A DNA stretch of 64,000 bases, from positions 1 to 64,000 of the forward strand of contig NZ_BJCC01000017.1 of NCBI RefSeq assembly GCF_004309355.1, read 5' to 3'. The translations under genes and the position numbers were made by a program. The stretch comes from Enterococcus florum. GTDB taxonomy: Bacteria; Bacillota; Bacilli; Lactobacillales; Enterococcaceae. The notes below the pieces were generated by a model that searched no databases, was not told where the DNA came from, and worked only from the letters and a program-made list of their open reading frames with translations. Positions 1 through 64,000 of this stretch are shown here, piece after piece (the stretch's first letter is position 1; each line of letters starts with the position of its first letter).

Positions 1-76
1 TTTTTAGGCGAATCTCTTTCTTGGTCTATTGAAGACTAAGAGAAAAGTAGCTAGTCTATAAAAAACAACCATTGGC

Positions 77-108
77 ATCATTCTTTAATTAGAATGATTT
101 TTTTATTG
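77..108 (+). terminator. Intrinsic terminator of a gene left of the window
   Basis: An 8-bp stem (ATCATTCT/AGAATGAT) with a 6-nt loop is followed directly by a T-run. It reads as a plus-strand terminator, so a rightward gene probably ends just outside the window. Confidence 0.65.
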
Positions 109-440
109 CTTAAATTAAAGCCAAAGTTGCTAGATATTTCCTAACTAAAACAATTTAATAATAACAAATAATTCACATTTTTGTGTTTTATTTTTCGAAA
201 TATAAAATAAAAAGATAATGACCTAAAATAAGTTAAGTGTATAGCTAAAATGATGATATGTATTGTATTTTTGTGAAAATCAACTTCTCACCTTTCTATT
301 GACTAGCAGCACTTGGTCAAAGGCCTAGCAGGTACTTTGGGGAAACACAATTTCCCAGCCAAATTAATTATGAGATTGTTGCAGAAATGAAACGAGAAAA
401 TTGGAAGGATGAGATGATACAAAAAACAACACCGAACGAG
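109..440. other. AT-rich intergenic stretch with possible gene scrap
   Basis: No complete gene is visible. From about 109 to 300 the DNA is very AT-rich. From about 303 the plus strand has one open frame without a start codon, preceded by a stop at 300-302. It gives a protein-like peptide (GQRPSRYFGETQFPSQINYE and onward) to about 425 and could be the tail of a lost gene. I do not recognise the family. Confidence 0.25.
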
Positions 441-456
441 GGTAATCTGTTCGGCA
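432..456 (-). terminator. Terminator after the Gfo/Idh operon
   Basis: The arms CCGAAC and GTTCGG flank a short loop just past the stop of the minus-strand oxidoreductase. Minus-strand T-richness downstream is modest, so this is a moderate call. Confidence 0.45.
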
Positions 457-467
457 TTGCTTATTCC

Positions 468-1427
468 CTATTTATTCTTGATTTCTTCTACCACAGCCAT
501 CACTGCTAAGCTGTGCTGCATCTGCTGTTCAGCAAACGCCAAATCATTTTCTGCGATTGCTTGTTCGAAGCGAACGAATTCTTCAAACATTCGGTGCTCG
601 TGTGCATTGTGGTCGATCACCGTTTTGGTGCCGTCCCTCAGCTGAACAACGCCTTCGATCAGGGTATTGGCTGGACTGTTGATGATTATCTCGCCTTTTT
701 CACCTTGGATGTGAATGAAGCTGGCGGAATCGGTATCTTTGGAGCCGATACAAACAGCTTTAGCCTGATCGTAATCGAGGATCGCAACACCCGATGTATC
801 GATCTCTCGTTGTTCGTTTGCATAATAGGTCACGGACTGCGGGGAGCCGAAGAGACCGATCACGAAATGCAGATTGTAAATATTGATGTCCATTAGTGCT
901 CCGCCGCCGGCTGCCGGGTCAAAGGCTGGCAGGATCGTGCCTTTTTGGAAGGCATCATAACGGGAGGAATACTGAGAATAGTTGCTGGAGATCATATGGA
1001 TCGTCCCGATATCGGCCAGGTGTTCTTTGACTTTCTGGTAGTTGCCGACGTATTGATTGGTGATGGCTTCAAACAGCAGCAGCTTTTTGTCTTTGGCCAA
1101 TTGATGCAGCTCTTCCAATTCCTTCAAATGCAGTGTGAAGGGCTTCTCGCAAATGACGTGCTTGCCAGCTTCAAGAGCTTCTTTCGTGTATTGATAGTGC
1201 AAATGATTTGGCAAAGCGACGTAGATCGTATCGACCTCGGCGTGTTGCAGCAGCTCTGAGTAGTCCGTATACACTTCATCAATGTTGTATTCTGCCTGCA
1301 GCTCCTTGGTTTTTTCCAAACTGCGTTGTGAGGAAAGAATCGCTTTTAATTCGATTTTCGAAAGCTCCGGCATAATCGGCAGTAACGTTTTAACGATCAA
1401 TCCCGTTCCAATAATCCCTAATTTCAT
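468..1427 (-). CDS. Gfo/Idh/MocA family NAD(P)-dependent oxidoreductase
   Basis: This 319-residue protein is a probable sugar or cyclitol dehydrogenase. The N-terminal Rossmann fold starts with GIIGTG (residues 5-10), and the family EKP motif lies at 94-96. The C-terminal half has the usual beta-sheet domain. The start follows AGGAGG at good spacing. It begins 11 bases after the stop of a second Gfo/Idh gene, so the two form one operon divergent from an RpiR regulator. Family membership is clear. The substrate is unknown, although the RpiR neighbour suggests a phosphosugar or sugar derivative. Confidence 0.88.
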   Translation of the reverse strand: MKLGIIGTGLIVKTLLPIMPELSKIELKAILSSQRSLEKTKELQAEYNIDEVYTDYSELLQHAEVDTIYVALPNHLHYQYTKEALEAGKHVICEKPFTLHLKELEELHQLAKDKKLLLFEAITNQYVGNYQKVKEHLADIGTIHMISSNYSQYSSRYDAFQKGTILPAFDPAAGGGALMDINIYNLHFVIGLFGSPQSVTYYANEQREIDTSGVAILDYDQAKAVCIGSKDTDSASFIHIQGEKGEIIINSPANTLIEGVVQLRDGTKTVIDHNAHEHRMFEEFVRFEQAIAENDLAFAEQQMQHSLAVMAVVEEIKNK

Positions 1428-1438
1428 GGTGGTTCCTC

Positions 1439-2467
1439 CTATTTTTGATTTTCCAGCATTTCTGCGATACCTGCTTCTAAAATTTCCAGCTGTAAGATGG
1501 TTTCTTCATCTTTGACGATTTTTTCTTTGCCATTGATAATCGCTTCGTACACACCTTCATAGATGCGGCTGTAATCTCCGACCTCGGAAACGACCTTCTC
1601 TTCGTGATACACCCCGTGCTCGTCTTGGTAAGTCAGTACCCCATAATGCTCGGGCAGGTCGATGCCAAAGTCGGCATGGTCGGGCATATAGAACAGTTTC
1701 AAATGTTCTTCTTGCCGGTCCTTGGTTTGTTTGACGAAGACACCTTTTTTTCCATAGACCGCAAAGCTTGGGCGTTCCTTCAAGCGGAAATAGCTAGACT
1801 TGACTGAGACCTTCAGCTTGCCGTAATAAAAATCCAAATCGAAGTAGTCGTTCATACGATCTTCTCCCAGCAGCTGACGGACATCGTAATGGATGTGATC
1901 AGGTTCGCCAAAGTAACTCAGGACTTGGTCAATGGTGTGACAGCCGTGTCCGTACAGGTAGCTGTCTTCTTTGACGAAATGCGCCGAAGCTTCGGGCACC
2001 TCTGGCCGGAAATAATCGTAGTGCATCTCCACCTCGATCAAATCCCCCAGCTTGCCGCTTTCGATCACCTTTTGAACGGTTAGAAAATCCGAATCGAACC
2101 GGCGATTTTGATACGCCTGCAGGAATAGGTTTTTTTGCTTTGCTAAGGCAAACAGCTCTTTGGCCTCTTCCGCAGTGACAGTGAAGGGCTTTTCGAGCAG
2201 CACATGTTTGTTGGCATTTAAAACTTGTTTGGCATTTTCATAATGGGCTTTCAGCGGTGTCGTAATCACCACCAGTTGAATTTCCTCATCAGTCAGGATA
2301 TCATCTAACTGAGTCGTGTAATGGACGTCGTCAAGGGGCGTCCAGGCTTGCCGGCCAGAGGGAGAATAGATGGTTTTGACTTTGATTTTGTCTCCTAATT
2401 TGGTCGAAAAAGGCAGGTGATATCGATTGGTGCTTTTTCCATTGCCTAAATATGCGATGGTCAACAT
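1439..2467 (-). CDS. Gfo/Idh/MocA family oxidoreductase (YhhX/YdgJ-like)
   Basis: The protein has 342 residues. It opens MLTIAYLGNGKSTNRYHLPF, a nucleotide-binding loop of the form seen in the YhhX/YdgJ branch of the family, and carries the LEKPF motif near residue 90. A longer frame reaches 2554, but I start at the ATG at 2467 because the Rossmann strand begins there and the upstream residues look non-coding. The ribosome binding site is weak. It is the first gene of the two-gene operon. The reaction is inferred to be NAD(P)-linked oxidation of a sugar; the substrate is not known. Confidence 0.85.
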   Translation of the reverse strand: MLTIAYLGNGKSTNRYHLPFSTKLGDKIKVKTIYSPSGRQAWTPLDDVHYTTQLDDILTDEEIQLVVITTPLKAHYENAKQVLNANKHVLLEKPFTVTAEEAKELFALAKQKNLFLQAYQNRRFDSDFLTVQKVIESGKLGDLIEVEMHYDYFRPEVPEASAHFVKEDSYLYGHGCHTIDQVLSYFGEPDHIHYDVRQLLGEDRMNDYFDLDFYYGKLKVSVKSSYFRLKERPSFAVYGKKGVFVKQTKDRQEEHLKLFYMPDHADFGIDLPEHYGVLTYQDEHGVYHEEKVVSEVGDYSRIYEGVYEAIINGKEKIVKDEETILQLEILEAGIAEMLENQK

Positions 2468-2634
2468 GAATGAATCAGCTCGCTTTCTGGTTTTGTTACT
2501 TTGAATTATACCTGTTTTTCGCAGGTGGCAGGTACAAAACGACGGATTTCGCAAGTCATGTGCAGGTTTCGGACTTGTTTAGCCTGCTGGGTGAACATCA
2601 TGTGCAAATATCATTTTTTCAGAAAGGAACGATC

Positions 2635-3501
2635 ATGCTTATTATTGAACGTTTAAAACAGCAGGAGACCTTCAGCATAGCTGAAAAACGGATCGCTGAA
2701 TACATTTTGGCTCATTTGCCGGAGATCCCGACGATTTTTATTCAAGAGTTGGCAGAAAAGACCTTTTCTTCTCATTCCACAATCGTGCGCTTGTCGCAGA
2801 AGCTGGGGTATTCCGGGTTTCGCGAGTTCAAGGATGCGCTCGCCGAGGTGGTGTATGCTAACATCCATTCCGTGGAGGAGGTCAATGCGAATTTCCCGTT
2901 TCATTCATTGGACACGCCTGCCGATGTCGCGAAAAAAATGGCGGACCTGACGATCCATACTGTGCAAAGAGCGGCTATGCAAGTAGACAGCGATCAGCTA
3001 AAGCTCGTAGTAGATGTCTTGATGGCTGCCAAACGGATTTTCTTATTCTCACGAGGAGATACTCAGCTGAGAGCCCGCAGCTTCCAAAACAAATTGATCA
3101 AGATCAACAAATTTGCGATTCAGGCAGAGGAATATGTCGATACGGAATGGAATGCGGTCAGCATCGAGCAGCAGGATTGCGCCTTTTTCCTTTCTTACAG
3201 CGGGATTGTCCAGCCTTACACCAAGATCATGCGCTATTTGATGGAGAAGAACATCCCCGTGATCCTTTTGACGGGCAATCCGGATTCTCCGATGGTGCCT
3301 TATGCAACTCATGTGCTGCTAACAATTCAGGAGGAATTTGATTTTGCCAAGATTGCGACCTTTTCTTCGCAAACGGCTTTTGAATACATTTTAAATACCA
3401 TTTATTCGGTGATGTATACGCGGGACTATGAGCATAACCTGCGGAATTTGAAAGGAAATCAGGATCTGATGACTCATGGGTTGTTGGCAGATGAAGAGTA
3501 A
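2635..3501 (+). CDS. MurR/RpiR family transcriptional regulator
   Basis: The protein has 288 residues, with an RpiR helix-turn-helix at about 1-80 (the TIVRLSQKLGYSGFREFK signature) and a C-terminal SIS phosphosugar-binding domain. The start at 2635 follows AGAAAGGAAC and fits the family N-terminus; the frame extends upstream to 2470 without family support. It is divergent from the two Gfo/Idh oxidoreductases across about 170 bases, so it probably controls them in response to a sugar phosphate. Confidence 0.88.
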   Translation: MLIIERLKQQETFSIAEKRIAEYILAHLPEIPTIFIQELAEKTFSSHSTIVRLSQKLGYSGFREFKDALAEVVYANIHSVEEVNANFPFHSLDTPADVAKKMADLTIHTVQRAAMQVDSDQLKLVVDVLMAAKRIFLFSRGDTQLRARSFQNKLIKINKFAIQAEEYVDTEWNAVSIEQQDCAFFLSYSGIVQPYTKIMRYLMEKNIPVILLTGNPDSPMVPYATHVLLTIQEEFDFAKIATFSSQTAFEYILNTIYSVMYTRDYEHNLRNLKGNQDLMTHGLLADEE

Positions 3502-3581
3502 AATAGGCTAGGACATCTTTAAAAAACGAATAATCGGTGTGACTGAAGCAGCTCTTTCCTACGATTAGCCAAGCAAAACGC

Positions 3582-3606
3582 GAGGGACTGTTCCCCTCTT
3601 TTATTC
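3582..3606 (+). terminator. Weak terminator after the RpiR gene
   Basis: A short GAGGG/CCCTC-type stem is followed by TTTTATT, about 80 bases past the RpiR stop. Confidence 0.4.
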
Positions 3607-3662
3607 CTTAGGAGTTGCTCGTCTATCTAGTCCATACCAATAACCCTCTCTTCTTTTTCATC

Positions 3663-3703
3663 TAAAAAATCTGCTGTTCTCCGAAGAAAACAACAGATTT
3701 TAT
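3663..3703 (-). terminator. Terminator of the bgl operon
   Basis: On the minus strand AAATCTG...CAGATTT forms a stem with one internal mismatch, followed by a T-run, directly after the bglA stop. Confidence 0.7.
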
Positions 3704-3705
3704 CT

Positions 3706-6983
<3,278 letters not shown>

Positions 6984-7029
6984 TTTTGTCACTCCTATTT
7001 TTTTAGTATCGGAAGATCCGCTCCTGAAA

Positions 7030-7080
7030 GTAAAAAATGACCCAAAACTGCCGTTAGTAAACGTTCAGCTTTAGGTCATG
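7030..7080 (-). terminator. LicT-controlled terminator before bglP
   Basis: On the minus strand ATGACCTAAAGCTG pairs with CAGTTTTGGGTCAT and is followed by TTTTT. The 5' arm overlaps the end of the RAT hairpin, the standard mutually exclusive arrangement for BglG/LicT antitermination. Confidence 0.85.
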
Positions 7081-7103
7081 CTCCAGATTTGGATAACAAT
7101 CCT
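7074..7103 (-). promoter_or_regulatory. RAT (ribonucleic antiterminator) site between licT and bglP
   Basis: On the minus strand the stretch begins AGGATTGTTATCC and ends GGAGCATGACC. It closely matches the B. subtilis bglP RAT, which starts AGGATTGTTA and ends GCAAAACC. It precedes the overlapping terminator. Confidence 0.88.
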
Positions 7104-7109
7104 ATTTGT

Positions 7110-7943
7110 TTATAAATTTTTCGTGATCCGACGAATGTGCGCTGTCAGATACAATAGTTCCGTTGAGCTTAGTTCATACTCGAATTGCTGAAGAACATAA
7201 TCACGTATTTTTAACGCACAATCATATTCCGTCACATATTTCCGCTTCAAGGTCTCCAATAGTTCAGCATCTTCATCATCGTAATGCTCTCCTGTCAACA
7301 AACGTTGCGCAAAAAACTTCACGTGTGTAATAAAGCGATAGTAGTCCAACGAATCTTCATCAAATTCTGTATGATAGTGCAGCTTGATAATTTCTTCGAT
7401 CGCCTTCGTAATTTCAGCAATTTCATAAGCAACATCGTCCTTGCGATCCAATTCCGCATTGACAAAATGAGTAGCTATAAACGCCGCTTCGTCAATTTCA
7501 AAAGCAACCCCTAAATCCTTGCGAATAATTTCCAGTGCTTTTTCCCCTACCGCATATTCATCGGCATAGAAGCGGGCAATGTCCCAGCGAAGCGGATTTT
7601 TCAAAATGATTCCTTCTTGATACCGCTCGATTGCTGAATGAATGTGATCGGTCAAATTGACATAAATAATTTCATTCAAATTTTTACCTAGTTTGATTTT
7701 CCCGAAATTGATAATCTTCTCCGAAACCATAATATGCGCCATTGGTACATTGATCAGCAGTTCAGTGAACTTGTTTTGTGTGTCTTTATCTCGCAGCAGA
7801 AATGTCTTTTCTACCTGCTCCATATCGACAGTACTGCCCTTTTTCTTTCCAAAAGCGATGCCCCTCCCCATTAGCAGCACATCAATCCCCTTGCTGTTGG
7901 CAGAAATTATTGTATTATTGTTTAACACCCGTTTTATGATCAT
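7110..7943 (-). CDS. licT: LicT/BglG family transcriptional antiterminator
   Basis: This 277-residue RNA-binding regulator has an N-terminal CAT domain (1-55) and two PRD domains. The four phosphorylatable histidines fall at H100, H159, H207 and H269, the same positions as in B. subtilis LicT. By family knowledge it binds RAT sites as a dimer and opens transcription of the bgl genes when beta-glucosides are present and the PTS de-represses it. A RAT plus terminator precedes its own gene, so it is autoregulated. SD GAGGG precedes the ATG. Confidence 0.95.
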   Translation of the reverse strand: MIIKRVLNNNTIISANSKGIDVLLMGRGIAFGKKKGSTVDMEQVEKTFLLRDKDTQNKFTELLINVPMAHIMVSEKIINFGKIKLGKNLNEIIYVNLTDHIHSAIERYQEGIILKNPLRWDIARFYADEYAVGEKALEIIRKDLGVAFEIDEAAFIATHFVNAELDRKDDVAYEIAEITKAIEEIIKLHYHTEFDEDSLDYYRFITHVKFFAQRLLTGEHYDDEDAELLETLKRKYVTEYDCALKIRDYVLQQFEYELSSTELLYLTAHIRRITKNL

Positions 7944-7964
7944 AAAATTCCCTCGCTAGCCACA

Positions 7965-8010
7965 AAAAAAGCCCATTTACATACACTACACTTGTGTGGT
8001 AAATAGGTCC
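7965..8010 (-). terminator. LicT-controlled terminator before licT
   Basis: On the minus strand CCTATTTACCACAC pairs imperfectly with GTGTATGTAAATGGGC and runs into seven T residues. It overlaps the RAT immediately upstream. Confidence 0.82.
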
Positions 8011-8033
8011 TGCTCACATTGTGATAACATCCA
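8006..8033 (-). promoter_or_regulatory. RAT site in the licT leader
   Basis: On the minus strand the stretch begins TGGATGTTATCAC and ends GAGCAGGACC, a second RAT match in the 5' leader of licT. Confidence 0.8.
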
Positions 8034-8098
8034 ACATTTTCAGTTTTCATTTTTTCGCTGCTGCCTGCTTACCCGAAGTAATAACACCAACAACTTAA

Positions 8099-8132
8099 TG
8101 AAAAGGTTATCACGTCAAACTCAGATTGTCAA
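8099..8132 (-). promoter_or_regulatory. Promoter of the bgl operon with cre-like site
   Basis: On the minus strand TTGACA (8127-8132) lies 17 bases from TAACCT (8104-8109). Overlapping the -10 is TGATAACCTTTTCA (8099-8112), a two-mismatch match to the CcpA cre consensus. This would fit catabolite repression of beta-glucoside use. Confidence 0.6.
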
Positions 8133-8167
8133 CAAGGTTTTTTAAGAAAGATCTCATAATCGTTGAA

Positions 8168-8200
8168 CCCTTAAAAAGCGTACCAGCAATCTTGCCAGTA
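8168..8200 (-). terminator. Terminator after the ABC-F/relic transcript
   Basis: GCGTACTGGC and GCTGGTACGC form a near-perfect stem, followed on the minus strand by TTTTT. Confidence 0.8.
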
Positions 8201-8211
8201 CGCCTGTCTGC

Positions 8212-8373
8212 TTAATTTTCCTTTGCTGCATAAACATCGTTTTCCTTCGTCTCCTTAAACCAAATGACTGGAATACCGCCTTTTTCTCCTATCAACTTCA
8301 CATACCCCGGCAGCATTCAAAGACGTTCGTTTTTTCGATCGTATAAAGGCATAATCCCAATCACAGGTTTCAT
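8212..8373 (-). pseudogene. Relic of a class I glutamine amidotransferase (peptidase C26)
   Basis: The minus strand carries GGAGG, eight bases, then ATG and MKPVIGIMPLYDRKNERL, a TGA stop, then MLPGYVKLIGEKGGIPVIWF. The two halves together match the N-terminus of gamma-glutamyl-GABA hydrolase-type proteins, where a Trp normally precedes MLPGY; here TGG appears to have become TGA. The frame ends after only 54 codons, while the family has about 240 residues. It begins 17 bases after the ABC-F stop. It is a decayed fragment. Confidence 0.75.
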
Positions 8374-8390
8374 TTACGTACCTCCAGCCT

Positions 8391-9893
8391 TTACCCACCT
8401 AAGTGAATCTGTTTGGTACTGACTGCTTCAACAAAATGCTGATCGTGCTCGATCACTAGCATCGATGGGCGAACGCGCTGGATCAGCTGGACGATCTGCT
8501 GCTGGTTGAACACATCCAAATAATTCAACGGCTCGTCCCAGATATATAAATCTGCAGGCTGCGACAATGACTTGGCCAGTTCGATCTTTTTCCGCTGTCC
8601 CATGCTCATCTGCTCGATCCGATTCTCAAAAACGTTGCGCTCCATCCCCAGCTTGTGCAGGTTGCCGAGAAATATCGAGTAATCCAAGCCCTCCCGCAGC
8701 GCAAACTCCTGCAGCGTGCCATGGTTGTCTTCGTATTTTTGACGGACATAGCTGATGACGATGCCTTTGGGCAGAAAAATATTGCCGGACCATTCGCCTG
8801 GAAAGCTTCCTATCAAGGCTTGGACCAGCGCACTTTTCCCGCTGCCGTTTTTGCCGGTGATTGCCAGGCATTCTCCGCGATTCAGCTCAAAGCGGATTTT
8901 TTCAAACAACACCTGCCCATCGAAAGCCAAGCGTAGATCTTCTACTTGAATCAGCCGCTGGTGATGGCTGGGCTCCCAGCACATGGATAGTCCGTCGATG
9001 GTCTCAATGTTCTTCAGCAGCTTTTCCTTTTCTCCGATCTGGCCTTCCACCCGCTGCAGGATCGCCTTGGAGCGCTTCATCATCCGTGCGGCATCAGCCC
9101 CGATCGCACCGGGACTGACCCGGCGGTATTCGGTGTCGATAAACCCCGTGGATTTGTTCAATTTGTCCGTTTCACGAGAAGCAGACCAGGCCGCTTTTTC
9201 TCGTGCAGTCTGCTGCAGTCGGCTTATTTCCTTTTTAAGCTTAATGTTTTGTGCCTGTTCAAAGGCATCTTGCCTTGCTTTTTGTTCCTCATAGGTGGAA
9301 AAATTGCCTTGGTACAGCACCAGCTGGCTTTTTTCGATCGCTAAAATGTGATCAACTGTTTCATCCAAAAACCGCCGATCGTGGCTGACCAAGATGTATC
9401 CTTGCTTCTTTCTCCGCAAATAACGGGCGACCTGTTGCCGGCCCACCACATCCAGGTGGTTGGTCGGCTCATCGATCAGCGGAAACCGGCCTTCTTCAGT
9501 AAATAAATTTGCCAGCAGCACCTTGGTCTGTTCCCCGCCCGACAAAGTCTCGAAAGGACGCCAGAGGACCTCGGGATCACATTCCAGCAAATTCAATTCC
9601 CGCTCCATCTGCCATAGTTCCGAGTCGCTGTGCTCTTGCAGCGCATAATAAGTTAATTGTGTCGGATCGTGAATGGCTAAAGGAAAATAGACGAATTCCA
9701 GCGTGTGATGAATACTGCCCTGATAAGGCAACTGATGCTGCAGCAGCTTCAAGAGCGTCGTTTTCCCCCGGCCATTTCGCCCGACTAAGCCCAGCTTCCA
9801 TTGTTCGTCGATGATCAGCTGCGCATCGTCGAACAGCAACGTGCCTAATTGATCATAGCCAAACGTTAAATGATTAATATTGATTATTGTCAT
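8391..9893 (-). CDS. Lsa-type ABC-F ribosomal protection protein
   Basis: This 500-residue soluble protein has two ATPase domains and no membrane part. NBD1 has GRNGRGKTT (38-46), LSGGE (117-121) and LIDEPTNHLD; NBD2 has GKNGSGKSA, MSMGQ and IWDEPLNYLD. A basic linker lies between them. Length and motifs match E. faecalis Lsa(A) closely, a family that dislodges lincosamides, streptogramin A and pleuromutilins from the ribosome. I place the ATG at 9893 after GAGGTG; an in-frame GTG at 9905 abuts that site. The leader carries an attenuator. The resistance spectrum is inferred. Confidence 0.9.
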   Translation of the reverse strand: MTIININHLTFGYDQLGTLLFDDAQLIIDEQWKLGLVGRNGRGKTTLLKLLQHQLPYQGSIHHTLEFVYFPLAIHDPTQLTYYALQEHSDSELWQMERELNLLECDPEVLWRPFETLSGGEQTKVLLANLFTEEGRFPLIDEPTNHLDVVGRQQVARYLRRKKQGYILVSHDRRFLDETVDHILAIEKSQLVLYQGNFSTYEEQKARQDAFEQAQNIKLKKEISRLQQTAREKAAWSASRETDKLNKSTGFIDTEYRRVSPGAIGADAARMMKRSKAILQRVEGQIGEKEKLLKNIETIDGLSMCWEPSHHQRLIQVEDLRLAFDGQVLFEKIRFELNRGECLAITGKNGSGKSALVQALIGSFPGEWSGNIFLPKGIVISYVRQKYEDNHGTLQEFALREGLDYSIFLGNLHKLGMERNVFENRIEQMSMGQRKKIELAKSLSQPADLYIWDEPLNYLDVFNQQQIVQLIQRVRPSMLVIEHDQHFVEAVSTKQIHLGG

Positions 9894-9931
9894 CGTGGAT
9901 AACACCTCACAGTGACCTCTTCCCAGAAGTC

Positions 9932-9966
9932 AAAAAACCTCCAGTTATTCTCAAACAACTGGAGGT
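9932..9966 (-). terminator. Attenuator hairpin in the ABC-F leader
   Basis: ACCTCCAGTT and AACTGGAGGT form a perfect 10-bp stem with a 10-nt loop, followed on the minus strand by TTTTTT. It ends about 40 bases before the ABC-F start and downstream of the gene's promoter, so it must be read through for expression. Confidence 0.85.
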
Positions 9967-10126
9967 CGAGCGCTTTTCCGATTCACGAGACGTAGAAAAT
10001 TGCCGCGTCAAAAAAACACTGCAGCCACGTCGCAAAGGATGCCTTCGTTCATTCCACCAATCGTTCGAAAATCTGCACACTGCTCCCTTGGTCATCTCCA
10101 TGGTACAGTCTGAATGCAGCTTCTAC

Positions 10127-10147
10127 TTAGTTGGTGAACTTACGCAT
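10127..10147 (-). CDS. Leader peptide MRKFTN (uORF)
   Basis: Six codons and a TAA stop lie about 20 bases after the predicted transcription start, with GAGGGG six bases before the ATG. Its place between a strong promoter and an intrinsic terminator ahead of an antibiotic-type ABC-F gene is the layout of ribosome-stalling attenuators such as those of other ABC-F and erm genes. The function is inferred from this layout; no stalling motif is known to me in this peptide. Confidence 0.6.
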   Translation of the reverse strand: MRKFTN

Positions 10148-10173
10148 TGGGACCCCTCGCTTTCTGTACTTCT

Positions 10174-10202
10174 ACTATATCAAGAAAACGAAATCGAGTC
10201 AA
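10174..10202 (-). promoter_or_regulatory. Promoter of the ABC-F gene
   Basis: On the minus strand TTGACT, a 17-base spacer and TATAGT form a strong sigma-A promoter about 280 bases before the ABC-F start. Confidence 0.82.
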
Positions 10203-10231
10203 AATAGGAAAGATCTGCTTTTCAGCCAATT

Positions 10232-10266
10232 AAAAACGAGAGTAAGCACGATGCCTACTCTCGTTC
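10232..10266 (-). terminator. Terminator after the OFA transporter
   Basis: AACGAGAGTA and TACTCTCGTT form the stem, followed on the minus strand by TTTTTAATT. Confidence 0.85.
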
Positions 10267-10276
10267 AAGTTATTTC

Positions 10277-11551
10277 TTAAAAATGATGCCCTACATTTCC
10301 GCCGACATGTACTTTATTCTTTTTCTTGCCCAGATACTTGATCGCCGTACGAATCGCGAGCGAGGCAAACAACCCAACTGCTGCCAGAATCACGAAGATT
10401 CGCAGGACAGTGCTGTATGAATGGAACAGCTCAGTGACCTTGCCTAAGAAGATCGGACCAAACATTCCTGCCGCTGCCCAAGCAGTCAAAATGTACCCGT
10501 GGATCGCGCCAACTTCTTTTGTGCCGAATACATCGCCAATGTATGCAGGCACGATTGAGAAGCCTGCCCCGTAGCAGGTCATAATCAAGCAAATCATTCC
10601 AGCAAAAATCAATGGCGTTTTAACAACAGATAATCCAATCAAGACAACGATGTCGATCACAAACAATAAAGTAAACACATTTTTTCGACCGATCACATCA
10701 GAGATCAATGCCCAAACCAATCGTCCCAGACCGTTGAAGACACCCATCACCCCCACCATCGCAGCGGCAGCCGTCGCAGACATGCCGGTGATTTCTTGAG
10801 CCATTGGTGAAGCCTCGGAAACCAAGGAGATCCCGCAGGTAATGTTCAGAAACAGCATGAACCATAGAAGCCAGAACGTCTTTGTCTTGATCGCTTCATT
10901 GGCAGTCATTTGAATACCCACTGGTTTCGTCGTCTCCTCCTCCACTGCTGGTGTTTCAAAACCATCAGGTGCCCAGCCAACAGGTGGTTTTGCCAAATAT
11001 TGCGAAGCTGCGAACATGACAACAAAATAAGCGATCCCTAAAATATGAAACGTCATCTGCACACCGAAGCGGAGCATCAGCTGCTGCGCGATCGGTCCTG
11101 TAACCATCGAGGCAAAGCCGAAGCCCATGATCGCTAAGCCGGTCGCCAAGCCTTTTCGATCCGGAAACCAGCGAATCATCGTGGAAACAGGCGTGACATA
11201 GCCTGAACCTAAACCGATTCCGCCGATAATACCGTAAGTCAGATACAGCAGCGGCAGCGACTGCAATGAAATCGCAAATCCTGTTGAAAAGATGCCTAAA
11301 CCAAACAGCACAGCGGCCATCATGCCTGTTTTTCGCGGACCGAATTTTTCAACAAACTTTCCCATAAATGCTGCTGAGATCCCTAAACAGAAGATCGCCA
11401 AGCTAAATGCAAAAGAGATCGACGACTTTTCCCAGCCAGTCAGCTCTTTGATCGGCTCCTTGAATACGCTCCACGCGTACGCTGAACCAATGGATAGATG
11501 GACCACCACACCTGATAAGGCGATCAGCCATCTATTTTTTACCTTTTGCAT
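10277..11551 (-). CDS. OFA family MFS transporter (oxalate/formate antiporter type)
   Basis: This 424-residue membrane protein has twelve predicted membrane segments. It shows the OFA opening (SGVVVHLSIGSAYAWSVF), the MFS loop signature near residue 75 and the middle-loop GWAPDGF motif. It probably exchanges or takes up a carboxylate. The start ATG at 11551 has AGGAGGG upstream; the frame extends to 11584 without support. It has its own promoter and sits beside the PucR regulator and the divergent flavoenzyme operon, which suggests that it moves a substrate of that pathway. The substrate is not known. Confidence 0.85.
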   Translation of the reverse strand: MQKVKNRWLIALSGVVVHLSIGSAYAWSVFKEPIKELTGWEKSSISFAFSLAIFCLGISAAFMGKFVEKFGPRKTGMMAAVLFGLGIFSTGFAISLQSLPLLYLTYGIIGGIGLGSGYVTPVSTMIRWFPDRKGLATGLAIMGFGFASMVTGPIAQQLMLRFGVQMTFHILGIAYFVVMFAASQYLAKPPVGWAPDGFETPAVEEETTKPVGIQMTANEAIKTKTFWLLWFMLFLNITCGISLVSEASPMAQEITGMSATAAAAMVGVMGVFNGLGRLVWALISDVIGRKNVFTLLFVIDIVVLIGLSVVKTPLIFAGMICLIMTCYGAGFSIVPAYIGDVFGTKEVGAIHGYILTAWAAAGMFGPIFLGKVTELFHSYSTVLRIFVILAAVGLFASLAIRTAIKYLGKKKNKVHVGGNVGHHF

Positions 11552-11659
11552 CTTTTTTCCCTCCTGATTTTCATTCGTTTTCATTTTTTAATGACGTTCG
11601 TTATTCTTTTTTCTTAAAAATTTTCATAGAAAAAGACCTTTCACGAGTCAATACTCTTG

Positions 11660-11688
11660 AGTATACGCTTACAGACAGAAAAGTTCAA
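11660..11688 (-). promoter_or_regulatory. Promoter of the OFA transporter gene
   Basis: On the minus strand TTGAAC, a 17-base spacer and TATACT lie about 110 bases before the start codon. Confidence 0.75.
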
Positions 11689-11735
11689 CCTAGATTTTGT
11701 TACAAAGTATAAATGATTTGAGTAACCCACAAGAA

Positions 11736-11773
11736 AGGCGAAGGATCCGATTTTGCTACAGATCCTTCGCCTT
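11736..11773 (-). terminator. Terminator after the PucR gene
   Basis: GGCGAAGGATC and GATCCTTCGCC form an 11-bp perfect stem with A/T-rich flanks. It starts at the stop codon of the regulator gene. Confidence 0.85.
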
Positions 11774-13006
11774 TTAGTTTTCTGTTTGTCGCTTGATTGC
11801 AGCGGCCCAAAACATCAATTGCAGCTGCCAGGCTGCCTTCGGATCATCGATCTCCACCATGGTCAGATCACGAATCTTATTCAACCGATAAATTAAAGTA
11901 TTGCGGTGAATATGCAGCGTATTGGATGTTTTATTGATATCATTTCGCTGGAACAAATAGGCTTCTAAGGTTTTGGCCAGCTCGGCCTCATGCTGCTGGT
12001 CGTAGTGAAGAAGGGCTTGAAGCGGGGCTGTCATCAGATTCTCCGAGCTGATCCTTCCGATCGGCTGCAGCATCAGCGTTTCAGAATACGAATCCGCAAA
12101 GTCAAGACACCGGCCGCTTTGGTCTAACGAACGAGCAGCCTCGTGCGCCAACTCCGCCCGCTGGATATAAAGATCGCGTTTGCTCAAGGAGGAGAACAAT
12201 CCGCTGCTGCCGCAATACAGACCGTATTGTGCCACTAGCTCCAAAAAGGTTTTTTCGAGAGCCTGCTGCTTCAATTGATGGAGCAGCAAGTACAATTTTT
12301 GATCTTTGACTAGATATAGGATGTCGGACCGCCCTTTGACGATTCGACTTTTCACATGCGATAGGATCGTTTGATCCCGATTTTTCTCTGACAGCACGCA
12401 CAGACAATAGTTGGCTTTGACCTGAACCGTAGACAGATACTCTTCCAACGAAGCAGAGGTAGGGTAATTGACTGTATCAAAAAGTTTTTGCGCCAGTAAT
12501 TCCTTGACTGGATTGATGGCATGCTTAAGTCGGAAATTCTTTGAACGCATCAAGATCGCGCAAAAGCGACACAGCAGATTGTTTAGTCTTAATGAAAATT
12601 CCAGGATCGCTTTATCCAGAAAAAGCACACTGGCAAATCCTTCCAAATTCTGATCGATATAGATCGGCCCGCAGGTCTGGGGATAGTCCTCACAAACACC
12701 CCAATCGATGTGCAGTGCTTCCTTTGAACCTGTGATTGCCGTCATCAAGCCGTCATTGATGTAGTATTCCATGATTGTATGGTCTGTCGGTTCGCCGCTG
12801 TAAATAATTTGACGCCAATAAGGATCCACAACCTCTTCGTCTCCTGCATAAGCAATGAATCGGTATCCCGGGTCCGCTACGATGATCGGCAACTCAAATG
12901 TCTGATAGGTCCTTGCGGCTAATTCCTCGATGGTGCAGCCCTGTGCGATCTGATCGATCATTTGATTGGTATAGTCAATTAGATTGCTTTCTGTATATCG
13001 GTCCAT
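11774..13006 (-). CDS. PucR/CdaR-type transcriptional regulator
   Basis: The protein has 410 residues. The C-terminus (about 345-400) holds the PucR helix-turn-helix with NDINKTSNTLHIHRNTLIYR. The N-terminal two thirds look like a ligand-sensing domain. Regulators of this class respond to small metabolites in purine, sugar-diacid or related catabolism. It lies between the OFA transporter and the divergent DUF3237/flavoenzyme operon, both plausible targets. SD GGAGGAG precedes the ATG. Confidence 0.85.
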   Translation of the reverse strand: MDRYTESNLIDYTNQMIDQIAQGCTIEELAARTYQTFELPIIVADPGYRFIAYAGDEEVVDPYWRQIIYSGEPTDHTIMEYYINDGLMTAITGSKEALHIDWGVCEDYPQTCGPIYIDQNLEGFASVLFLDKAILEFSLRLNNLLCRFCAILMRSKNFRLKHAINPVKELLAQKLFDTVNYPTSASLEEYLSTVQVKANYCLCVLSEKNRDQTILSHVKSRIVKGRSDILYLVKDQKLYLLLHQLKQQALEKTFLELVAQYGLYCGSSGLFSSLSKRDLYIQRAELAHEAARSLDQSGRCLDFADSYSETLMLQPIGRISSENLMTAPLQALLHYDQQHEAELAKTLEAYLFQRNDINKTSNTLHIHRNTLIYRLNKIRDLTMVEIDDPKAAWQLQLMFWAAAIKRQTEN

Positions 13007-13157
13007 GCTTTCTCCTCCATTGTGCTGTATAGCTTGATTTTAGCACCTCTCGGCAGTTTTGACGATACGCGGCAACAAAATCATTCTTTTTGCCAAAGGA
13101 ATACAGCTGCATACATGTTATCCTTTTCACAAGAATAGAATGAAGGAGGAATTAGAC

Positions 13158-13673
13158 ATGGAACACTTTGAATTGAACAAATTTGAGATCGAGCATTTGT
13201 TTACTTACTCGATCGACGTCGATGCCAACATGTTTATCCAAAAGCTGCCGACAGGAAGCACTCGCGTGACTGGAACCATCACCGGTGGAAAGGTTTGGGG
13301 CCCGAAATTGCAGGGAGAAATCCTGCCCGTGGGAGCCGACTGGTCCACGGTTCACCCGAATGGGATCGTGGATGTGGATTGCCGTACGATGATTCGCACC
13401 GACGACGGCGCCGATATCAATATGTTTTACAAAGGACGGATCGACCTCGGCTCTGAAGAAGCGGCTGCCGATTATGCCAACGGAAAATTTCCGCCTGTGA
13501 TGGGCACCCAGCCCATGCCGGTATTAGACACTGACGATCCAAGATACGAATGGTGCAACCGTGTCGCTTGCTTTGGCATTGGCCGTGTAGATTTCACCAA
13601 TGATCCGATTGTGATTCAATACGATGTTTACCGCTATTATGCCACCCCCTTTGCCAAAGATGAGAAAGAGTGA
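13158..13673 (+). CDS. DUF3237 domain protein
   Basis: The protein has 171 residues. Features such as FTYSIDVDANMFIQKLPTGS near the start and the closing IQYDVYRYY fit the DUF3237 family, small beta-rich proteins of unknown function often beside oxidoreductases. The ATG at 13158 has a strong AAGGAGG; the frame extends to 13059 without support. Its stop overlaps the start of the following flavoenzyme (TGATG), so the two are translationally coupled and probably act in one pathway. Confidence 0.8.
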   Translation: MEHFELNKFEIEHLFTYSIDVDANMFIQKLPTGSTRVTGTITGGKVWGPKLQGEILPVGADWSTVHPNGIVDVDCRTMIRTDDGADINMFYKGRIDLGSEEAAADYANGKFPPVMGTQPMPVLDTDDPRYEWCNRVACFGIGRVDFTNDPIVIQYDVYRYYATPFAKDEKE

Positions 13674-15619
13674 TGAAGATGAATTACGATGCCTTGTTTA
13701 CCCCCTTTAAAATTGGAAATATGGAAGTCAAAAATCGAATCGTCATGTCGCCGATGGGCACGAACTCTGCTTTTGCCAGCGGCAGAAAGGACGAGCAGGA
13801 GATTGATTATTTTGTCGAGCGTGCAAAAGGCGGCGCTGGCATGATCATTTTAGGCTGCCAGCCTTTAAATGAAGAAATCGCGCAGGGTTCAATGGAAGGG
13901 ACTCTTGATTCCTTTACCGTACTGCCGGCCTTGACCTCTATGTGCGATTCGATCCATCGCTACGGTACGAAGGTCGTCTGTCAAATCACCTGCGGTACTG
14001 GCCGAAATGCCTTTCCCGATACCTTGGGGCGGCCGCCGATGTCTGCCTCCCCGATCCCATCGGCCTTTGATCCGAACGTTCCTTGCCGTGAGATGACCAA
14101 GGAAGATATCCAGGCAGTGATGGACGGCTTCACGTTTGCGGCTGGCTTGGCCAAGGATGCTGGGTTTGATGCGATCGAGATCCATGCCCATGCCGGCTAC
14201 TTAGTGGATCAGTTCATGTCGCCAGTTTGGAACAAGCGAACCGATGAATACGGTGGTTCGCCAGAAAATTTTGCCCGCTTCCCTCGAGAGATTATTCAGG
14301 CCATCCGAAAAGCGGTCGGAAATGAACTGCCGATCCTGTTCCGAATCTCTCTGGATCACCGCTTTGAAGGCGGACGGACACTGGAGGACTCGATTCCATT
14401 GATTCAGCTGCTGGAGGAAGAAGGTGTAGATGCACTGGATATCGATGCCGGTTGCTACGAAACCCTGGATTATATTTTCCCACCTTCTTATTTAGGTGAA
14501 TCTTGTATGTCTTATGTAACCGAAGCCGCTCGTAAAGCCGTCAATATTCCCCTATTGAATGCCGGGACGCATAATCCAGAGACTGCTGTGGAATTGATCG
14601 AATCCGGCAATGTCGATTTTGCGATGATCGGCCGTGGATTAATCGCTGATCCTCACCTGCCGAACAAATTATTGGCTGGACAAAGAGAAGATGTTCGCCC
14701 ATGTATCCGCTGCAACGAAGGCTGTATCGGACGAATCTGGAACAATCACACAAAGCTCAGCTGTTCGGTCAATACCCAAGCCATGGAAGAACGCCGCTTC
14801 AAGCTGGAGGCGACTGAAAATCAAAAACAAATCGTCGTAGTCGGCGGGGGGGCTGCCGGTATGGAAGCTGCCCGAGTCGCTGCGCTGCGCGGACACAACG
14901 TCGTTTTATTTGAAGCAAAAAATCGACTGGGTGGAATTATGCGCGATGTCGCAACAGCACAATTTAAAAATAATATCCAATTACTAAGCGACTGGTACGA
15001 AACCCAGCTGAGAAAACTAGGAGTGCAAGTGCGGTTAAATACTTTCCTCTCTCCGGACGATCCAATCTTAGAAAGCTGTGATCAGATCTTTGTCGGCTGC
15101 GGCGCCGAACCGATCGTGCCGAATATTTCTGGGATCGACCTGCCGAATGTCGTCACCATGGTCGCTGCACACCGGGATGAGTCGTTGATCAAAGGTGACA
15201 ACATCGTCGTCTGCGGCGGCGGTTCCACCGGCTGTGACGGAGCACTCGAAATGGCGGCTGAAATGAATAAAACTGTCACGATCGTAGAAATGAAAGCAGC
15301 CTGTGCTGAGGATGCTATGTTCATCAACCGAATCTCATTGATGAACGCCTTAGACGCTAACCATGTGACCCAACTGACCAGCACCAAGGTGGCTGCGATT
15401 GAAGCAGATGGCGTTTTGGTCGAAAAGGCAGACGGAACGATCGAAAAACTACCTGCAGACACTGTAATTAATGCTTTCGGCATGAAGCCCGTTCTGTCCA
15501 CCGTTAACGGGATCAAAGAAAAATACCACACCAAAACCCGTATCGTTGGCGACAGCAGTAAAATCGGCAAGATCGGTGACGCGATTCGCGACGGTTTCTA
15601 TGCTGGCAGCGCTGTCTGA
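13673..15619 (+). CDS. FMN/FAD/Fe-S NADH:flavin oxidoreductase (2,4-dienoyl-CoA reductase type)
   Basis: The protein has about 648 residues. An N-terminal old-yellow-enzyme TIM barrel (about 5-330) is followed by the cysteines CIRCNEGC and a later Cys (about 340-365) that ligate a 4Fe-4S cluster. A C-terminal FAD/NAD(P) domain has GGGAAGMEAAR and GGGSTG. This layout is that of FadH, bile-acid and enoate reductases. It reduces an alpha,beta-unsaturated carbonyl; the actual substrate is unknown. An in-frame GTG (13670) and a second ATG (13679) are alternative starts. Confidence 0.88.
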   Translation: MKMNYDALFTPFKIGNMEVKNRIVMSPMGTNSAFASGRKDEQEIDYFVERAKGGAGMIILGCQPLNEEIAQGSMEGTLDSFTVLPALTSMCDSIHRYGTKVVCQITCGTGRNAFPDTLGRPPMSASPIPSAFDPNVPCREMTKEDIQAVMDGFTFAAGLAKDAGFDAIEIHAHAGYLVDQFMSPVWNKRTDEYGGSPENFARFPREIIQAIRKAVGNELPILFRISLDHRFEGGRTLEDSIPLIQLLEEEGVDALDIDAGCYETLDYIFPPSYLGESCMSYVTEAARKAVNIPLLNAGTHNPETAVELIESGNVDFAMIGRGLIADPHLPNKLLAGQREDVRPCIRCNEGCIGRIWNNHTKLSCSVNTQAMEERRFKLEATENQKQIVVVGGGAAGMEAARVAALRGHNVVLFEAKNRLGGIMRDVATAQFKNNIQLLSDWYETQLRKLGVQVRLNTFLSPDDPILESCDQIFVGCGAEPIVPNISGIDLPNVVTMVAAHRDESLIKGDNIVVCGGGSTGCDGALEMAAEMNKTVTIVEMKAACAEDAMFINRISLMNALDANHVTQLTSTKVAAIEADGVLVEKADGTIEKLPADTVINAFGMKPVLSTVNGIKEKYHTKTRIVGDSSKIGKIGDAIRDGFYAGSAV

Positions 15620-15637
15620 TTTTCATCTTTTCTATAG

Positions 15638-15675
15638 AAAAGTCCTGCTCTTTGACCCGGAGCAGGACTTTTTCT
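15638..15675 (+). terminator. Terminator after the flavoenzyme operon
   Basis: AAAGTCCTGCTC and GAGCAGGACTTT form a 12-bp perfect stem followed by TTTTTC. Confidence 0.9.
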
Positions 15676-15806
15676 GCATCGAAAAATCAACATCGAAATA
15701 TTCATTTTCTTTTCGTGAAATAAATCTTGTGAATTTTCTCATCTCTTGTTTTAATATAAAGTGAGAACAATATCCTAGGGAATGTCTGCTGAGAAAGGAG
15801 AATTTG

Positions 15807-16016
15807 ATGCAACGAATTAGATTAAGAGAAGTCATGGCCGGCAGTGATCTTAGTTTGGAGGAATTGTCAAAAGCGACAGGAGTAGATTTCGATATCCTTG
15901 CTCAGTTTTATTATGGTGGAAAGTACGATGCTACGGTTGTTCCAGTGGAAAGTTTGACCATTATTGCAGATACACTGAACGTCAATTTGGCAGAATTGAT
16001 GGATTTTTCTTCTTAG
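15807..16016 (+). CDS. Small XRE-type helix-turn-helix regulator
   Basis: The 69-residue protein is little more than a Cro/C1-type DNA-binding domain: LREVMAGSDLSLEELSKATG is the first half and ESLTIIADTLNVNLAELMDF the second. AAAGGAG lies six bases before the ATG at 15807 (a TTG at 15804 is also in frame). It stands alone between two terminators. Its targets are unknown. Confidence 0.75.
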   Translation: MQRIRLREVMAGSDLSLEELSKATGVDFDILAQFYYGGKYDATVVPVESLTIIADTLNVNLAELMDFSS

Positions 16017-16052
16017 TCCGTTTTTTTTTTCGAAATGAATGACAGTTAGACA

Positions 16053-16076
16053 ACCCGCAGCAGTGCGGGTCTTTTT
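16053..16076 (+). terminator. Terminator after the XRE gene
   Basis: ACCCGCA and TGCGGGT form a compact stem followed by CTTTTTG. Confidence 0.8.
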
Positions 16077-16146
16077 GAATTCCACCTTACCCCCACTCCC
16101 TCGCCAGCCATATGCTATACTTATTCCCAAAGAGAGGATGAGCAGG

Positions 16147-16872
16147 ATGGATCTGGATATTATTATGAAGGGCAAAAAGCTTTCCGAAAATGAGCAGGAA
16201 ATTTTGAACTACCTGATCAATCACGTGGAAGAACTGGACGGCGTTTCTCTACGGGCATTGGCTCAGCGCTTGTTTACTTCCCCGGCTGCGATCGTGCGGC
16301 TGGCTCAGAAGCTGGAATTTTCGGGATATCTGGAATTATTTTATTATCTGAAAAATCAGTTTCGTCCCAGCAATCAACGGGTCTCGGCCATTATCGACTT
16401 TACGATCGATACCCAGAAGATTCAGCCCTCCATTACTGAAATGAAAGAAATCTATGCGCAAAACAAAGACAAGTTCATCACGATTTATGCGACTGGTTTT
16501 TCCAGCATCCTTGCCGATTACCTGCATAAAAAGCTTTTGGTTAACGGCATTAAGACCTTGTTCGTCAATGCCACGGATTCTTCCGGCATCATCAACAACA
16601 ATGCGGACAACATCAGTATGCTGATCTGTATTTCGAAGTCTGGAGAAACCCAAAAGGTGATCGAAAAAATGACGTTTTGCCAAGAACAGAATATCCCAAA
16701 TATCCTGTTCACCGGCAATCTGAATTCGCGGGCCGAAGAATTGGCGGCGATCAGCTTCGAGGTCGAGGACGAACGGCCGCTGGATAGTCAAAATATCAAA
16801 TACAACAGTTTTTTTGGGAAGCTGCTGCTGCTTTTGGAGTATTGTGTACAAGAATTTGTGACGAAAGTATAA
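16147..16872 (+). CDS. MurR/RpiR family transcriptional regulator
   Basis: The protein has 241 residues, with an N-terminal RpiR helix-turn-helix (SPAAIVRLAQKLEFSGYLE) and a SIS-type sugar-phosphate domain (TGFSSILADYL, CISKSGETQKV). The frame is open back to 16039, but that part crosses a terminator, so I start at 16147 after GAGAGGA. It is followed after 13 bases by a CapA-like lipoprotein gene and probably shares its transcript. The inducer is unknown. Confidence 0.85.
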   Translation: MDLDIIMKGKKLSENEQEILNYLINHVEELDGVSLRALAQRLFTSPAAIVRLAQKLEFSGYLELFYYLKNQFRPSNQRVSAIIDFTIDTQKIQPSITEMKEIYAQNKDKFITIYATGFSSILADYLHKKLLVNGIKTLFVNATDSSGIINNNADNISMLICISKSGETQKVIEKMTFCQEQNIPNILFTGNLNSRAEELAAISFEVEDERPLDSQNIKYNSFFGKLLLLLEYCVQEFVTKV

Positions 16873-16885
16873 AGGGAGAACGACT

Positions 16886-18031
16886 ATGAAAAAGACATGG
16901 GTAGTGTTGATGTTTGTATTGGTGATACTGACGGGGTGCACGACGAATCAAGCAGAAAAAGGGACAGCTTCGGAGGCAAAAAATCAGGCAGATCGTTCAC
17001 ATGCGGAAATTTCATTTTCAGCGGTGGGCGACAATTTGATGCATGAGTTTATTTACCAGCATCGCCAGCGTGAAGACGGCAGCTATGACTTCGATCCGAT
17101 GTATGAGCCGACACGCTATTTGACTAAAAATGCAGACATTTCCTACATTAATCTAGAAACGATCTGTGCGGGAGAAGAATTAGGGCTGTCTGGATATCCG
17201 ACCTTTAATGGCCCTACGCAGGTGTTGGATTCCTTGCATCAGGCGGGCTTCAATTGGTTGGCAGCTGCCAGCAACCATACCTTTGACCGGGGGGAAGAAG
17301 GGGTGGTCAAGCAGTTGGACTACCTAAAAAAATACCCCGATATAACTGCCACAGGATCCCGACGTTCAGAAAAGGACCCGCGCTTTCAGGTCGTCGAGAT
17401 CGATGGAGTAAAGATCGGGCTTGCCTCTTATACCTACGGACTGAACGGCTTTGAACTGCCAGAGGGGAAAGAATACTTGGTGAATCTGATCGACGATGCG
17501 GCTATTAAAAAAGATCTGCGGCAAATGAATAAAAAAAGCGATCTGCAAATCGTTAGTATGCATTGGGGCGAAGAGTATCAATTTGTTCCTAACGATGAAC
17601 AAGTCCGTCTGGCACAGCTGCTGAGCGATGAAGGGGCAGATGTGATCGTAGGCGGGCATCCGCATGTGATCCAACCGATGGATTATCTAGAGGGCAAAAA
17701 AGGCAATCAAACGCTCGTGATCTATTCTTTGGGAAATTTCCTGTCTTCTCAAGCAGAAAATGACCGTATGCTGGGAGGAATGGCCCGCTGGAAGATCGAT
17801 TACGATAAAAAGAAAAGGGATTTCCGCTTCAAAGAGGTGCAATTTTTGCCGACAATCACCTACATTGGCGACAATTATCAAACCTATGAAGCTTATGCAT
17901 TGAAGGACTATACCAATGATTTAGCCAATCAGCACATGATTCATGTGAATCAAGGACAGGATTTGTCCAGAGAATACTTCATCCAGCGAGTCAAAGAGAT
18001 CATGAATGAGAAAATCGAATTGGTTTATTAA
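16886..18031 (+). CDS. CapA-family (poly-gamma-glutamate synthesis type) lipoprotein
   Basis: The protein has 381 residues. A lipoprotein signal ends in the lipobox LTGC (Cys at about 19), so it should be anchored outside the membrane. The rest is a PGA_cap metallophosphatase-like domain with AVGDNLMHE, INLETI, SNHTFDRG, MHWGEEY and GGHPHVIQ, the set of Asp/Asn/His metal ligands of the family. No other capsule or PGA genes are nearby, so a polymer-synthesis role is not supported here; the true substrate is unknown. Confidence 0.87.
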   Translation: MKKTWVVLMFVLVILTGCTTNQAEKGTASEAKNQADRSHAEISFSAVGDNLMHEFIYQHRQREDGSYDFDPMYEPTRYLTKNADISYINLETICAGEELGLSGYPTFNGPTQVLDSLHQAGFNWLAAASNHTFDRGEEGVVKQLDYLKKYPDITATGSRRSEKDPRFQVVEIDGVKIGLASYTYGLNGFELPEGKEYLVNLIDDAAIKKDLRQMNKKSDLQIVSMHWGEEYQFVPNDEQVRLAQLLSDEGADVIVGGHPHVIQPMDYLEGKKGNQTLVIYSLGNFLSSQAENDRMLGGMARWKIDYDKKKRDFRFKEVQFLPTITYIGDNYQTYEAYALKDYTNDLANQHMIHVNQGQDLSREYFIQRVKEIMNEKIELVY

Positions 18032-18032
18032 C

Positions 18033-18075
18033 AAACAGCGCCGTCTGTCTTAAGTGACAGGCGGCGTTGTTTTGC
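18033..18075 (+). terminator. Terminator after the CapA-like gene
   Basis: CGCCGTCTGTC and GACAGGCGGCG form the stem, followed by TTGTTTTG. Confidence 0.8.
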
Positions 18076-18169
18076 TGTCACCAGCAGATTTTTTCACAAG
18101 CATCAATTTTGTCGTTACCCAAAAATCTTGTTACGGTAAACGTACAAATAAAATAAAGGTGGTTTTTTT

Positions 18170-18916
18170 ATGAAACGTTTTGAAGGTAAAGTGGTCCTGA
18201 TCACTGGCGGCTCCAGCGGGATCGGAGCGGCCTGTACCAAATTGTTTTATAACGAAGGGGCAAAGGTAGTCGTAGCGGATATGAGCGAGGATGGCGCGGA
18301 CATTTTGCAGGAGATGGCAATCAGCGAGGAAGACGGACTGTTTTTGCAAACGGACGTAACCAAAGCGGAAGAAGTCAAAAAGATGACCGCAGATGCCGTG
18401 AAAACATTTGGCAAGATCGATATCTTGGTTGCCAATGCTGGCATGTCGAACAATGATCCAATCACTGAACTGGACCCAGCAGATTGGCAAGCCGTTGTCG
18501 ATGTCAATTTGACCGGTGTCTTCCTATCTGACAAAGCTGCAATCGAGCAAATGCTGGAACAAGAAGACCGTGGAACGATCGTCAACTGCGGATCGATCCA
18601 TAGTGTTGCGGGGCGTGAGAGTATCCCTGCCTATGCTGCCTCAAAGGGCGGCGTGAAAATGCTGAGCCAAACCTTGGCTGCTACTTACAGCAAAGAAGGC
18701 ATTCGAGTCAATACCGTCGCTCCCGGCTATATCGAAACACCGCTATTAGGCGAAATGGATGACGAAGCGACTCAGGCTTTAGTAGACCTGCATCCAATCG
18801 GTCGTCTGGGTCGTCCAGAGGAAGTAGCCGAAGCCGTTGCATTCTTGGCAAGCGATCAAGCCAGCTTCGTTAACGGAGCCACTCTATTAGTCGATGGCGG
18901 ATACACCGCAGTATAA
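18170..18916 (+). CDS. SDR family oxidoreductase (FabG-like)
   Basis: The 248-residue classical short-chain dehydrogenase has the cofactor loop TGGSSGIG (about 13-20), NAG at about 90, catalytic Tyr/Lys in YAASK, and the family C-terminus FVNGATLLVDGG. An acidic residue after the second beta strand (VVVADMS) suggests NAD(H) preference. It is flanked by terminators, so it is probably monocistronic. The substrate cannot be read from the sequence. Confidence 0.87.
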   Translation: MKRFEGKVVLITGGSSGIGAACTKLFYNEGAKVVVADMSEDGADILQEMAISEEDGLFLQTDVTKAEEVKKMTADAVKTFGKIDILVANAGMSNNDPITELDPADWQAVVDVNLTGVFLSDKAAIEQMLEQEDRGTIVNCGSIHSVAGRESIPAYAASKGGVKMLSQTLAATYSKEGIRVNTVAPGYIETPLLGEMDDEATQALVDLHPIGRLGRPEEVAEAVAFLASDQASFVNGATLLVDGGYTAV

Positions 18917-18925
18917 TCCAAGAGA

Positions 18926-18965
18926 AAAAACGTCGCGATCACAATAGTGGTGGCGTCGTTTTTTG
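18926..18965. terminator. Bidirectional terminator
   Basis: A stem with arms AACGTCGCGATCAC and GTGGTGGCGTCGTT has T-runs on both strands. It separates the convergent SDR and FGGY kinase genes. Confidence 0.85.
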
Positions 18966-18971
18966 CTGCTC

Positions 18972-20345
18972 TCATTCAAAATAAGTTGGAAAAATCGTTT
19001 GATAATTGGCATTGGCGGTCTCATTCGGCGAGAACACAGTCCCTGACTTGCCGCTTTTTTCCGGTTGCTCCAGCAAATAATACAACCCAAAAATTGGTTC
19101 GTTTTCTTCCGCATACAAACAAGGAAGACCAAGAATATCTGCCGTCAGCTGAGTCAATGCTTCGGTCCGGAAAAAGCCGCCGCTGACAGACAATCCTTCT
19201 TTCGTTCCCACCATCTCCACCAAAATCTTAACGTTCATCAACATTCCTTCGATCACGCTTCGGATCATATCTGTCCGCGTGTGGGCCAAGGTCAGATGTT
19301 TGAACTCTGCTTGCTTGTTGGCTGACCAAAAAGGCGCGCGTTCTCCGTTCAAATACGGAAAGAATCGTAGACCCTTGGCACCAATCGGTGATGCCGCTAA
19401 AAAGGCAGGGATCCTTGAATAAAATGTTTCCGGCGTATCAAGCGTCTCCGCCGCCCAAGCCAGCACACAGCCGCCATTGTTCGAGGGTGCCCCTACGACA
19501 TAATGATCCTGGTCCAAGTAGTAGCAAAAATTTTGCTTGTCCGGATCAACATGTGGCTGCTGCGTGATGTTCCGCACGGCTGTACTGGTGCCGATCGTCA
19601 GACTGGCGGTATTGCCTGTCCGATAAAAACTAGCGTAGGCAGTCAAACAGCCATCACTGGCGCCGGCGATCACTTCCGTATCTGAAGGCAGCCCTAGTGC
19701 CAATGCTGTACTGCTGTCGATGGTGAAGCGTTCCTTAGTATCGACTACTTCTCCAAGCTGATTGCGGCGCACCTCTAAGTAATCCAGAATCTCCTGATCC
19801 CAGTCCAGCTGTTTTAAGTTGAACAATCCAGTCGCCGAGGCTGTCGAATAATCGATTCGGGCTTTTCCCGTGAAATAGTCCATCATCCATTCCTTGATAC
19901 CCCACCAACGGACGTTCGCAGGGTATTTCTTTTGCTGCCCGAAAAAAAGAATTTTCGCAAAGGGCGACATGCTGTGGATGGGTGTCCCGGTTTTTTGATA
20001 AAACTGTTTGGCTAAGGCAGTGCCTTTAAATCCTTCAATCAATGGTCCGGCCTGTTCATCCGACCAAAGATAGATCGCGTCTTTGACCTCTCCTACTACC
20101 GGCAGCAAACTGTGCATCGCTGAGCTGAAGCCGATCGTTCCAATCTGATTCCGCAGTGGACGCGGAACACTTAGAATCACCTGCTTCACATGCTCCAGCA
20201 ATTCATCCGGTTTCTGGTATTTTTTGGGACCTTCCACATAGCTGCGGATTTCCTCTGAGGCTTGATACAATAAATGATTTTCTACGATCACACCAAGCTT
20301 GATTGCCGTTGTTCCAATATCGATGCCTAAAAATGCTTGCTCCAT
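18972..20345 (-). CDS. FGGY-family carbohydrate kinase (gluconokinase-like)
   Basis: The 457-residue sugar kinase has the N-terminal ATP-binding DIGTT (9-13), the core GASDGC and GTSTAVR segments, and LNGERAPFW, all as in GntK-type kinases. It phosphorylates a sugar acid or polyol with ATP; gluconate is the best guess. SD GAAGGAG precedes the ATG. It is the third gene of an operon with an alpha-glucoside PTS and a phospho-alpha-glucosidase, separated from them by a hairpin. Confidence 0.85.
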   Translation of the reverse strand: MEQAFLGIDIGTTAIKLGVIVENHLLYQASEEIRSYVEGPKKYQKPDELLEHVKQVILSVPRPLRNQIGTIGFSSAMHSLLPVVGEVKDAIYLWSDEQAGPLIEGFKGTALAKQFYQKTGTPIHSMSPFAKILFFGQQKKYPANVRWWGIKEWMMDYFTGKARIDYSTASATGLFNLKQLDWDQEILDYLEVRRNQLGEVVDTKERFTIDSSTALALGLPSDTEVIAGASDGCLTAYASFYRTGNTASLTIGTSTAVRNITQQPHVDPDKQNFCYYLDQDHYVVGAPSNNGGCVLAWAAETLDTPETFYSRIPAFLAASPIGAKGLRFFPYLNGERAPFWSANKQAEFKHLTLAHTRTDMIRSVIEGMLMNVKILVEMVGTKEGLSVSGGFFRTEALTQLTADILGLPCLYAEENEPIFGLYYLLEQPEKSGKSGTVFSPNETANANYQTIFPTYFE

Positions 20346-20365
20346 CCTGCTCTCCTTCTATCCTG

Positions 20366-20399
20366 CAGAAAAAGGCAGCACTAAGCCTGCCTTTTTCTG
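20366..20399 (-). terminator. Intercistronic hairpin between malA and the kinase gene
   Basis: CAGAAAAAGGCAG and CTGCCTTTTTCTG form a 13-bp perfect stem with an 8-nt loop and T residues in the 3' arm. It would attenuate or process the transcript between the two genes. Confidence 0.75.
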
Positions 20400-20400
20400 A

Positions 20401-23341
<2,941 letters not shown>

Positions 23342-23376
23342 ATTTTGCAGCTCCTTTGTTTTCTTTGATGGGCTTT

Positions 23377-23446
23377 ATTATAGGGGAGAGCTAAAGGAAT
23401 AGATACAGAAAACGCTTACGATTGAACCCGTTTCAAAATTTGAAAC
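23377..23446 (-). promoter_or_regulatory. malP promoter region: -10, cre-like site and 17-bp palindrome
   Basis: On the minus strand TATAAT (23377-23382) has no good -35, which suggests an activator-dependent promoter. AGAAAACGCTTACG (23407-23420) matches the cre consensus at 12 of 14 positions. Upstream, GTTTCAAAATTTGAAAC (23430-23446) is a perfect palindrome and a likely binding site for the operon's own regulator. No regulator gene is adjacent. Confidence 0.68.
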
Positions 23447-23469
23447 ATATTTCAGCAAACAAATACAAA

Positions 23470-23503
23470 AACGACTTCAGAAGAAAGCTCTTGAAGTCGT
23501 TTT
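23470..23503. terminator. Terminator after the SDR gene
   Basis: ACGACTTCA and TGAAGTCGT form the stem with T-runs on both sides. On the minus strand it ends the SDR transcript. Confidence 0.8.
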
Positions 23504-23511
23504 TGCTTTTT

Positions 23512-24381
23512 TTAATTTGAACGATACTCCGGTACTGAAACGGCGATTTTCGACCACTTTCCCGCCACTTCTTCTGCTGTTTTGCAATAGTGGCCTCTAA
23601 TGTCGATTGGGTAGTCTACTCCCGCAGCTTCTTGCCAGCGAATCGCGTGGAAATGGTGATTACTGGCTCTGAGAATCCACGCTGATGCTTGGCATTCTGA
23701 CGAAGCTAAGTACATAACACCAGGAACGATACTCTCAGGTTTAAGGTCAAGCGGTTCCCTATTGACGCCCCACATTCGTGTCCGGGCAACTGGCGAAACA
23801 GCGTTTACTTCGATTCCAGTACCTTGGCTTTCTTTCGCCAGCACATTCATCAGACCGATTTGACTAATCTTTGTTGCAGCATATGCGATCAAACCCGGTT
23901 GAGCATATTCTGGATAGATTGCACGACAAGAAGTGGTGAAGACGATCCGACCATACTCTTGTTGGGTCATCTGGGGCCAGACCGCTTGAGCTAACCATAT
24001 AGGCGCCTCCGTTTGAACAGCCATTGCTCGGTGGAGAAATTCTGGCGTAAGCTCAGTAATGGTCTGATAGCTGACCCAACCGGCATTATGAATCAGAATA
24101 TCTAAGCGACCGAAGATGTCAATCGCTTCTTGAATCAATGCTTGACATCCTTCTCGTGTATTGATCGTTGTGGTTGAAGCATGTACTGAACCGTTTGGTG
24201 TTTTTCTTATTTTTTCCACAGCTTTTTGTACCACAATCGGATCATTGCCAAGACCATCCAAGTCTACTCCGCTATCTTGAATCAGTACATGGACTCCTCT
24301 GCGGGCAAGTTCTTCTGCATAAGCAAAACCGAGGCCCCTCCCACCGCCAGTAATAAGTGCTGTTTGATTTTCGAAGTTCAT
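23512..24381 (-). CDS. SDR family oxidoreductase with C-terminal extension
   Basis: The protein has 289 residues. The cofactor motif is TGGGRGLG (about 12-19), the active site is YAATK, and SCRAI holds the catalytic Ser. It resembles the hydroxyacyl-CoA dehydrogenase part of multifunctional enzyme type 2, with about 40 extra residues at the end. The start ATG at 24381 follows GAGAAGGTG. It is divergent from a LysR gene, its likely regulator. The substrate is unknown. Confidence 0.83.
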   Translation of the reverse strand: MNFENQTALITGGGRGLGFAYAEELARRGVHVLIQDSGVDLDGLGNDPIVVQKAVEKIRKTPNGSVHASTTTINTREGCQALIQEAIDIFGRLDILIHNAGWVSYQTITELTPEFLHRAMAVQTEAPIWLAQAVWPQMTQQEYGRIVFTTSCRAIYPEYAQPGLIAYAATKISQIGLMNVLAKESQGTGIEVNAVSPVARTRMWGVNREPLDLKPESIVPGVMYLASSECQASAWILRASNHHFHAIRWQEAAGVDYPIDIRGHYCKTAEEVAGKWSKIAVSVPEYRSN

Positions 24382-24589
24382 ATTTTCACCTTCTCTCACT
24401 AATCTTCATTGCAACAGTCTTTGTTCCATTTCCAACAATAAGAAGATTCATACATTGTTTCATATCAACAACCTCTTTAACTATTGTTCGATCCTCACTA
24501 TCATTGTAAACTGGAAGTAACCATAACAAAAATAGAAAAAAATGATCACAGTTATCTCGAAACAAGATTACAAAATTGGAGGGCATCAG

Positions 24590-25480
24590 ATGGAACTTCG
24601 TCAAATCCGCTATTTTGTTATATTGGCTGAGGAACTACATTTTGGTCGTGCTGCAGCTCGAATTCCTATCGCACAATCTGCACTTAGTCAACAAATCAAG
24701 AAATTAGAAGATGAGTTGAATAGCAGTTTATTTTACCGTGATAAACACCAAGTCGTTTTGACAGAAGTCGGAAAAGTCTTTTGGCAACACGCTCTTCGAA
24801 TATTGCAAACGATTAAAGAAACAGAAACCGCGGTTTCGCAACTTATCGATGGGGAATACGGTACATTGAATATTGCTTTTGTAGAAGCTGCTTTATGGGA
24901 TATCATACCGCGATTAATTTCTTCCTATAAACAGAAACACCCTAATGTAGAAATTATTCCTCATCAAATGAACACGCATATGCAAATCGAAGCACTGTCG
25001 CAAGACTGGATTCAACTTGGAATCGTTGGGGCGAAATTGACAGCACCCGATATTCATTATTATCCAATTCGTGAAGAACGTTGTTTGCTCGCTCTTTCTC
25101 CTAACCATCCTTTATCTGAAAAAAAATCTGTGGATATAAAAGATTTAGCCAAGGAACGTTTCGTTGCAATTCGACGGGAAGCGGGAACCTTTTATTTCGA
25201 TCAATTCATTCAAACTTGTATGGAGAATGGTTTTAGCCCGAATATCGTCCTAACTGCTGACCGGATGCAGTCCCTCATGGCCTTCGTTGCAAGTAATATG
25301 GGCGTTGCATTGATCCATGAATCCTCTAGAAATATCCGATCTGATCTTCGCTACCTCGAAGTAGATGGAATAATTTCTAGTCCCTATCAACTTTTTTTCG
25401 CTTGGAAAAATCAGAAAAATACGAATACTTTGGCTTATTTTTTGAAGGAAGCTTTTTTGATATTTCCTAAAAAGACATGA
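24590..25480 (+). CDS. LysR family transcriptional regulator
   Basis: The protein has 296 residues. The N-terminal winged helix has MELRQIRYFVILAEELHFGR and SALSQQIKKLEDEL; the rest is a periplasmic-binding-like effector domain. The ATG at 24590 is seven bases after GGAGG. It is divergent from the SDR gene across about 208 bases, the classic LysR-target layout. No T-N11-A operator can be singled out with confidence. Confidence 0.9.
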   Translation: MELRQIRYFVILAEELHFGRAAARIPIAQSALSQQIKKLEDELNSSLFYRDKHQVVLTEVGKVFWQHALRILQTIKETETAVSQLIDGEYGTLNIAFVEAALWDIIPRLISSYKQKHPNVEIIPHQMNTHMQIEALSQDWIQLGIVGAKLTAPDIHYYPIREERCLLALSPNHPLSEKKSVDIKDLAKERFVAIRREAGTFYFDQFIQTCMENGFSPNIVLTADRMQSLMAFVASNMGVALIHESSRNIRSDLRYLEVDGIISSPYQLFFAWKNQKNTNTLAYFLKEAFLIFPKKT

Positions 25481-25524
25481 CTGTTTAGCTACTCATAATG
25501 GTAAATTCTCAACAATAGGGAGTA

Positions 25525-25558
25525 AAAAAGACTAGACCTTTCTCGATCTAGCCCTTTG
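25525..25558 (-). terminator. Terminator after the SWIM gene
   Basis: On the minus strand GGCTAGA and TCTAGTC form a short stem followed by TTTTTT. Confidence 0.65.
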
Positions 25559-25566
25559 ATAATTTC

Positions 25567-26256
25567 TTATCCAAAGTATTTTTCAACTATCGCTGCGATC
25601 TCCCACTGGCAAAAATGGATGGTTGAGTGTTTCAGCTGACTAGCAAACCATTGATACATGCCTTGTTTTTCCTGACTGTCCGCCTGCTGCAAGGCCGACA
25701 TCCAGATCGATTGACAGAGGTCCGCTAGTTGGTACAATTCTCCCTCTTCATCATTCATTTCTATCTGATCGACTTCCCTTACTAAATAGTTCACTGCCTG
25801 AAAAGCCGTTTGATAGTCCCCCATTTTAGTCAGAGGAAAAAGCGTATTCGTCAGAACCTCATTCATTTTTTGAACAAACGGGGTCACCTGATCGTATTCA
25901 AGATAGCTCTCATAGCCAGTAAATCGGCGAATCGCGCGGTCGATCTCTCGTTGATAGTAGCGGAGATTCCTTTCAGCGGATCGTGAAGAAAGGGCTGCTT
26001 TTCCCGCTTCGTATTCAAACAGAACCGCAGCCATGTGCTTGCAGTGATTTCCTTCTTCCGCATACGGACATTCGCAATAAAATGCTGGCGGGTCGTCCTC
26101 CAGCCCTTCGATTTCCACCATGTAGGTTTCATTTCCGTCGACCAGTGCATGGATCGTATCCCCAATCAAACGACTGTCTATGACTCGTTTTTCATCATAA
26201 TAGTCAAATCCTCGTTCCAAAATGTACGGCCGGAAAAGCGATTGCCATTCAATCAT
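25567..26256 (-). CDS. SWIM zinc-finger domain protein
   Basis: The protein has 229 residues. The SWIM motif CECPYAEEGNHCKH (about 65-80) gives the CxC...CxH zinc ligands. The N-terminus (IEWQSLFRPYILERGFDYY) is typical of the bacterial SWIM family. Many relatives are much longer, so this may be a short or truncated member. The start at 26256 follows GGAGG and overlaps the end of the upstream DUF6429 gene by 8 bases, so the two are coupled. The function is unknown; SWIM domains bind DNA or protein. Confidence 0.78.
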   Translation of the reverse strand: MIEWQSLFRPYILERGFDYYDEKRVIDSRLIGDTIHALVDGNETYMVEIEGLEDDPPAFYCECPYAEEGNHCKHMAAVLFEYEAGKAALSSRSAERNLRYYQREIDRAIRRFTGYESYLEYDQVTPFVQKMNEVLTNTLFPLTKMGDYQTAFQAVNYLVREVDQIEMNDEEGELYQLADLCQSIWMSALQQADSQEKQGMYQWFASQLKHSTIHFCQWEIAAIVEKYFG

Positions 26257-26524
26257 TCTGTGTTTCCTCCACCGCGATGTTGTACTTTTCCAACAGTCTT
26301 TTGGCCATCGCTTCCCCTTCATCGGTCAAAGTGACTGACTTTGTGCGTGACGGTCTTTTCTGGGCGAACAGCAGGTCCTCCTCGGTCAGTTTGTTTAGTA
26401 CAGAAAAATCATATCCTTTCCATGCATTCAACAAGGTATATTCTCCCTCTTCCAGACTAGGATACGTTTCTTCCCATGAAGAGAGATACAGCAGCATTAA
26501 AGTCAATTCTTCTATCGAGGTCAT
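26249..26524 (-). CDS. DUF6429-like small protein
   Basis: The protein has 91 residues. MTSIEELTLMLLYLSSWEE and NAWKGYDFSVLNKLTEEDL are features I associate with DUF6429, a small winged-helix-like family; RTKSVTLTDEGEAMAKRLLEKY resembles the wing and last helix. GGAG is nine bases before the ATG at 26524. It overlaps the SWIM gene downstream. The function is unknown. Confidence 0.68.
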   Translation of the reverse strand: MTSIEELTLMLLYLSSWEETYPSLEEGEYTLLNAWKGYDFSVLNKLTEEDLLFAQKRPSRTKSVTLTDEGEAMAKRLLEKYNIAVEETQND

Positions 26525-26615
26525 GATTAGCACTCCAATCTAGGTTCGTGTTTTTGTCTTAAGCATAGCATATTTGTAAAGTGTGTTTGATCCATTTTTT
26601 TGGTGGAGGAACACA

Positions 26616-26645
26616 AAAACTCTCGCTGTAATCACAACGAGAGTC
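26616..26645 (-). terminator. Terminator after the EIIC gene
   Basis: ACTCTCG and CGAGAGT form the stem, with TTTTTG following on the minus strand. Confidence 0.8.
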
Positions 26646-26667
26646 AATCCTTCTAGGAAACAAATAC

Positions 26668-27996
26668 TTAATTTTCTTCCGCAGCCATCTTAGAAGTAAC
26701 TTTCTCATCGATGCGCAGAAATGGCAGGTAGATGAAGACTGTCGCCGCGATGATGGCAATTTGCAGCACGGCTGCTCGCCAATCCCCACCAGTCGCCAGA
26801 AAGCCCGAGATCACCGGTGGTGTCGTCCAAGGGATTTGGACCACCACATGATTGATCAAACCGATCGAAGTAGCAAAATAGGCCACTGTCAATGAAAAGA
26901 TCGGTGCCAACACAAACGGGATGATCAAGCTCAGGTTGAAGACGATCGGCAAGCCAAAAATGATCGGCTCGCTGATATTGAAAAATGCCGGTGTCACAGA
27001 CAGCTTAGCAAAATCTTTGTAATCCTTGCGTCGGCTGAAAATGAAGATCGCCAGCAGCAACGCGATCGTATTTCCCGAACCGCCCATTACGGCAAAGGTA
27101 TCTTTAAAGGCCATATTGATAATGTGAGGAATCGGTGTGCCATCAGCATAAGCACTCATGTTTTCCTGCATGTTTTGAATCAAAAACGGATCTAACAGCG
27201 ACCCGGAGATCACCGCCTGATGAATCCCAAAGCCAAAGAACAAATTGGCAACCGAGGTGATCAGCAGGAAGCCCGGCAATCCAGTGGTGACTTTGCTCAA
27301 TGGACCGATGATAATGTTGGTGATCAGGCCGTTAACATCTATGTTGAACAATTGGTTAATCGCAAAGGAGATGATCGCAAAGCTGGTCACCGTGATCATG
27401 ATCGGGATTAATACGTTAAATGATTTCAATACAGCTGGTGGAATGTTTCCCGATAATTTGATCTGCAATTTTTCGTTATTGGACAATTTAATGAAAAGCT
27501 CTGTAGCCAGCAACCCGACAAAAATTCCGACAAACATGCCTGAAGCTCCGGTATGGCTGACTGGAATCACGCCAGTGACTTCGATGGCCTTGCTGGCATT
27601 TTCAGGAGTAAACATCGTCCGCATCGGAGTCAGCACCACAAAGGTTGAGATCGCAACTAAGACTGCCGCAATCGAATTGGTATAATTTCGGCTGGCACAC
27701 ATATGATAAGACACGGCTGCCACGACTAAAAGTGTCGTGATGCTCAAAGTCCCATTGGCGATGGATACTCCGATCTGCTGGATCGTGGTCAAGGTCTCTG
27801 GATTGATAAGCTTTCCCATAAATCCGGTTGGTTCCAAGATGACATAGTTGATCAGTGTGACAAACCCCGCCAGCATCATAAAAGGCATAAACGTGGCAAA
27901 AGCATCCCGCAATGTCCGCAGATGAATCTGATTCCCCAGCTTGGTCGCCAGCAGACCGATCTTTTCAAAGACCAGCTCTTTTTTGTTCGTTTTCAT
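26668..27996 (-). CDS. PTS EIIC, lactose/cellobiose family
   Basis: This 442-residue membrane permease subunit belongs to the CelB/ChbC type, with about ten hydrophobic segments, the conserved NISEPIIFGLP motif and VQIPWTTPP. It needs EIIA and EIIB partners, which are not in this window. The start ATG at 27996 follows GAGGGAGAG. It is divergent from a region shared with a GntR regulator and a GH1 gene whose promoter has a matching operator, so it likely imports a beta-glucoside. Confidence 0.88.
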   Translation of the reverse strand: MKTNKKELVFEKIGLLATKLGNQIHLRTLRDAFATFMPFMMLAGFVTLINYVILEPTGFMGKLINPETLTTIQQIGVSIANGTLSITTLLVVAAVSYHMCASRNYTNSIAAVLVAISTFVVLTPMRTMFTPENASKAIEVTGVIPVSHTGASGMFVGIFVGLLATELFIKLSNNEKLQIKLSGNIPPAVLKSFNVLIPIMITVTSFAIISFAINQLFNIDVNGLITNIIIGPLSKVTTGLPGFLLITSVANLFFGFGIHQAVISGSLLDPFLIQNMQENMSAYADGTPIPHIINMAFKDTFAVMGGSGNTIALLLAIFIFSRRKDYKDFAKLSVTPAFFNISEPIIFGLPIVFNLSLIIPFVLAPIFSLTVAYFATSIGLINHVVVQIPWTTPPVISGFLATGGDWRAAVLQIAIIAATVFIYLPFLRIDEKVTSKMAAEEN

Positions 27997-28047
27997 ATCT
28001 TCTCTCCCTCTTTGTATTCGAGCTGCTTCCACCAAACCAACATATGA

Positions 28048-28116
28048 TGAAAGCGATTGCTCTATTTACATCCACTATAATACATTACCTTTAAATAAAA
28101 GTAAATATCTTTACTT
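28048..28116 (-). promoter_or_regulatory. EIIC promoter with GntR-type operator and cre site
   Basis: On the minus strand TTTACT (28100-28105), 17 bases and TATTAT (28077-28082) form the promoter. The inverted repeat AAAGTAAATATCTTTACTT (28098-28116) covers the -35. Plus-strand TGAAAGCGATTGCT (28048-28061) lies just downstream of the start site and matches cre at 12 of 14 positions. Confidence 0.72.
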
Positions 28117-28177
28117 AAAATTATATATCTTTTTGAATACTACAAACAGAGCAAAAGAAAAAGGCATCGAAATGCCC

Positions 28178-28891
28178 TTATTTTTCAACGAACACGGCTT
28201 CAAAAACAAAATCCTGGTACAAATGACGCGTCAAGGAATACTCGAACGGCGTCCCGGAGGCCAAAGAAACCACCTTATCCACCTCAATCAGAAATTCGCC
28301 TGTGGGGATATTCAACACCTTCGCATCAAACTCTCCCGCCATATCCCCTTTAATCCAGATATGAGAGGATTGAATCTTCAGCCCCAGCTCGTTCGTGATA
28401 TAGCCATAGACAGACTTTTTCAAATGCTTGGGCTCCAGTCCCGGGATGACCGCCAGCGGCATAAAGGTCTGTTCGATCGAGTATGGCTGATGGTCGACAT
28501 ACCGGCTGCGAATGATGTTGTACACATAATCCTTTTGATCGATCTCCAACATTTCAGCTACCTTGGCGGAAGGCAGTTCAATCGAAAACGTATGGATCTC
28601 CGAATCAACATGCTCTTCTCCCACCACATTCAGCAAGCCATCGCTTGGCCCAAAGACCTTCGAATTGTCGATCGGGGTTCGCAAAACCTCCGTGCCAAAT
28701 CCACTGCGGCTGCGAACGACCCCCTCTGACACCAGCAGATCGACCCCCTTTTTAACGGTCAGCTTGCTGGTCCCAAATTCCTGTGCCAACGTTTCTCCTG
28801 TGGGAAGCTTTTCTCCAATCGCATAATCACCATTGGCGATTCGTTCCTTCAACGTCACATAGACTTCCATGTATTTTGGCATTTTTTTCAT
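28178..28891 (-). CDS. GntR family regulator with UTRA domain
   Basis: The protein has 237 residues, with an N-terminal GntR winged helix (YVTLKERIANGDYAIGEKLP, GTSKLTVKKGVDLL) and a C-terminal UTRA effector domain that binds sugar phosphates. The start at 28891 follows AAGGAG. It sits between the EIIC gene and the GH1 gene, and both promoters carry TTTACTTT-type inverted repeats over their -35 elements, so it probably represses both until its sugar phosphate appears. Confidence 0.9.
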   Translation of the reverse strand: MKKMPKYMEVYVTLKERIANGDYAIGEKLPTGETLAQEFGTSKLTVKKGVDLLVSEGVVRSRSGFGTEVLRTPIDNSKVFGPSDGLLNVVGEEHVDSEIHTFSIELPSAKVAEMLEIDQKDYVYNIIRSRYVDHQPYSIEQTFMPLAVIPGLEPKHLKKSVYGYITNELGLKIQSSHIWIKGDMAGEFDAKVLNIPTGEFLIEVDKVVSLASGTPFEYSLTRHLYQDFVFEAVFVEK

Positions 28892-28997
28892 ACGCTGCTC
28901 CTTAAAATTATACGTTCGACTATACTTTATCACATATTCAAAGGAAAAATCCAGAGAATAATTATACTACAATAATAAAAATATATATTTTTCATAT

Positions 28998-29032
28998 AAA
29001 GTATTTACTTTTGTAAAATTCACCTGTACACT
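28998..29032 (+). promoter_or_regulatory. GH1 promoter with GntR-type operator
   Basis: TTTACT (29004-29009), 17 bases and TACACT (29027-29032) form the promoter. The palindrome AAAGTATTTACTTT (28998-29011) overlaps the -35 and shares its half-sites with the operator at the EIIC promoter. Confidence 0.7.
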
Positions 29033-29062
29033 ATTCCTGAAATGAAGTAGGAGGATACGATC

Positions 29063-30481
29063 ATGATAAAACAACAACTAACTTTTCCGAAGGATTTTTG
29101 GTGGGGCTCTGCTTGGTCCGCTGAGCAAGCAGAAGGCTTCGGCGAAACCGGCAAAGCAGAGACTGTTTGGGAGCGCTGGTACAAGGAACAACCCTACCGC
29201 TTTTATCAAGGAGTCAGTTCAGCGATCACTACCGACCATATCCATCGTTACAAAGAAGATGTGCAATTAATGAAACAAACCGGGCATAACTCCTTCCGTG
29301 TGTCGATCTCATGGGCACGGATGTTTCCAAATGATGGCATCGGTGAAGCCAACCCGAAAGCCATCGCTTTTTATCGCGACTTGTTTCAGGAGATGAACGC
29401 CAACGGTATCAAAATCTTTGCCAACCTCTATCATTTTGACATGCCTGCTGCTTTGCAGGACATCGGCGGCTGGGAATCCCGCGTCGTAGTAGATGCGTAT
29501 GTTCATTTTGCGGACACTTGCTTTAGAGAATTTGGTGATTTGGTGTTTCATTGGTTTACCTTCAATGAACCGTTGGGTCCCATTCTCGGCTCTTATTTAG
29601 AAGATTTCCATTATCCAAACCTGATCGACTTCAAACGTGGGGCACAGGCAGCCTTTTTCACTGTTTTGGCCCATGCTAAAGCGATCGCAGCTTTCAAACA
29701 ATACGGTTACGCCAGCAAGATCGGCACGATCCTGAATCTAAGTCCGACGTTCCCTCGCAGCCAACATCCAGCAGACGTTGAGGCAGCGGAGATCGCAGAC
29801 CTGTTTTATACTCGCAGCTTCCTTGATCCAATGGTCAAAGGGACCTTTCCGGAGAAACTAGTCGCCTTGTTGAAGGAATACGATCAAATGCCTGAGGATT
29901 ACACGCTAGAGGATCTGTCAGAGATCAAAAACAATACTTGCCAGATTCTAGGACTAAACTACTATGAACCACGTCGGGTCAAAGCTCGGTTGACTGCGAT
30001 CAATCCAAGCGGACCTTTTCTGCCAGACTGGTTCTTCGAGCACCATACCATGCCAGGCCGTCGCATGAACGAGTATCGAGGGTGGGAAATTTATGAAAAA
30101 GGCATTCATGACCTCTGCATGGATATCAAAGAGAATTACGGCAACATCGAAGCCTTTATCTCTGAAAATGGGATGGGAGTTGCGGATGAGGAACGTTTCA
30201 TGGATGAGGCTGGACAGGTGAATGATACTTACCGCATCGAATATATTCAGGATCACCTAGCCTATCTTTGGAAGGCGATCAAGGATGGCTGCAACATCAA
30301 AGGCTATCATCTATGGACCTTTATCGACTGCTGGTCATGGATCAATGCGTACAAAAACCGCTACGGTCTGGTGGCCTTGGATCTGGAGACTCAAGAACGC
30401 CGGATCAAAAAGAGCGGCGAGTTTTATAAGCAGCTGAGCGATAACAACGGTTTTTCCTACGATATTTCACGCTTGGTTTAA
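29063..30481 (+). CDS. GH1 glycoside hydrolase, probable 6-phospho-beta-glucosidase
   Basis: The protein has 472 residues. The acid/base glutamate is E169 in TFNEP and the nucleophile is E368 in SENG. CWSWINAYKNRYG near the end supplies the Ser and Lys/Tyr expected of enzymes acting on phosphorylated glycosides. AGGAGG precedes the ATG. It is divergent from the GntR gene and shares its operator type with the EIIC gene, so it likely hydrolyses the phospho-glycoside which that permease imports. Confidence 0.9.
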   Translation: MIKQQLTFPKDFWWGSAWSAEQAEGFGETGKAETVWERWYKEQPYRFYQGVSSAITTDHIHRYKEDVQLMKQTGHNSFRVSISWARMFPNDGIGEANPKAIAFYRDLFQEMNANGIKIFANLYHFDMPAALQDIGGWESRVVVDAYVHFADTCFREFGDLVFHWFTFNEPLGPILGSYLEDFHYPNLIDFKRGAQAAFFTVLAHAKAIAAFKQYGYASKIGTILNLSPTFPRSQHPADVEAAEIADLFYTRSFLDPMVKGTFPEKLVALLKEYDQMPEDYTLEDLSEIKNNTCQILGLNYYEPRRVKARLTAINPSGPFLPDWFFEHHTMPGRRMNEYRGWEIYEKGIHDLCMDIKENYGNIEAFISENGMGVADEERFMDEAGQVNDTYRIEYIQDHLAYLWKAIKDGCNIKGYHLWTFIDCWSWINAYKNRYGLVALDLETQERRIKKSGEFYKQLSDNNGFSYDISRLV

Positions 30482-30532
30482 AGAAGAACATTTAGCAAAT
30501 CAATGATTCTAGTATGATGAGCCTGAAAACAA

Positions 30533-30574
30533 GAAGAGCGCAATTGGACGTATGAATTCAATTGCGCTCTTTTT
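30533..30574 (+). terminator. Terminator after the GH1 gene
   Basis: AGAGCGCAATT and AATTGCGCTCT form an 11-bp perfect stem followed by TTTTTG. Confidence 0.88.
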
Positions 30575-30670
30575 GACTATTCACCTGTTTTGATTTATCT
30601 CCGTGATATAATATACAAAACATTGCCTATGTCAAAGGTCGCAAGTCTATCAGATCAAGGAGGAATCCTC

Positions 30671-30766
30671 GTGTTAGTGACTCACAGTTACATCAACGGA
30701 TAATACAAGCTGGCGATAAAGCTGTATGAAGCAGCCTTCGATGCTACGATAAAAACGTTGATCGAG
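30671..30766 (+). pseudogene. Relic of a PhnB-like VOC-family gene
   Basis: AAGGAGG and a GTG start give MLVTHSYING, then TAA, then in the same frame YKLAIKLYEAAFDATIKTLIE. Joined, the two parts match the N-terminus of PhnB/3-demethylubiquinone methyltransferase-like VOC proteins (usual form: ...INGN..EAI.FYE.AF.A...). The match stops at about 30766, where the convergent MarR gene ends. About 110 residues are missing. An extended -10 (TGATATAAT near 30612) may still drive it. Confidence 0.65.
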
Positions 30767-30775
30767 TCTATATGC

Positions 30776-31531
30776 TTAAAAATCTTGCCACTCATCGTCT
30801 TCTTTAGGTTGGTCTTTGCCTTGGTCATAAGGGTTACCCGGAAAGTCCTTCTCCCAAAAATCACGGCGGAAATCTTTATGAGGTCCTCTTGGAAAATCGT
30901 GCGCACCGGGACCTCCATGACCTCGACCAGGACCATGTCCTGGTCCAAAGAAAGGATGATGGCCCATTTCTTTGCGCATTTTGTCCTTGAGTTGCCGACG
31001 TTCCTCTCGAGATAGAGTGTGCCAGTTTTCAAAACCCTCAAATTGCTGGCGGAAATCCTGCATCTGACGCAGACGATCCATCGGGTCCACAAAACGATCC
31101 GCTTGCTTTTGAAACTCTTCTTCCCAGCCATCCGCGATTTTCCCTAACAGGTCAAGAAACTCCTTGCGTTCCTCTTCGGTCAAACCCGCGAAAAAGGCTT
31201 CACTTAACTCATCGGCTTCGCCATTCAAACTGGCCACCTTTTCACGTCCTTGGTCTGTCAAAAAAACCCGTTTGATGCGGCGATCATTTTCTTCTTCTTT
31301 TCGTAGAATATCTCCATTGTTTTCCATCTTCTTCAACAATTCCGCTAAAGAGCTAGGGCGTATATCTAAAATCTCCGCCAACTGGCTTTGGATCAACCCG
31401 TCTTCCTTCTCCAAAATCGCCAGTACCCGCAGCTGTCCGGTCAAGCGTTGCTGCTTTTTACTCATAAAGGCACCACTGGCTGCACTGACAAAACGCAATC
31501 GTTTCATTAAATCATCGGTAAATGTACTCAT
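30776..31531 (-). CDS. MarR family regulator with Gly/His-rich tail
   Basis: The protein has 251 residues. The MarR winged helix occupies about 1-140 (LTGQLRVLAILEKEDGLIQSQLAE, KEENDRRIKRVFLTDQGRE). Then comes an unusual tail of about 60 residues rich in Gly, His, Pro, Phe and Asp (around 190-250), which could bind metal or be unstructured. Its promoter carries two copies of a perfect palindrome, so it is almost certainly autoregulated. The target beyond itself is unclear. Confidence 0.87.
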   Translation of the reverse strand: MSTFTDDLMKRLRFVSAASGAFMSKKQQRLTGQLRVLAILEKEDGLIQSQLAEILDIRPSSLAELLKKMENNGDILRKEEENDRRIKRVFLTDQGREKVASLNGEADELSEAFFAGLTEEERKEFLDLLGKIADGWEEEFQKQADRFVDPMDRLRQMQDFRQQFEGFENWHTLSREERRQLKDKMRKEMGHHPFFGPGHGPGRGHGGPGAHDFPRGPHKDFRRDFWEKDFPGNPYDQGKDQPKEDDEWQDF

Positions 31532-31557
31532 GATTATCCCTCTTTTTTCATTTTTAT

Positions 31558-31614
31558 TTCGGTACCGAACTTTATTACCCTTGTATTATAGTTCGGTACC
31601 GAATCGTTTGTCAA
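31558..31614 (-). promoter_or_regulatory. MarR promoter with two identical palindromic operators
   Basis: On the minus strand TTGACA (31609-31614), an 18-base spacer and TATAAT (31585-31590) form the promoter. TTCGGTACCGAA occurs within the spacer (about 31592-31603) and again just downstream of the -10 (31558-31569). The centres are 34 bases apart. This is the layout of tight repression. Confidence 0.88.
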
Positions 31615-31728
31615 CTCTTTTTGACGATTTTCTGTTTTTCTTGTTTTTTTGAGGTCGAAAGCGGATCAAATAAGGATTCCCTGCTATAATAGAGGAGTTG
31701 TGCTACATTGGATGCAGGAGATGTTAAA

Positions 31729-33534
31729 ATGAAGGATTTAAAAAATAGCTTTGTCCATCTGTTCCGCTTTTTAAAGGATACGATGGCTTATTTCCGAGAT
31801 GTGCTGCTGTTGCACGGCTTCATGCTGTTTGTACTGTTGCCGCTTTTGACCAGTTTGATCAAATTTATTTTGCGGCAGGGACACATTTCTTATTTGTCTT
31901 ATGACACGATCGGGATTATCTTGCGGGACCATCCTGGGGTATTGCTTTCGTTGCTTGCAGTCTTGTTGGCGATCATGATAGGGGTCTTTTTCGAATTCAC
32001 CTTTTTGCTGATCAGCGTCTTTTTTATTAAAAAGAACGAGCCGATCTCTTTGAGTCAGCTCCTGACCGGAACTCTGATTCAACTGAAAAAGCTTCGCGTC
32101 TCCACTATTTTGTTCTTTCTGGTTTATTTTTTGCTGGTGTTGCCGTTTGGCGGATTGAATTTTAATTCGGATCTCTTGGCAAAGGTCAAAATCCCTGCGT
32201 TTCTTTTGGATTATCTCTTTGCCAACCGAGTACCGATCATTGCTGCAGCTGCGGGGATCTATCTGATTCTATTCTATTTTTCGATTCGTTTGATCTTTGC
32301 ACTGCCGGAAATGATTTTGCGAGATCGCCGCTTTGCCCAAGCGGTCAAAGAAAGCTGGCGGACGACCAAAGGCTGGAATTTTCTCCGGCTTTTCGGGCAG
32401 TTTGTGCTGATCGGCGGATCGGTGTCCTTATTGTCCTCATTAGGATACGGCGTTGTCATTTTTTTACAGAGCCTGATCGAAACACACCTTGCCACCTACG
32501 CCTTGCCAAGTGCTGTGATTGCGATGACGGTCATGCAATTTATTTTTTTAGCGACGATCGTTTTGTCAACGGTGGGGATTTTCTATATCACCGTTAGTTT
32601 TATGGACGACTTAGGACTGTTGGTTATCCTGCCGACCTGGTTTAAACAGTCGGCGGATGAACCGAAGCCCGTCTGGTCATTAGGAAAGGTCGCACTATTT
32701 CTCGTCATCACACTGCTGTTTGGGATTGGTGTTGGTTCCTACAACACCAATTATTTAAGCAATTACTCGCTTAAAAAGCCGCTGACCATTTCCCATCGCG
32801 GAGTCTCTGAAGGCAATGGTGTCCAAAACAGCCTAGCCGCCTTAGCCAAAACCAGTCAACTGCAGCCAGCCTTCGTGGAGATGGATGTACAGGAGACCAA
32901 GGACAAGCAGTTTGTTGTGATGCATGACTTTCATCTTAAAGAATTAACGGGTATCGATAAGCGTCCGAACCAGCTGACTTTAAAGGAATTAGAGCAATTG
33001 AACGTCAGAGAGAGTGACCAGACCGAACCGGTAGTGTCCTTCGATGACTATTTAACAAAAGCAGAACAATTGGATCAACCCTTACTGATCGAAATTAAAG
33101 CGACTCCACAGGACAGTCCAGATATGGTCGATCGCTTCATTCAGAAGTATAAGGACACGATTTTGCGCCATGACTATATCTTGCACACCTTGGATTTTGA
33201 TGTGGCTGCTCAGCTGAAGGAAAAGGTTCCCGCCTTCTTCGTCGGTTATGTGATGCCCTTCAATATCGTCGGACCGCCTGTTTCCAATGTAGATTTTTTT
33301 ACAATGGAACATACCACGCTGAATCGAAACTTTATCGATGCTGCACATGATGACGGCAAAGAAGTGTTTGCATGGACGGTGAACGACGAGGACACGATGA
33401 CGCGGATGATGTTTTATGGTGTGGACGGGATCGTGACAGACAATCTATCGTTATTGAATCACACGATCCAGCAAGACTTGACAGATCCCACATACTCAGA
33501 CAAATTGTTCTATTTTATTACTGGAATTGGATAA
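31729..33534 (+). CDS. Glycerophosphodiester phosphodiesterase with N-terminal membrane domain
   Basis: The protein has 601 residues. About 340 hydrophobic residues form several membrane helices (a GDPD membrane domain), followed by the GDPD TIM barrel with HRGVSEGNG, VEMDV, VMHDFHLKELTG and VDGIVTDN. It hydrolyses glycerophosphodiesters such as lipid headgroups or teichoic-acid parts; the catalytic part probably faces outside. The usual Glu of the EN motif is Gln (VQNS), which I recall as common in this membrane subfamily. The ATG at 31729 has GGAG eight bases upstream. Confidence 0.87.
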   Translation: MKDLKNSFVHLFRFLKDTMAYFRDVLLLHGFMLFVLLPLLTSLIKFILRQGHISYLSYDTIGIILRDHPGVLLSLLAVLLAIMIGVFFEFTFLLISVFFIKKNEPISLSQLLTGTLIQLKKLRVSTILFFLVYFLLVLPFGGLNFNSDLLAKVKIPAFLLDYLFANRVPIIAAAAGIYLILFYFSIRLIFALPEMILRDRRFAQAVKESWRTTKGWNFLRLFGQFVLIGGSVSLLSSLGYGVVIFLQSLIETHLATYALPSAVIAMTVMQFIFLATIVLSTVGIFYITVSFMDDLGLLVILPTWFKQSADEPKPVWSLGKVALFLVITLLFGIGVGSYNTNYLSNYSLKKPLTISHRGVSEGNGVQNSLAALAKTSQLQPAFVEMDVQETKDKQFVVMHDFHLKELTGIDKRPNQLTLKELEQLNVRESDQTEPVVSFDDYLTKAEQLDQPLLIEIKATPQDSPDMVDRFIQKYKDTILRHDYILHTLDFDVAAQLKEKVPAFFVGYVMPFNIVGPPVSNVDFFTMEHTTLNRNFIDAAHDDGKEVFAWTVNDEDTMTRMMFYGVDGIVTDNLSLLNHTIQQDLTDPTYSDKLFYFITGIG

Positions 33535-33536
33535 AT

Positions 33537-33574
33537 CAAAAAGGCTGTGACATTCACTGTCATAGCCTTTTTGG
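33537..33574. terminator. Bidirectional terminator
   Basis: AAAAAGGCTGTGACA and TGTCATAGCCTTTTT form the stem between the convergent GDPD and PTS genes. Confidence 0.88.
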
Positions 33575-33575
33575 T

Positions 33576-35072
33576 CTATTCACTTTTTAGGATTTGATTG
33601 ATTTCCTGACTATACAGATCTGCTTTCCCGCCGAAGACAGCTTGGATCCCGCCGCCAATCTCTAGAACAGCCACCGCACCCAGCGCTTGGATGCGTTTCT
33701 TATCCACGATCGTATTGTCTACCACGGCTACTCTCAGGCGAGTTGCGCAAGCCTCCACGCTCAGAATATTTTCTTTTCCGCCCAATGCCTCAATGATGAT
33801 CAAGGATTCTTCGTGCAAAGAACTGCCACCCGCTGTCGGCACCGCGTTTTCTGTCTCATCCATTTCCTCCATTCCAGGAATTGCCACGCTGAATTTTTTG
33901 ATAAAGAAGCTGAAAACGATGTAGTATATCCCTGCCCAAATCAAGCCGATCGGAATCACATACAGCCAGTGTGTTCTGGCCTCTCCCTGAAATACCCCGA
34001 ACAGCAGGAAGTCGATCAAACCGCCAGAGAACGAATTCCCGATACGTACCTGCAGCAAATCGGCGACAAAGAAAGAGCACCCGTCTAGAAAGGCATGGAT
34101 TACATACAACCACGGCGCACTGAATAAAAACATGTATTCGATCGGTTCAGTGATCCCTGTTAAAAACGAAGTCAATGCACCACTGACATACAAGCCGCTG
34201 CTTTGATTGCGGTTGGCTTTGGGAATGGCACGATACATCGCCAAACATGCTGCTGGCAATCCAAACATCATCGTTGCGAAACGTCCGGCAAAGAAGCGCG
34301 TCCCGTAAGTAAACAAGCCCGTGTGGTTCGCATCGGCCAGTTGGGCAAAGAAAATGTTTTGCGCACCAACGATTTGTTCGCCAGCGACCATTTCAGTACC
34401 ACCTAGGGAAGTATACCAAAACATCGGATAGATCGTGTGATGCAGTCCTACCGCACCGGTTAAACGCAGCAAGAACCCGTAAAGGAAGGTTCCGAAGCTG
34501 CCCATTTGCGCAACGGCCTCCCCGACACTTACCAACACTTGTTGGATCGGCGGCCAAATCAGAAAGAAAATCACTCCGATGAAGATCGCAGCTAAAGAAG
34601 AAACGATCGGAATAAACCGCGATCCGCCAAAAAAGCCTAAAAATCTTGGCAATTCGATTTTACGATAACGATTGTGTAAAAAGGCGACCGTTCCGCCGAT
34701 CACAATCGAGCCAACAACTCCCGTATCGATGGTATTATCTGGCGAAAATAATTGCAGCAGCCCACTGATCGTTGCGGTATAAACAAGAAAAGAAACCCCA
34801 CCGGCCAACCCAGCCGTTCCTTTGTCTCCATTGGCCAAGCCAACAGCCAATCCAATTGCAAAAATAAGTGCTAAATTACTGAATACAGCATTTCCGGCTG
34901 TGCTCATGATCGTCAAGATCGTTTGCAGCCATGCTTGATCCAGCCAAGGATACGCCTGGATCGCACTGGCATTCGATAATGCTCCACCGATCCCCAACAA
35001 CAAACCGGCTGCCGGAAGAATCGCGATCGGCAACATGAATGCACGCCCTAACTGTGAAAACTTTTTAAACAT
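33576..35072 (-). CDS. PTS EIICB, glucose/N-acetylglucosamine family
   Basis: The 498-residue permease has an EIIC of the glucose family (about 1-400, including GITEPIEYMF) and EIIB with the phosphorylated cysteine in EACATRLR. There is no EIIA domain. It lies 48 bases after nanE with AGGAGGG, so it probably brings in N-acetylmannosamine or a sialic-acid-derived amino sugar as a 6-phosphate. The sugar is inferred from nanE, not from the permease itself. Confidence 0.88.
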   Translation of the reverse strand: MFKKFSQLGRAFMLPIAILPAAGLLLGIGGALSNASAIQAYPWLDQAWLQTILTIMSTAGNAVFSNLALIFAIGLAVGLANGDKGTAGLAGGVSFLVYTATISGLLQLFSPDNTIDTGVVGSIVIGGTVAFLHNRYRKIELPRFLGFFGGSRFIPIVSSLAAIFIGVIFFLIWPPIQQVLVSVGEAVAQMGSFGTFLYGFLLRLTGAVGLHHTIYPMFWYTSLGGTEMVAGEQIVGAQNIFFAQLADANHTGLFTYGTRFFAGRFATMMFGLPAACLAMYRAIPKANRNQSSGLYVSGALTSFLTGITEPIEYMFLFSAPWLYVIHAFLDGCSFFVADLLQVRIGNSFSGGLIDFLLFGVFQGEARTHWLYVIPIGLIWAGIYYIVFSFFIKKFSVAIPGMEEMDETENAVPTAGGSSLHEESLIIIEALGGKENILSVEACATRLRVAVVDNTIVDKKRIQALGAVAVLEIGGGIQAVFGGKADLYSQEINQILKSE

Positions 35073-35120
35073 AATTTCCCTCCTATTGTTTTGATCAACG
35101 GCAGCAGTATCCTCCGCCGT

Positions 35121-35813
35121 TTATTCTGAAACCGCAGCAATAAAGCGAGCGGCGATCTCCTGTGGTCGTGTAATAGCACTTCCAACAACGATCCCTGCGA
35201 CACCAAGCTTTTTAATAGCTTTTACATGGTCAGGGGTATGAACCTTTCCTTCTGCGATCACCTGGATACCAGTAGTCACTAGGCGTTCGATTAACTGAAA
35301 ATCTGGTTCATCTCTAGGTGCGCTTTCTTCGGTATAGCCCGCAAGTGTCGTCCCCACGAAATCCACTCCGGCTTCCCAAGCAGCGACCCCTTCTTCGTAA
35401 GTCGCAATATCTGCCATCAGCAGAACCTTCGGGTGTTTTTCTCGAATAGCTTGAATATTTTCTGCAACCGTCCGGCCATCATGTCGCTCACGATTAGTGC
35501 AATCTAAAGCGATGACAGCCACTCCTGCATGGGCCAGTTCATCGACTTCCTTCATGGTAGCTGTGATGAAGGGCTTTTGCGGTGGGTATTCTTTTTTGAT
35601 GATCCCGATGATTGGCAGCTCTGTCACCGCTTGAATCTCTCGAATATCCCGAATCGAATTCGCACGTATCCCGACAGCTCCAGCCCGTTCTGCTGCCTTA
35701 GCCATCAAGGGCATTACACCGCCTGTTTCAGTATAGAGCGCTTCGCCCGGAAGAGCCTGACATGAAACAATGATACCGTCTTTGAATTGTTTCAATAACT
35801 CATTTTTCTCCAT
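35121..35813 (-). CDS. nanE: N-acetylmannosamine-6-phosphate 2-epimerase
   Basis: The 230-residue TIM-barrel enzyme converts ManNAc-6-P to GlcNAc-6-P. Recognised segments are [55 protein letters not shown] and AEGKVHTP. The ATG at 35813 follows AGGGAG; the frame runs back to 35945, but that stretch is the promoter. It is the first gene of a two-gene operon with the PTS and is divergent from an RpiR regulator. Confidence 0.93.
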
Positions 35814-35833
35814 AAAATTCTCCCTAAATAATA

Positions 35834-35931
35834 TTTTGGAGAACCATTCTCCAAAAAGAATATAGCATACTCCTCCAAAAATGTAAATATGGAGGAGATG
35901 ATTTGACAAAATTTCCAATTCACTAGAAAAT
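35834..35931. promoter_or_regulatory. Divergent nanE/rpiR promoters with inverted repeats
   Basis: For nanE (minus): TTTACA (35882-35887), 17 bases, TATATT (35859-35864). For the RpiR gene (plus): TTGACA (35903-35908), 17 bases, GAAAAT (35926-35931). Just downstream of the nanE start site, TTTTGGAGAA and TTCTCCAAAA form a perfect 10-3-10 inverted repeat (35834-35856). A looser CTCCTCC...GGAGGAG pair (35870-35897) covers the nanE core promoter. These are likely sites for the RpiR regulator. Confidence 0.75.
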
Positions 35932-35963
35932 AGAGGAGAATGCAAAAGAATGGATGTGCAAAG

Positions 35964-36776
35964 ATGGGCTATTTAGAAACGATTCGCGCCAACTATGAAA
36001 ACCTGACCAAATCGGAAAAAAAGGTTGCCGACTACATTGTTTCCACTGGGGACAAGCTGCATCAGCAAACCTTATCGGATATCAAAAAAGCCACCATGGT
36101 AGGGGATGCTACCATCGTGCGCTTCTGTCAAAAAATGGGCTACAGCGGCTTTTCTGACCTGAAAATCGCCATTGCTAAGGAAGAACTTAACAATCCGGAA
36201 TCGACCGAGTCATCCTTTGTCAAACGTGTAGAAAAAAAATTAGCCAATGCCATCAAGGATACCAGCTCCTTGGCAGACGAAAAAAAAATGAAAGAGGCAG
36301 CCAGCTTCATCAATCAAGCCAAAAATATCTATATTTATGGTGTCGGCTCCAGTGGTATCACAGCATTGGATATGGAATCACGTTTTTTGCGCGGGGGGCT
36401 GCGGGTCAAAGCGATCACCGATCCGCATTATCAAATGATGAATGCCTCCTTATTCACACAAGAAGATTTGGTGATCGGCATTACCTTGACCGGAAAAACC
36501 AAAGATATTTATGATGCACTGTCCGTTGCAAAGAAAAATGGTGCCAAAATCATCTCGATCTGTAATTATGTTCTGTCACCAGTCGCTCAAATCAGTGACG
36601 TCGTCTTACAGACAGCGATCGAGGAATATTTATTGAACGGCGGCTCTCTGACCGGGAAAATCTCTCAAATTTTCGCCATTGACCTGTTAATCACTTACTA
36701 TGAAAAAACCTACGGCATCAATGAGGACCAAATGCGCGAAAAAATCGCTCGAGAGATCGTGCATAAACAGCTGTAA
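35964..36776 (+). CDS. MurR/RpiR family regulator of the nanE/PTS operon
   Basis: The protein has 270 residues, with an N-terminal RpiR helix-turn-helix ([34 protein letters not shown]) and a SIS domain ([27 protein letters not shown]). An earlier ATG at 35940 sits on the predicted start of transcription and only one base after GGAG, so 35964 is preferred. It is divergent from nanE and probably senses an amino-sugar phosphate. Confidence 0.87.
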
Positions 36777-36803
36777 GAAACGGTTTGGTCTATTTTACAC
36801 AAC

Positions 36804-36857
36804 AAAAAACCAGCGCTGGATCAGGCTTCACTTGATAATCCAGCGCTGGGTTTTTTA
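36804..36857. terminator. Bidirectional terminator
   Basis: CCAGCGCTGGAT and ATCCAGCGCTGG form a 12-bp perfect stem, itself containing a palindrome in each arm, with A/T runs on both sides. It serves the convergent RpiR and small-gene transcripts. Confidence 0.88.
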
Positions 36858-37040
36858 GTCTTCCCATCTATCCGAAACTTGTCTTTGAGGTTCCTCTAAT
36901 GGTGGGATTGCTTGATCATAGATTTTCTTATATCGGCGGTAATCTTCTTCCAAACAACGCAGAGATTCCTGCTGGTATTTGGTCGGACCGTTTTTTCGCA
37001 ATTCTCGGATGTAAAATGCAAGGCTGCTCCAGCTGTCCAA
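36855..37040 (-). CDS. Small uncharacterised protein
   Basis: The 61-residue charged, helical protein runs MDSWSSLAFYIRELRKNG to VSDRWED. The start is TTG at 37040, five bases after the stop of the preceding gene, with a poor ribosome site, so it relies on coupling if it is translated. It is the last of three small genes in one transcript. I do not recognise the family. Confidence 0.55.
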   Translation of the reverse strand: MDSWSSLAFYIRELRKNGPTKYQQESLRCLEEDYRRYKKIYDQAIPPLEEPQRQVSDRWED

Positions 37041-37045
37041 TTGCT

Positions 37046-37315
37046 TCAGGCGTCATGCATGTCTACCCCTTGGATCCATTTGTAATTGACGATCACTTTG
37101 CCATTGTAAGCAGTAATTTCTGTTTCTGATAAAGTCGAATCCTGAGAAATATCGACCAAGCAGCTGTGGGTGTACTTCTTCATGACTGTTCCTTTAAGCT
37201 GCCTGGAAGCTTCGGCAAACGCAAAAGTGATTTGATCACCGACTAAAAACTGGGTATTGTAACTATTTTCTTTCACTTCCATCAAGAAAGCAGGAGCGGT
37301 TTGGTTATAAGCCAT
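37046..37315 (-). CDS. DUF2187-like (YkvS-type) small protein
   Basis: The protein has 89 residues. The core VGDQITFAF...LKGTVMKKYTHSCLVDIS...KVIVNYKWI follows the DUF2187/YkvS pattern (GD.I.F...GTV.K...S.LVDIS....VVNHK.Y), a small KOW-like beta fold. Its start is preceded by GAGGGG and overlaps the end of the upstream small gene by 11 bases. It is the middle gene of a three-gene operon. The function is unknown. Confidence 0.68.
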   Translation of the reverse strand: MAYNQTAPAFLMEVKENSYNTQFLVGDQITFAFAEASRQLKGTVMKKYTHSCLVDISQDSTLSETEITAYNGKVIVNYKWIQGVDMHDA

Positions 37316-37541
37316 CTGTATACCCCTCTTCCAATTCCTTTAAGCTGGAAGAATTCTGAACAAGCTGCTTTCTTAACTGTTGGTAGCGTCTGCACCGTTC
37401 ACAGTCTTCGACCTCTCCGATCGGATGAGTTTGAGCCTGATGGGCCGATACGATCTCCGAGATGGCTCGAGCAATTATCCGATGCTTCACGCGCAGCTGT
37501 TGACGATGAACAACGATCCTGCTATTTTTGGTTTGATTCAT
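37305..37541 (-). CDS. Small protein with CxxC pair
   Basis: The 78-residue basic N-terminal half (RIVVHRQQLRVKHRIIARAISEIV) is followed by DCERCRRYQQLRKQL, with a single CxxC, and an acidic end. GGAGG lies seven bases before the ATG. It is the first gene of the three-gene operon and overlaps the next by 11 bases. One CxxC could join with another chain to bind zinc. I do not recognise the family. Confidence 0.62.
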   Translation of the reverse strand: MNQTKNSRIVVHRQQLRVKHRIIARAISEIVSAHQAQTHPIGEVEDCERCRRYQQLRKQLVQNSSSLKELEEGYTDGL

Positions 37542-37658
37542 GCGAACGCCTCCTAGTCTGATGCTTCTCTTTAGTTTAACTGACTAGAAGGAGTAGTCTT
37601 GAGATTTCTTAATAAATTCTTAACAAACGCGCAATCACACTGTCCTGCTCAAAAGGAC

Positions 37659-38609
37659 TTACTCCGCTTGTTTTATTACTTGATCGACGGTTTGAACAAA
37701 GCGTGAGATGAACGTATCCGAATCGATATCCAAACAGACCTGCGCATTTTTTTCCGTTTCTAGTAAACCAGGCAACGTACCGATCATACGTCCCGCTGAA
37801 ACGCCTGCTGTCTCTACTGTCAAATTGATTGGAAGGAGGTGCGTCGCCAGAGCTGGATCAAGCGCGATCGCTGCTGCCAGCGGATCATGCATGGCACCGC
37901 CGATATCCTGGTTTTCATATTCATTGGTGTAGTAATACTCTGCCATTTGAGCCATCACTTTTCCTGCAAAGGTTTCTGACTGTTTCCACGCTCGTATCGG
38001 GGCTCCTGAAATCAGTGTTTTCAAGGTCACGTCCAAACCGACGATCGTCACCGGAATACCACTTTCTAAAACATAGTTTGCGGCTAACGGATCGTTGTAG
38101 ATATTGGCCTCTGCAAATTTCGTACTGTTTCCAGGAACCGTCAGTGCACCGCCCATGATGACGATACGACCGATCGTTTCAATGGCTGCTTTTTCCAGTT
38201 GGATCGCTTCTGCTAAATTCGTCATTGGTCCGGTAGCCACTAAAATCAAATCTTGTCCATATTGCTTGGCTGCCTCGATCAAGAATTGACTACCTGTTTG
38301 CAACTCCTTTTTTCGTTTTGAACGTGGAAGAGCCACATTGCCTAACCCATTTTGACCGTGAACGCGCAAGACCAAGTCAGATAATCGATACTTTGTGGCT
38401 CCCCACGGATGCGCAGCACCTTCGAAGACAGGGATCGTTTCATTTCCGAAGAGATCTAATAGGTCCAACGTGTTTTCTGTTGCTCTTTCAACCAGCACAT
38501 TGCCGAAGGTCGTGGTGACCCCGATCAACTCAGCCTCTTGGCCTAACACATAAGCCAAAGCTAACGCATCATCGATGCCTGTATCTAAGTCCAAAATGAT
38601 TTTTTTCAT
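37659..38609 (-). CDS. Inosine/uridine-preferring nucleoside hydrolase
   Basis: The 316-residue protein carries the calcium-binding DLDTGIDDALAL (about 6-17), the defining motif of nucleoside N-ribohydrolases, and later VIMGGAL, AEANIYNDP and MHDPLAAAIAL with the second metal and ribose ligands. It cleaves nucleosides to base and ribose for salvage. The ATG at 38609 follows AGGAGG. It appears monocistronic. The base preference cannot be read. Confidence 0.9.
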   Translation of the reverse strand: MKKIILDLDTGIDDALALAYVLGQEAELIGVTTTFGNVLVERATENTLDLLDLFGNETIPVFEGAAHPWGATKYRLSDLVLRVHGQNGLGNVALPRSKRKKELQTGSQFLIEAAKQYGQDLILVATGPMTNLAEAIQLEKAAIETIGRIVIMGGALTVPGNSTKFAEANIYNDPLAANYVLESGIPVTIVGLDVTLKTLISGAPIRAWKQSETFAGKVMAQMAEYYYTNEYENQDIGGAMHDPLAAAIALDPALATHLLPINLTVETAGVSAGRMIGTLPGLLETEKNAQVCLDIDSDTFISRFVQTVDQVIKQAE

Positions 38610-38695
38610 ACGCGCCTCCTGTTTATTCGCTACCTCCAGTGTATCCGAAAAAAAGCAGAACATCCAAGAGTTTCTCCCGATGTTCTGCCAATTGT

Positions 38696-39166
38696 CTATG
38701 TGCTTTTTTCAACCGGAACATACATTTCCGTCAAGCATTCGTCTGGTTTCTGCCGTTCCTCGTTCAAGTAATGATAGTAGATCCCGCCTGCAGCGCGGTA
38801 ATTGTTTGTTGGCACCCATTTAAGCAGCGCTTCTAAAGTGGAGTCTTGCTTTTCATACGCGCCGCAGTCAATAGTCCGCACCACTGTTTGCGCTGGCAAA
38901 ACCTTACTCTCCACCAGCTCAGAACCGGGTACTTCTACTGGTACCTGCAAGCTGATCTCAACATCCAATGCCTTCAGATCGACATTATGGAAACAAACGA
39001 TCGGTCCGCTACTGGGAAAGATTTCTTGTCTTTCAATCAACGTATTTATTGCTGTCAATGCTTCTCCCATCAATGGCCCATACTCCGTGAAAAAGTCAAT
39101 CGTTTTCCGCACAGAGACTACGTGTCTGGCCGGCAGCTGACAAAGCGTTATTTTGGCGATTTTCAT
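38696..39166 (-). CDS. GyrI-like/AraC effector-binding domain protein
   Basis: The 156-residue protein looks like a stand-alone GyrI-like small-molecule-binding domain (PARHVVSVRKT near the start, VVRTIDCGAYEKQDSTLEALLKWV later, YVPVEKS at the end). No DNA-binding domain is present. GGAGG lies nine bases before the ATG. The start lies inside the 3' end of the DUF3788 gene (71-base overlap). It may bind a drug or cationic ligand. Confidence 0.77.
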   Translation of the reverse strand: MKIAKITLCQLPARHVVSVRKTIDFFTEYGPLMGEALTAINTLIERQEIFPSSGPIVCFHNVDLKALDVEISLQVPVEVPGSELVESKVLPAQTVVRTIDCGAYEKQDSTLEALLKWVPTNNYRAAGGIYYHYLNEERQKPDECLTEMYVPVEKST

Positions 39167-39617
39167 TGATACAATCCTCCATGTTTATCTGATGTTTTGG
39201 CTTTCGGCGCAAAGAAATCAGCTTGACTGCATCCTCCAGCATAGAAACTGAGTGAATCGACAGCATCAGCCATTTCGCACCTTGCCCTGTTTTGGTTTGA
39301 CGGAACAGTTCCTGTGTTTCGAGTGTCAATACCGGCAAGATTTCTTCCGCCTGCGGCATCTCTTTGCGCCCTACAACGATCAATGCAGTAAAGCGGCCTG
39401 TTTCAGGATACAGCGTGCACAAGGATTTTCCTGCTTTGCTGTACTTGACATTCCATCCCGGCCGCATGGAGCAGCCGCTATAAGCAAATTGAGGCTGCGT
39501 CTCGTAGGCCGCCTGCAAATACTGGTGAAAGGTCTTCCAGAGAGGGTTCTGAATAAATTCTGTCATTTCCAAAAATGTCGGTTGTTGTTCTTTTGCAAAA
39601 CGTTGGCACCACTTCAT
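39096..39617 (-). CDS. DUF3788-like protein
   Basis: The protein has 173 residues. PLWKTFHQYLQAAYETQPQF, WNVKYSKAGKSLCTLYP and GRFTALIVVGRKE match my memory of DUF3788. The family body seems to end at about residue 143 (ISLRRKPK). The last 30 residues run through the ribosome site and start of the next gene and look accidental, as if the original stop were lost. AAAGGAAAG precedes the ATG. Confidence 0.7.
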   Translation of the reverse strand: MKWCQRFAKEQQPTFLEMTEFIQNPLWKTFHQYLQAAYETQPQFAYSGCSMRPGWNVKYSKAGKSLCTLYPETGRFTALIVVGRKEMPQAEEILPVLTLETQELFRQTKTGQGAKWLMLSIHSVSMLEDAVKLISLRRKPKHQINMEDCINENRQNNALSAAGQTRSLCAEND

Positions 39618-39699
39618 ATCGATCTTTCCTTTCTGCTGCTTTCGTTCTAGTGTAGCCTTTTTTAATCCTTCCGGCTTGTCTCTCTATGCTCTTTTTTGT

Positions 39700-39731
39700 C
39701 AAAAAAAGAAGCTGACTCCAAAAAGCCAGCT
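39700..39731 (-). terminator. Terminator after the VOC gene
   Basis: On the minus strand AGCTGGC and GTCAGCT form a stem with one wobble, followed by TCTTTTTTT. Confidence 0.7.
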
Positions 39732-39747
39732 CCTGCATAGCGTTGTT

Positions 39748-40152
39748 TCAATTACTCATGTTCATCCAATTTGGTTCCAAGATATTTCCATCTGGATCCT
39801 GTACCTCCAGACCAAACATCTGATCTTCTGGGATCCCCATATCAATATGGTAGTAATTCCCGCCATTTTGTTTGGCTGCTTCTGCAAACCTGCGCACCTC
39901 TTCTGCACTGTCCATGCTAAAAGCAATCAACGCCTGACTCGTGGTATGCGGATCCGCAATCGTCTTGTCTTGAATAAATTGTTGGTAAAAGTCATGTGTC
40001 AACAGCATCACCCAAAAATGATCGTCCCAAACGACAGCACTTGCTTCAGGGGTCGAAAACGCTTTGTTCATTTTAAATCCGAGTGCTTCATAAAACGCGA
40101 TCGAACGGTCTAGATCGGCCACTGGAAAATTCACAAAAACCATAGTAGTCAT
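39748..40152 (-). CDS. VOC family (glyoxalase/bleomycin-resistance fold) protein
   Basis: The 134-residue protein has the VOC pattern VNFPVADLDRSIAFYEALGF at the start and GLEVQDPDGNILEPNWM at the end, the latter with the usual metal-ligand glutamate region. The ATG at 40152 follows AAAGGGTG. It is probably monocistronic. The substrate is unknown; this branch is generally annotated as glyoxalase-like. Confidence 0.83.
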   Translation of the reverse strand: MTTMVFVNFPVADLDRSIAFYEALGFKMNKAFSTPEASAVVWDDHFWVMLLTHDFYQQFIQDKTIADPHTTSQALIAFSMDSAEEVRRFAEAAKQNGGNYYHIDMGIPEDQMFGLEVQDPDGNILEPNWMNMSN

Positions 40153-40255
40153 GTTTTTCACCCTTTCTGTCCGTTCATCATCCATCAAAGTCGGCCAACA
40201 GTCAACTGATTCGTTTCATGGTTGTGTATTCCTCTAAAGAAAAGATCGATCCATC

Positions 40256-40289
40256 TTTTGCAACAAAATCAGCTTTTTTTGCAACAAAA
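40256..40289 (+). promoter_or_regulatory. Direct repeat upstream of the LytTR gene
   Basis: TTTTGCAACAAAA occurs at 40256-40268 and again at 40277-40289, a period of exactly 21 bases (two helical turns). LytTR regulators bind paired direct repeats of about 9 bp with 12-13 bp between them, which fits. It is about 60 bases before the LytTR start, so autoregulation is likely. Confidence 0.6.
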
Positions 40290-40350
40290 CAAATAGTAGT
40301 ATGAAAAAGAGCAGAAAACCAAGTATGCTGGTTTCAGGAGGGAGCACACA

Positions 40351-40791
40351 ATGATTTTTAATTACATTTGGCAGCAGGAAAAGGCGGTAAACGAAATAGA
40401 TGTCATCAGCCATCCGTTCAACCGCGAGAAACTAAAACAACTAGAACAAACACTGCAGCATTCCACAACGATTTCAGTGATCGATCCAAAAAACAACCGG
40501 ACAAAATTGCTGGCGGTCCCCTTGATCGAAACGATCACTGCCATGGGTCATCAAAGTAAGATCTGTACGACTGCAGGAGAACGTTTTTTCCTGTCGAAGA
40601 AGCTAAAGGAATTGGGTGATCTGGAGCAGCAGCAATTGTTCCGCATCAACAATTCAACGATTTTAAATTTGACCCATGCGGCATCCTTTGCTGCGGGTCA
40701 GCATGCACGTCTGGAAGTGCAGACGAAAACGGGAAACACCTACATCGTCAGCCGTCACTACGCAAAACAAATCAAGGAGAGATTTCGATGA
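40351..40791 (+). CDS. LytTR DNA-binding regulator
   Basis: The protein has 146 residues. The C-terminal half (about 45-146) is a LytTR domain, seen in KICTTAGERFFLSKKLKELGDL, LFRINNSTILNLTHAASF and NTYIVSRHYAKQIKERF. There is no receiver domain. AGGAGGG precedes the ATG. It overlaps the DUF3021 membrane gene by 4 bases (ATGA). Such pairs (HdrRM/BrsRM type) have the membrane protein restrain the regulator. Confidence 0.87.
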   Translation: MIFNYIWQQEKAVNEIDVISHPFNREKLKQLEQTLQHSTTISVIDPKNNRTKLLAVPLIETITAMGHQSKICTTAGERFFLSKKLKELGDLEQQQLFRINNSTILNLTHAASFAAGQHARLEVQTKTGNTYIVSRHYAKQIKERFR

Positions 40792-41198
40792 TCAGAGAAT
40801 TAAAAAATAATTTTATGCAGGCTGCACTTGGCAGCACACTATGGATCACCGCATTAACCAGCTTATTTTATCGGCAGCAGATGATTCCTTTGAGCTTTGT
40901 TTGGAAGCTTTTTTCCATCGGTGGGTTGTTAGGCTTCATTTTTGGGGTCAGCTACCCTTACCTTTGGAACTATTCAACCTTCCAAGCACGTACCAATATT
41001 TTGATCAGTTCCGTTCTTAATACCTTGGGGGGATTTCTAGCACTTTATTTATTTTCCAGCTACCTTTTTTCGATCGTTCGCCCTTACTTTTTTCCGATCC
41101 TCGGACTGACCTTGATCGGACATACCCTCGGATTTTATTTTTACTCCCGCTATCAGCAGCAACGGTTGGCAAAGGAGCTGAATCAAATCAAAAAATAG
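40788..41198 (+). CDS. DUF3021 family membrane protein
   Basis: The 136-residue protein has four predicted transmembrane segments (about 12-28, 42-60, 75-93 and 100-122) and a short basic tail, typical of DUF3021. It is translationally coupled to the LytTR gene and probably acts as its membrane-bound inhibitor. Confidence 0.85.
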   Translation: MIRELKNNFMQAALGSTLWITALTSLFYRQQMIPLSFVWKLFSIGGLLGFIFGVSYPYLWNYSTFQARTNILISSVLNTLGGFLALYLFSSYLFSIVRPYFFPILGLTLIGHTLGFYFYSRYQQQRLAKELNQIKK

Positions 41199-41524
41199 TC
41201 TTGAAAAGCCACTCAAGGATACCCTTCCAGATGCTCTGGCCATGAACTTGATGACCGAAGAAGCAAAAGAGTTGTTTCGCGCAGAAAACGGCGAACAACT
41301 CTCTAAGAAAAAAATACGGAAAGAACGATCGACCCGCTGCTACGATTTTTCCTTTGCAGTTGGGACACTGACCCTTTGGCAGGTTCTGTTGAAAAAGAAA
41401 AACTATGCAAGGCGATTCTGTCTATTACCACCATCGGGACATTTGGAAAAACAACAGCTCGTGGGCTGGAAGCGACGATGCTTGGGGCGGCGCCGGATTT
41501 GATTGCCGGACCCATGATACAAAA
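41199..41524 (+). pseudogene. Possible frameshifted gene remnant, family not recognised
   Basis: No intact gene occupies this 326-base gap. One plus-strand frame reads SLEKPLKDTLPDALAMNLMT onward to about 41330. A second frame then reads TIDPLLRFFLCSWDTDPLAG through ARGLEATMLGAAPDLIAGPM to about 41520 and ends in a terminator. Both look protein-like, so a frameshifted relic is possible. I cannot name the family, and chance open frames are not excluded. Confidence 0.33.
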
Positions 41525-41566
41525 AATCAGCAGAGCAGGAGAACAATCTCCTTATTCTGCTGCTTT
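41524..41566. terminator. Bidirectional terminator
   Basis: AGCAGA and AGGAGA on one side pair with TCTCCT and TCTGCT on the other around ACAA, with T-runs on both strands. It lies just before the PAP2 stop. Confidence 0.78.
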
Positions 41567-42139
41567 TTATACCATCCACAACGCGACTAGTATTGCGACA
41601 AACCCGCCGATAAACCAGCCGCCTAACACATCTGTAAAGTAATGAACCCCCAAATAGACACGACTGAATCCAATTAGAAAGCCCAGCAACAGTGCCGCTG
41701 ACAGAAACCAAATCGAAATCCCCAACACCAAATACCCGTTTAAAAACAAACTGCCATAGAGCGTCACAGCCGTTGCGGCATGTCCGCTGGGAAAGCTGTG
41801 GTCGGTTTCTTCCACCAGCCGATCCCCTTTTGGCCGTTCCCGTTTGTACAAGCGCTTTATCAAAAACACAAGTCCTGAAGTCGCCATAACACTGATTCCA
41901 ACATTTAATGCCACTGTATTGCGGGTAAGCGGCACGACAATCAATAGCCCGCAGACTGCCAGTGTTGGCAGAGCTTTTCCTGCCCTTGTAAAAAATAAAA
42001 ACACCTTCGTCAGCCAGACTTTACGCTGCAGAATCACCTTTCTCGAGAACGCCACATCCCAAGTCTGGATCCGCTTCCCTTTGACCAATACCATTACCAA
42101 CAAAAAGCCTGCGAAAAAAACGACAGCACCTGTAAACAT
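41567..42139 (-). CDS. PAP2-family membrane phosphatase
   Basis: The 190-residue protein has about six membrane segments and the three catalytic motifs: KRLYKRERP, PSGH, and SRVYLGVHYFTDV with the catalytic His and Asp. It dephosphorylates lipid phosphates such as phosphatidic acid or undecaprenyl pyrophosphate. SD GGGGGAAG. It appears to be transcribed alone or with the CorA-like gene 80 bases upstream. Confidence 0.9.
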   Translation of the reverse strand: MFTGAVVFFAGFLLVMVLVKGKRIQTWDVAFSRKVILQRKVWLTKVFLFFTRAGKALPTLAVCGLLIVVPLTRNTVALNVGISVMATSGLVFLIKRLYKRERPKGDRLVEETDHSFPSGHAATAVTLYGSLFLNGYLVLGISIWFLSAALLLGFLIGFSRVYLGVHYFTDVLGGWFIGGFVAILVALWMV

Positions 42140-42219
42140 TCGTCTTCCCCCTTTTTGCCACCCCTTGGACAGTCTTCCCTACACCTTTATCGTAACACAG
42201 GTCATCCAAATTTTTCCCA

Positions 42220-43143
42220 TTAGCTCATATAATCTTTACGCCGTAAAAAAATCATTGCAATCAGGGTAGCTATAACTGCCAGAAACACCACACCTATGGA
42301 GCCAAGTACAGAATCCTTGCCGATCAAGCCACCTGTGTTGATGCCCCAAAGACTAAAGATCAAGGTAGGAATCGAAATGATCAACGCAGCTGAATCAAGG
42401 TATTTCATCAGGTGATTCAGCGTGTTGTCCATCAGGGCTGAGACCATGCCGCTGGTCGAATCGACCAATCCACGGTAAAGATGGACCATTTTTTCGACGC
42501 GCCGACAGCTGACCGTCACATCATTCAACCGTTCCTTGGAGACCTGCTCGATAACCGATTCATTTTCCAGAATAATATCCGTCGTGTGCTTCTGGTCATC
42601 CAAGGTGTGTTCCAGATAAACTAAATTTTTTTCGATGTCTCTTAGCAGCAGCAGGGTATCCTTCTCTGTGCTGTTTTTCGCCGCCTCATTGACCTGATCG
42701 ATCATTTGCTTTTGTTTCTTCAACGCATGCAAGAAATACGTATACGACTCTAAAATGTAAGCAACCAAAAATTGCGGGATATCGCCTTCAGAGACTTTGA
42801 ACAATCGTTTGATCTCGGTCATGCTGTCTTGTTCCTGCGTAACAATCAGCAGCTGGTTTTCCGAGAAAATCAGTGAGACGGGAAACAAGGCTTCTTCAAC
42901 AGTAGCCGATACATCCTTTTCTTCCCGATAGTTGACCATCACCAAGCTGAGACACTCTCCAAGCACTTCCGATTCCAATCGTTCGACCCGTGACACCTCT
43001 TCTGTAAAATGATGTAGCGTGAACACATCTCTTGGCAAATCATATTGTTTTTCATAGTCATCGATTTCTTTTGGAGAAGGCAAAAGAATACTGGTCACGC
43101 GCCACTTTTTTTCACTGACCTCCAACCTTTCCTCCGAACGCAT
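42220..43143 (-). CDS. CorA-like (MIT family) divalent cation transporter
   Basis: The protein has 307 residues: a long cytoplasmic alpha/beta and coiled-coil part (1-245), then two membrane helices. The signature at the end of TM1 is WGINTGG, so the usual GMN is GIN, a variant seen in divergent CorA relatives that may change ion choice. The ATG at 43143 has GAGGTG eight bases upstream; a GTG at 43152 overlaps it. Confidence 0.85.
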   Translation of the reverse strand: MRSEERLEVSEKKWRVTSILLPSPKEIDDYEKQYDLPRDVFTLHHFTEEVSRVERLESEVLGECLSLVMVNYREEKDVSATVEEALFPVSLIFSENQLLIVTQEQDSMTEIKRLFKVSEGDIPQFLVAYILESYTYFLHALKKQKQMIDQVNEAAKNSTEKDTLLLLRDIEKNLVYLEHTLDDQKHTTDIILENESVIEQVSKERLNDVTVSCRRVEKMVHLYRGLVDSTSGMVSALMDNTLNHLMKYLDSAALIISIPTLIFSLWGINTGGLIGKDSVLGSIGVVFLAVIATLIAMIFLRRKDYMS

Positions 43144-43219
43144 TCTGCTCACCTCTTGTACTAGTTTCTTTCATAGCTAGTATATCGCATTCCTTTGGCA
43201 AGATTGGTTTTGACGACTC

Positions 43220-43260
43220 GTTAAAAAGAAGGCCTCTTTTGACCAGAGACCTTCTTTTTA
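43220..43260 (-). terminator. Terminator of the thi operon
   Basis: AAAAAGAAGG...CCTTCTTTTT forms a long stem just after the thiE stop, with T-runs on both strands. Confidence 0.8.
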
Positions 43261-43262
43261 GT

Positions 43263-43892
43263 TTAGTAAAGTACTCGTTGACTTTCTCGATGGAGCTGCT
43301 TCACCTTTTCAAAAACGTCTTCCGCCTTCATGATGCAGCTGACGACAGAGACTCCCGCGGCTCCGCTGTCTTCCAGCTGCGAAATGTTCTCTGTATTGAT
43401 CCCTCCGATAGCTACCACCGGAATTGACACCTGCGCCGTAATGGTTTTTAAGGTTGTCACCGGCGTCAATGCGGAATCCTTGGTTTTGGTTGGAAAGATC
43501 GCGCCGACACCTAAATAATCCGCTCCAGCCTGTTGTGCTTCAAGGCTCCGGGTCACAGTCTTGGAAGAAACCCCCAGCCATCTGTCAGGGCCAATCAGTC
43601 GGCGAGCCACCTCGACGGGAAGCTCATCATCCCCAATATGCACCCCTGCCGCATCAACCGCCAAGCAAATATCGATTCGATCATTAATAATCAACGGAAT
43701 GCCGTAACGGTCGGTCACTGCTTTGACTTTGACCGCCAACTCATAAAAGCGATGAGTCGTTGCCGTTTTTTCTCTCAGCTGAACGAGCGTCACTCCCGCT
43801 TGACATGCCGTCTCCAGGATCGCCAAAAATTTCTCATCACTAAAATCATACCGCTCCGTCACCAAATACAATGTCAATGCTTCCTTGTTCAT
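43263..43892 (-). CDS. thiE: Thiamine-phosphate synthase
   Basis: The 209-residue TIM barrel joins HMP pyrophosphate and HET phosphate to thiamine phosphate. Recognised parts are [49 protein letters not shown] and GVSVVSCI. The start overlaps the thiM stop by 4 bases (ATGA) and has GGGGAG upstream. It is the last gene of the riboswitch-controlled salvage operon. Confidence 0.95.
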
Positions 43893-44710
43893 TGCCAGCT
43901 CCCCTTTACATCATTGTACCAATCGGTAGCCATCAAGAGCGACAGCTGATTCAACACAGCTTGTCGAAAATTGGCCAATCCTGCCGGCACCAATTCCTTA
44001 GCCTTCTCACCGCAGCAATTAAAATAGCTTACTCCCCCAACAACTGCTTCCCATTCAGGCAGTCCGACACCTAACAATGCCGCCACGATAGCTCCAACAA
44101 TATCTCCTGTTCCAGTAAAGCAATCCAATTCTTCAACCCCGTTTTTCAACAACACTGCTTGCTCCTTTTGAACAACGACATCGATAGCTCCTGTTGCTAA
44201 AAAGGTGGTTTCCGGATATTCTTCGGTTAATTTTTTCAAAGCCTCAACCAATTCGTGGATCGCTTCTTCCGATTGATCCAGCGAACTGCCGTCGACTCCG
44301 CGCCCATGACTTTCGATTTGACAGAGTGCACGCATCTCTGAACTATTTCCCTTGACCACATTCGGGTGATACGCCAGCAATTTTTCAGCCATTTCTTGAC
44401 GCAAAGGACTGGCAGCTAACCCAACAAGGTCAACGACCGTCGGCTTTTTCTTCACTCGAGCATAGCGTCCGGCCTCCAAAATATTGTTCTCGCGTTGAGG
44501 CGAGATGTGTCCTAAATTGAGCAGCAAGCTGTCCGTTTGTTGGAAAAATGCTGGAAATTCTCGCGCATCATCCGCCATTACTGGCTTAGCGCCTATATAC
44601 AGCAGCGCATTGGCCATTGATTCGCAGGTGATTTCATTCGTAATGCATTGGACTAAGGGAGACTTTTGCAGCGGAAAAATAGGCTGGACTCTTTTCGCAA
44701 GTTCATTCAT
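43889..44710 (-). CDS. thiM: Hydroxyethylthiazole kinase
   Basis: The 273-residue enzyme phosphorylates the thiazole alcohol for thiamine salvage. Motifs are VQCITNEIT near the start, [15 protein letters not shown], and [13 protein letters not shown] with the catalytic region. In many relatives the residue after GTGD is C or M; here it is I. GGAGGAG precedes the ATG. It overlaps thiW upstream by 8 bases. Confidence 0.94.
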
Positions 44711-45224
44711 TGATCTTCACTCCTCCAAATAATTGCTGGCAACGGCGGAAAACCGTGGTCTGTTTCAATACGGTCAATACAAAATAAGCTGCTGCTGACC
44801 CGATCAAGGTCGCTCCGATGAATCTTGGCGTATAAATCAGCCAGTACATCCCCTGCTGGCTGCCGGTGAACCACACCATCACTGGATAAGACAGCAAAGA
44901 ACCAATGATCCCCGTCCCAATGATCTCTCCGATCATCGATCCATAGATCTTACCTGTCCAACGGTAAAACACACCAGCAAAAAAAGCACCAAAGACTGCT
45001 CCTGTCAAAGCCAACGGCGGTATTCCTAACAGCAGCATGCGGATCACCCCGCAAAAGAACGCCATGACTAGCGCGTGGAATGGACCCAACAGCACACCGG
45101 CGATCACATTCATTACACTGGACATCGGAGCCATCCCCTCAATTCGAAACAACGGTGACAATACCACATCCAGTGCGATCATCATAGCCAGCATCATCAT
45201 TTTTTGCAATCGATCTTTTTGCAT
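44703..45224 (-). CDS. thiW: ECF transporter S component for a thiazole precursor
   Basis: The 173-residue membrane protein with about six helices resembles ThiW (QKMMMLAMMIALDVVLSP, GIPPLALTGAVFGAFFAGV, WFTGSQQGMYWLIYTPRF). ThiW binds hydroxyethylthiazole and uses a shared energising module encoded elsewhere. The start at 45224 follows GGGAGG. It is the first gene after the TPP riboswitch, upstream of thiM and thiE; no thiD or HMP transporter is here. Confidence 0.88.
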   Translation of the reverse strand: MQKDRLQKMMMLAMMIALDVVLSPLFRIEGMAPMSSVMNVIAGVLLGPFHALVMAFFCGVIRMLLLGIPPLALTGAVFGAFFAGVFYRWTGKIYGSMIGEIIGTGIIGSLLSYPVMVWFTGSQQGMYWLIYTPRFIGATLIGSAAAYFVLTVLKQTTVFRRCQQLFGGVKINE

Positions 45225-45286
45225 CCTTCTTCCTCCCGTTCTAGTCGTGAGGCGACCTCCTGCAGCTGCACAGATTTTATAAACAC

Positions 45287-45327
45287 GAAAAAACTCCCTT
45301 CCGGTTCCCATTGAACGGCAAAGGAGT
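45287..45327 (-). terminator. Second leader terminator of the thi operon
   Basis: On the minus strand ACTCCTTTGCCGTTC pairs, with some G-U pairs and mismatches, with GGAACCGGAAGGGAGT, then TTTTTT. It follows the first leader terminator by a few bases and lies ahead of thiW. Confidence 0.75.
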
Positions 45328-45332
45328 CTTTC

Positions 45333-45364
45333 AGAAAAAAAGTCCGGCCAAAAAATGGTCGGAC
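45333..45364 (-). terminator. First leader terminator of the thi operon
   Basis: On the minus strand GTCCGACC and GGCCGGAC form the stem, followed by seven T residues. It is the expected expression platform of the TPP riboswitch. Confidence 0.85.
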
Positions 45365-45377
45365 GAATGGATCAGTC

Positions 45378-45452
45378 AAGGACATTTCCCTTCGCCAGTT
45401 CTAACTGTTTCAGGTTCAATGGGTATCATCTCAGCTATTCAAGCACCCCAAA
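45378..45452 (-). ncRNA. TPP riboswitch (THI element)
   Basis: On the minus strand the aptamer core is clear: GGGGTGCTTGAATAGCTGAG, then ATGATACCC, GAACCTGA, ACAGTTAGAACTGGCGAAGG and GA. It leads the thiW-thiM-thiE transcript and controls it by TPP-dependent termination. Confidence 0.95.
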
Positions 45453-45568
45453 TGTTTCTATGAAATTGATTAGAGTATAACATACCTTTTTTTATTTTAA
45501 CAGACAAAGCGGCAGATTTCTTCGGATTCCTGTGCTATTCTTAATTGAAAATAGAAAGGAGTCCTGAA

Positions 45569-45961
45569 ATGTCTTCACCTGATTTTACGACGATTCACCA
45601 TGTTGCCCTCATCGCGTCTGATTATCCGCGCACCAAACACTTTTACGTTGATATTTTGCGTTTGCCGATCCTTCGCGAAAATTACCGTGCAGAACGTCAA
45701 GATTATAAATTAGATCTTCGTTTAGCCAATGGCGCAGAATTGGAGATTTTCGGCGTCAAAAATCCACCCCAGCGCCCTAGCTTTCCAGAGGCCAGCGGGT
45801 TGCGCCACCTGGCATTTAAAACCAATGATATTGAGGCTGCCGTGGCTTATTTAGAAAAACACGGTGTCAGCTGCGAACCCATTCGCACCGATGACTTCAC
45901 TGGCGAAAAAATGACTTTTTTCTTTGATCCAGATGGATTGCCGTTGGAATTGCATGAATAA
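45569..45961 (+). CDS. YaeR-like VOC/glyoxalase I family protein
   Basis: The 130-residue protein opens with IHHVALIASDYPRTKHFYVDILRL and ends with FFFDPDGLPLELHE, as in YaeR/SMU1112c-type VOC proteins. His near residue 8 and Glu near the end are the likely metal ligands. AGAAAGGAG precedes the ATG at 45569. It has its own terminator. The substrate is unknown. Confidence 0.87.
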   Translation: MSSPDFTTIHHVALIASDYPRTKHFYVDILRLPILRENYRAERQDYKLDLRLANGAELEIFGVKNPPQRPSFPEASGLRHLAFKTNDIEAAVAYLEKHGVSCEPIRTDDFTGEKMTFFFDPDGLPLELHE

Positions 45962-45998
45962 AGGACTGCTCGGCTGTGTCACTGAGCAGTCCTTTAGC
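45960..45998 (+). terminator. Terminator after the YaeR-like gene
   Basis: AAAGGACTGCTC and GAGCAGTCCTTT form a 12-bp perfect stem. The convergent MazG gene's stop overlaps its edge. Confidence 0.8.
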
Positions 45999-46299
45999 GT
46001 TGCCCCTTGCTCTGTTCGATCGGGTATTTGAGCGCATTTTTCTTCAGCTTCTCGTCAATGATCTCATCAATGTCAAAGCCCAAGTTATCCGCCATCATAT
46101 AAGAATAAATCAGGACATCTGCCAATTCCTCTTTCAATCGTTCCGGCTGTTCTTTGGCCTCTTCAGATGTCTTCCACTGAAACAGCTCCAACAATTCTGC
46201 TGCTTCTAAAGTGATCGACAAAGCCAGATCCTTTTCTTGATGAAATTGTCGCCAGTCTCGATCATCACGAAACTGATTGATTTTTTCCATACTGTTCAT
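45994..46299 (-). CDS. MazG-like nucleotide pyrophosphohydrolase
   Basis: The 101-residue all-alpha NTP-PPase of the RS21-C6/dCTPase type has EKDLALSITLEAAELLELFQW and EELADVLIYSYMMADNLGFD, the two acidic EExxE/ExxD motifs that bind magnesium. It likely cleaves (d)NTPs for pool sanitation. The ATG at 46299 follows GGGGG; the longer frame to 46386 lacks support. Confidence 0.87.
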   Translation of the reverse strand: MNSMEKINQFRDDRDWRQFHQEKDLALSITLEAAELLELFQWKTSEEAKEQPERLKEELADVLIYSYMMADNLGFDIDEIIDEKLKKNALKYPIEQSKGQR

Positions 46300-46447
46300 G
46301 CTACCCCCTCTTTTCTGTTCCCATCTTATCATAGAATCCGCCAAAAAAGGACAATGACATACGCTGCCATTGTCCTTCAAAAACACATCGTTTTTTCAAC
46401 TTTGTCTTTACTAACAAGCACTAATATGACTGAAACAAACCCTTTTG

Positions 46448-47938
46448 CTATAATTCGTTCACCAAATTTTGAATTTGGATGATGGAATCAGGCGTGACAT
46501 ACGGGTCCATCATAATCACTGGAAAATCATCCGGCAAGCCTTCCACCGAACCAGTCGTCAGAAGCGCATCGTAATTCAGCATTTCTGTGTACATGCCGTC
46601 ATTGCCATCGACCACACTTTCAAAGAAGAAAATTTCGTAGTTTCCATAAACGATCCCTTTGATGTGCTTTGCAATAAATTCTTCTTCTGTTGGCGTCAAA
46701 TCCGACAGCAGCAAGAGACGCAAGTTTCTTTTCCGTTTAGCCAACAGCTCTAAGCTGTCTACGTCACCGGTCAGCAGTAAATAAATATAGTTCATGATAA
46801 AGTCTTCGCTCTGATAGATCTGATGCTGATGCACGAATTCTCTAACGATTTTATCGATTTGCTCTACTGCATGCTTGTGCATGATCGAGACCACCGCGAT
46901 AAATCTTTGACGGCTTCTGCGAATGATCGCGAAAAATTCGCCATCTGGTTCATACATGTAGCAATCGTTCATGAGAACCGTATTTAAATCAATCAATTGC
47001 TGTGTCCCCATTGCTTCACCGATCAGCCCGTTATAGCGTTCGACCAATTCCATGTGTTGATTGAACAGCTTGCGGTATCTTGGGTTGTCTTGCAAGGCGT
47101 TGTTTCGATGTTCGTTACTAAAGATGACACAATCTGAAAACTGCAGCCATAAACAATCACGCATGATGTCATCTGTCAGATGCAAACGGAACAATTCCGA
47201 TGCCGTACTGCTGAGTCCATTGCAGACTTCTTTAGAAGGCAACTCCAAAGCATTGGTTCGAAGCTCCTCTTTTGGGTATTCATGTCCATTTTTGATCCGC
47301 CATAAACTAACATAAATATTGTAGATCAGGCGTTTTTGGAAAATGTACTTTTTGTACAATTTATTGATATTGATAAATTCCACAATAAATTTCTCGATCG
47401 TTTCAAACTGGTAATCCTTCAGCATCGGCAGGACATTTTCAAAGGCATTTTGCTTTTCGATGTAGTAGCGGTAGAAGAAATGGCGGATCACACTTTCTTT
47501 TCCTTCCAAACGAAGTGGTCGATAATGCAGGCGAATTCCCGCCTTCGCCAACGCACTTTCCGCTTTTTTCAAATAGCGTTGTGTGTTGGAGACACTTAGA
47601 AACAGTCGTTCTGCCAATGAAGTGATATTGTCGCATTCTTCATATAATAATTGTTCTATGATTTGGAATTCTGGTGAGTTGATCAAGGTTTCGGCGTATA
47701 GTTTTCCGATACTTACACGGCCTATGATGGTCAGTCTGTATAGGCCTTTGTATTTTTCGATGAAAAAGCTGTCTTGCTGCTCATTGACTAATTTCACATC
47801 GTTTAGCAATATCGGCAGAGAACAATCCAATTCATTAAGCAGTTGGTCACTTGGCAAGCCTTCTTTTTTATAATACAGTAGTTCAATCAGAGATAATCGA
47901 CGTCTGTTGCTGGTTCCTAGAATTTCACGAAAGTCCAT
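46448..47938 (-). CDS. Mga/AtxA-like helix-turn-helix regulator
   Basis: The 496-residue protein has N-terminal tandem helix-turn-helix regions (about 10-60, and 105-150 with ITSLAERLFLSVSNTQRYLKKAE), a long helical PRD-like middle, and a C-terminal EIIB-like fold with GNDGMYTEMLNYDALLTTGS. Regulators of this class (Mga, EbpR, AtxA) activate surface proteins. It lies directly downstream of the pilus operon on the same strand, behind a terminator, so it may control that operon; this is inference. Confidence 0.83.
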   Translation of the reverse strand: MDFREILGTSNRRRLSLIELLYYKKEGLPSDQLLNELDCSLPILLNDVKLVNEQQDSFFIEKYKGLYRLTIIGRVSIGKLYAETLINSPEFQIIEQLLYEECDNITSLAERLFLSVSNTQRYLKKAESALAKAGIRLHYRPLRLEGKESVIRHFFYRYYIEKQNAFENVLPMLKDYQFETIEKFIVEFININKLYKKYIFQKRLIYNIYVSLWRIKNGHEYPKEELRTNALELPSKEVCNGLSSTASELFRLHLTDDIMRDCLWLQFSDCVIFSNEHRNNALQDNPRYRKLFNQHMELVERYNGLIGEAMGTQQLIDLNTVLMNDCYMYEPDGEFFAIIRRSRQRFIAVVSIMHKHAVEQIDKIVREFVHQHQIYQSEDFIMNYIYLLLTGDVDSLELLAKRKRNLRLLLLSDLTPTEEEFIAKHIKGIVYGNYEIFFFESVVDGNDGMYTEMLNYDALLTTGSVEGLPDDFPVIMMDPYVTPDSIIQIQNLVNEL

Positions 47939-48233
47939 GCCTATCTCCCCCTTAAATCAGCTACCCTTACAACTTGAGAGTAGCAAAAAATCGTGACTTT
48001 GTAAATGAATTCTCAAACTTATTCTCTAAGAATACAGGTGTAAAAAAATGAGATGCATGCCACCTTATCATCATTTTTTGCTAAAAAATCAAAAAGTGTT
48101 ATGTGTTATCCGTCTTTCACCCAAATTATTTTACCCTTAACCACATAAATGATAAACACTTTCTATGTTATTGTATTTTTCAGTTCTTCGATTTTTTTAT
48201 TTTATTCATGAGAATTTACCGCTGAATTCATAA
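47939..48233. promoter_or_regulatory. AT-rich region before the Mga-like gene
   Basis: No gene is visible. On the minus strand TTATCA, 16 bases and TAAAAT (about 48132-48159) could be a promoter. Spaced arms AAAGTGTT (48093-48100) and AACACTTT (48155-48162) form an inverted repeat around it. Confidence 0.35.
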
Positions 48234-48267
48234 GAAAAACGACCATGCCCTCGACATGATCGTTTTC
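48234..48267 (-). terminator. Terminator of the pilus operon
   Basis: AAAACGATCATG and CATGGTCGTTTT form the stem with one wobble; T-rich sequence follows on the minus strand. Confidence 0.82.
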
Positions 48268-48283
48268 GATGATCCAATTTTCG

Positions 48284-49933
48284 TTAAATGGCATGATCTT
48301 GGGTGCGTCGGTAGTTAATAACTGCTCCTAGCATCAATGCGGATCCAACGATAATAAATGCAAGGATCCCCATTCCCCCGGTTGAAGGCAGGAAACCGCC
48401 TTGCGATACGTTTGGAATGTTTAAGGCAGTCTCATCGTCGTAAGACCCTGACTGGATCACAAAGTCCACGTCTTCTTCTAATAGCTGGAATCCATTCGGT
48501 GCTTTGACCTCGCGCAGTGCATATGAGCCCGCTGCCAGTCCGCTAACAACTACTTTTCCATCATTTGCAGAAACGATTTTGGCTGCGTTTTTCATCATGT
48601 CCTCGCGAGTCGTGTATTCTGTCCAGCCAACATTTTTTACTGCATCCAGTGTCATGTAATAGGTTTTGCTGTCTGCTTGTTTGATGACAACAAATTCTGC
48701 TCCACCCAGACCCTGTGTCTCTTTTCCATCCTCGTGTTTATGGAATTTATGACCGCCGACACCGATTGATGGCGGCTGCTCGGTTGGATCGATCGTCCAT
48801 TCCTCGGATTGATCATCCTGCGTCAATTGAACCGCAAAATCATTGTCGATCTCAACATCGACAGGTGTATGCTCGGTCATCGATACGCCATAGTAAATTT
48901 CTACTTTCTTCCCTTTGTACTGGCTTAAAAACTCAGCGGTTTGTTTTGACTTGTTGAATTCTTCTGCATTGTCAGTGGCATTTTCCGCGTTTAACTTAGC
49001 CGTCAACGTGAATCCGGCATTTCCAGCATAGGGACTATCTGTGTTTTTGTACTCTTCCACGAAATTGGCTAAAAAGGCCGACTTTTGCGCATCTGTTAAG
49101 TCAGTCCCGCCAATCGCGATTTTGAAAATTCCTTCGAACTTCACACCGGTTTTGTTCAACTCATCTTTAAGGATCAGACGGGCATAGCGTGTCTGATTTT
49201 TCCCATCCTTCTCAATAATTTCTCCGATTTGATTGGGCATCGTAAAGGTCGCACGGTAGTTGATCAGTTTGCCGACTTCATAACCATAGTAATCGTCCGG
49301 TGCGTCAGGCAAAGCATCTCCATCTTCATCCAGCAATTCTTTTCCAACTTCTCCGGCAATTTTATTTTTCGGATATAAATGAACTTCATTCAATTCATTT
49401 TCCCCGCTCATCATTGGCAGTACCAAAATGGTTGGATTGGCATGCGCCGTCGCTCCAGTCGGCATTTCTTCTTCAAAGTAATACACTTTGTAAGTCCCGT
49501 CAGCCGCTCTTTTTACTAAACTTTTAAAAACAGCATCGCCAGCATCGTCGGTGATTGCATCTCCAGCCTTCGCAGCTCTCATATCAGAAAAAACATAATC
49601 CTTCATCAGCTGTTGAATTTTCTCTTTGTACTCCGCTTTAGTTTCTGAACCGTCTAATTGTTCGTCCAATTCCTTATAAAAATCAGCCGTAATGTCCCAA
49701 GCCGTAAATTTTACGCCCGGCAACCCTTCATACTGGTCCATGCCTGGCATCAATTCACCGGTATTTTGGATCGGTTTTGTTGGAAACTCATCCATCTTTT
49801 TCTTGTGCAAGGTTACTTTTACTGTTTCTTCTGCTGCAGAAGCTGCTGCTCCAGAATGGAATACTCCTGCCAGTAAAGGAATCAAGCATATCATTGCAGT
49901 GACCCATCGAACAACTTTTGTTTTCTTTTTCAT
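48284..49933 (-). CDS. SpaA-type major pilin, LPxTG-anchored
   Basis: The protein has 549 residues, with a signal peptide (1-34). The pilin motif YPKN (187-190, Lys189 the likely cross-linking residue) is followed by Ig-like domains. The E-box YALREVKAPNGF begins at 471, and the sorting signal LPSTG (515-519) precedes a hydrophobic stretch and a basic tail. These mark a sortase-polymerised shaft pilin. It is the last gene of a three-gene operon and overlaps the middle gene by 4 bases. Confidence 0.92.
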   Translation of the reverse strand: MKKKTKVVRWVTAMICLIPLLAGVFHSGAAASAAEETVKVTLHKKKMDEFPTKPIQNTGELMPGMDQYEGLPGVKFTAWDITADFYKELDEQLDGSETKAEYKEKIQQLMKDYVFSDMRAAKAGDAITDDAGDAVFKSLVKRAADGTYKVYYFEEEMPTGATAHANPTILVLPMMSGENELNEVHLYPKNKIAGEVGKELLDEDGDALPDAPDDYYGYEVGKLINYRATFTMPNQIGEIIEKDGKNQTRYARLILKDELNKTGVKFEGIFKIAIGGTDLTDAQKSAFLANFVEEYKNTDSPYAGNAGFTLTAKLNAENATDNAEEFNKSKQTAEFLSQYKGKKVEIYYGVSMTEHTPVDVEIDNDFAVQLTQDDQSEEWTIDPTEQPPSIGVGGHKFHKHEDGKETQGLGGAEFVVIKQADSKTYYMTLDAVKNVGWTEYTTREDMMKNAAKIVSANDGKVVVSGLAAGSYALREVKAPNGFQLLEEDVDFVIQSGSYDDETALNIPNVSQGGFLPSTGGMGILAFIIVGSALMLGAVINYRRTQDHAI

Positions 49934-50643
49934 TTATTTTTCCTCCTTGTTTGTTGTTTGAGACCTAGCGCCCCTACTAAAATCAGCAGCCCACCGAATA
50001 CAGCACCATTTTCGAGAACCTCATTGGTTTGAGGAAGCCGCTTGCTTGTATTTGTTTGTACGTCTTTATTCCCTGTTGCTTTCGTTGCCGGAAGTTCTTT
50101 TGGCTTCTCAGTTGAAATTTTTGTTGTGTGCTTGCCGTGGATCTCGATCGCCCAATTCTCTGTTTTTCCGTTAACATCGTATTGTGGCAGAAAAAGAACG
50201 ATCGGCACGAGCTGATGTTGACCTGTTTCCCCTTCAGCGATCAGCAAGTACCCCGCATCTTGTTCTTGCAGAAATCGTGGCAGAGTCAAACATGCCTTCC
50301 CCTCAGCATCGACGCTGATTGGCAATTCATTGACTTTTCTTAATTGCTCTTTGGCAATAAATGCTGCCATTTTTTCTTTCGTTGCTTGCTGATCCAGTAA
50401 AAATTCCTTTGCCGCCTTTTCTGACAGATTGTTGGTGTGTCGCCAAGACGTCAAATCATAAACTGTAAACGTAAGATTTTCGATCCCCTCAACCGTTTCT
50501 TCCCCTTCTAGCTTTGTATGTATCGACACTTGAACGTCAGCAGCCGGATCAAGTTCTGATGCGGCTGCTGGCATCATCGGTGACTGGATACTTGCAATCA
50601 TGAGGAGGAGGCAGCCAAAAAAAAGCCTTCTTACTTTTTTCAT
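49930..50643 (-). CDS. Minor pilin / pilus base-like protein with LPQTN signal
   Basis: The 237-residue protein has a signal peptide (1-28), one beta-sandwich domain (LTFTVYDLTSW, LPISVDAEGKACLTLPRFL, YLLIAEGE), a Thr/Lys-rich linker, and a sorting-type end with LPQTN (203-207), a hydrophobic stretch and RRKNK. The fifth residue is Asn instead of the usual Gly. By position it is the minor or base pilin. It overlaps both neighbours by 4 bases. Confidence 0.85.
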   Translation of the reverse strand: MKKVRRLFFGCLLLMIASIQSPMMPAAASELDPAADVQVSIHTKLEGEETVEGIENLTFTVYDLTSWRHTNNLSEKAAKEFLLDQQATKEKMAAFIAKEQLRKVNELPISVDAEGKACLTLPRFLQEQDAGYLLIAEGETGQHQLVPIVLFLPQYDVNGKTENWAIEIHGKHTTKISTEKPKELPATKATGNKDVQTNTSKRLPQTNEVLENGAVFGGLLILVGALGLKQQTRRKNK

Positions 50644-53408
50644 CGTATTCCCTTCCTTTTGTTCAAAACAATCAATCCAAAACCTAGGCCACTTCCAGCT
50701 CCTAGAAACAACAAAGCTTTCGCTAAGATATCTTTCCTACCGATACCACCAGTATTGGGCAAAGGCCGCTTCACCATGTCGTTTCTGATTGTGATCGCTA
50801 GTTGGTTATTCTCCTCAGTTTCATCATACGCAACAACAGACGGATGATTCTCCAACCCTCTCACATAGTATTTGCCATCCAACACGTAAAGTTCGAATTT
50901 CAAAGCATCCTTCATACCGATGTAGCCGACAGGCGTTTTGGTTTCAGTCAGTCGATAGGTTCCCAATGATAGATTTTCAAACGTAAAGGTTGGCCCGTCC
51001 AGCTGCGCTTTTTCATAGTTGTCTGGACCATTTAGTTGAAAATTCGCTCCCTGAAGAGGTTGCTTTCGGTCATCCACCTTATGAACAACCAACGTAAGAG
51101 TCCTCTTCTGATTTTTAACAATATGCGGATTCGTAATTCCTTCAACTGCCGCTTCTACGCTTCTTCCGTCACTGGATTCAGTGACGATAATTTCGAAGTC
51201 AGGCATTTTTTGGTAGCCGGCAGGAACCTGCGTTTCTTCCACCTTGTAGCTTCCGATCGGCAAGTCTGGCAGATAAACGTCTCCCTTGTGATCCGGTTTA
51301 ACCGTTGCAGCAGCAACGATTCCGTTCTCCATCCGTGTCACGGTAAACTGTGGTTTGTCATCCCCGATAAAAGGAGTATTGCTGTCTCCTCTAAGCTTGG
51401 TGAACAGGTAGTCTGTCGTCAGCAAGCTGTTGGTTATTTGAATCCCTTCACTTCCCATTGTCTTTGAGGTGAAGGTCGGATGATTGTAGCTGGGACTGCC
51501 GTAGCCGTAGACCCTGTCGCGGCCCTCCACCTTTTCAATCACGCGGTAGGTATGGTCGCTGCCAGCCGGGATGTCGTCAAATGTAGCTTGCCACTGATTC
51601 TCAGCGTGTAACTGCACCTGAGTAATATCTCTCCATTCACTGCCTGTTTTTTTCTGCAAAATGGCGTCAATTACTGGTGCTCGAAGTCCAAAATAATCCT
51701 CTGTCCCATTGAACTTGTCTACCCATGTTTTTTTAACCAGAATTGTAAAAGTTTCCGTTTCTGCTTTTACAGAAGGAATGCCAAAATCTAGTTGATCCTT
51801 TGAGCGCTCCGGTGTCGGCTGTAAAATCGTCCGCTTATTCGCTTGATACCAATGGCCGGAAATAAATCCAGGATCGTCCGTTTTTAATCGTATTCGGTAC
51901 GACATTTCGATCTCTTGGTTGGCAGTTAAATTGAGATTTTCAACCTTGATTGTCCGCCGATCAGAAGAAAGCTGCACCGTAGGCATCGGGTCGATCGCGA
52001 CTTGCTGATCGGTGTGGACTTGCCGGATCTGCGGTGTTCCAACCAGTTCAACCATATCACCTAATGGATCCGTGATCTCTCCTTTGTCAACGGTACGGAT
52101 GATGGTCTGGTACCACTCCTTAAAATAGTCCACCAGCTCATTTTGGTTTTCTACATTGTGGAACAAATAGTCTTCCGCTGTATCCTGATGAGGCGTGCTT
52201 GTTGCATTGGCCTTCTTGGTAGAAAGCTTGTACAAGCCGCGAATCAATTCTGAGTTTGGATGGACCTCACTTAGATGACGAGTAATATTCAAGGAAATCG
52301 TATGGATCTCGATCCCTGAATCTTTTAAATCCATGGCCGTAGAATTTGCTGGAGTGATATGGCTGTTTATTCGCCCTGCATAAGCAGGAACAATTTTCGT
52401 AACATAGGTTTTTCCGCCGAGAAATTCCCCTTTTTTGTAATTCCCTTTTGAACCTGAATCATTCTTGATCAGCCGCCAGTTGTCATAATAGATGTTCTCA
52501 TCTTCTTGATAACTCGTTGGCTTCCAGCTTAAATTTGGCGATCCGTCAGTCAAGATAAACAACATTTTTTTTCGTCCGGATCCTCCAGCCGCGTCAAACA
52601 TATCTTTTGCTTCCTGCAATCCCCGTTGAGTAAACGTAGCTCCCATTGCTGTCGCTGTCTTGTATTCTTTTACCAAAGCATCCCACTGCCTCGGATCATT
52701 CGAAAGTTCGAAGGTGTTTTTTCCGCCTAGATGCGCAGAGCCCCAGGCATTGTTCGTGTAATCAGAAAAAATATGTCCACCAATACGAATGTTTTCTGCC
52801 GAAGGAACATGTACCTTCTTTAATTCGGCAATAAGTTTATCCAATGCTCGCTCGGCATTTCGCTTTCGTGTGGTCTCTGGATTCTCATTGTTAGGGTCCA
52901 TTGAATCCGAATTGTCCAGCAAAAACAGAATATCCAGCCCCGGTCGATAGGTCGTATTCCCCCGAACGTTCACTTTGACAGTAAACTCATGTTCTGTGTC
53001 TGTTTCTGAAAGATATTTTCTTAACGAAAGATTGGGCGAGCTCGGATCATCTCCATAATGAATATAGGAGTTTGTGTGATCGTCTTGTGATACATCCCAG
53101 CTTTCCAGGCCGTCCCAACTACTCTGATTGGCTATGCCGCCTTGATGGTTAAGGACGTTGACCTGATCAGACGGCTGCCAAGCATACGCAGGATATGTCC
53201 CGGCATCTGATTTATATACGGGTACCTTATTGTTATACATTGATTCATAGGTCTTACTAGAAGAAAGCACCTCAGATTGGGGTGGAATTCCTTCACCTTC
53301 TGCCATACAGCCTATTCCTCGATTGGCTGCCCCTACTTTCATTGGCCACAAACTTAGAAAAATCGGAATAAGGAATACGAGGGTGATTCCTATTCGCAGT
53401 CTTCTCAT
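50640..53408 (-). CDS. Pilus tip adhesin with VWA domain, LPxTG-anchored
   Basis: The protein has 922 residues. After a signal peptide (1-28) comes a von Willebrand A domain with the MIDAS motif DNSDS (165-169) and FILTDGSPNL. Cna-B/SpaA-type beta domains follow (FTILVKKTWVD, FTVTRMENG, TLVVHKVDDRKQ), and LPNTG (about 883-887) precedes the membrane tail. It is the expected tip adhesin, like EbpA or RrgA. I start at ATG 53408; an in-frame ATG at 53438 lies upstream of GGGAGG. It is the first gene of the operon. Confidence 0.9.
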   Translation of the reverse strand: MRRLRIGITLVFLIPIFLSLWPMKVGAANRGIGCMAEGEGIPPQSEVLSSSKTYESMYNNKVPVYKSDAGTYPAYAWQPSDQVNVLNHQGGIANQSSWDGLESWDVSQDDHTNSYIHYGDDPSSPNLSLRKYLSETDTEHEFTVKVNVRGNTTYRPGLDILFLLDNSDSMDPNNENPETTRKRNAERALDKLIAELKKVHVPSAENIRIGGHIFSDYTNNAWGSAHLGGKNTFELSNDPRQWDALVKEYKTATAMGATFTQRGLQEAKDMFDAAGGSGRKKMLFILTDGSPNLSWKPTSYQEDENIYYDNWRLIKNDSGSKGNYKKGEFLGGKTYVTKIVPAYAGRINSHITPANSTAMDLKDSGIEIHTISLNITRHLSEVHPNSELIRGLYKLSTKKANATSTPHQDTAEDYLFHNVENQNELVDYFKEWYQTIIRTVDKGEITDPLGDMVELVGTPQIRQVHTDQQVAIDPMPTVQLSSDRRTIKVENLNLTANQEIEMSYRIRLKTDDPGFISGHWYQANKRTILQPTPERSKDQLDFGIPSVKAETETFTILVKKTWVDKFNGTEDYFGLRAPVIDAILQKKTGSEWRDITQVQLHAENQWQATFDDIPAGSDHTYRVIEKVEGRDRVYGYGSPSYNHPTFTSKTMGSEGIQITNSLLTTDYLFTKLRGDSNTPFIGDDKPQFTVTRMENGIVAAATVKPDHKGDVYLPDLPIGSYKVEETQVPAGYQKMPDFEIIVTESSDGRSVEAAVEGITNPHIVKNQKRTLTLVVHKVDDRKQPLQGANFQLNGPDNYEKAQLDGPTFTFENLSLGTYRLTETKTPVGYIGMKDALKFELYVLDGKYYVRGLENHPSVVAYDETEENNQLAITIRNDMVKRPLPNTGGIGRKDILAKALLFLGAGSGLGFGLIVLNKRKGIR

Positions 53409-53744
53409 TCCATAAAATACCTCCCATTTATTTCTCATCTACTACAACTATTTATTTTACCTAAATTAACGAAAAATATCTTATTTTTATTTTTCGAATA
53501 GCTAGTTATTTTAATATTAAATCAAGTTTTTAAACAAATAAACAAATCGTTTTGCGTTGTTATTAATCATTTTCGTTTATTTTTATTAAGCATTCTAAAT
53601 ATTCAATTTACACATATTTTTTTCTTAAAAAATAATGTTCACCAGTTTTTATAATAAAAAAATCGCAAAAAGATAACTTCAAGCAGTAACATTAATATAA
53701 CTAAAGTTTTTTTATTATTTTATCCACTCTGCTTGCTGAATCCG
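53409..53744. other. Very AT-rich upstream region of the pilus operon
   Basis: About 335 bases with no gene and no convincing sigma-A promoter. TTGATT, 17 bases and GCTATT on the minus strand is the best weak candidate. Such AT-rich leaders are common ahead of regulator-dependent surface-protein operons. Confidence 0.4.
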
Positions 53745-53781
53745 CAAAAAAAGGCTGTCTGATAGTCACCAGTCAGCCTTC
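53745..53781 (-). terminator. Terminator after the AraC-linked small gene
   Basis: AAGGCTG and CAGCCTT with an extended inner stem, then TTTTTTT on the minus strand. Confidence 0.82.
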
Positions 53782-53808
53782 TCTTATTTACTTCTCTTTT
53801 TGTTCATT

Positions 53809-54105
53809 TCAATTCGTTAACTGATCAAACAGGGAAAAGCCATCAAAGGTTTCCCCATCGTAATACTTCATCAGCTGCTTGGGTGTCAGCTGCAAGGATG
53901 TTTGTTTTTCCTCTTCCGGTTGAAGCGCGACATACGATTGGTAGTTTTCCATTAAGCGGCGATACAGCTCTTTTTTAGTCGCTGCCTCTTCTGCGATAAA
54001 GGGTAGTTCGCGAAGAAAAGCGCTGTAGATCGGTCGATTTTCTACTATTTCGACCGGCAGCTCTATGACTGTAATGTTCATCTCTTGAAACAATTCCTTG
54101 TACAT
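53809..54105 (-). CDS. Small protein coupled to the AraC regulator
   Basis: The protein has 98 residues. The segment YSAFLRELPFIAEEAATKKELYRRLMENYQSYVAL loosely resembles a HicB-like fold; this is a weak impression. Its ATG immediately follows the TGA of the AraC gene with no gap, so it is translated by coupling. The function is unknown. Its position just upstream of the pilus operon may be fortuitous, since a terminator separates them. Confidence 0.6.
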   Translation of the reverse strand: MYKELFQEMNITVIELPVEIVENRPIYSAFLRELPFIAEEAATKKELYRRLMENYQSYVALQPEEEKQTSLQLTPKQLMKYYDGETFDGFSLFDQLTN

Positions 54106-55068
54106 TCAAACAGCTCCCTTTTTGTTCAGCAGGCGATATTGCCGCGGGGTCATCCCAGTAGACTTCTTAAATTTCTTATAGAAAAACGCCTTGTCTCGAT
54201 ATCCTAAGTATTCGACGATTTCATGAATCGGTAATTCTGTGTGTACTAAGTAATCCTGCGCCAAAACAATTCTTTTTTCCATGAGGATTTCCGTAAAGGT
54301 CCTTCCGGTTTTTTCCTTTAACCGTGCAGAAAGGTAATTGGGATGAAAATGAAAATAAGCGGCGGCTTTCTCCAAAGTGATCGTTTGGATATGTAGGTCT
54401 AAATAAGCTAGTACCTCTTCGATCAGCTGATTTTTAGCAACATAGTCATCTTTTTGAATCAGCGCATGCTCGTGAAGCTGAGCGATCTCGACGATCAAAA
54501 GAACAAAAGCGGCCTTTGTTACTTTATTATTGAAATAGCACATTTTAACTATTTGCTTCAGCAGCAATAACGAATAAACATGAATATCAGATGTCGCGGG
54601 ACAGCAATAGATCCGATAACGGCTGATCTGATGAAATTCCTCGCGAACGGCTTCCACAAAAAAACGATACAGCTCCCGCTCTTCAGAAAATTGTGTCAAC
54701 AGCGAGTCGGAAAAGTACCCTGCCTTGAAATAAAAAGTCACGATCGCCGTTTCTCTATCACTGACTTCGTAGCGCACCGATGTTGGCGGGTTCACTAAAA
54801 ACAAATGGCCAGCCTCATACTTTCTGGCGGTTCCATCTACTTCTACTATTGCCTCACCGTCTAAAAGATAAATGATTCTAGTATAACCGGTGGGGATCTC
54901 AATGGCTCCTTTGGCCTGCAACGTCACAAAGGCAGCAATCTCCCGTTTGACGTTGGTTTGAAATGCCTGCACTTCTTTTTGCATCGCCTGGTCATCCTGA
55001 AGGTAGCAATCTAAAGACGCGAGAAATTGATAAAAAGCTTCATAATGGGCTTCCTTGAAATAGACCAT
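54106..55068 (-). CDS. AraC family transcriptional regulator
   Basis: The 320-residue protein has an N-terminal cupin sensing domain (about 50-130) and a C-terminal double helix-turn-helix (about 225-315) with LEKAAAYFHFHPNYLSARLK and the family signature IVEYLGYRDKAFFYKKFKKS. AAGGAG precedes the ATG. It may respond to a sugar or surface signal. Its targets are not evident; candidates are the coupled small gene and the pilus operon. Confidence 0.88.
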   Translation of the reverse strand: MVYFKEAHYEAFYQFLASLDCYLQDDQAMQKEVQAFQTNVKREIAAFVTLQAKGAIEIPTGYTRIIYLLDGEAIVEVDGTARKYEAGHLFLVNPPTSVRYEVSDRETAIVTFYFKAGYFSDSLLTQFSEERELYRFFVEAVREEFHQISRYRIYCCPATSDIHVYSLLLLKQIVKMCYFNNKVTKAAFVLLIVEIAQLHEHALIQKDDYVAKNQLIEEVLAYLDLHIQTITLEKAAAYFHFHPNYLSARLKEKTGRTFTEILMEKRIVLAQDYLVHTELPIHEIVEYLGYRDKAFFYKKFKKSTGMTPRQYRLLNKKGAV

Positions 55069-55208
55069 TCCAGCATCTCCTTACAAATGAACACGTTTTT
55101 CTTTATCTACACTATTTTTATTCCTAGAATAAGACCGTATAATAGCTTTATCATTATAACACCAATCATTGATTGAAACACTTTTTTGTATAATTTAGGA
55201 GGGAACCT

Positions 55209-56021
55209 ATGAAAATTGGATTTATCGGAGCTGGTAATATGGCTTCAGCGATTGCCGAAGGTGTTGTTAAAAACGGCTTTAGCCAGGCGAATGATCTTTA
55301 TCTTTACGACATCGCTACAGAAAAAGTACAAACATTTGCCGACCAACTCGGTGCGCATGCAGTTATTGATCCCCTGGAACTGATCCAAACCGTTGATCTT
55401 TTGATCTTGGCAGTCAAACCAAATGTGATCAAAGGTGTCTTAGAAGAGGCAAAATCAGCGATTTTAGCAAACCAGCCATTAGTGGTCTCGATCGCTGCTG
55501 GTACCAGCACAGAAGCTCTCTATGACGTATTCAAGACCGATCAGCCCATTCGTATCGTTCGAGTGATGCCAAACGTGAACGCGCTAGTTGGACAAGGCGC
55601 GGCTGCCGTCTGCGGCAATTCATTTGCGACCAAAGACGACGTAGAGACAGTCATCGCTCTATTCAATGCAATCGGAAAAGCTTGGCCTTTAGACGAACAA
55701 TACTTCTCGATCTTTACCGCAATCGCCGGCAGTTCTCCTGCGTATGCGTTTCTATTTATCGATTCGATGGCTCGGGCTGCAGTGAAAAACGGGCTGCCTA
55801 AGGATATCGCTTTGGAGATGGCCACACAAGCGGTGTTAGGCAGTGCGGAAATGTTGAAAGACAGCAACGAAAATCCTTGGACCCTGATCGATCGGGTCAG
55901 CTCTCCTGGAGGAACGACCGTTGCCGGGTTAGTTGAGCTGGAAAACAATGCGTTTATCGCCACCGTGATCAAAGGCATCGATGCAACGATCCAAAGAGAC
56001 CAAGAATTGAATCAAAAATAA
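55209..56021 (+). CDS. proC: Pyrroline-5-carboxylate reductase
   Basis: The 270-residue enzyme performs the last step of proline synthesis, NAD(P)H reduction of pyrroline-5-carboxylate. The N-terminal dinucleotide loop is GFIGAGNMASAI (4-15), AVKPN follows, and the C-terminal signature is SSPGGTTVAGLVELE. AGGAGG precedes the ATG, and a TATAAT lies near 55190. It is a single gene convergent with the dehydrogenase operon. Confidence 0.95.
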   Translation: MKIGFIGAGNMASAIAEGVVKNGFSQANDLYLYDIATEKVQTFADQLGAHAVIDPLELIQTVDLLILAVKPNVIKGVLEEAKSAILANQPLVVSIAAGTSTEALYDVFKTDQPIRIVRVMPNVNALVGQGAAAVCGNSFATKDDVETVIALFNAIGKAWPLDEQYFSIFTAIAGSSPAYAFLFIDSMARAAVKNGLPKDIALEMATQAVLGSAEMLKDSNENPWTLIDRVSSPGGTTVAGLVELENNAFIATVIKGIDATIQRDQELNQK

Positions 56022-56077
56022 TCAAAACTGAGGTCGCAACTGGTCCATCGCCATTTCTTGTTTTACGCCTCAAACAA

Positions 56078-56113
56078 GAAGAACCCCGATTTTTTCAGGG
56101 TTCTTCTTGTTCT
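56078..56113. terminator. Bidirectional terminator between proC and lpd
   Basis: AGAAGAACCC and GGGTTCTTCT form a 10-bp stem with T-rich flanks on both strands. Confidence 0.85.
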
Positions 56114-56118
56114 TCTTT

Positions 56119-57510
56119 TTACATATGAATCGGCAACCCTAGTCCTACTTCAGTTGCATCCATCACCATCTCAGAAAGCGTCGGATGTCCATGGATCGTT
56201 AACGCGATATCTTCAATCGTTAAAAACGATTCGATGGCCAACGTGATCTCCGCGATCAAATCACTGGCATTAACGCCTACGATCTGAGCCCCTAGCAGCA
56301 ATTCTGTTTCTTCTTCGAAAACCAATCGTACAAAGCCTTCCGTCGCATTTAGCGACAATGCTCGGCCATTGGCCTGCATTGGAAAATTCGCTGTTTTGGC
56401 CTTGATTCCTTTTTCCTTAGCCTCAGCAAGGGTATACCCGACTGTCGCTACCTCTGGATCCGTAAAGCAGATCGACGGGATCGCACGATAATCTTTGGCA
56501 ACGTTTTTCCCAGCGATCACTTCCGCCGCGATCTTTGCTTCATAGCTGGCTTTATGGGCCAATGCCAATCCCGGAACGATGTCACCGATAGCGAAAATCG
56601 ATTTTGTGGTCGTTCGATATTGTTCATCCACTGTGACCAAGCCACGGTCACCAACGTTGACACCTGCTCTTTCTAACCCAAGATCATCTGTATTTGGCCG
56701 TCTTCCAACAGTGACCATGACATAATCTGCCTCGATCTTTTGTGTTTTGCCTTTCGTCTCAAATTCCACGAGGACACCGTTAGCAGTTTCTTCCGCTTTT
56801 TTTGCTTTGGCATCCGTAAAAATCTGCAAGCCTCTTTGTTGGAATTTTTTAGTTACCAGCTGCTGAATGTCTTTTTCAAAATTCGGCAAAATACTTGGTG
56901 TTCCCTCAATAATCGTTACTTCGGAGCCCAAATTGGCATAAGCGCCGCCTAATTCGGAGCCTACGATACCGCCGCCGATGATGATCAGCTTTTTCGGAAC
57001 TTTTTTTAAGTTCAGACCGCCAGTCGAGTCCAAGATTCGACCACCGAATGCAAAACCGGGAATTTCGATCGGACGACTGCCTGTTGCGATGATCGCATGC
57101 TTAAATTCCAGTTTTTCGGGTCCCTTTTTTGTTTGGATCGCCAATGAATTTTTCCCTGTAAAGCTGGCCCGACCTTCGATCACTTCAGCACCATTCTTCT
57201 TCAGCAGCATCGCCACTCCCGAAGTCAGTGTTTTTACGACTTTTTCATTTTTCCACTTTTGAGTCTGCTCAAAATCAAGCTCGACTTCTTTGGTTTTTAA
57301 GCCTAAAAACGCAGAATCCTTTGCTTCTTGGTAACGATGTCCTGCGGTGATCAATGCTTTTGAAGGAATACAGCCCACGTTCAGACAAACGCCGCCCACA
57401 TGCTCCGCCTCGATCACCGTAACTTTTTGACCTAATTGAGCGGCGCGAATCGCTGCGACATATCCTCCAGGACCTGCACCAATGACTACTGTATCGGTTT
57501 TCTTCGTCAT
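56119..57510 (-). CDS. Dihydrolipoyl dehydrogenase (E3)
   Basis: The 463-residue FAD enzyme reoxidises the lipoyl group of E2. GAGPGGYVAA (11-20) binds FAD, the redox disulfide is GGVCLNVGC (Cys42 and Cys47), a second GGGIVGSELG binds NAD, and HGHPTLSE near the end has the catalytic His-Glu. The ATG at 57510 follows GTGGAG. It is the last gene of the E1alpha-E1beta-E2-E3 operon. Confidence 0.94.
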   Translation of the reverse strand: MTKKTDTVVIGAGPGGYVAAIRAAQLGQKVTVIEAEHVGGVCLNVGCIPSKALITAGHRYQEAKDSAFLGLKTKEVELDFEQTQKWKNEKVVKTLTSGVAMLLKKNGAEVIEGRASFTGKNSLAIQTKKGPEKLEFKHAIIATGSRPIEIPGFAFGGRILDSTGGLNLKKVPKKLIIIGGGIVGSELGGAYANLGSEVTIIEGTPSILPNFEKDIQQLVTKKFQQRGLQIFTDAKAKKAEETANGVLVEFETKGKTQKIEADYVMVTVGRRPNTDDLGLERAGVNVGDRGLVTVDEQYRTTTKSIFAIGDIVPGLALAHKASYEAKIAAEVIAGKNVAKDYRAIPSICFTDPEVATVGYTLAEAKEKGIKAKTANFPMQANGRALSLNATEGFVRLVFEEETELLLGAQIVGVNASDLIAEITLAIESFLTIEDIALTIHGHPTLSEMVMDATEVGLGLPIHM

Positions 57511-57541
57511 GTTTCTCTCCACTCCATTTTGTTCTATTTGG

Positions 57542-58771
57542 TTACAGCAGCAAACTCATTGGGTTCTCCAGCAATTCAACGATCATACTTAAAAATTCTG
57601 ATGCTGGTGCACCATCTACGACACGGTGGTCAAAAGATAAGCATAGATTTAGCGCAGAAACCCTTTTTACCTGTGGTCCTTCTTCGGTCTGCTCAACCAC
57701 TACTTTGTCGTACATCCCGCCAACGCCTAAGATCGCTACTTCTGGCGCATTGATGATTGGGTTGAATTCTTTCACCTTGCTTCGTCCTAACGAGCTGACC
57801 GTGAAGGTTCCTCCACTCATTTCAGATGGCGTCAACTGGCCATTGCGTGCTTTGCCGGTTACTTCTTTGACTGCCTGCGTCAATGCACTCAATCCCATTG
57901 AATCCGCATGGTGAACAACAGGAACCACCAAGCCTTCTGAGACAGCTACGGCAACACCCATGTTGATTTCTTTAAACTGGCGAATGCCTTCGTCCAACCC
58001 ATGAGCGTTGAATTCAGGGTGCGCCTTCAACGCAACCATCGTTGCTTTCATAATGATTTCCAAGAAGGATATCCGTTCCGAGGTTTGTTCTTCCACCATC
58101 GGCAGCAATTGTCCTCTAAGCTCTTTGACCTTAGTCATATCCACTTCAGCATTCATCGTGACATGCGGAATCGTGGTTTTGCTGGCAGACATCTTATCGG
58201 CGATTGCTTTACGCATCCCGCTCCAAGGAATCAACTCACTGGTGTCTGCTGCAACAGGATTCGCAGCAGCGGCCGGCTGTTCTTGGTAATTTGCAACGTC
58301 CTGTGCCTGAATACGGCCTTTGGGACCTGACCCATTGACCTTCTGCAGATCGATTCCCTTTTCACGTGCGATTCGACGTGCTGCCGGAGTGGCGCGAATA
58401 TTTTTCGTATCTACCTTAGCCGGTTCTCGTGCTGCTGCTGATTTCTCTTCTTTCGTTTCAACAGCTGCTTCTTCTTTCGGTGCTTCTTTTGGTGCTTCTT
58501 CGCCAGATGGCATCTCAGCTGGAACTTCTTCCCCAGCTTCGCCAATATAGGCAATGACTGAATTGACCGGTGCACTCTCATCATCACCAATGTATTTCTT
58601 TAATAGAATTCCTTCATCATACGCTTCAACTTCGATGGCGATTTTATCCGTCATTACTTCGAAGATCGCTTCGCCGACTTCAACCGGGTCGCCTTCATTT
58701 TTCAACCAGGTCGTGATCGTTCCAACATCCATCGTTGAGCTCAATTTCGGCATTAAAACCTCGTGTGCCAT
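57542..58771 (-). CDS. Dihydrolipoamide acyltransferase (E2) of a 2-oxo-acid/acetoin dehydrogenase
   Basis: The 409-residue protein has one lipoyl domain (lysine in MTDKIAIEVEA, about 40-45), a Glu/Ala/Pro-rich linker (about 85-130), a peripheral-subunit-binding domain (ATPAARRIAREKGIDL), and a catalytic domain ending in DHRVVDGAP. One lipoyl domain is fewer than in some enterococcal PDH E2 proteins. GGAGGAG precedes the ATG. It is the acyl-transfer core of the complex. Confidence 0.92.
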   Translation of the reverse strand: MAHEVLMPKLSSTMDVGTITTWLKNEGDPVEVGEAIFEVMTDKIAIEVEAYDEGILLKKYIGDDESAPVNSVIAYIGEAGEEVPAEMPSGEEAPKEAPKEEAAVETKEEKSAAAREPAKVDTKNIRATPAARRIAREKGIDLQKVNGSGPKGRIQAQDVANYQEQPAAAANPVAADTSELIPWSGMRKAIADKMSASKTTIPHVTMNAEVDMTKVKELRGQLLPMVEEQTSERISFLEIIMKATMVALKAHPEFNAHGLDEGIRQFKEINMGVAVAVSEGLVVPVVHHADSMGLSALTQAVKEVTGKARNGQLTPSEMSGGTFTVSSLGRSKVKEFNPIINAPEVAILGVGGMYDKVVVEQTEEGPQVKRVSALNLCLSFDHRVVDGAPASEFLSMIVELLENPMSLLL

Positions 58772-58785
58772 GCTTTTCTCCTCCT

Positions 58786-59763
58786 TTATGCCATCAGTTC
58801 GCGACAAGCTTCAACAATATCTTCGACTTGCGGCACTGCTTTTCTTTCTAGCTCAGGATGGTACGGCATCGGAATTTCTTTGCCTGCCAAACGGACGATC
58901 GGTGCATCCAGAAAATCAAAGGATTCGCTTTCTGCGATCACACTGGCTAACTCTGCACTAAATCCGCTGCGCTTGACTGCTTCTGTCACCACAACAGCCT
59001 TGCCGGTTTTCATAACTGAATCTACAATCGTTTCTTTATCTAATGGTACCAAGGTTCTTGGGTCGACGACTTCAATATTGATGCCTTCTTCTGCCAAAAT
59101 ATCAGCCGCTTCCAAAGCTTTGTGAACCATAATGCCGGTAGCAACAACAGAGATATCTGACCCTTCTCGTTTGATATCCGCTACGCCGATCGGAATCGTG
59201 TATTTTCCTTCCGGCACATCCGAAGAGGTGCGGTAACATAGCTTGTGTTCATAAAACATAACCGGATTGTCATCTTCGATTGCTGCATGCAGCAATCCTT
59301 TTGCGTCATACGCAGTTGCCGGCTGGATGACCTTCAGACCCGGAATATGAGCCGTCCAGTTTTCTAAACTTTGGGAGTGCTGTGCGGCTGCTCCGGTACC
59401 AGAACCGCCTGGTGTCCGCATTACCAAAGGAATCTTGGCTTTTCCGCCATACATATAACGGATCTTAGCTGCCTGGTTCACGATTTGATCCAACGCGATC
59501 GTAATAAAATCAGAAAACTGAATTTCAAAAATCGGACGCATCCCAGTCATTGCTGCGCCGACAGAGGCTCCAGCGATCACCGATTCCGCGATTGGGGTCG
59601 AACGGATTCGTTCTTCGCCAAATTCTTCAAACATGCCGCGGCTGACCCCAAAGGCCCCTCCATAGATCCCAATATCTTCGCCCATCAAAAAGACGTCTTC
59701 ATTTTCACGCATTGCTTCTGACATAGCTTCTCTTACTGCTTCTGAATAAGTGATTTCTCTCAT
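58786..59763 (-). CDS. 2-oxo-acid/acetoin dehydrogenase E1 beta subunit
   Basis: The 325-residue transketolase-like subunit has the family features [43 protein letters not shown] and [16 protein letters not shown]. It forms the thiamine-diphosphate active site with E1 alpha. The ATG at 59763 follows AGGAGG; an in-frame TTG at 59766 is possible. It ends 14 bases before E2. Confidence 0.93.
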
Positions 59764-59855
59764 CAACTTGCTCCTCCTATTTCGTTACTAGGGCAATCAT
59801 TTTCTCGAAAAATGATTTTCATTCTTCCTATACTTTTCATCGCCTCAGCAATGGG

Positions 59856-60857
59856 TTAATCTGAGTAAACATCTTCGTACATACTTTCCATTTCTGGCAT
59901 TGGGCTCTCTTCCGCAAACTTCACGGCATCTTCAATCGCTTGCTTGGATTCTACCCGAATTGTTTCTGCTTCTTCTTCCGTAAACAATCCAGCAGCAACA
60001 AATTTTTCTTTTGCCAGCTTGATTGGATCACGGTTTTTACGCCAATCTTCTTCTTCCTCTTTGGTTCGGTATTTCTTGGCATCCGATTTTGAATGGCCCT
60101 TCCAGCGATACGTCATTGCTTCGATCAAGGTCGGTCCTTCTCCACGCCGAGCTTTCTCTACGGCATCGTAGGTCGTATTGATGACTTCAATCAAGTCGTT
60201 GCCGTCGATCGTAATCCCTTCGATTCCATAAGCTTTTGCTCGTTCAGACAACTGGTCCACTCTCATCATGGTTTTAAACGGACCACTCATGCCGTATTGA
60301 TTGTTTTCGATAAAATAAACCACTGGCAAATCCCAGATCGCTGCCAAGTTAACCGCTTCATGGAAGCTTCCTTCATTAGTAGAGCCGTCCCCTGCATAAG
60401 CCAGAGCTACATTATCCAAGCCCTTCATCTTGGCAGTCAAAGCTGCCCCTGTAGCAATTGGAAAACCGCCGCCAACGATGCCGTTTGCGCCTAGATTTCC
60501 TGTATCTAAATCGGCGATATGCATGGACCCGCCTTTTCCGTTGTTCGTTCCAGTCGTTCTTCCAAATAATTCCGCCATCATTTCATTGACGTTGCAGCCT
60601 TTAGCGATCGTTTGTCCATGTCCTCGATGGGTAGCAGTGATCCAATCTGTTTTTCTTAGAACCGCTCCGCTTCCTGCTGAGGAAGACTCTTGCCCAACTG
60701 CCAAGTGCGTCGTTCCATGGATCAATCCTTTCGCAAACAGCTGATCCACTTTTTCATCGAAATAGCGAATTTCCCACATTGTTCTGTAGACTTTTTTCAA
60801 GTCTTCATCAGTCAAACCTGCACGATTTGGCACGGACATTTTTGTTGTCTCTGACAT
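59856..60857 (-). CDS. 2-oxo-acid/acetoin dehydrogenase E1 alpha subunit (AcoA-like)
   Basis: The 333-residue protein carries the thiamine-diphosphate motif GDGSTNEGSFHEAVNLAAIW...NN (about 165-195) and the loop HRGHGQTIAKG. At 333 residues it is shorter than enterococcal PdhA (about 370) and starts directly at the catalytic region, closer to AcoA of acetoin dehydrogenases. I therefore favour acetoin cleavage over pyruvate dehydrogenase, but this rests on length and general resemblance. AAAGGAG precedes the ATG. Confidence 0.88.
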   Translation of the reverse strand: MSETTKMSVPNRAGLTDEDLKKVYRTMWEIRYFDEKVDQLFAKGLIHGTTHLAVGQESSSAGSGAVLRKTDWITATHRGHGQTIAKGCNVNEMMAELFGRTTGTNNGKGGSMHIADLDTGNLGANGIVGGGFPIATGAALTAKMKGLDNVALAYAGDGSTNEGSFHEAVNLAAIWDLPVVYFIENNQYGMSGPFKTMMRVDQLSERAKAYGIEGITIDGNDLIEVINTTYDAVEKARRGEGPTLIEAMTYRWKGHSKSDAKKYRTKEEEEDWRKNRDPIKLAKEKFVAAGLFTEEEAETIRVESKQAIEDAVKFAEESPMPEMESMYEDVYSD

Positions 60858-60917
60858 AATTTACGCTCCTTTTCTTTCATTCATCTATAACTAGTTCTGC
60901 CCAAGCAAAACTTAGCG

Positions 60918-61865
60918 CTAATCCAATAATTTCTTGGCAGTCTCTTCATCAGTGATCAATACATTGACCAAGCCGCCTCTGAGCGCTGCTCGAATTCCCT
61001 CTGACTTCTCTTTTCCCCCAGAAACACCAATCCGCAACGGGATCTTCTTCAAATCATCTAAATTGATCGCCAACACCCGTTCGTTCCAAGTGCACTCTGC
61101 CAACTGGCCATCCTTGTCAATAAAGTTGTAGCAAATATCTCCGGTCACTTTGCGTTCCGACAATTCTGTCCGCAGATGATCGGAATCCGCTAACAAATAC
61201 GTTTTGGTCATCGTAGAGTAGGCCGGCAACCCACCAATCCCTACCAAGGCAACATCGACACTTTTGGCTTCGTCAAACACATTTTTGATAAATGACTGCT
61301 CCATGAACACTCGTTTAGCTTCTGCTGAATCCACGGTGATCGGTGCATGCAGTTCAACCGCTCGCCCGTCGCATTTTTTAGCAAACAACTCGCAGACCAC
61401 GTTGGCCTGCAGTGCCATGTGCTGCTGCCCCATGCCTCCAACCAATGGCAAAAAGCTAAGGTTTTCCATTTGATTCTTTTGCGAAAAATTCATCGCTGCT
61501 TCATGCACGACGGTTCCTGCAGAAACGCCGATCTTCTGATTCGGCTGTAAAATACGTGCCAAGTATTTTGCGGCGGTAATTCCAATTCGTTTGTTCAGCA
61601 TCTCTACTCCAGTCGGAGCGATGCAAATGACTTCCTTCATGCCATATTGCTCCATGATCTTCTCTTCCAGCATCCGGTATGGATGTGCGAGATCATCATG
61701 AATGATAATTTCCACTAATCCTAAGTCTCGAGCTTTTGACAGATACTTTGATACCAATGAACGGCTGATATTGAATTTTTTTGCAACCTCGGATTGTTTA
61801 GCTCCTTCTTCGTAATACATCGAAGCAATTTCTACTAACAATCTTCGATCATCCGAGTAGCTCAT
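60918..61865 (-). CDS. SorC/DeoR-type sugar-binding transcriptional regulator
   Basis: The protein has 315 residues: an N-terminal helix-turn-helix (QSEVAKKFNISRSLVSKYLSKA) and a large SorC effector domain (KIGVSAGTVVHEAAM, LPLVGGMGQQH, VALVGIGGLPAYST). AGGAGGG precedes the ATG. It lies 60 bases before the E1 alpha gene with no clear promoter between, so it likely heads the dehydrogenase transcript and represses it. Paired palindromes sit in its own promoter region. Confidence 0.9.
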   Translation of the reverse strand: MSYSDDRRLLVEIASMYYEEGAKQSEVAKKFNISRSLVSKYLSKARDLGLVEIIIHDDLAHPYRMLEEKIMEQYGMKEVICIAPTGVEMLNKRIGITAAKYLARILQPNQKIGVSAGTVVHEAAMNFSQKNQMENLSFLPLVGGMGQQHMALQANVVCELFAKKCDGRAVELHAPITVDSAEAKRVFMEQSFIKNVFDEAKSVDVALVGIGGLPAYSTMTKTYLLADSDHLRTELSERKVTGDICYNFIDKDGQLAECTWNERVLAINLDDLKKIPLRIGVSGGKEKSEGIRAALRGGLVNVLITDEETAKKLLD

Positions 61866-61941
61866 GTTGTCCCTCCTGTATCTTCATTTGAATTGGCATC
61901 CTGATTGAACGAGTTTGAATCTAACACTTTGTTCACCTTTT

Positions 61942-62007
61942 AACATATGTTCTATAACGTGACATATGTTACACCTCAATAGTAGGTGGCTTTCAATCCA
62001 TTGTCAA
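61942..62007 (-). promoter_or_regulatory. SorC-gene promoter with paired operators
   Basis: On the minus strand TTGACA (62002-62007), 17 bases and TACTAT (61979-61984) form a strong promoter. Just downstream are AACATATGTT (61942-61951) and a related TGACATATGTTA (about 61960-61971), with centres about 19-20 bases apart. This suggests autoregulation by tetramer binding. Confidence 0.8.
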
Positions 62008-62090
62008 CGCTATCATCGGATTTTCGTTCATATTTGGTGGATGTTCCCAAATGAATGCTGCCAGTCACAAATGTTCCGGCTTTTTTGAGA

Positions 62091-62158
62091 CAACAAAAGC
62101 CATTGATCCCTGTTGTAAGCCGCCTCTAAAGCGTACTTCTGGTCTCAATGGCTTTGCA
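62091..62158 (-). terminator. Terminator of the gat-type operon
   Basis: On the minus strand AAAGCCATTGA and TCAATGGCTTT form the outer stem, with an inner GTACGC/GGC helix, and end in TTTTG. Confidence 0.78.
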
Positions 62159-62167
62159 TGCAGCTTG

Positions 62168-62443
62168 TTACGTCAATGCTTCGATTACTTTATCACAGCA
62201 GCCTTCCATTCCAAACTTAGTAATAAACGGAGTTCCATCGATTACGGGAACCTCGGTAGTAAATTTAGGCTGTCCGATGACTACAACGGCATCCACATCT
62301 GGATCAACCGTTTCTACTTCATAAATACTTTTGCCATATACATTGACGTCTATTCCTTTTTGGCTAAGATAGTCTTGAATATAATTTACAGCAAAATTAC
62401 GCTTGTTATCTGATGTACCCGCTGCCACTAAAATTGTTTTCAT
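62168..62443 (-). CDS. GatB-like PTS EIIB paralogue lacking the active-site cysteine
   Basis: The 91-residue protein has the size and pattern of a galactitol-family EIIB (KTILVAAGTS at the start, VDAVVVIGQPKF, IPxxxG-like VPVIDGTPFITKFGMEG at the end). Where EIIB has ACG with the phosphorylated Cys, it has AAG, and GTGVATS is replaced by GTSDNKR. The only cysteines are the CC pair near residue 82. It cannot be phosphorylated in the usual way. AAGGAG precedes the ATG. It is the last gene of the operon. Confidence 0.75.
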   Translation of the reverse strand: MKTILVAAGTSDNKRNFAVNYIQDYLSQKGIDVNVYGKSIYEVETVDPDVDAVVVIGQPKFTTEVPVIDGTPFITKFGMEGCCDKVIEALT

Positions 62444-62465
62444 AGAGTCTCCTTCTTTACTGTAA

Positions 62466-63200
62466 TTAGTACGTTCGACCGCCGTCTGCCAACATAATTT
62501 GTCCATGAATATAAGAACTTTCCGGACTAGCCAAGAAAAAGGTCAGATTGGCAATATCCTCTGGCTGTCCAAAACGACGGATCGGAATTTTTTTCACTAA
62601 TTCTGCGCGACTGGCCTCATCCGGATACAAATGATCCAAAATATCTGTTTGAATCACCCGAGGTGCCACTGCGTTCACATTGACTCCCTTTGGCCCTAGC
62701 TCTTTGGAGATCGTTCGCATCAAGCCGTGCTGTCCTGCCTTCGACGAAGCATAATGCGCGCCGCCGCCTGTTCCTGTGATCCCAGAACCGGATGTGATAA
62801 AGATGATCTTGCCTTGGTTGGAAAGAAAATCGTTATAAAAGGCTTTGATCGTATAAAATGACCCGTCCAAATTGATTTTCAGCACCCGCTGCCATTCCTC
62901 GATTGATATCTCTTCAACCGTATGCAGATAACTGATCCCCGCATTGACCACCAGCACATCTACTCGTCCAAAATGATCGAAAACGGTCTCACGTACCTGA
63001 GCAAGATCATCAAAGCGACTGACATCCGCATGGACAAATTCCGAACGAGCATAGGCAGAAAATTCCTGTGCGGTTTTCTCACCCACCTCACGATCAAAAT
63101 CGACGATTACAGTATAGGCCCCTTCGCGAGCGAACCGCTCAGCGATCGCTTTGCCGATTCCTTTCGCAGCACCCGTCACTACAGCAACCTTTCCTTGCAT
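62466..63200 (-). CDS. SDR family polyol(-phosphate) dehydrogenase
   Basis: The protein has 244 residues. The cofactor motif is TGAAKGIG (about 9-16), NAG near 86, catalytic YASSK, and the C-terminus YIHGQIMLADGG. VDFD after the second strand suggests NAD. It lies in a Gat-type PTS operon, so it probably oxidises the imported polyol phosphate. The start is uncertain: ATG 63200 or GTG 63209, neither with a strong ribosome site. Confidence 0.85.
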   Translation of the reverse strand: MQGKVAVVTGAAKGIGKAIAERFAREGAYTVIVDFDREVGEKTAQEFSAYARSEFVHADVSRFDDLAQVRETVFDHFGRVDVLVVNAGISYLHTVEEISIEEWQRVLKINLDGSFYTIKAFYNDFLSNQGKIIFITSGSGITGTGGGAHYASSKAGQHGLMRTISKELGPKGVNVNAVAPRVIQTDILDHLYPDEASRAELVKKIPIRRFGQPEDIANLTFFLASPESSYIHGQIMLADGGRTY

Positions 63201-63223
63201 TTCACCCACTGCTGCCCACGTCC

Positions 63224-63502
63224 TTATTTCAAGATTTCCACGATTTTTTTAACATCTTCTTCGATCCCTACTCCGGTTAAGAAGGATAGTGCACGAATCA
63301 CTGGGATCGCATCACTTTCAAAAGAGGTCGTGGTGACCACCAAATCCGCATTTTCGATTTTTGACGGCAATTCTGCAACTTTGCATTGTTCCACAGTAGC
63401 AGGAATGCCATTTTTTTCCAATTCTTCTTTCACGCGCATACATACGACGGTCGAAGTCGCTACTCCAGTGCCGCACGCGATCAATACATGTTTTTTATTC
63501 AT
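63224..63502 (-). CDS. gatB: PTS EIIB, galactitol family
   Basis: The 92-residue cytoplasmic subunit has the phosphorylatable cysteine in LIACGTGVATS (Cys10). It passes phosphate from EIIA to the polyol bound by EIIC. The start overlaps the gatC stop by 8 bases. The polyol is not fixed by sequence; the family includes galactitol, arabitol and xylitol systems. Confidence 0.9.
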   Translation of the reverse strand: MNKKHVLIACGTGVATSTVVCMRVKEELEKNGIPATVEQCKVAELPSKIENADLVVTTTSFESDAIPVIRALSFLTGVGIEEDVKKIVEILK

Positions 63503-64000
63503 TTGTCCCTACTCCTTCTGATCCTGATTTTTTATCCGTTTGGTCCAGCAATCCATAATGGCGCTTGATGTCATTGCGAGTCCAGAACCACAATGCTCCG
63601 TAGCCCAACAGAGCAATGATTCCTGCCGCAAATTGCGGAACGTTTGATGGATCGATCAGCTTCAGCATGATCCACAAAGTGATGTGGCAGCTCATATCGA
63701 TCCCTGAAATCATCGTTGCACCTTCTGGGAAAGCAAAGCCAACTGCATGCGCCATCGTGGTCGTCAATTCACCCAGGTTGGTGGCAATAAAGAACACGAT
63801 ACAAATAGATACAATGGCATTCAGCAAGCCGCGGAAAATATTTCCTTTCGAAGCGGCAATGGACCAAATAACGGTAAATGGCAATACAGCTAAATCGGCA
63901 AATGGCAGCATCCGGTTGTATGGCAATACAGCTGCCAAAACAATCGTGATCGGTACCATGATCAACGCACAAGTAATAATCGCCGGGTGAGCCGTAACTA
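63495..64000 (-). CDS. gatC: PTS EIIC, galactitol family (C-terminal part, runs off window)
   Basis: The last 167 or so residues of a membrane EIIC of the Gat family are present. The frame is open to the right edge and reads VTAHPAIITCALIMVPITI at the boundary, then PYNRMLPFADLAVLPF and several hydrophobic segments. The start and EIIA gene lie beyond the window. It is the first visible gene of gatC-gatB-SDR-gatB-like. Confidence 0.9.
   Translation of the reverse strand, partial: VTAHPAIITCALIMVPITIVLAAVLPYNRMLPFADLAVLPFTVIWSIAASKGNIFRGLLNAIVSICIVFFIATNLGELTTTMAHAVGFAFPEGATMISGIDMSCHITLWIMLKLIDPSNVPQFAAGIIALLGYGALWFWTRNDIKRHYGLLDQTDKKSGSEGVGTNE

Follow-up and report, generated by a model that had tools for sequence, protein, structure and literature searches.

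Lsa-type ABC-F proteins free ribosomes from antibiotics, and a gene for a putative member of this group lies on the minus strand of the window, the stretch of 64,000 nucleotides of Enterococcus florum DNA analysed here. Regarding the region ahead of this gene, an earlier note made from the sequence alone had pointed to a very short upstream open reading frame (uORF) followed by a terminator, which raises the question of whether the leader couples the state of the ribosome to transcription of the resistance gene. The comparison of leaders described below suggests that it does: an RNA switch apparently responds to a ribosome stalled by a drug on the very short reading frame, and only then permits copying of the gene. 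The leader is therefore read as a ribosome-mediated transcription attenuator of the vmlR/lmo0919 kind, with a probability of roughly 0.83, the drug-dependent step being deduced from precedent and protein homology.

The Lsa-Type Gene and the Parts of Its Leader

The nearest family of the encoded protein is Lsa, as the earlier note had it, although the closest NCBIfam profile (Lsa, NF000167) is matched with 731.5 bits, below its cut-off of 750. The cut-off of the broader ribo_prot_ABC_F profile is passed, and the nearest solved structure is Lsa(A), chain 7nhk. By this relationship, the gene is a putative antibiotic-resistance ABC-F gene of Lsa type; a second Lsa paralogue, 59% identical, is present in the same genome (G000:C34). 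ATG at 9893 is a likelier start than GTG at 9905, which falls within the gene's own Shine-Dalgarno sequence, GAGGTG. In order of transcription, the parts are as follows.

10202-10174, minus strand: promoter TTGACT-17-TATAGT, with TG ahead of the -10 (consensus scan)
10160-10032, minus strand: long anti-antiterminator hairpin including its apical stem (minimum free energy (MFE) fold and co-variation)
10160-10152 with 10040-10032, minus strand: Shine-Dalgarno helix, the hairpin base, which sequesters the uORF Shine-Dalgarno sequence (MFE)
10158-10153, minus strand: Shine-Dalgarno sequence GAGGGG of the uORF, 5 bases ahead of ATG (sequence)
10147-10127, minus strand: uORF ATGCGTAAGTTCACCAACTAA, read as ATG CGT AAG TTC ACC AAC TAA, MRKFTN* (sequence; placement, start and stop conserved in relatives)
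10138-10130 with 10062-10054, minus strand: helix of uORF codons 4-6 (MFE; class A alignment A3)
10123-10115 with 10077-10067, minus strand: helix of GAAGCTGCA (MFE; A3)
10072-10054, minus strand: antiterminator strand ATTTTCGAACGATTGGTGG (pairing and permutation test)
9967-9936, minus strand (9967-9932 with the T tract): intrinsic terminator hairpin T2, -19.3 kcal/mol
9965-9947, minus strand: antiterminator partner CCTCCAGTTGTTTGAGAAT, inside the T2 5' arm and loop (pairing and permutation test)
8391-9893, minus strand: Lsa-family ABC-F gene, mechanically called as an open reading frame at 8391-9905 (profile and structure match)

The promoter, the uORF with its well-spaced GAGGGG, and the perfect 10-bp terminator with six T residues followed by the ABC-F start had all been named in the earlier note and are present; the distance between uORF and terminator, put there at about 160 bases, is 159. 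The core of T2 is formed by ACCTCCAGTT and AACTGGAGGT, its T residues lie at 9937-9932, and the ABC-F gene starts shortly after it. Counted singly in this stretch, such features occur at chance level, with one promoter against 1.1 (sd 1.0) and one terminator against 0.7 (sd 0.9) in shuffled sequences. The fold of the leader has a z score of -3.36, none of 200 shuffles folding as well, and the uORF Shine-Dalgarno sequence has a mean unpaired probability of 0.002 once the hairpin domain is complete. No T tract immediately follows the closing strand AUCCUUUGC (10040-10032), a run of seven T residues (10016-10010) beginning 16 bases further on; the long hairpin of the window probably serves only as an anti-antiterminator. 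A further small hairpin was seen by eye at 9931-9914 (minus strand), between T2 and the lsa Shine-Dalgarno sequence, with similar ones in L007-L009. Elsewhere in the window, a TPP riboswitch lies at 45460-45370 on the minus strand (Rfam RF00059, 66.4 bits).

A Leader Family with Two Classes of uORF

The RNA family to which this leader belongs was collected as 98 leaders from 86 genomes, each leader with a Shine-Dalgarno sequence and, in the expected position, a start codon that is soon followed by a stop in frame. In the shared core, GAGGGAUC and the start codon are followed by a stop only a few codons on; next come GAAGCUGCA and GUGCAGAUUUUC, with the variable apical hairpin between them, and then the antiterminator strand. 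The anchors of four leaders (L073, L105, L107 and L111) were placed by hand. Leaders were classified by an AUG 11-12 bases or a UUG 12-14 bases past the Shine-Dalgarno sequence, and all 98 received a class. Class A comprises 13 leaders (the window and 12 others) with an AUG-started uORF of 6 or 7 codons, encoding MRKFTN, MRNFTK, MRTFTN, MRYFTK, MINFAK, MIIITK, MIDSSVK, MYYLSVK or MFYSSMK. Class B comprises 85 leaders with a UUG-started uORF of three codons in 84 cases and two codons in one; in 15 of them, an AUG in the same frame precedes the UUG by six bases and, being too close to the Shine-Dalgarno sequence, is unlikely to be the start. A promoter-like score of at least 9 of 12 was reached in 54 of the 98 leaders versus 7 of 67 control stretches lying 120 bases farther upstream. 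The earlier note had read the locus as a uORF-containing transcription attenuator ahead of an Lsa-type gene and had proposed looking for conservation of uORF and terminator among orthologous leaders; both are conserved, and the attenuator reading is supported by the conserved arrangement.

Of the 13 genomes that have a class A leader, 12 also have one of class B; the exception, G424, was searched with the class A model only. A protein tree built by a quick method from 90 sequences, of which 11 are class A rows and from which L132 is absent, separates the class A proteins from the rest by one branch that has full SH-aLRT support; the six-codon length of the window's uORF is a variant of one paralogue clade.

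Covariance models were built from class B (R1) and class A (R2). R1 matched 72 of 395 genomes and 20 of 80 genera of the order, and R2 76 of 105 genomes and 14 of 17 genera of the family; weak matches are lost under the stricter filters of these scans, and R1 did not detect the class A leader in the window's own genome. Judged from such matches, the switch appears to occur in most sampled genomes of its bacterial family. One scan of genome contigs yielded five loci, two of them from the close relatives Enterococcus sp. 669A and E. alishanensis. Across the phylum, R1 matched 3 of 398 genomes, one of them falsely, and under the stricter filters nothing credible was found with R1 outside the order among these 398; L142 (30.7 bits, outside the order) was rejected, as it sits within a long channel-like reading frame. 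Among the 70 R1 elements fetched (the 72 R1 genomes minus G021 and G022, already included as L012 and L024), UUG stands at the expected place in all, and 68 are followed by an Lsa gene, the Lsa match beginning 37-184 bases past the R1 end. The element therefore goes with lsa genes in the sampled genomes. L083 and L104, from one genus, are without an Lsa gene, L083 retaining an apparent remnant of the gene start, and no Lsa gene follows the class A leader L123 in G003.

E. raffinosus and E. gilvus also carry class B leaders on megaplasmids, with scores of 158 and 153 bits. One lsa(B) plasmid, one lsa(E) plasmid and two lactobacillus plasmids gave no credible R1 or R2 match, the best score in this set being 16.4 bits (L155, E 0.023). 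Rfam at gathering scores gave no leader match in the window or in the loci of seven relatives; an L10 leader matched in the L012 locus lies elsewhere than the lsa leader, and at E up to 10 the only two hits, NsiR1 (18.6 bits, gathering score 39) and DUF805b (10.9 bits, gathering score 35.6), are far below threshold and chance-like.

In three Lactobacillales leaders (L025, L026 and L154), a similar UUG-started uORF precedes Lsa-like genes (44-46% identical), and a TAATCTTG/CAAGATTA pairing is visible by eye; the uORF of L025 and L026 is TTG CGT CTT then TAA (MRL*), and R1 scores L026 at just 18 bits. The mobile lsa(E) leader (L156, with its relative L027) contains, by eye, its own short uORF, MYNFSC*, and does not match the window's leader family.

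Folding and Co-Variation of the Long Hairpin

When 33 leaders were folded singly, the MFE structure was mainly one long hairpin, the 5' arm of which holds the Shine-Dalgarno sequence, start, codons and stop of the uORF and the 3' arm of which holds the antiterminator strand. Aligned together with MAFFT, all 34 leaders yielded a poor consensus of 15 pairs and -1.56 kcal/mol, owing to misalignment between the two uORF classes; the leaders were split into a class B alignment, A2 (23 of 24 sequences, L012 being excluded), and a class A alignment, A3 (10 sequences). In A2, 89.6% of the cells of 43 pairs are paired, with 10 doubly changed pairs versus 5.0 and 22 doubly changed cells versus 7.7 after shuffling, values that none of 500 shuffles reached. 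In A3, 96.4% of the cells of 36 pairs are paired (0 of 500 shuffles as high) and three pairs are doubly changed versus 0.7 (0 of 500); the support is weaker on two of five measures, pair types and the covariation score, for which 46 and 2 of 500 shuffles, respectively, were as high. A larger class B alignment, A5 (76 of 85 sources, 74 distinct), contains 100 doubly changed cells versus 38.3 (0 of 500), and a slide by one column lowers pairing from 86.2% to 56.6-58.4%; since A5 was aligned to the R1 model (threshold E 1e-13, by which the 9 weakest sources were dropped), it favours the structure of that model.

In the completed hairpin, the median unpaired probability of the uORF Shine-Dalgarno sequence is 0.04 in class A and 0.05 in class B, and it exceeds 0.5 in 3 of 13 and 0 of 85 leaders, respectively. 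The base of the class B hairpin is formed by GAGGGAUC with GGUCUCUU and is followed by T-rich sequence, and therefore this hairpin itself may be a first terminator, T1. Somewhere in the 50-base zone after the hairpin, at least five consecutive T residues occur in 81 of the 85 class B leaders and in 8 of the 13 of class A, counts for which the zone had no control. The GAAGCUGCA/GUGCAGAUUUUC part is conserved beyond the need for pairing, and the 3' strand of P1, GUGCAGAUUUUC, is near-invariant in A5, which perhaps reflects a polymerase pause.

Exclusive Pairing of the Antiterminator Strand with T2

The earlier note had proposed an antiterminator between TGGAG (10100-10096) and CTCCA of the terminator arm. 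This pairing comprises just five pairs and was rejected, no other class A leader having both parts: TGGAG is located in the apical stem of the window hairpin, L002-L005 are without it, and the other class A terminators examined are without CTCCA. The actual antiterminator strand is 10072-10054, which pairs with 9965-9947; against the T2 5' arm and loop, 18 of its 19 positions pair, with a stacking sum of -24.4 kcal/mol. In an ungapped permutation test of 60 distinct antiterminator strands against downstream regions (the last 110 bases before the gene, a limit that penalises L070, L084, L092 and L132 with their distant T2), a strand and its own partner had a mean of -18.6 kcal/mol versus -14.3 (sd 0.41) when permuted, a value reached in none of 10,000 permutations. 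The window's own downstream region is the best of the 60 partners for its strand. Across the set, the own partner ranks first in 8 and among the top three in 20 of 60, first ranks being rare because many antiterminator strands are near-identical. Compensated changes are visible in L012 (E. faecalis), L048, L065, L108, L111 and L122. An earlier shuffle test of energies, in which long bulges were allowed, gave a weak result: in 9 of 34 leaders, no more than 2 of 200 shuffles did as well. The long hairpin and the antiterminator:T2 helix are mutually exclusive, and both co-vary.

T2 was found in 68 of the 91 leaders having a located gene; the finder failed in 23 and, at least for L010 and L132, put T2 in the wrong place. 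The remaining 7 of the 98 leaders, with no gene located by the start pattern, stand outside the T2, permutation and footprint sets; three of them (L083, L104 and L123) have lost the gene and four (L063, L099, L106 and L110) have an Lsa gene. For the 68 leaders, the RNA was folded up to the T2 loop with or without a simulated ribosome footprint, and at least six expected antiterminator pairs were scored as antiterminator pairing. In the free state, such pairing is predicted in 2 of 12 class A leaders (L003 and L122) and 0 of 56 class B leaders, and, when the footprint covers the start codon, in 11 of 12 and 54 of 56; the threshold is permissive, since 12 of 36 (class A) and 88 of 168 (class B) foldings with a shuffled T2 arm still reach six pairs. 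A footprint 45 bases upstream leaves the free state as it was (2 of 12 and 0 of 56). Moved to 30 bases downstream of the start, the footprint continues to open 9 of 12 and 37 of 56 leaders, and in the window nearly any footprint from -18 to +42 opens antiterminator pairing; therefore, the simulation lacks the resolution to assign the stall to a given codon.

Evidence for Translation of the uORF

As mentioned above, the uORF lies within a paired arm, and its conservation was compared with that of its pairing partners in A5, in which rows are biased toward UUG by the construction of R1 from UUG leaders. The UUG start is invariant on the coding side (76 of 76), while its partners have entropies of 1.50, 1.31 and 0.69 bits and the three columns are unpaired in 14, 16 and 1 rows, gaps counted. 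In the stop columns, the commonest base is found in 75, 71 and 76 of 76 rows, with partner entropies of 1.10, 1.05 and 0.80 bits. The Shine-Dalgarno columns are invariant and say less, because their partners vary little (at most 0.93 bits). That the start codons are constant and their partners drift supports translation of the uORF. From the start codon to GCUGCA, the distance is 25-28 bases in 87 of 98 leaders despite the twofold difference in uORF length, a recognisable GCUGCA motif being absent in the other 11. The pattern supports the view that start and stop are kept for translation and the remaining uORF bases for pairing; the peptide itself is not conserved in sequence.

Proposed Mechanism and Alternative Explanations

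In the proposed mechanism, ribosomes would clear the few codons at once when no drug is present, and the long hairpin would close; T2 would then form and transcription would stop. In the presence of a lincosamide, streptogramin A or pleuromutilin drug, a ribosome would be held on or near the start codon, and its footprint would keep the 5' arm open, allowing the antiterminator strand to pair with T2 and the ABC-F gene to be transcribed. Stalls by these drug classes are probably what is sensed, an assignment based on the homology of the protein and on published cases. Sensing would need a held ribosome at the uORF, independent of the peptide sequence, and the ribosome would have to load in the brief time while polymerase is still within the leader, because the Shine-Dalgarno sequence is buried once the hairpin closes.

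The same attenuator might carry a peptide-specific sensor, in which residues such as those of MRKFTN are needed for arrest, as in erm or msrD leaders. This is improbable. Such a sensor would suit the terminal K or N before the stop in all 13 class A uORFs and the frequency of MKN, the commonest class B peptide (52 of 85), but the residues differ among leaders of the same RNA architecture. The six-codon peptide emphasised in the earlier note varies in sequence among the 13 class A leaders, and its codons 4-6 sit in a kept helix with the antiterminator strand, 100% paired in the ten leaders of A3; in class B, co-variation with the pairing partner is seen at the last base of codon 3 (CG in 25 and UA in 24 of 74 rows). 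A drug or metabolite riboswitch, or a protein-binding leader, with the uORF as a by-product of the stem sequence, is given very little credence: it would account for the excess conservation of the GAAGCUGCA/GUGCAGAUUUUC part, whereas the apical part is a variable hairpin, the start codon is fixed while its partners drift, and Rfam returned no leader match at gathering scores for the window and seven relatives' loci. It is scarcely credible that the leader is constitutive, with ordinary unregulated terminators and an untranslated uORF; the single features are at chance level in the window alone, as that explanation would have it, but the two mutually exclusive helices both co-vary and the Shine-Dalgarno sequence, start and stop are conserved.

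Given ribosome-mediated attenuation, a further suggestion, tentative and rather doubtful, concerns those enterococci with both classes, in which a class B UUG three-codon sensor, the hairpin of which is probably a first terminator in its own right, stands against a class A AUG sensor of six to seven codons, and in which the class A hairpin of some leaders, the window included, has lost an adjacent T tract. Such differently built sensors might give a graded drug response with two thresholds, the buried Shine-Dalgarno sequence making each a one-shot test; if so, each sensor would test once per polymerase passage whether a ribosome is held.

lsa(A) of Enterococcus faecalis and Comparison with Known Systems

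The family includes the leader of E. faecalis lsa(A), L012, the gene product of which is near-identical to 7nhk. LsaA is counted, in the excerpts available of PMC9226507, among the chromosomal ABC-F proteins behind the intrinsic resistance of their species. A full-text literature search found no experimental account of lsa gene induction, just a computed uORF (PMC10201436). According to the available part of that report, uORF4u proposed MAGN as the LsaA uORF, from a homologue set cut at 80% identity (PMC10201436). The likeness to the present family is a short uORF ahead of lsa(A), and the difference is in the placement of MAGN (ATGGCGGGGAACTAG, L012 3313-3299, minus strand), which falls outside the conserved hairpin and ahead of the likely promoter. 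The conserved uORF of L012 is UUG AAA AUU UAA, MKI* (3171-3160, minus strand). Its Shine-Dalgarno sequence begins 21 bases after the -10 of a promoter-like TTGACA-17-TAAATT (3235-3207), and MAGN ends 63 bases before the -35 of the same element. The promoter scan of L012 counts consensus matches, of which 2 were found versus 1.4 in shuffles, and the second match (9 of 12, 3301-3272) overlaps the MAGN stop. These positions strongly suggest, short of proof, that the lsa(A) uORF is MKI* and not MAGN.

Among the published systems compared here, lmo0919 belongs to an ABC-F subfamily other than Lsa. By sequence features, the window leader appears to match attenuators of the vmlR/lmo0919 type in its uORF, terminator, exclusive antiterminator and ABC-F gene. 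The vmlR leader of Bacillus subtilis is described, in the available excerpts, as a three-codon uORF inside an anti-antiterminator hairpin with a terminator and an alternative antiterminator, stalling taking place at initiation and variant uORF peptides still working; it resembles the window leader in this layout and in an ABC-F gene for the same drug classes, and it differs in its single-stranded uORF Shine-Dalgarno sequence, which is paired in the hairpin base here, and in its three codons against six in the window (PMC9226507). In the excerpts on rli53/lmo0919 (vgaL) of Listeria, a three-residue uORF overlaps the anti-antiterminator and antitermination depends on lincomycin (PMC7154746, PMC5418344); set beside it by description, the present leader has the same short uORF in the anti-antiterminator, terminator, antiterminator and ABC-F gene (PMC7154746). 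The paralogous ABC-F genes are5sc and tiaA of Streptomyces coelicolor each have their own uORF attenuator, with start-codon toeprints in the presence of lincosamide, streptogramin A and pleuromutilin, as far as the excerpt goes; the are5sc uORF starts with TTG, as in the class B UUG leaders, and the genes differ in being from an actinomycete, the likeness being one of description and not of leader sequence (PMC12421871). The kind of mechanism is already known from vmlR and lmo0919, and the lsa leader family, which matches no Rfam family, is a new member of it. With its conserved and named RNA parts and the suggested correction of the lsa(A) uORF, it makes the induction of lsa genes directly testable.
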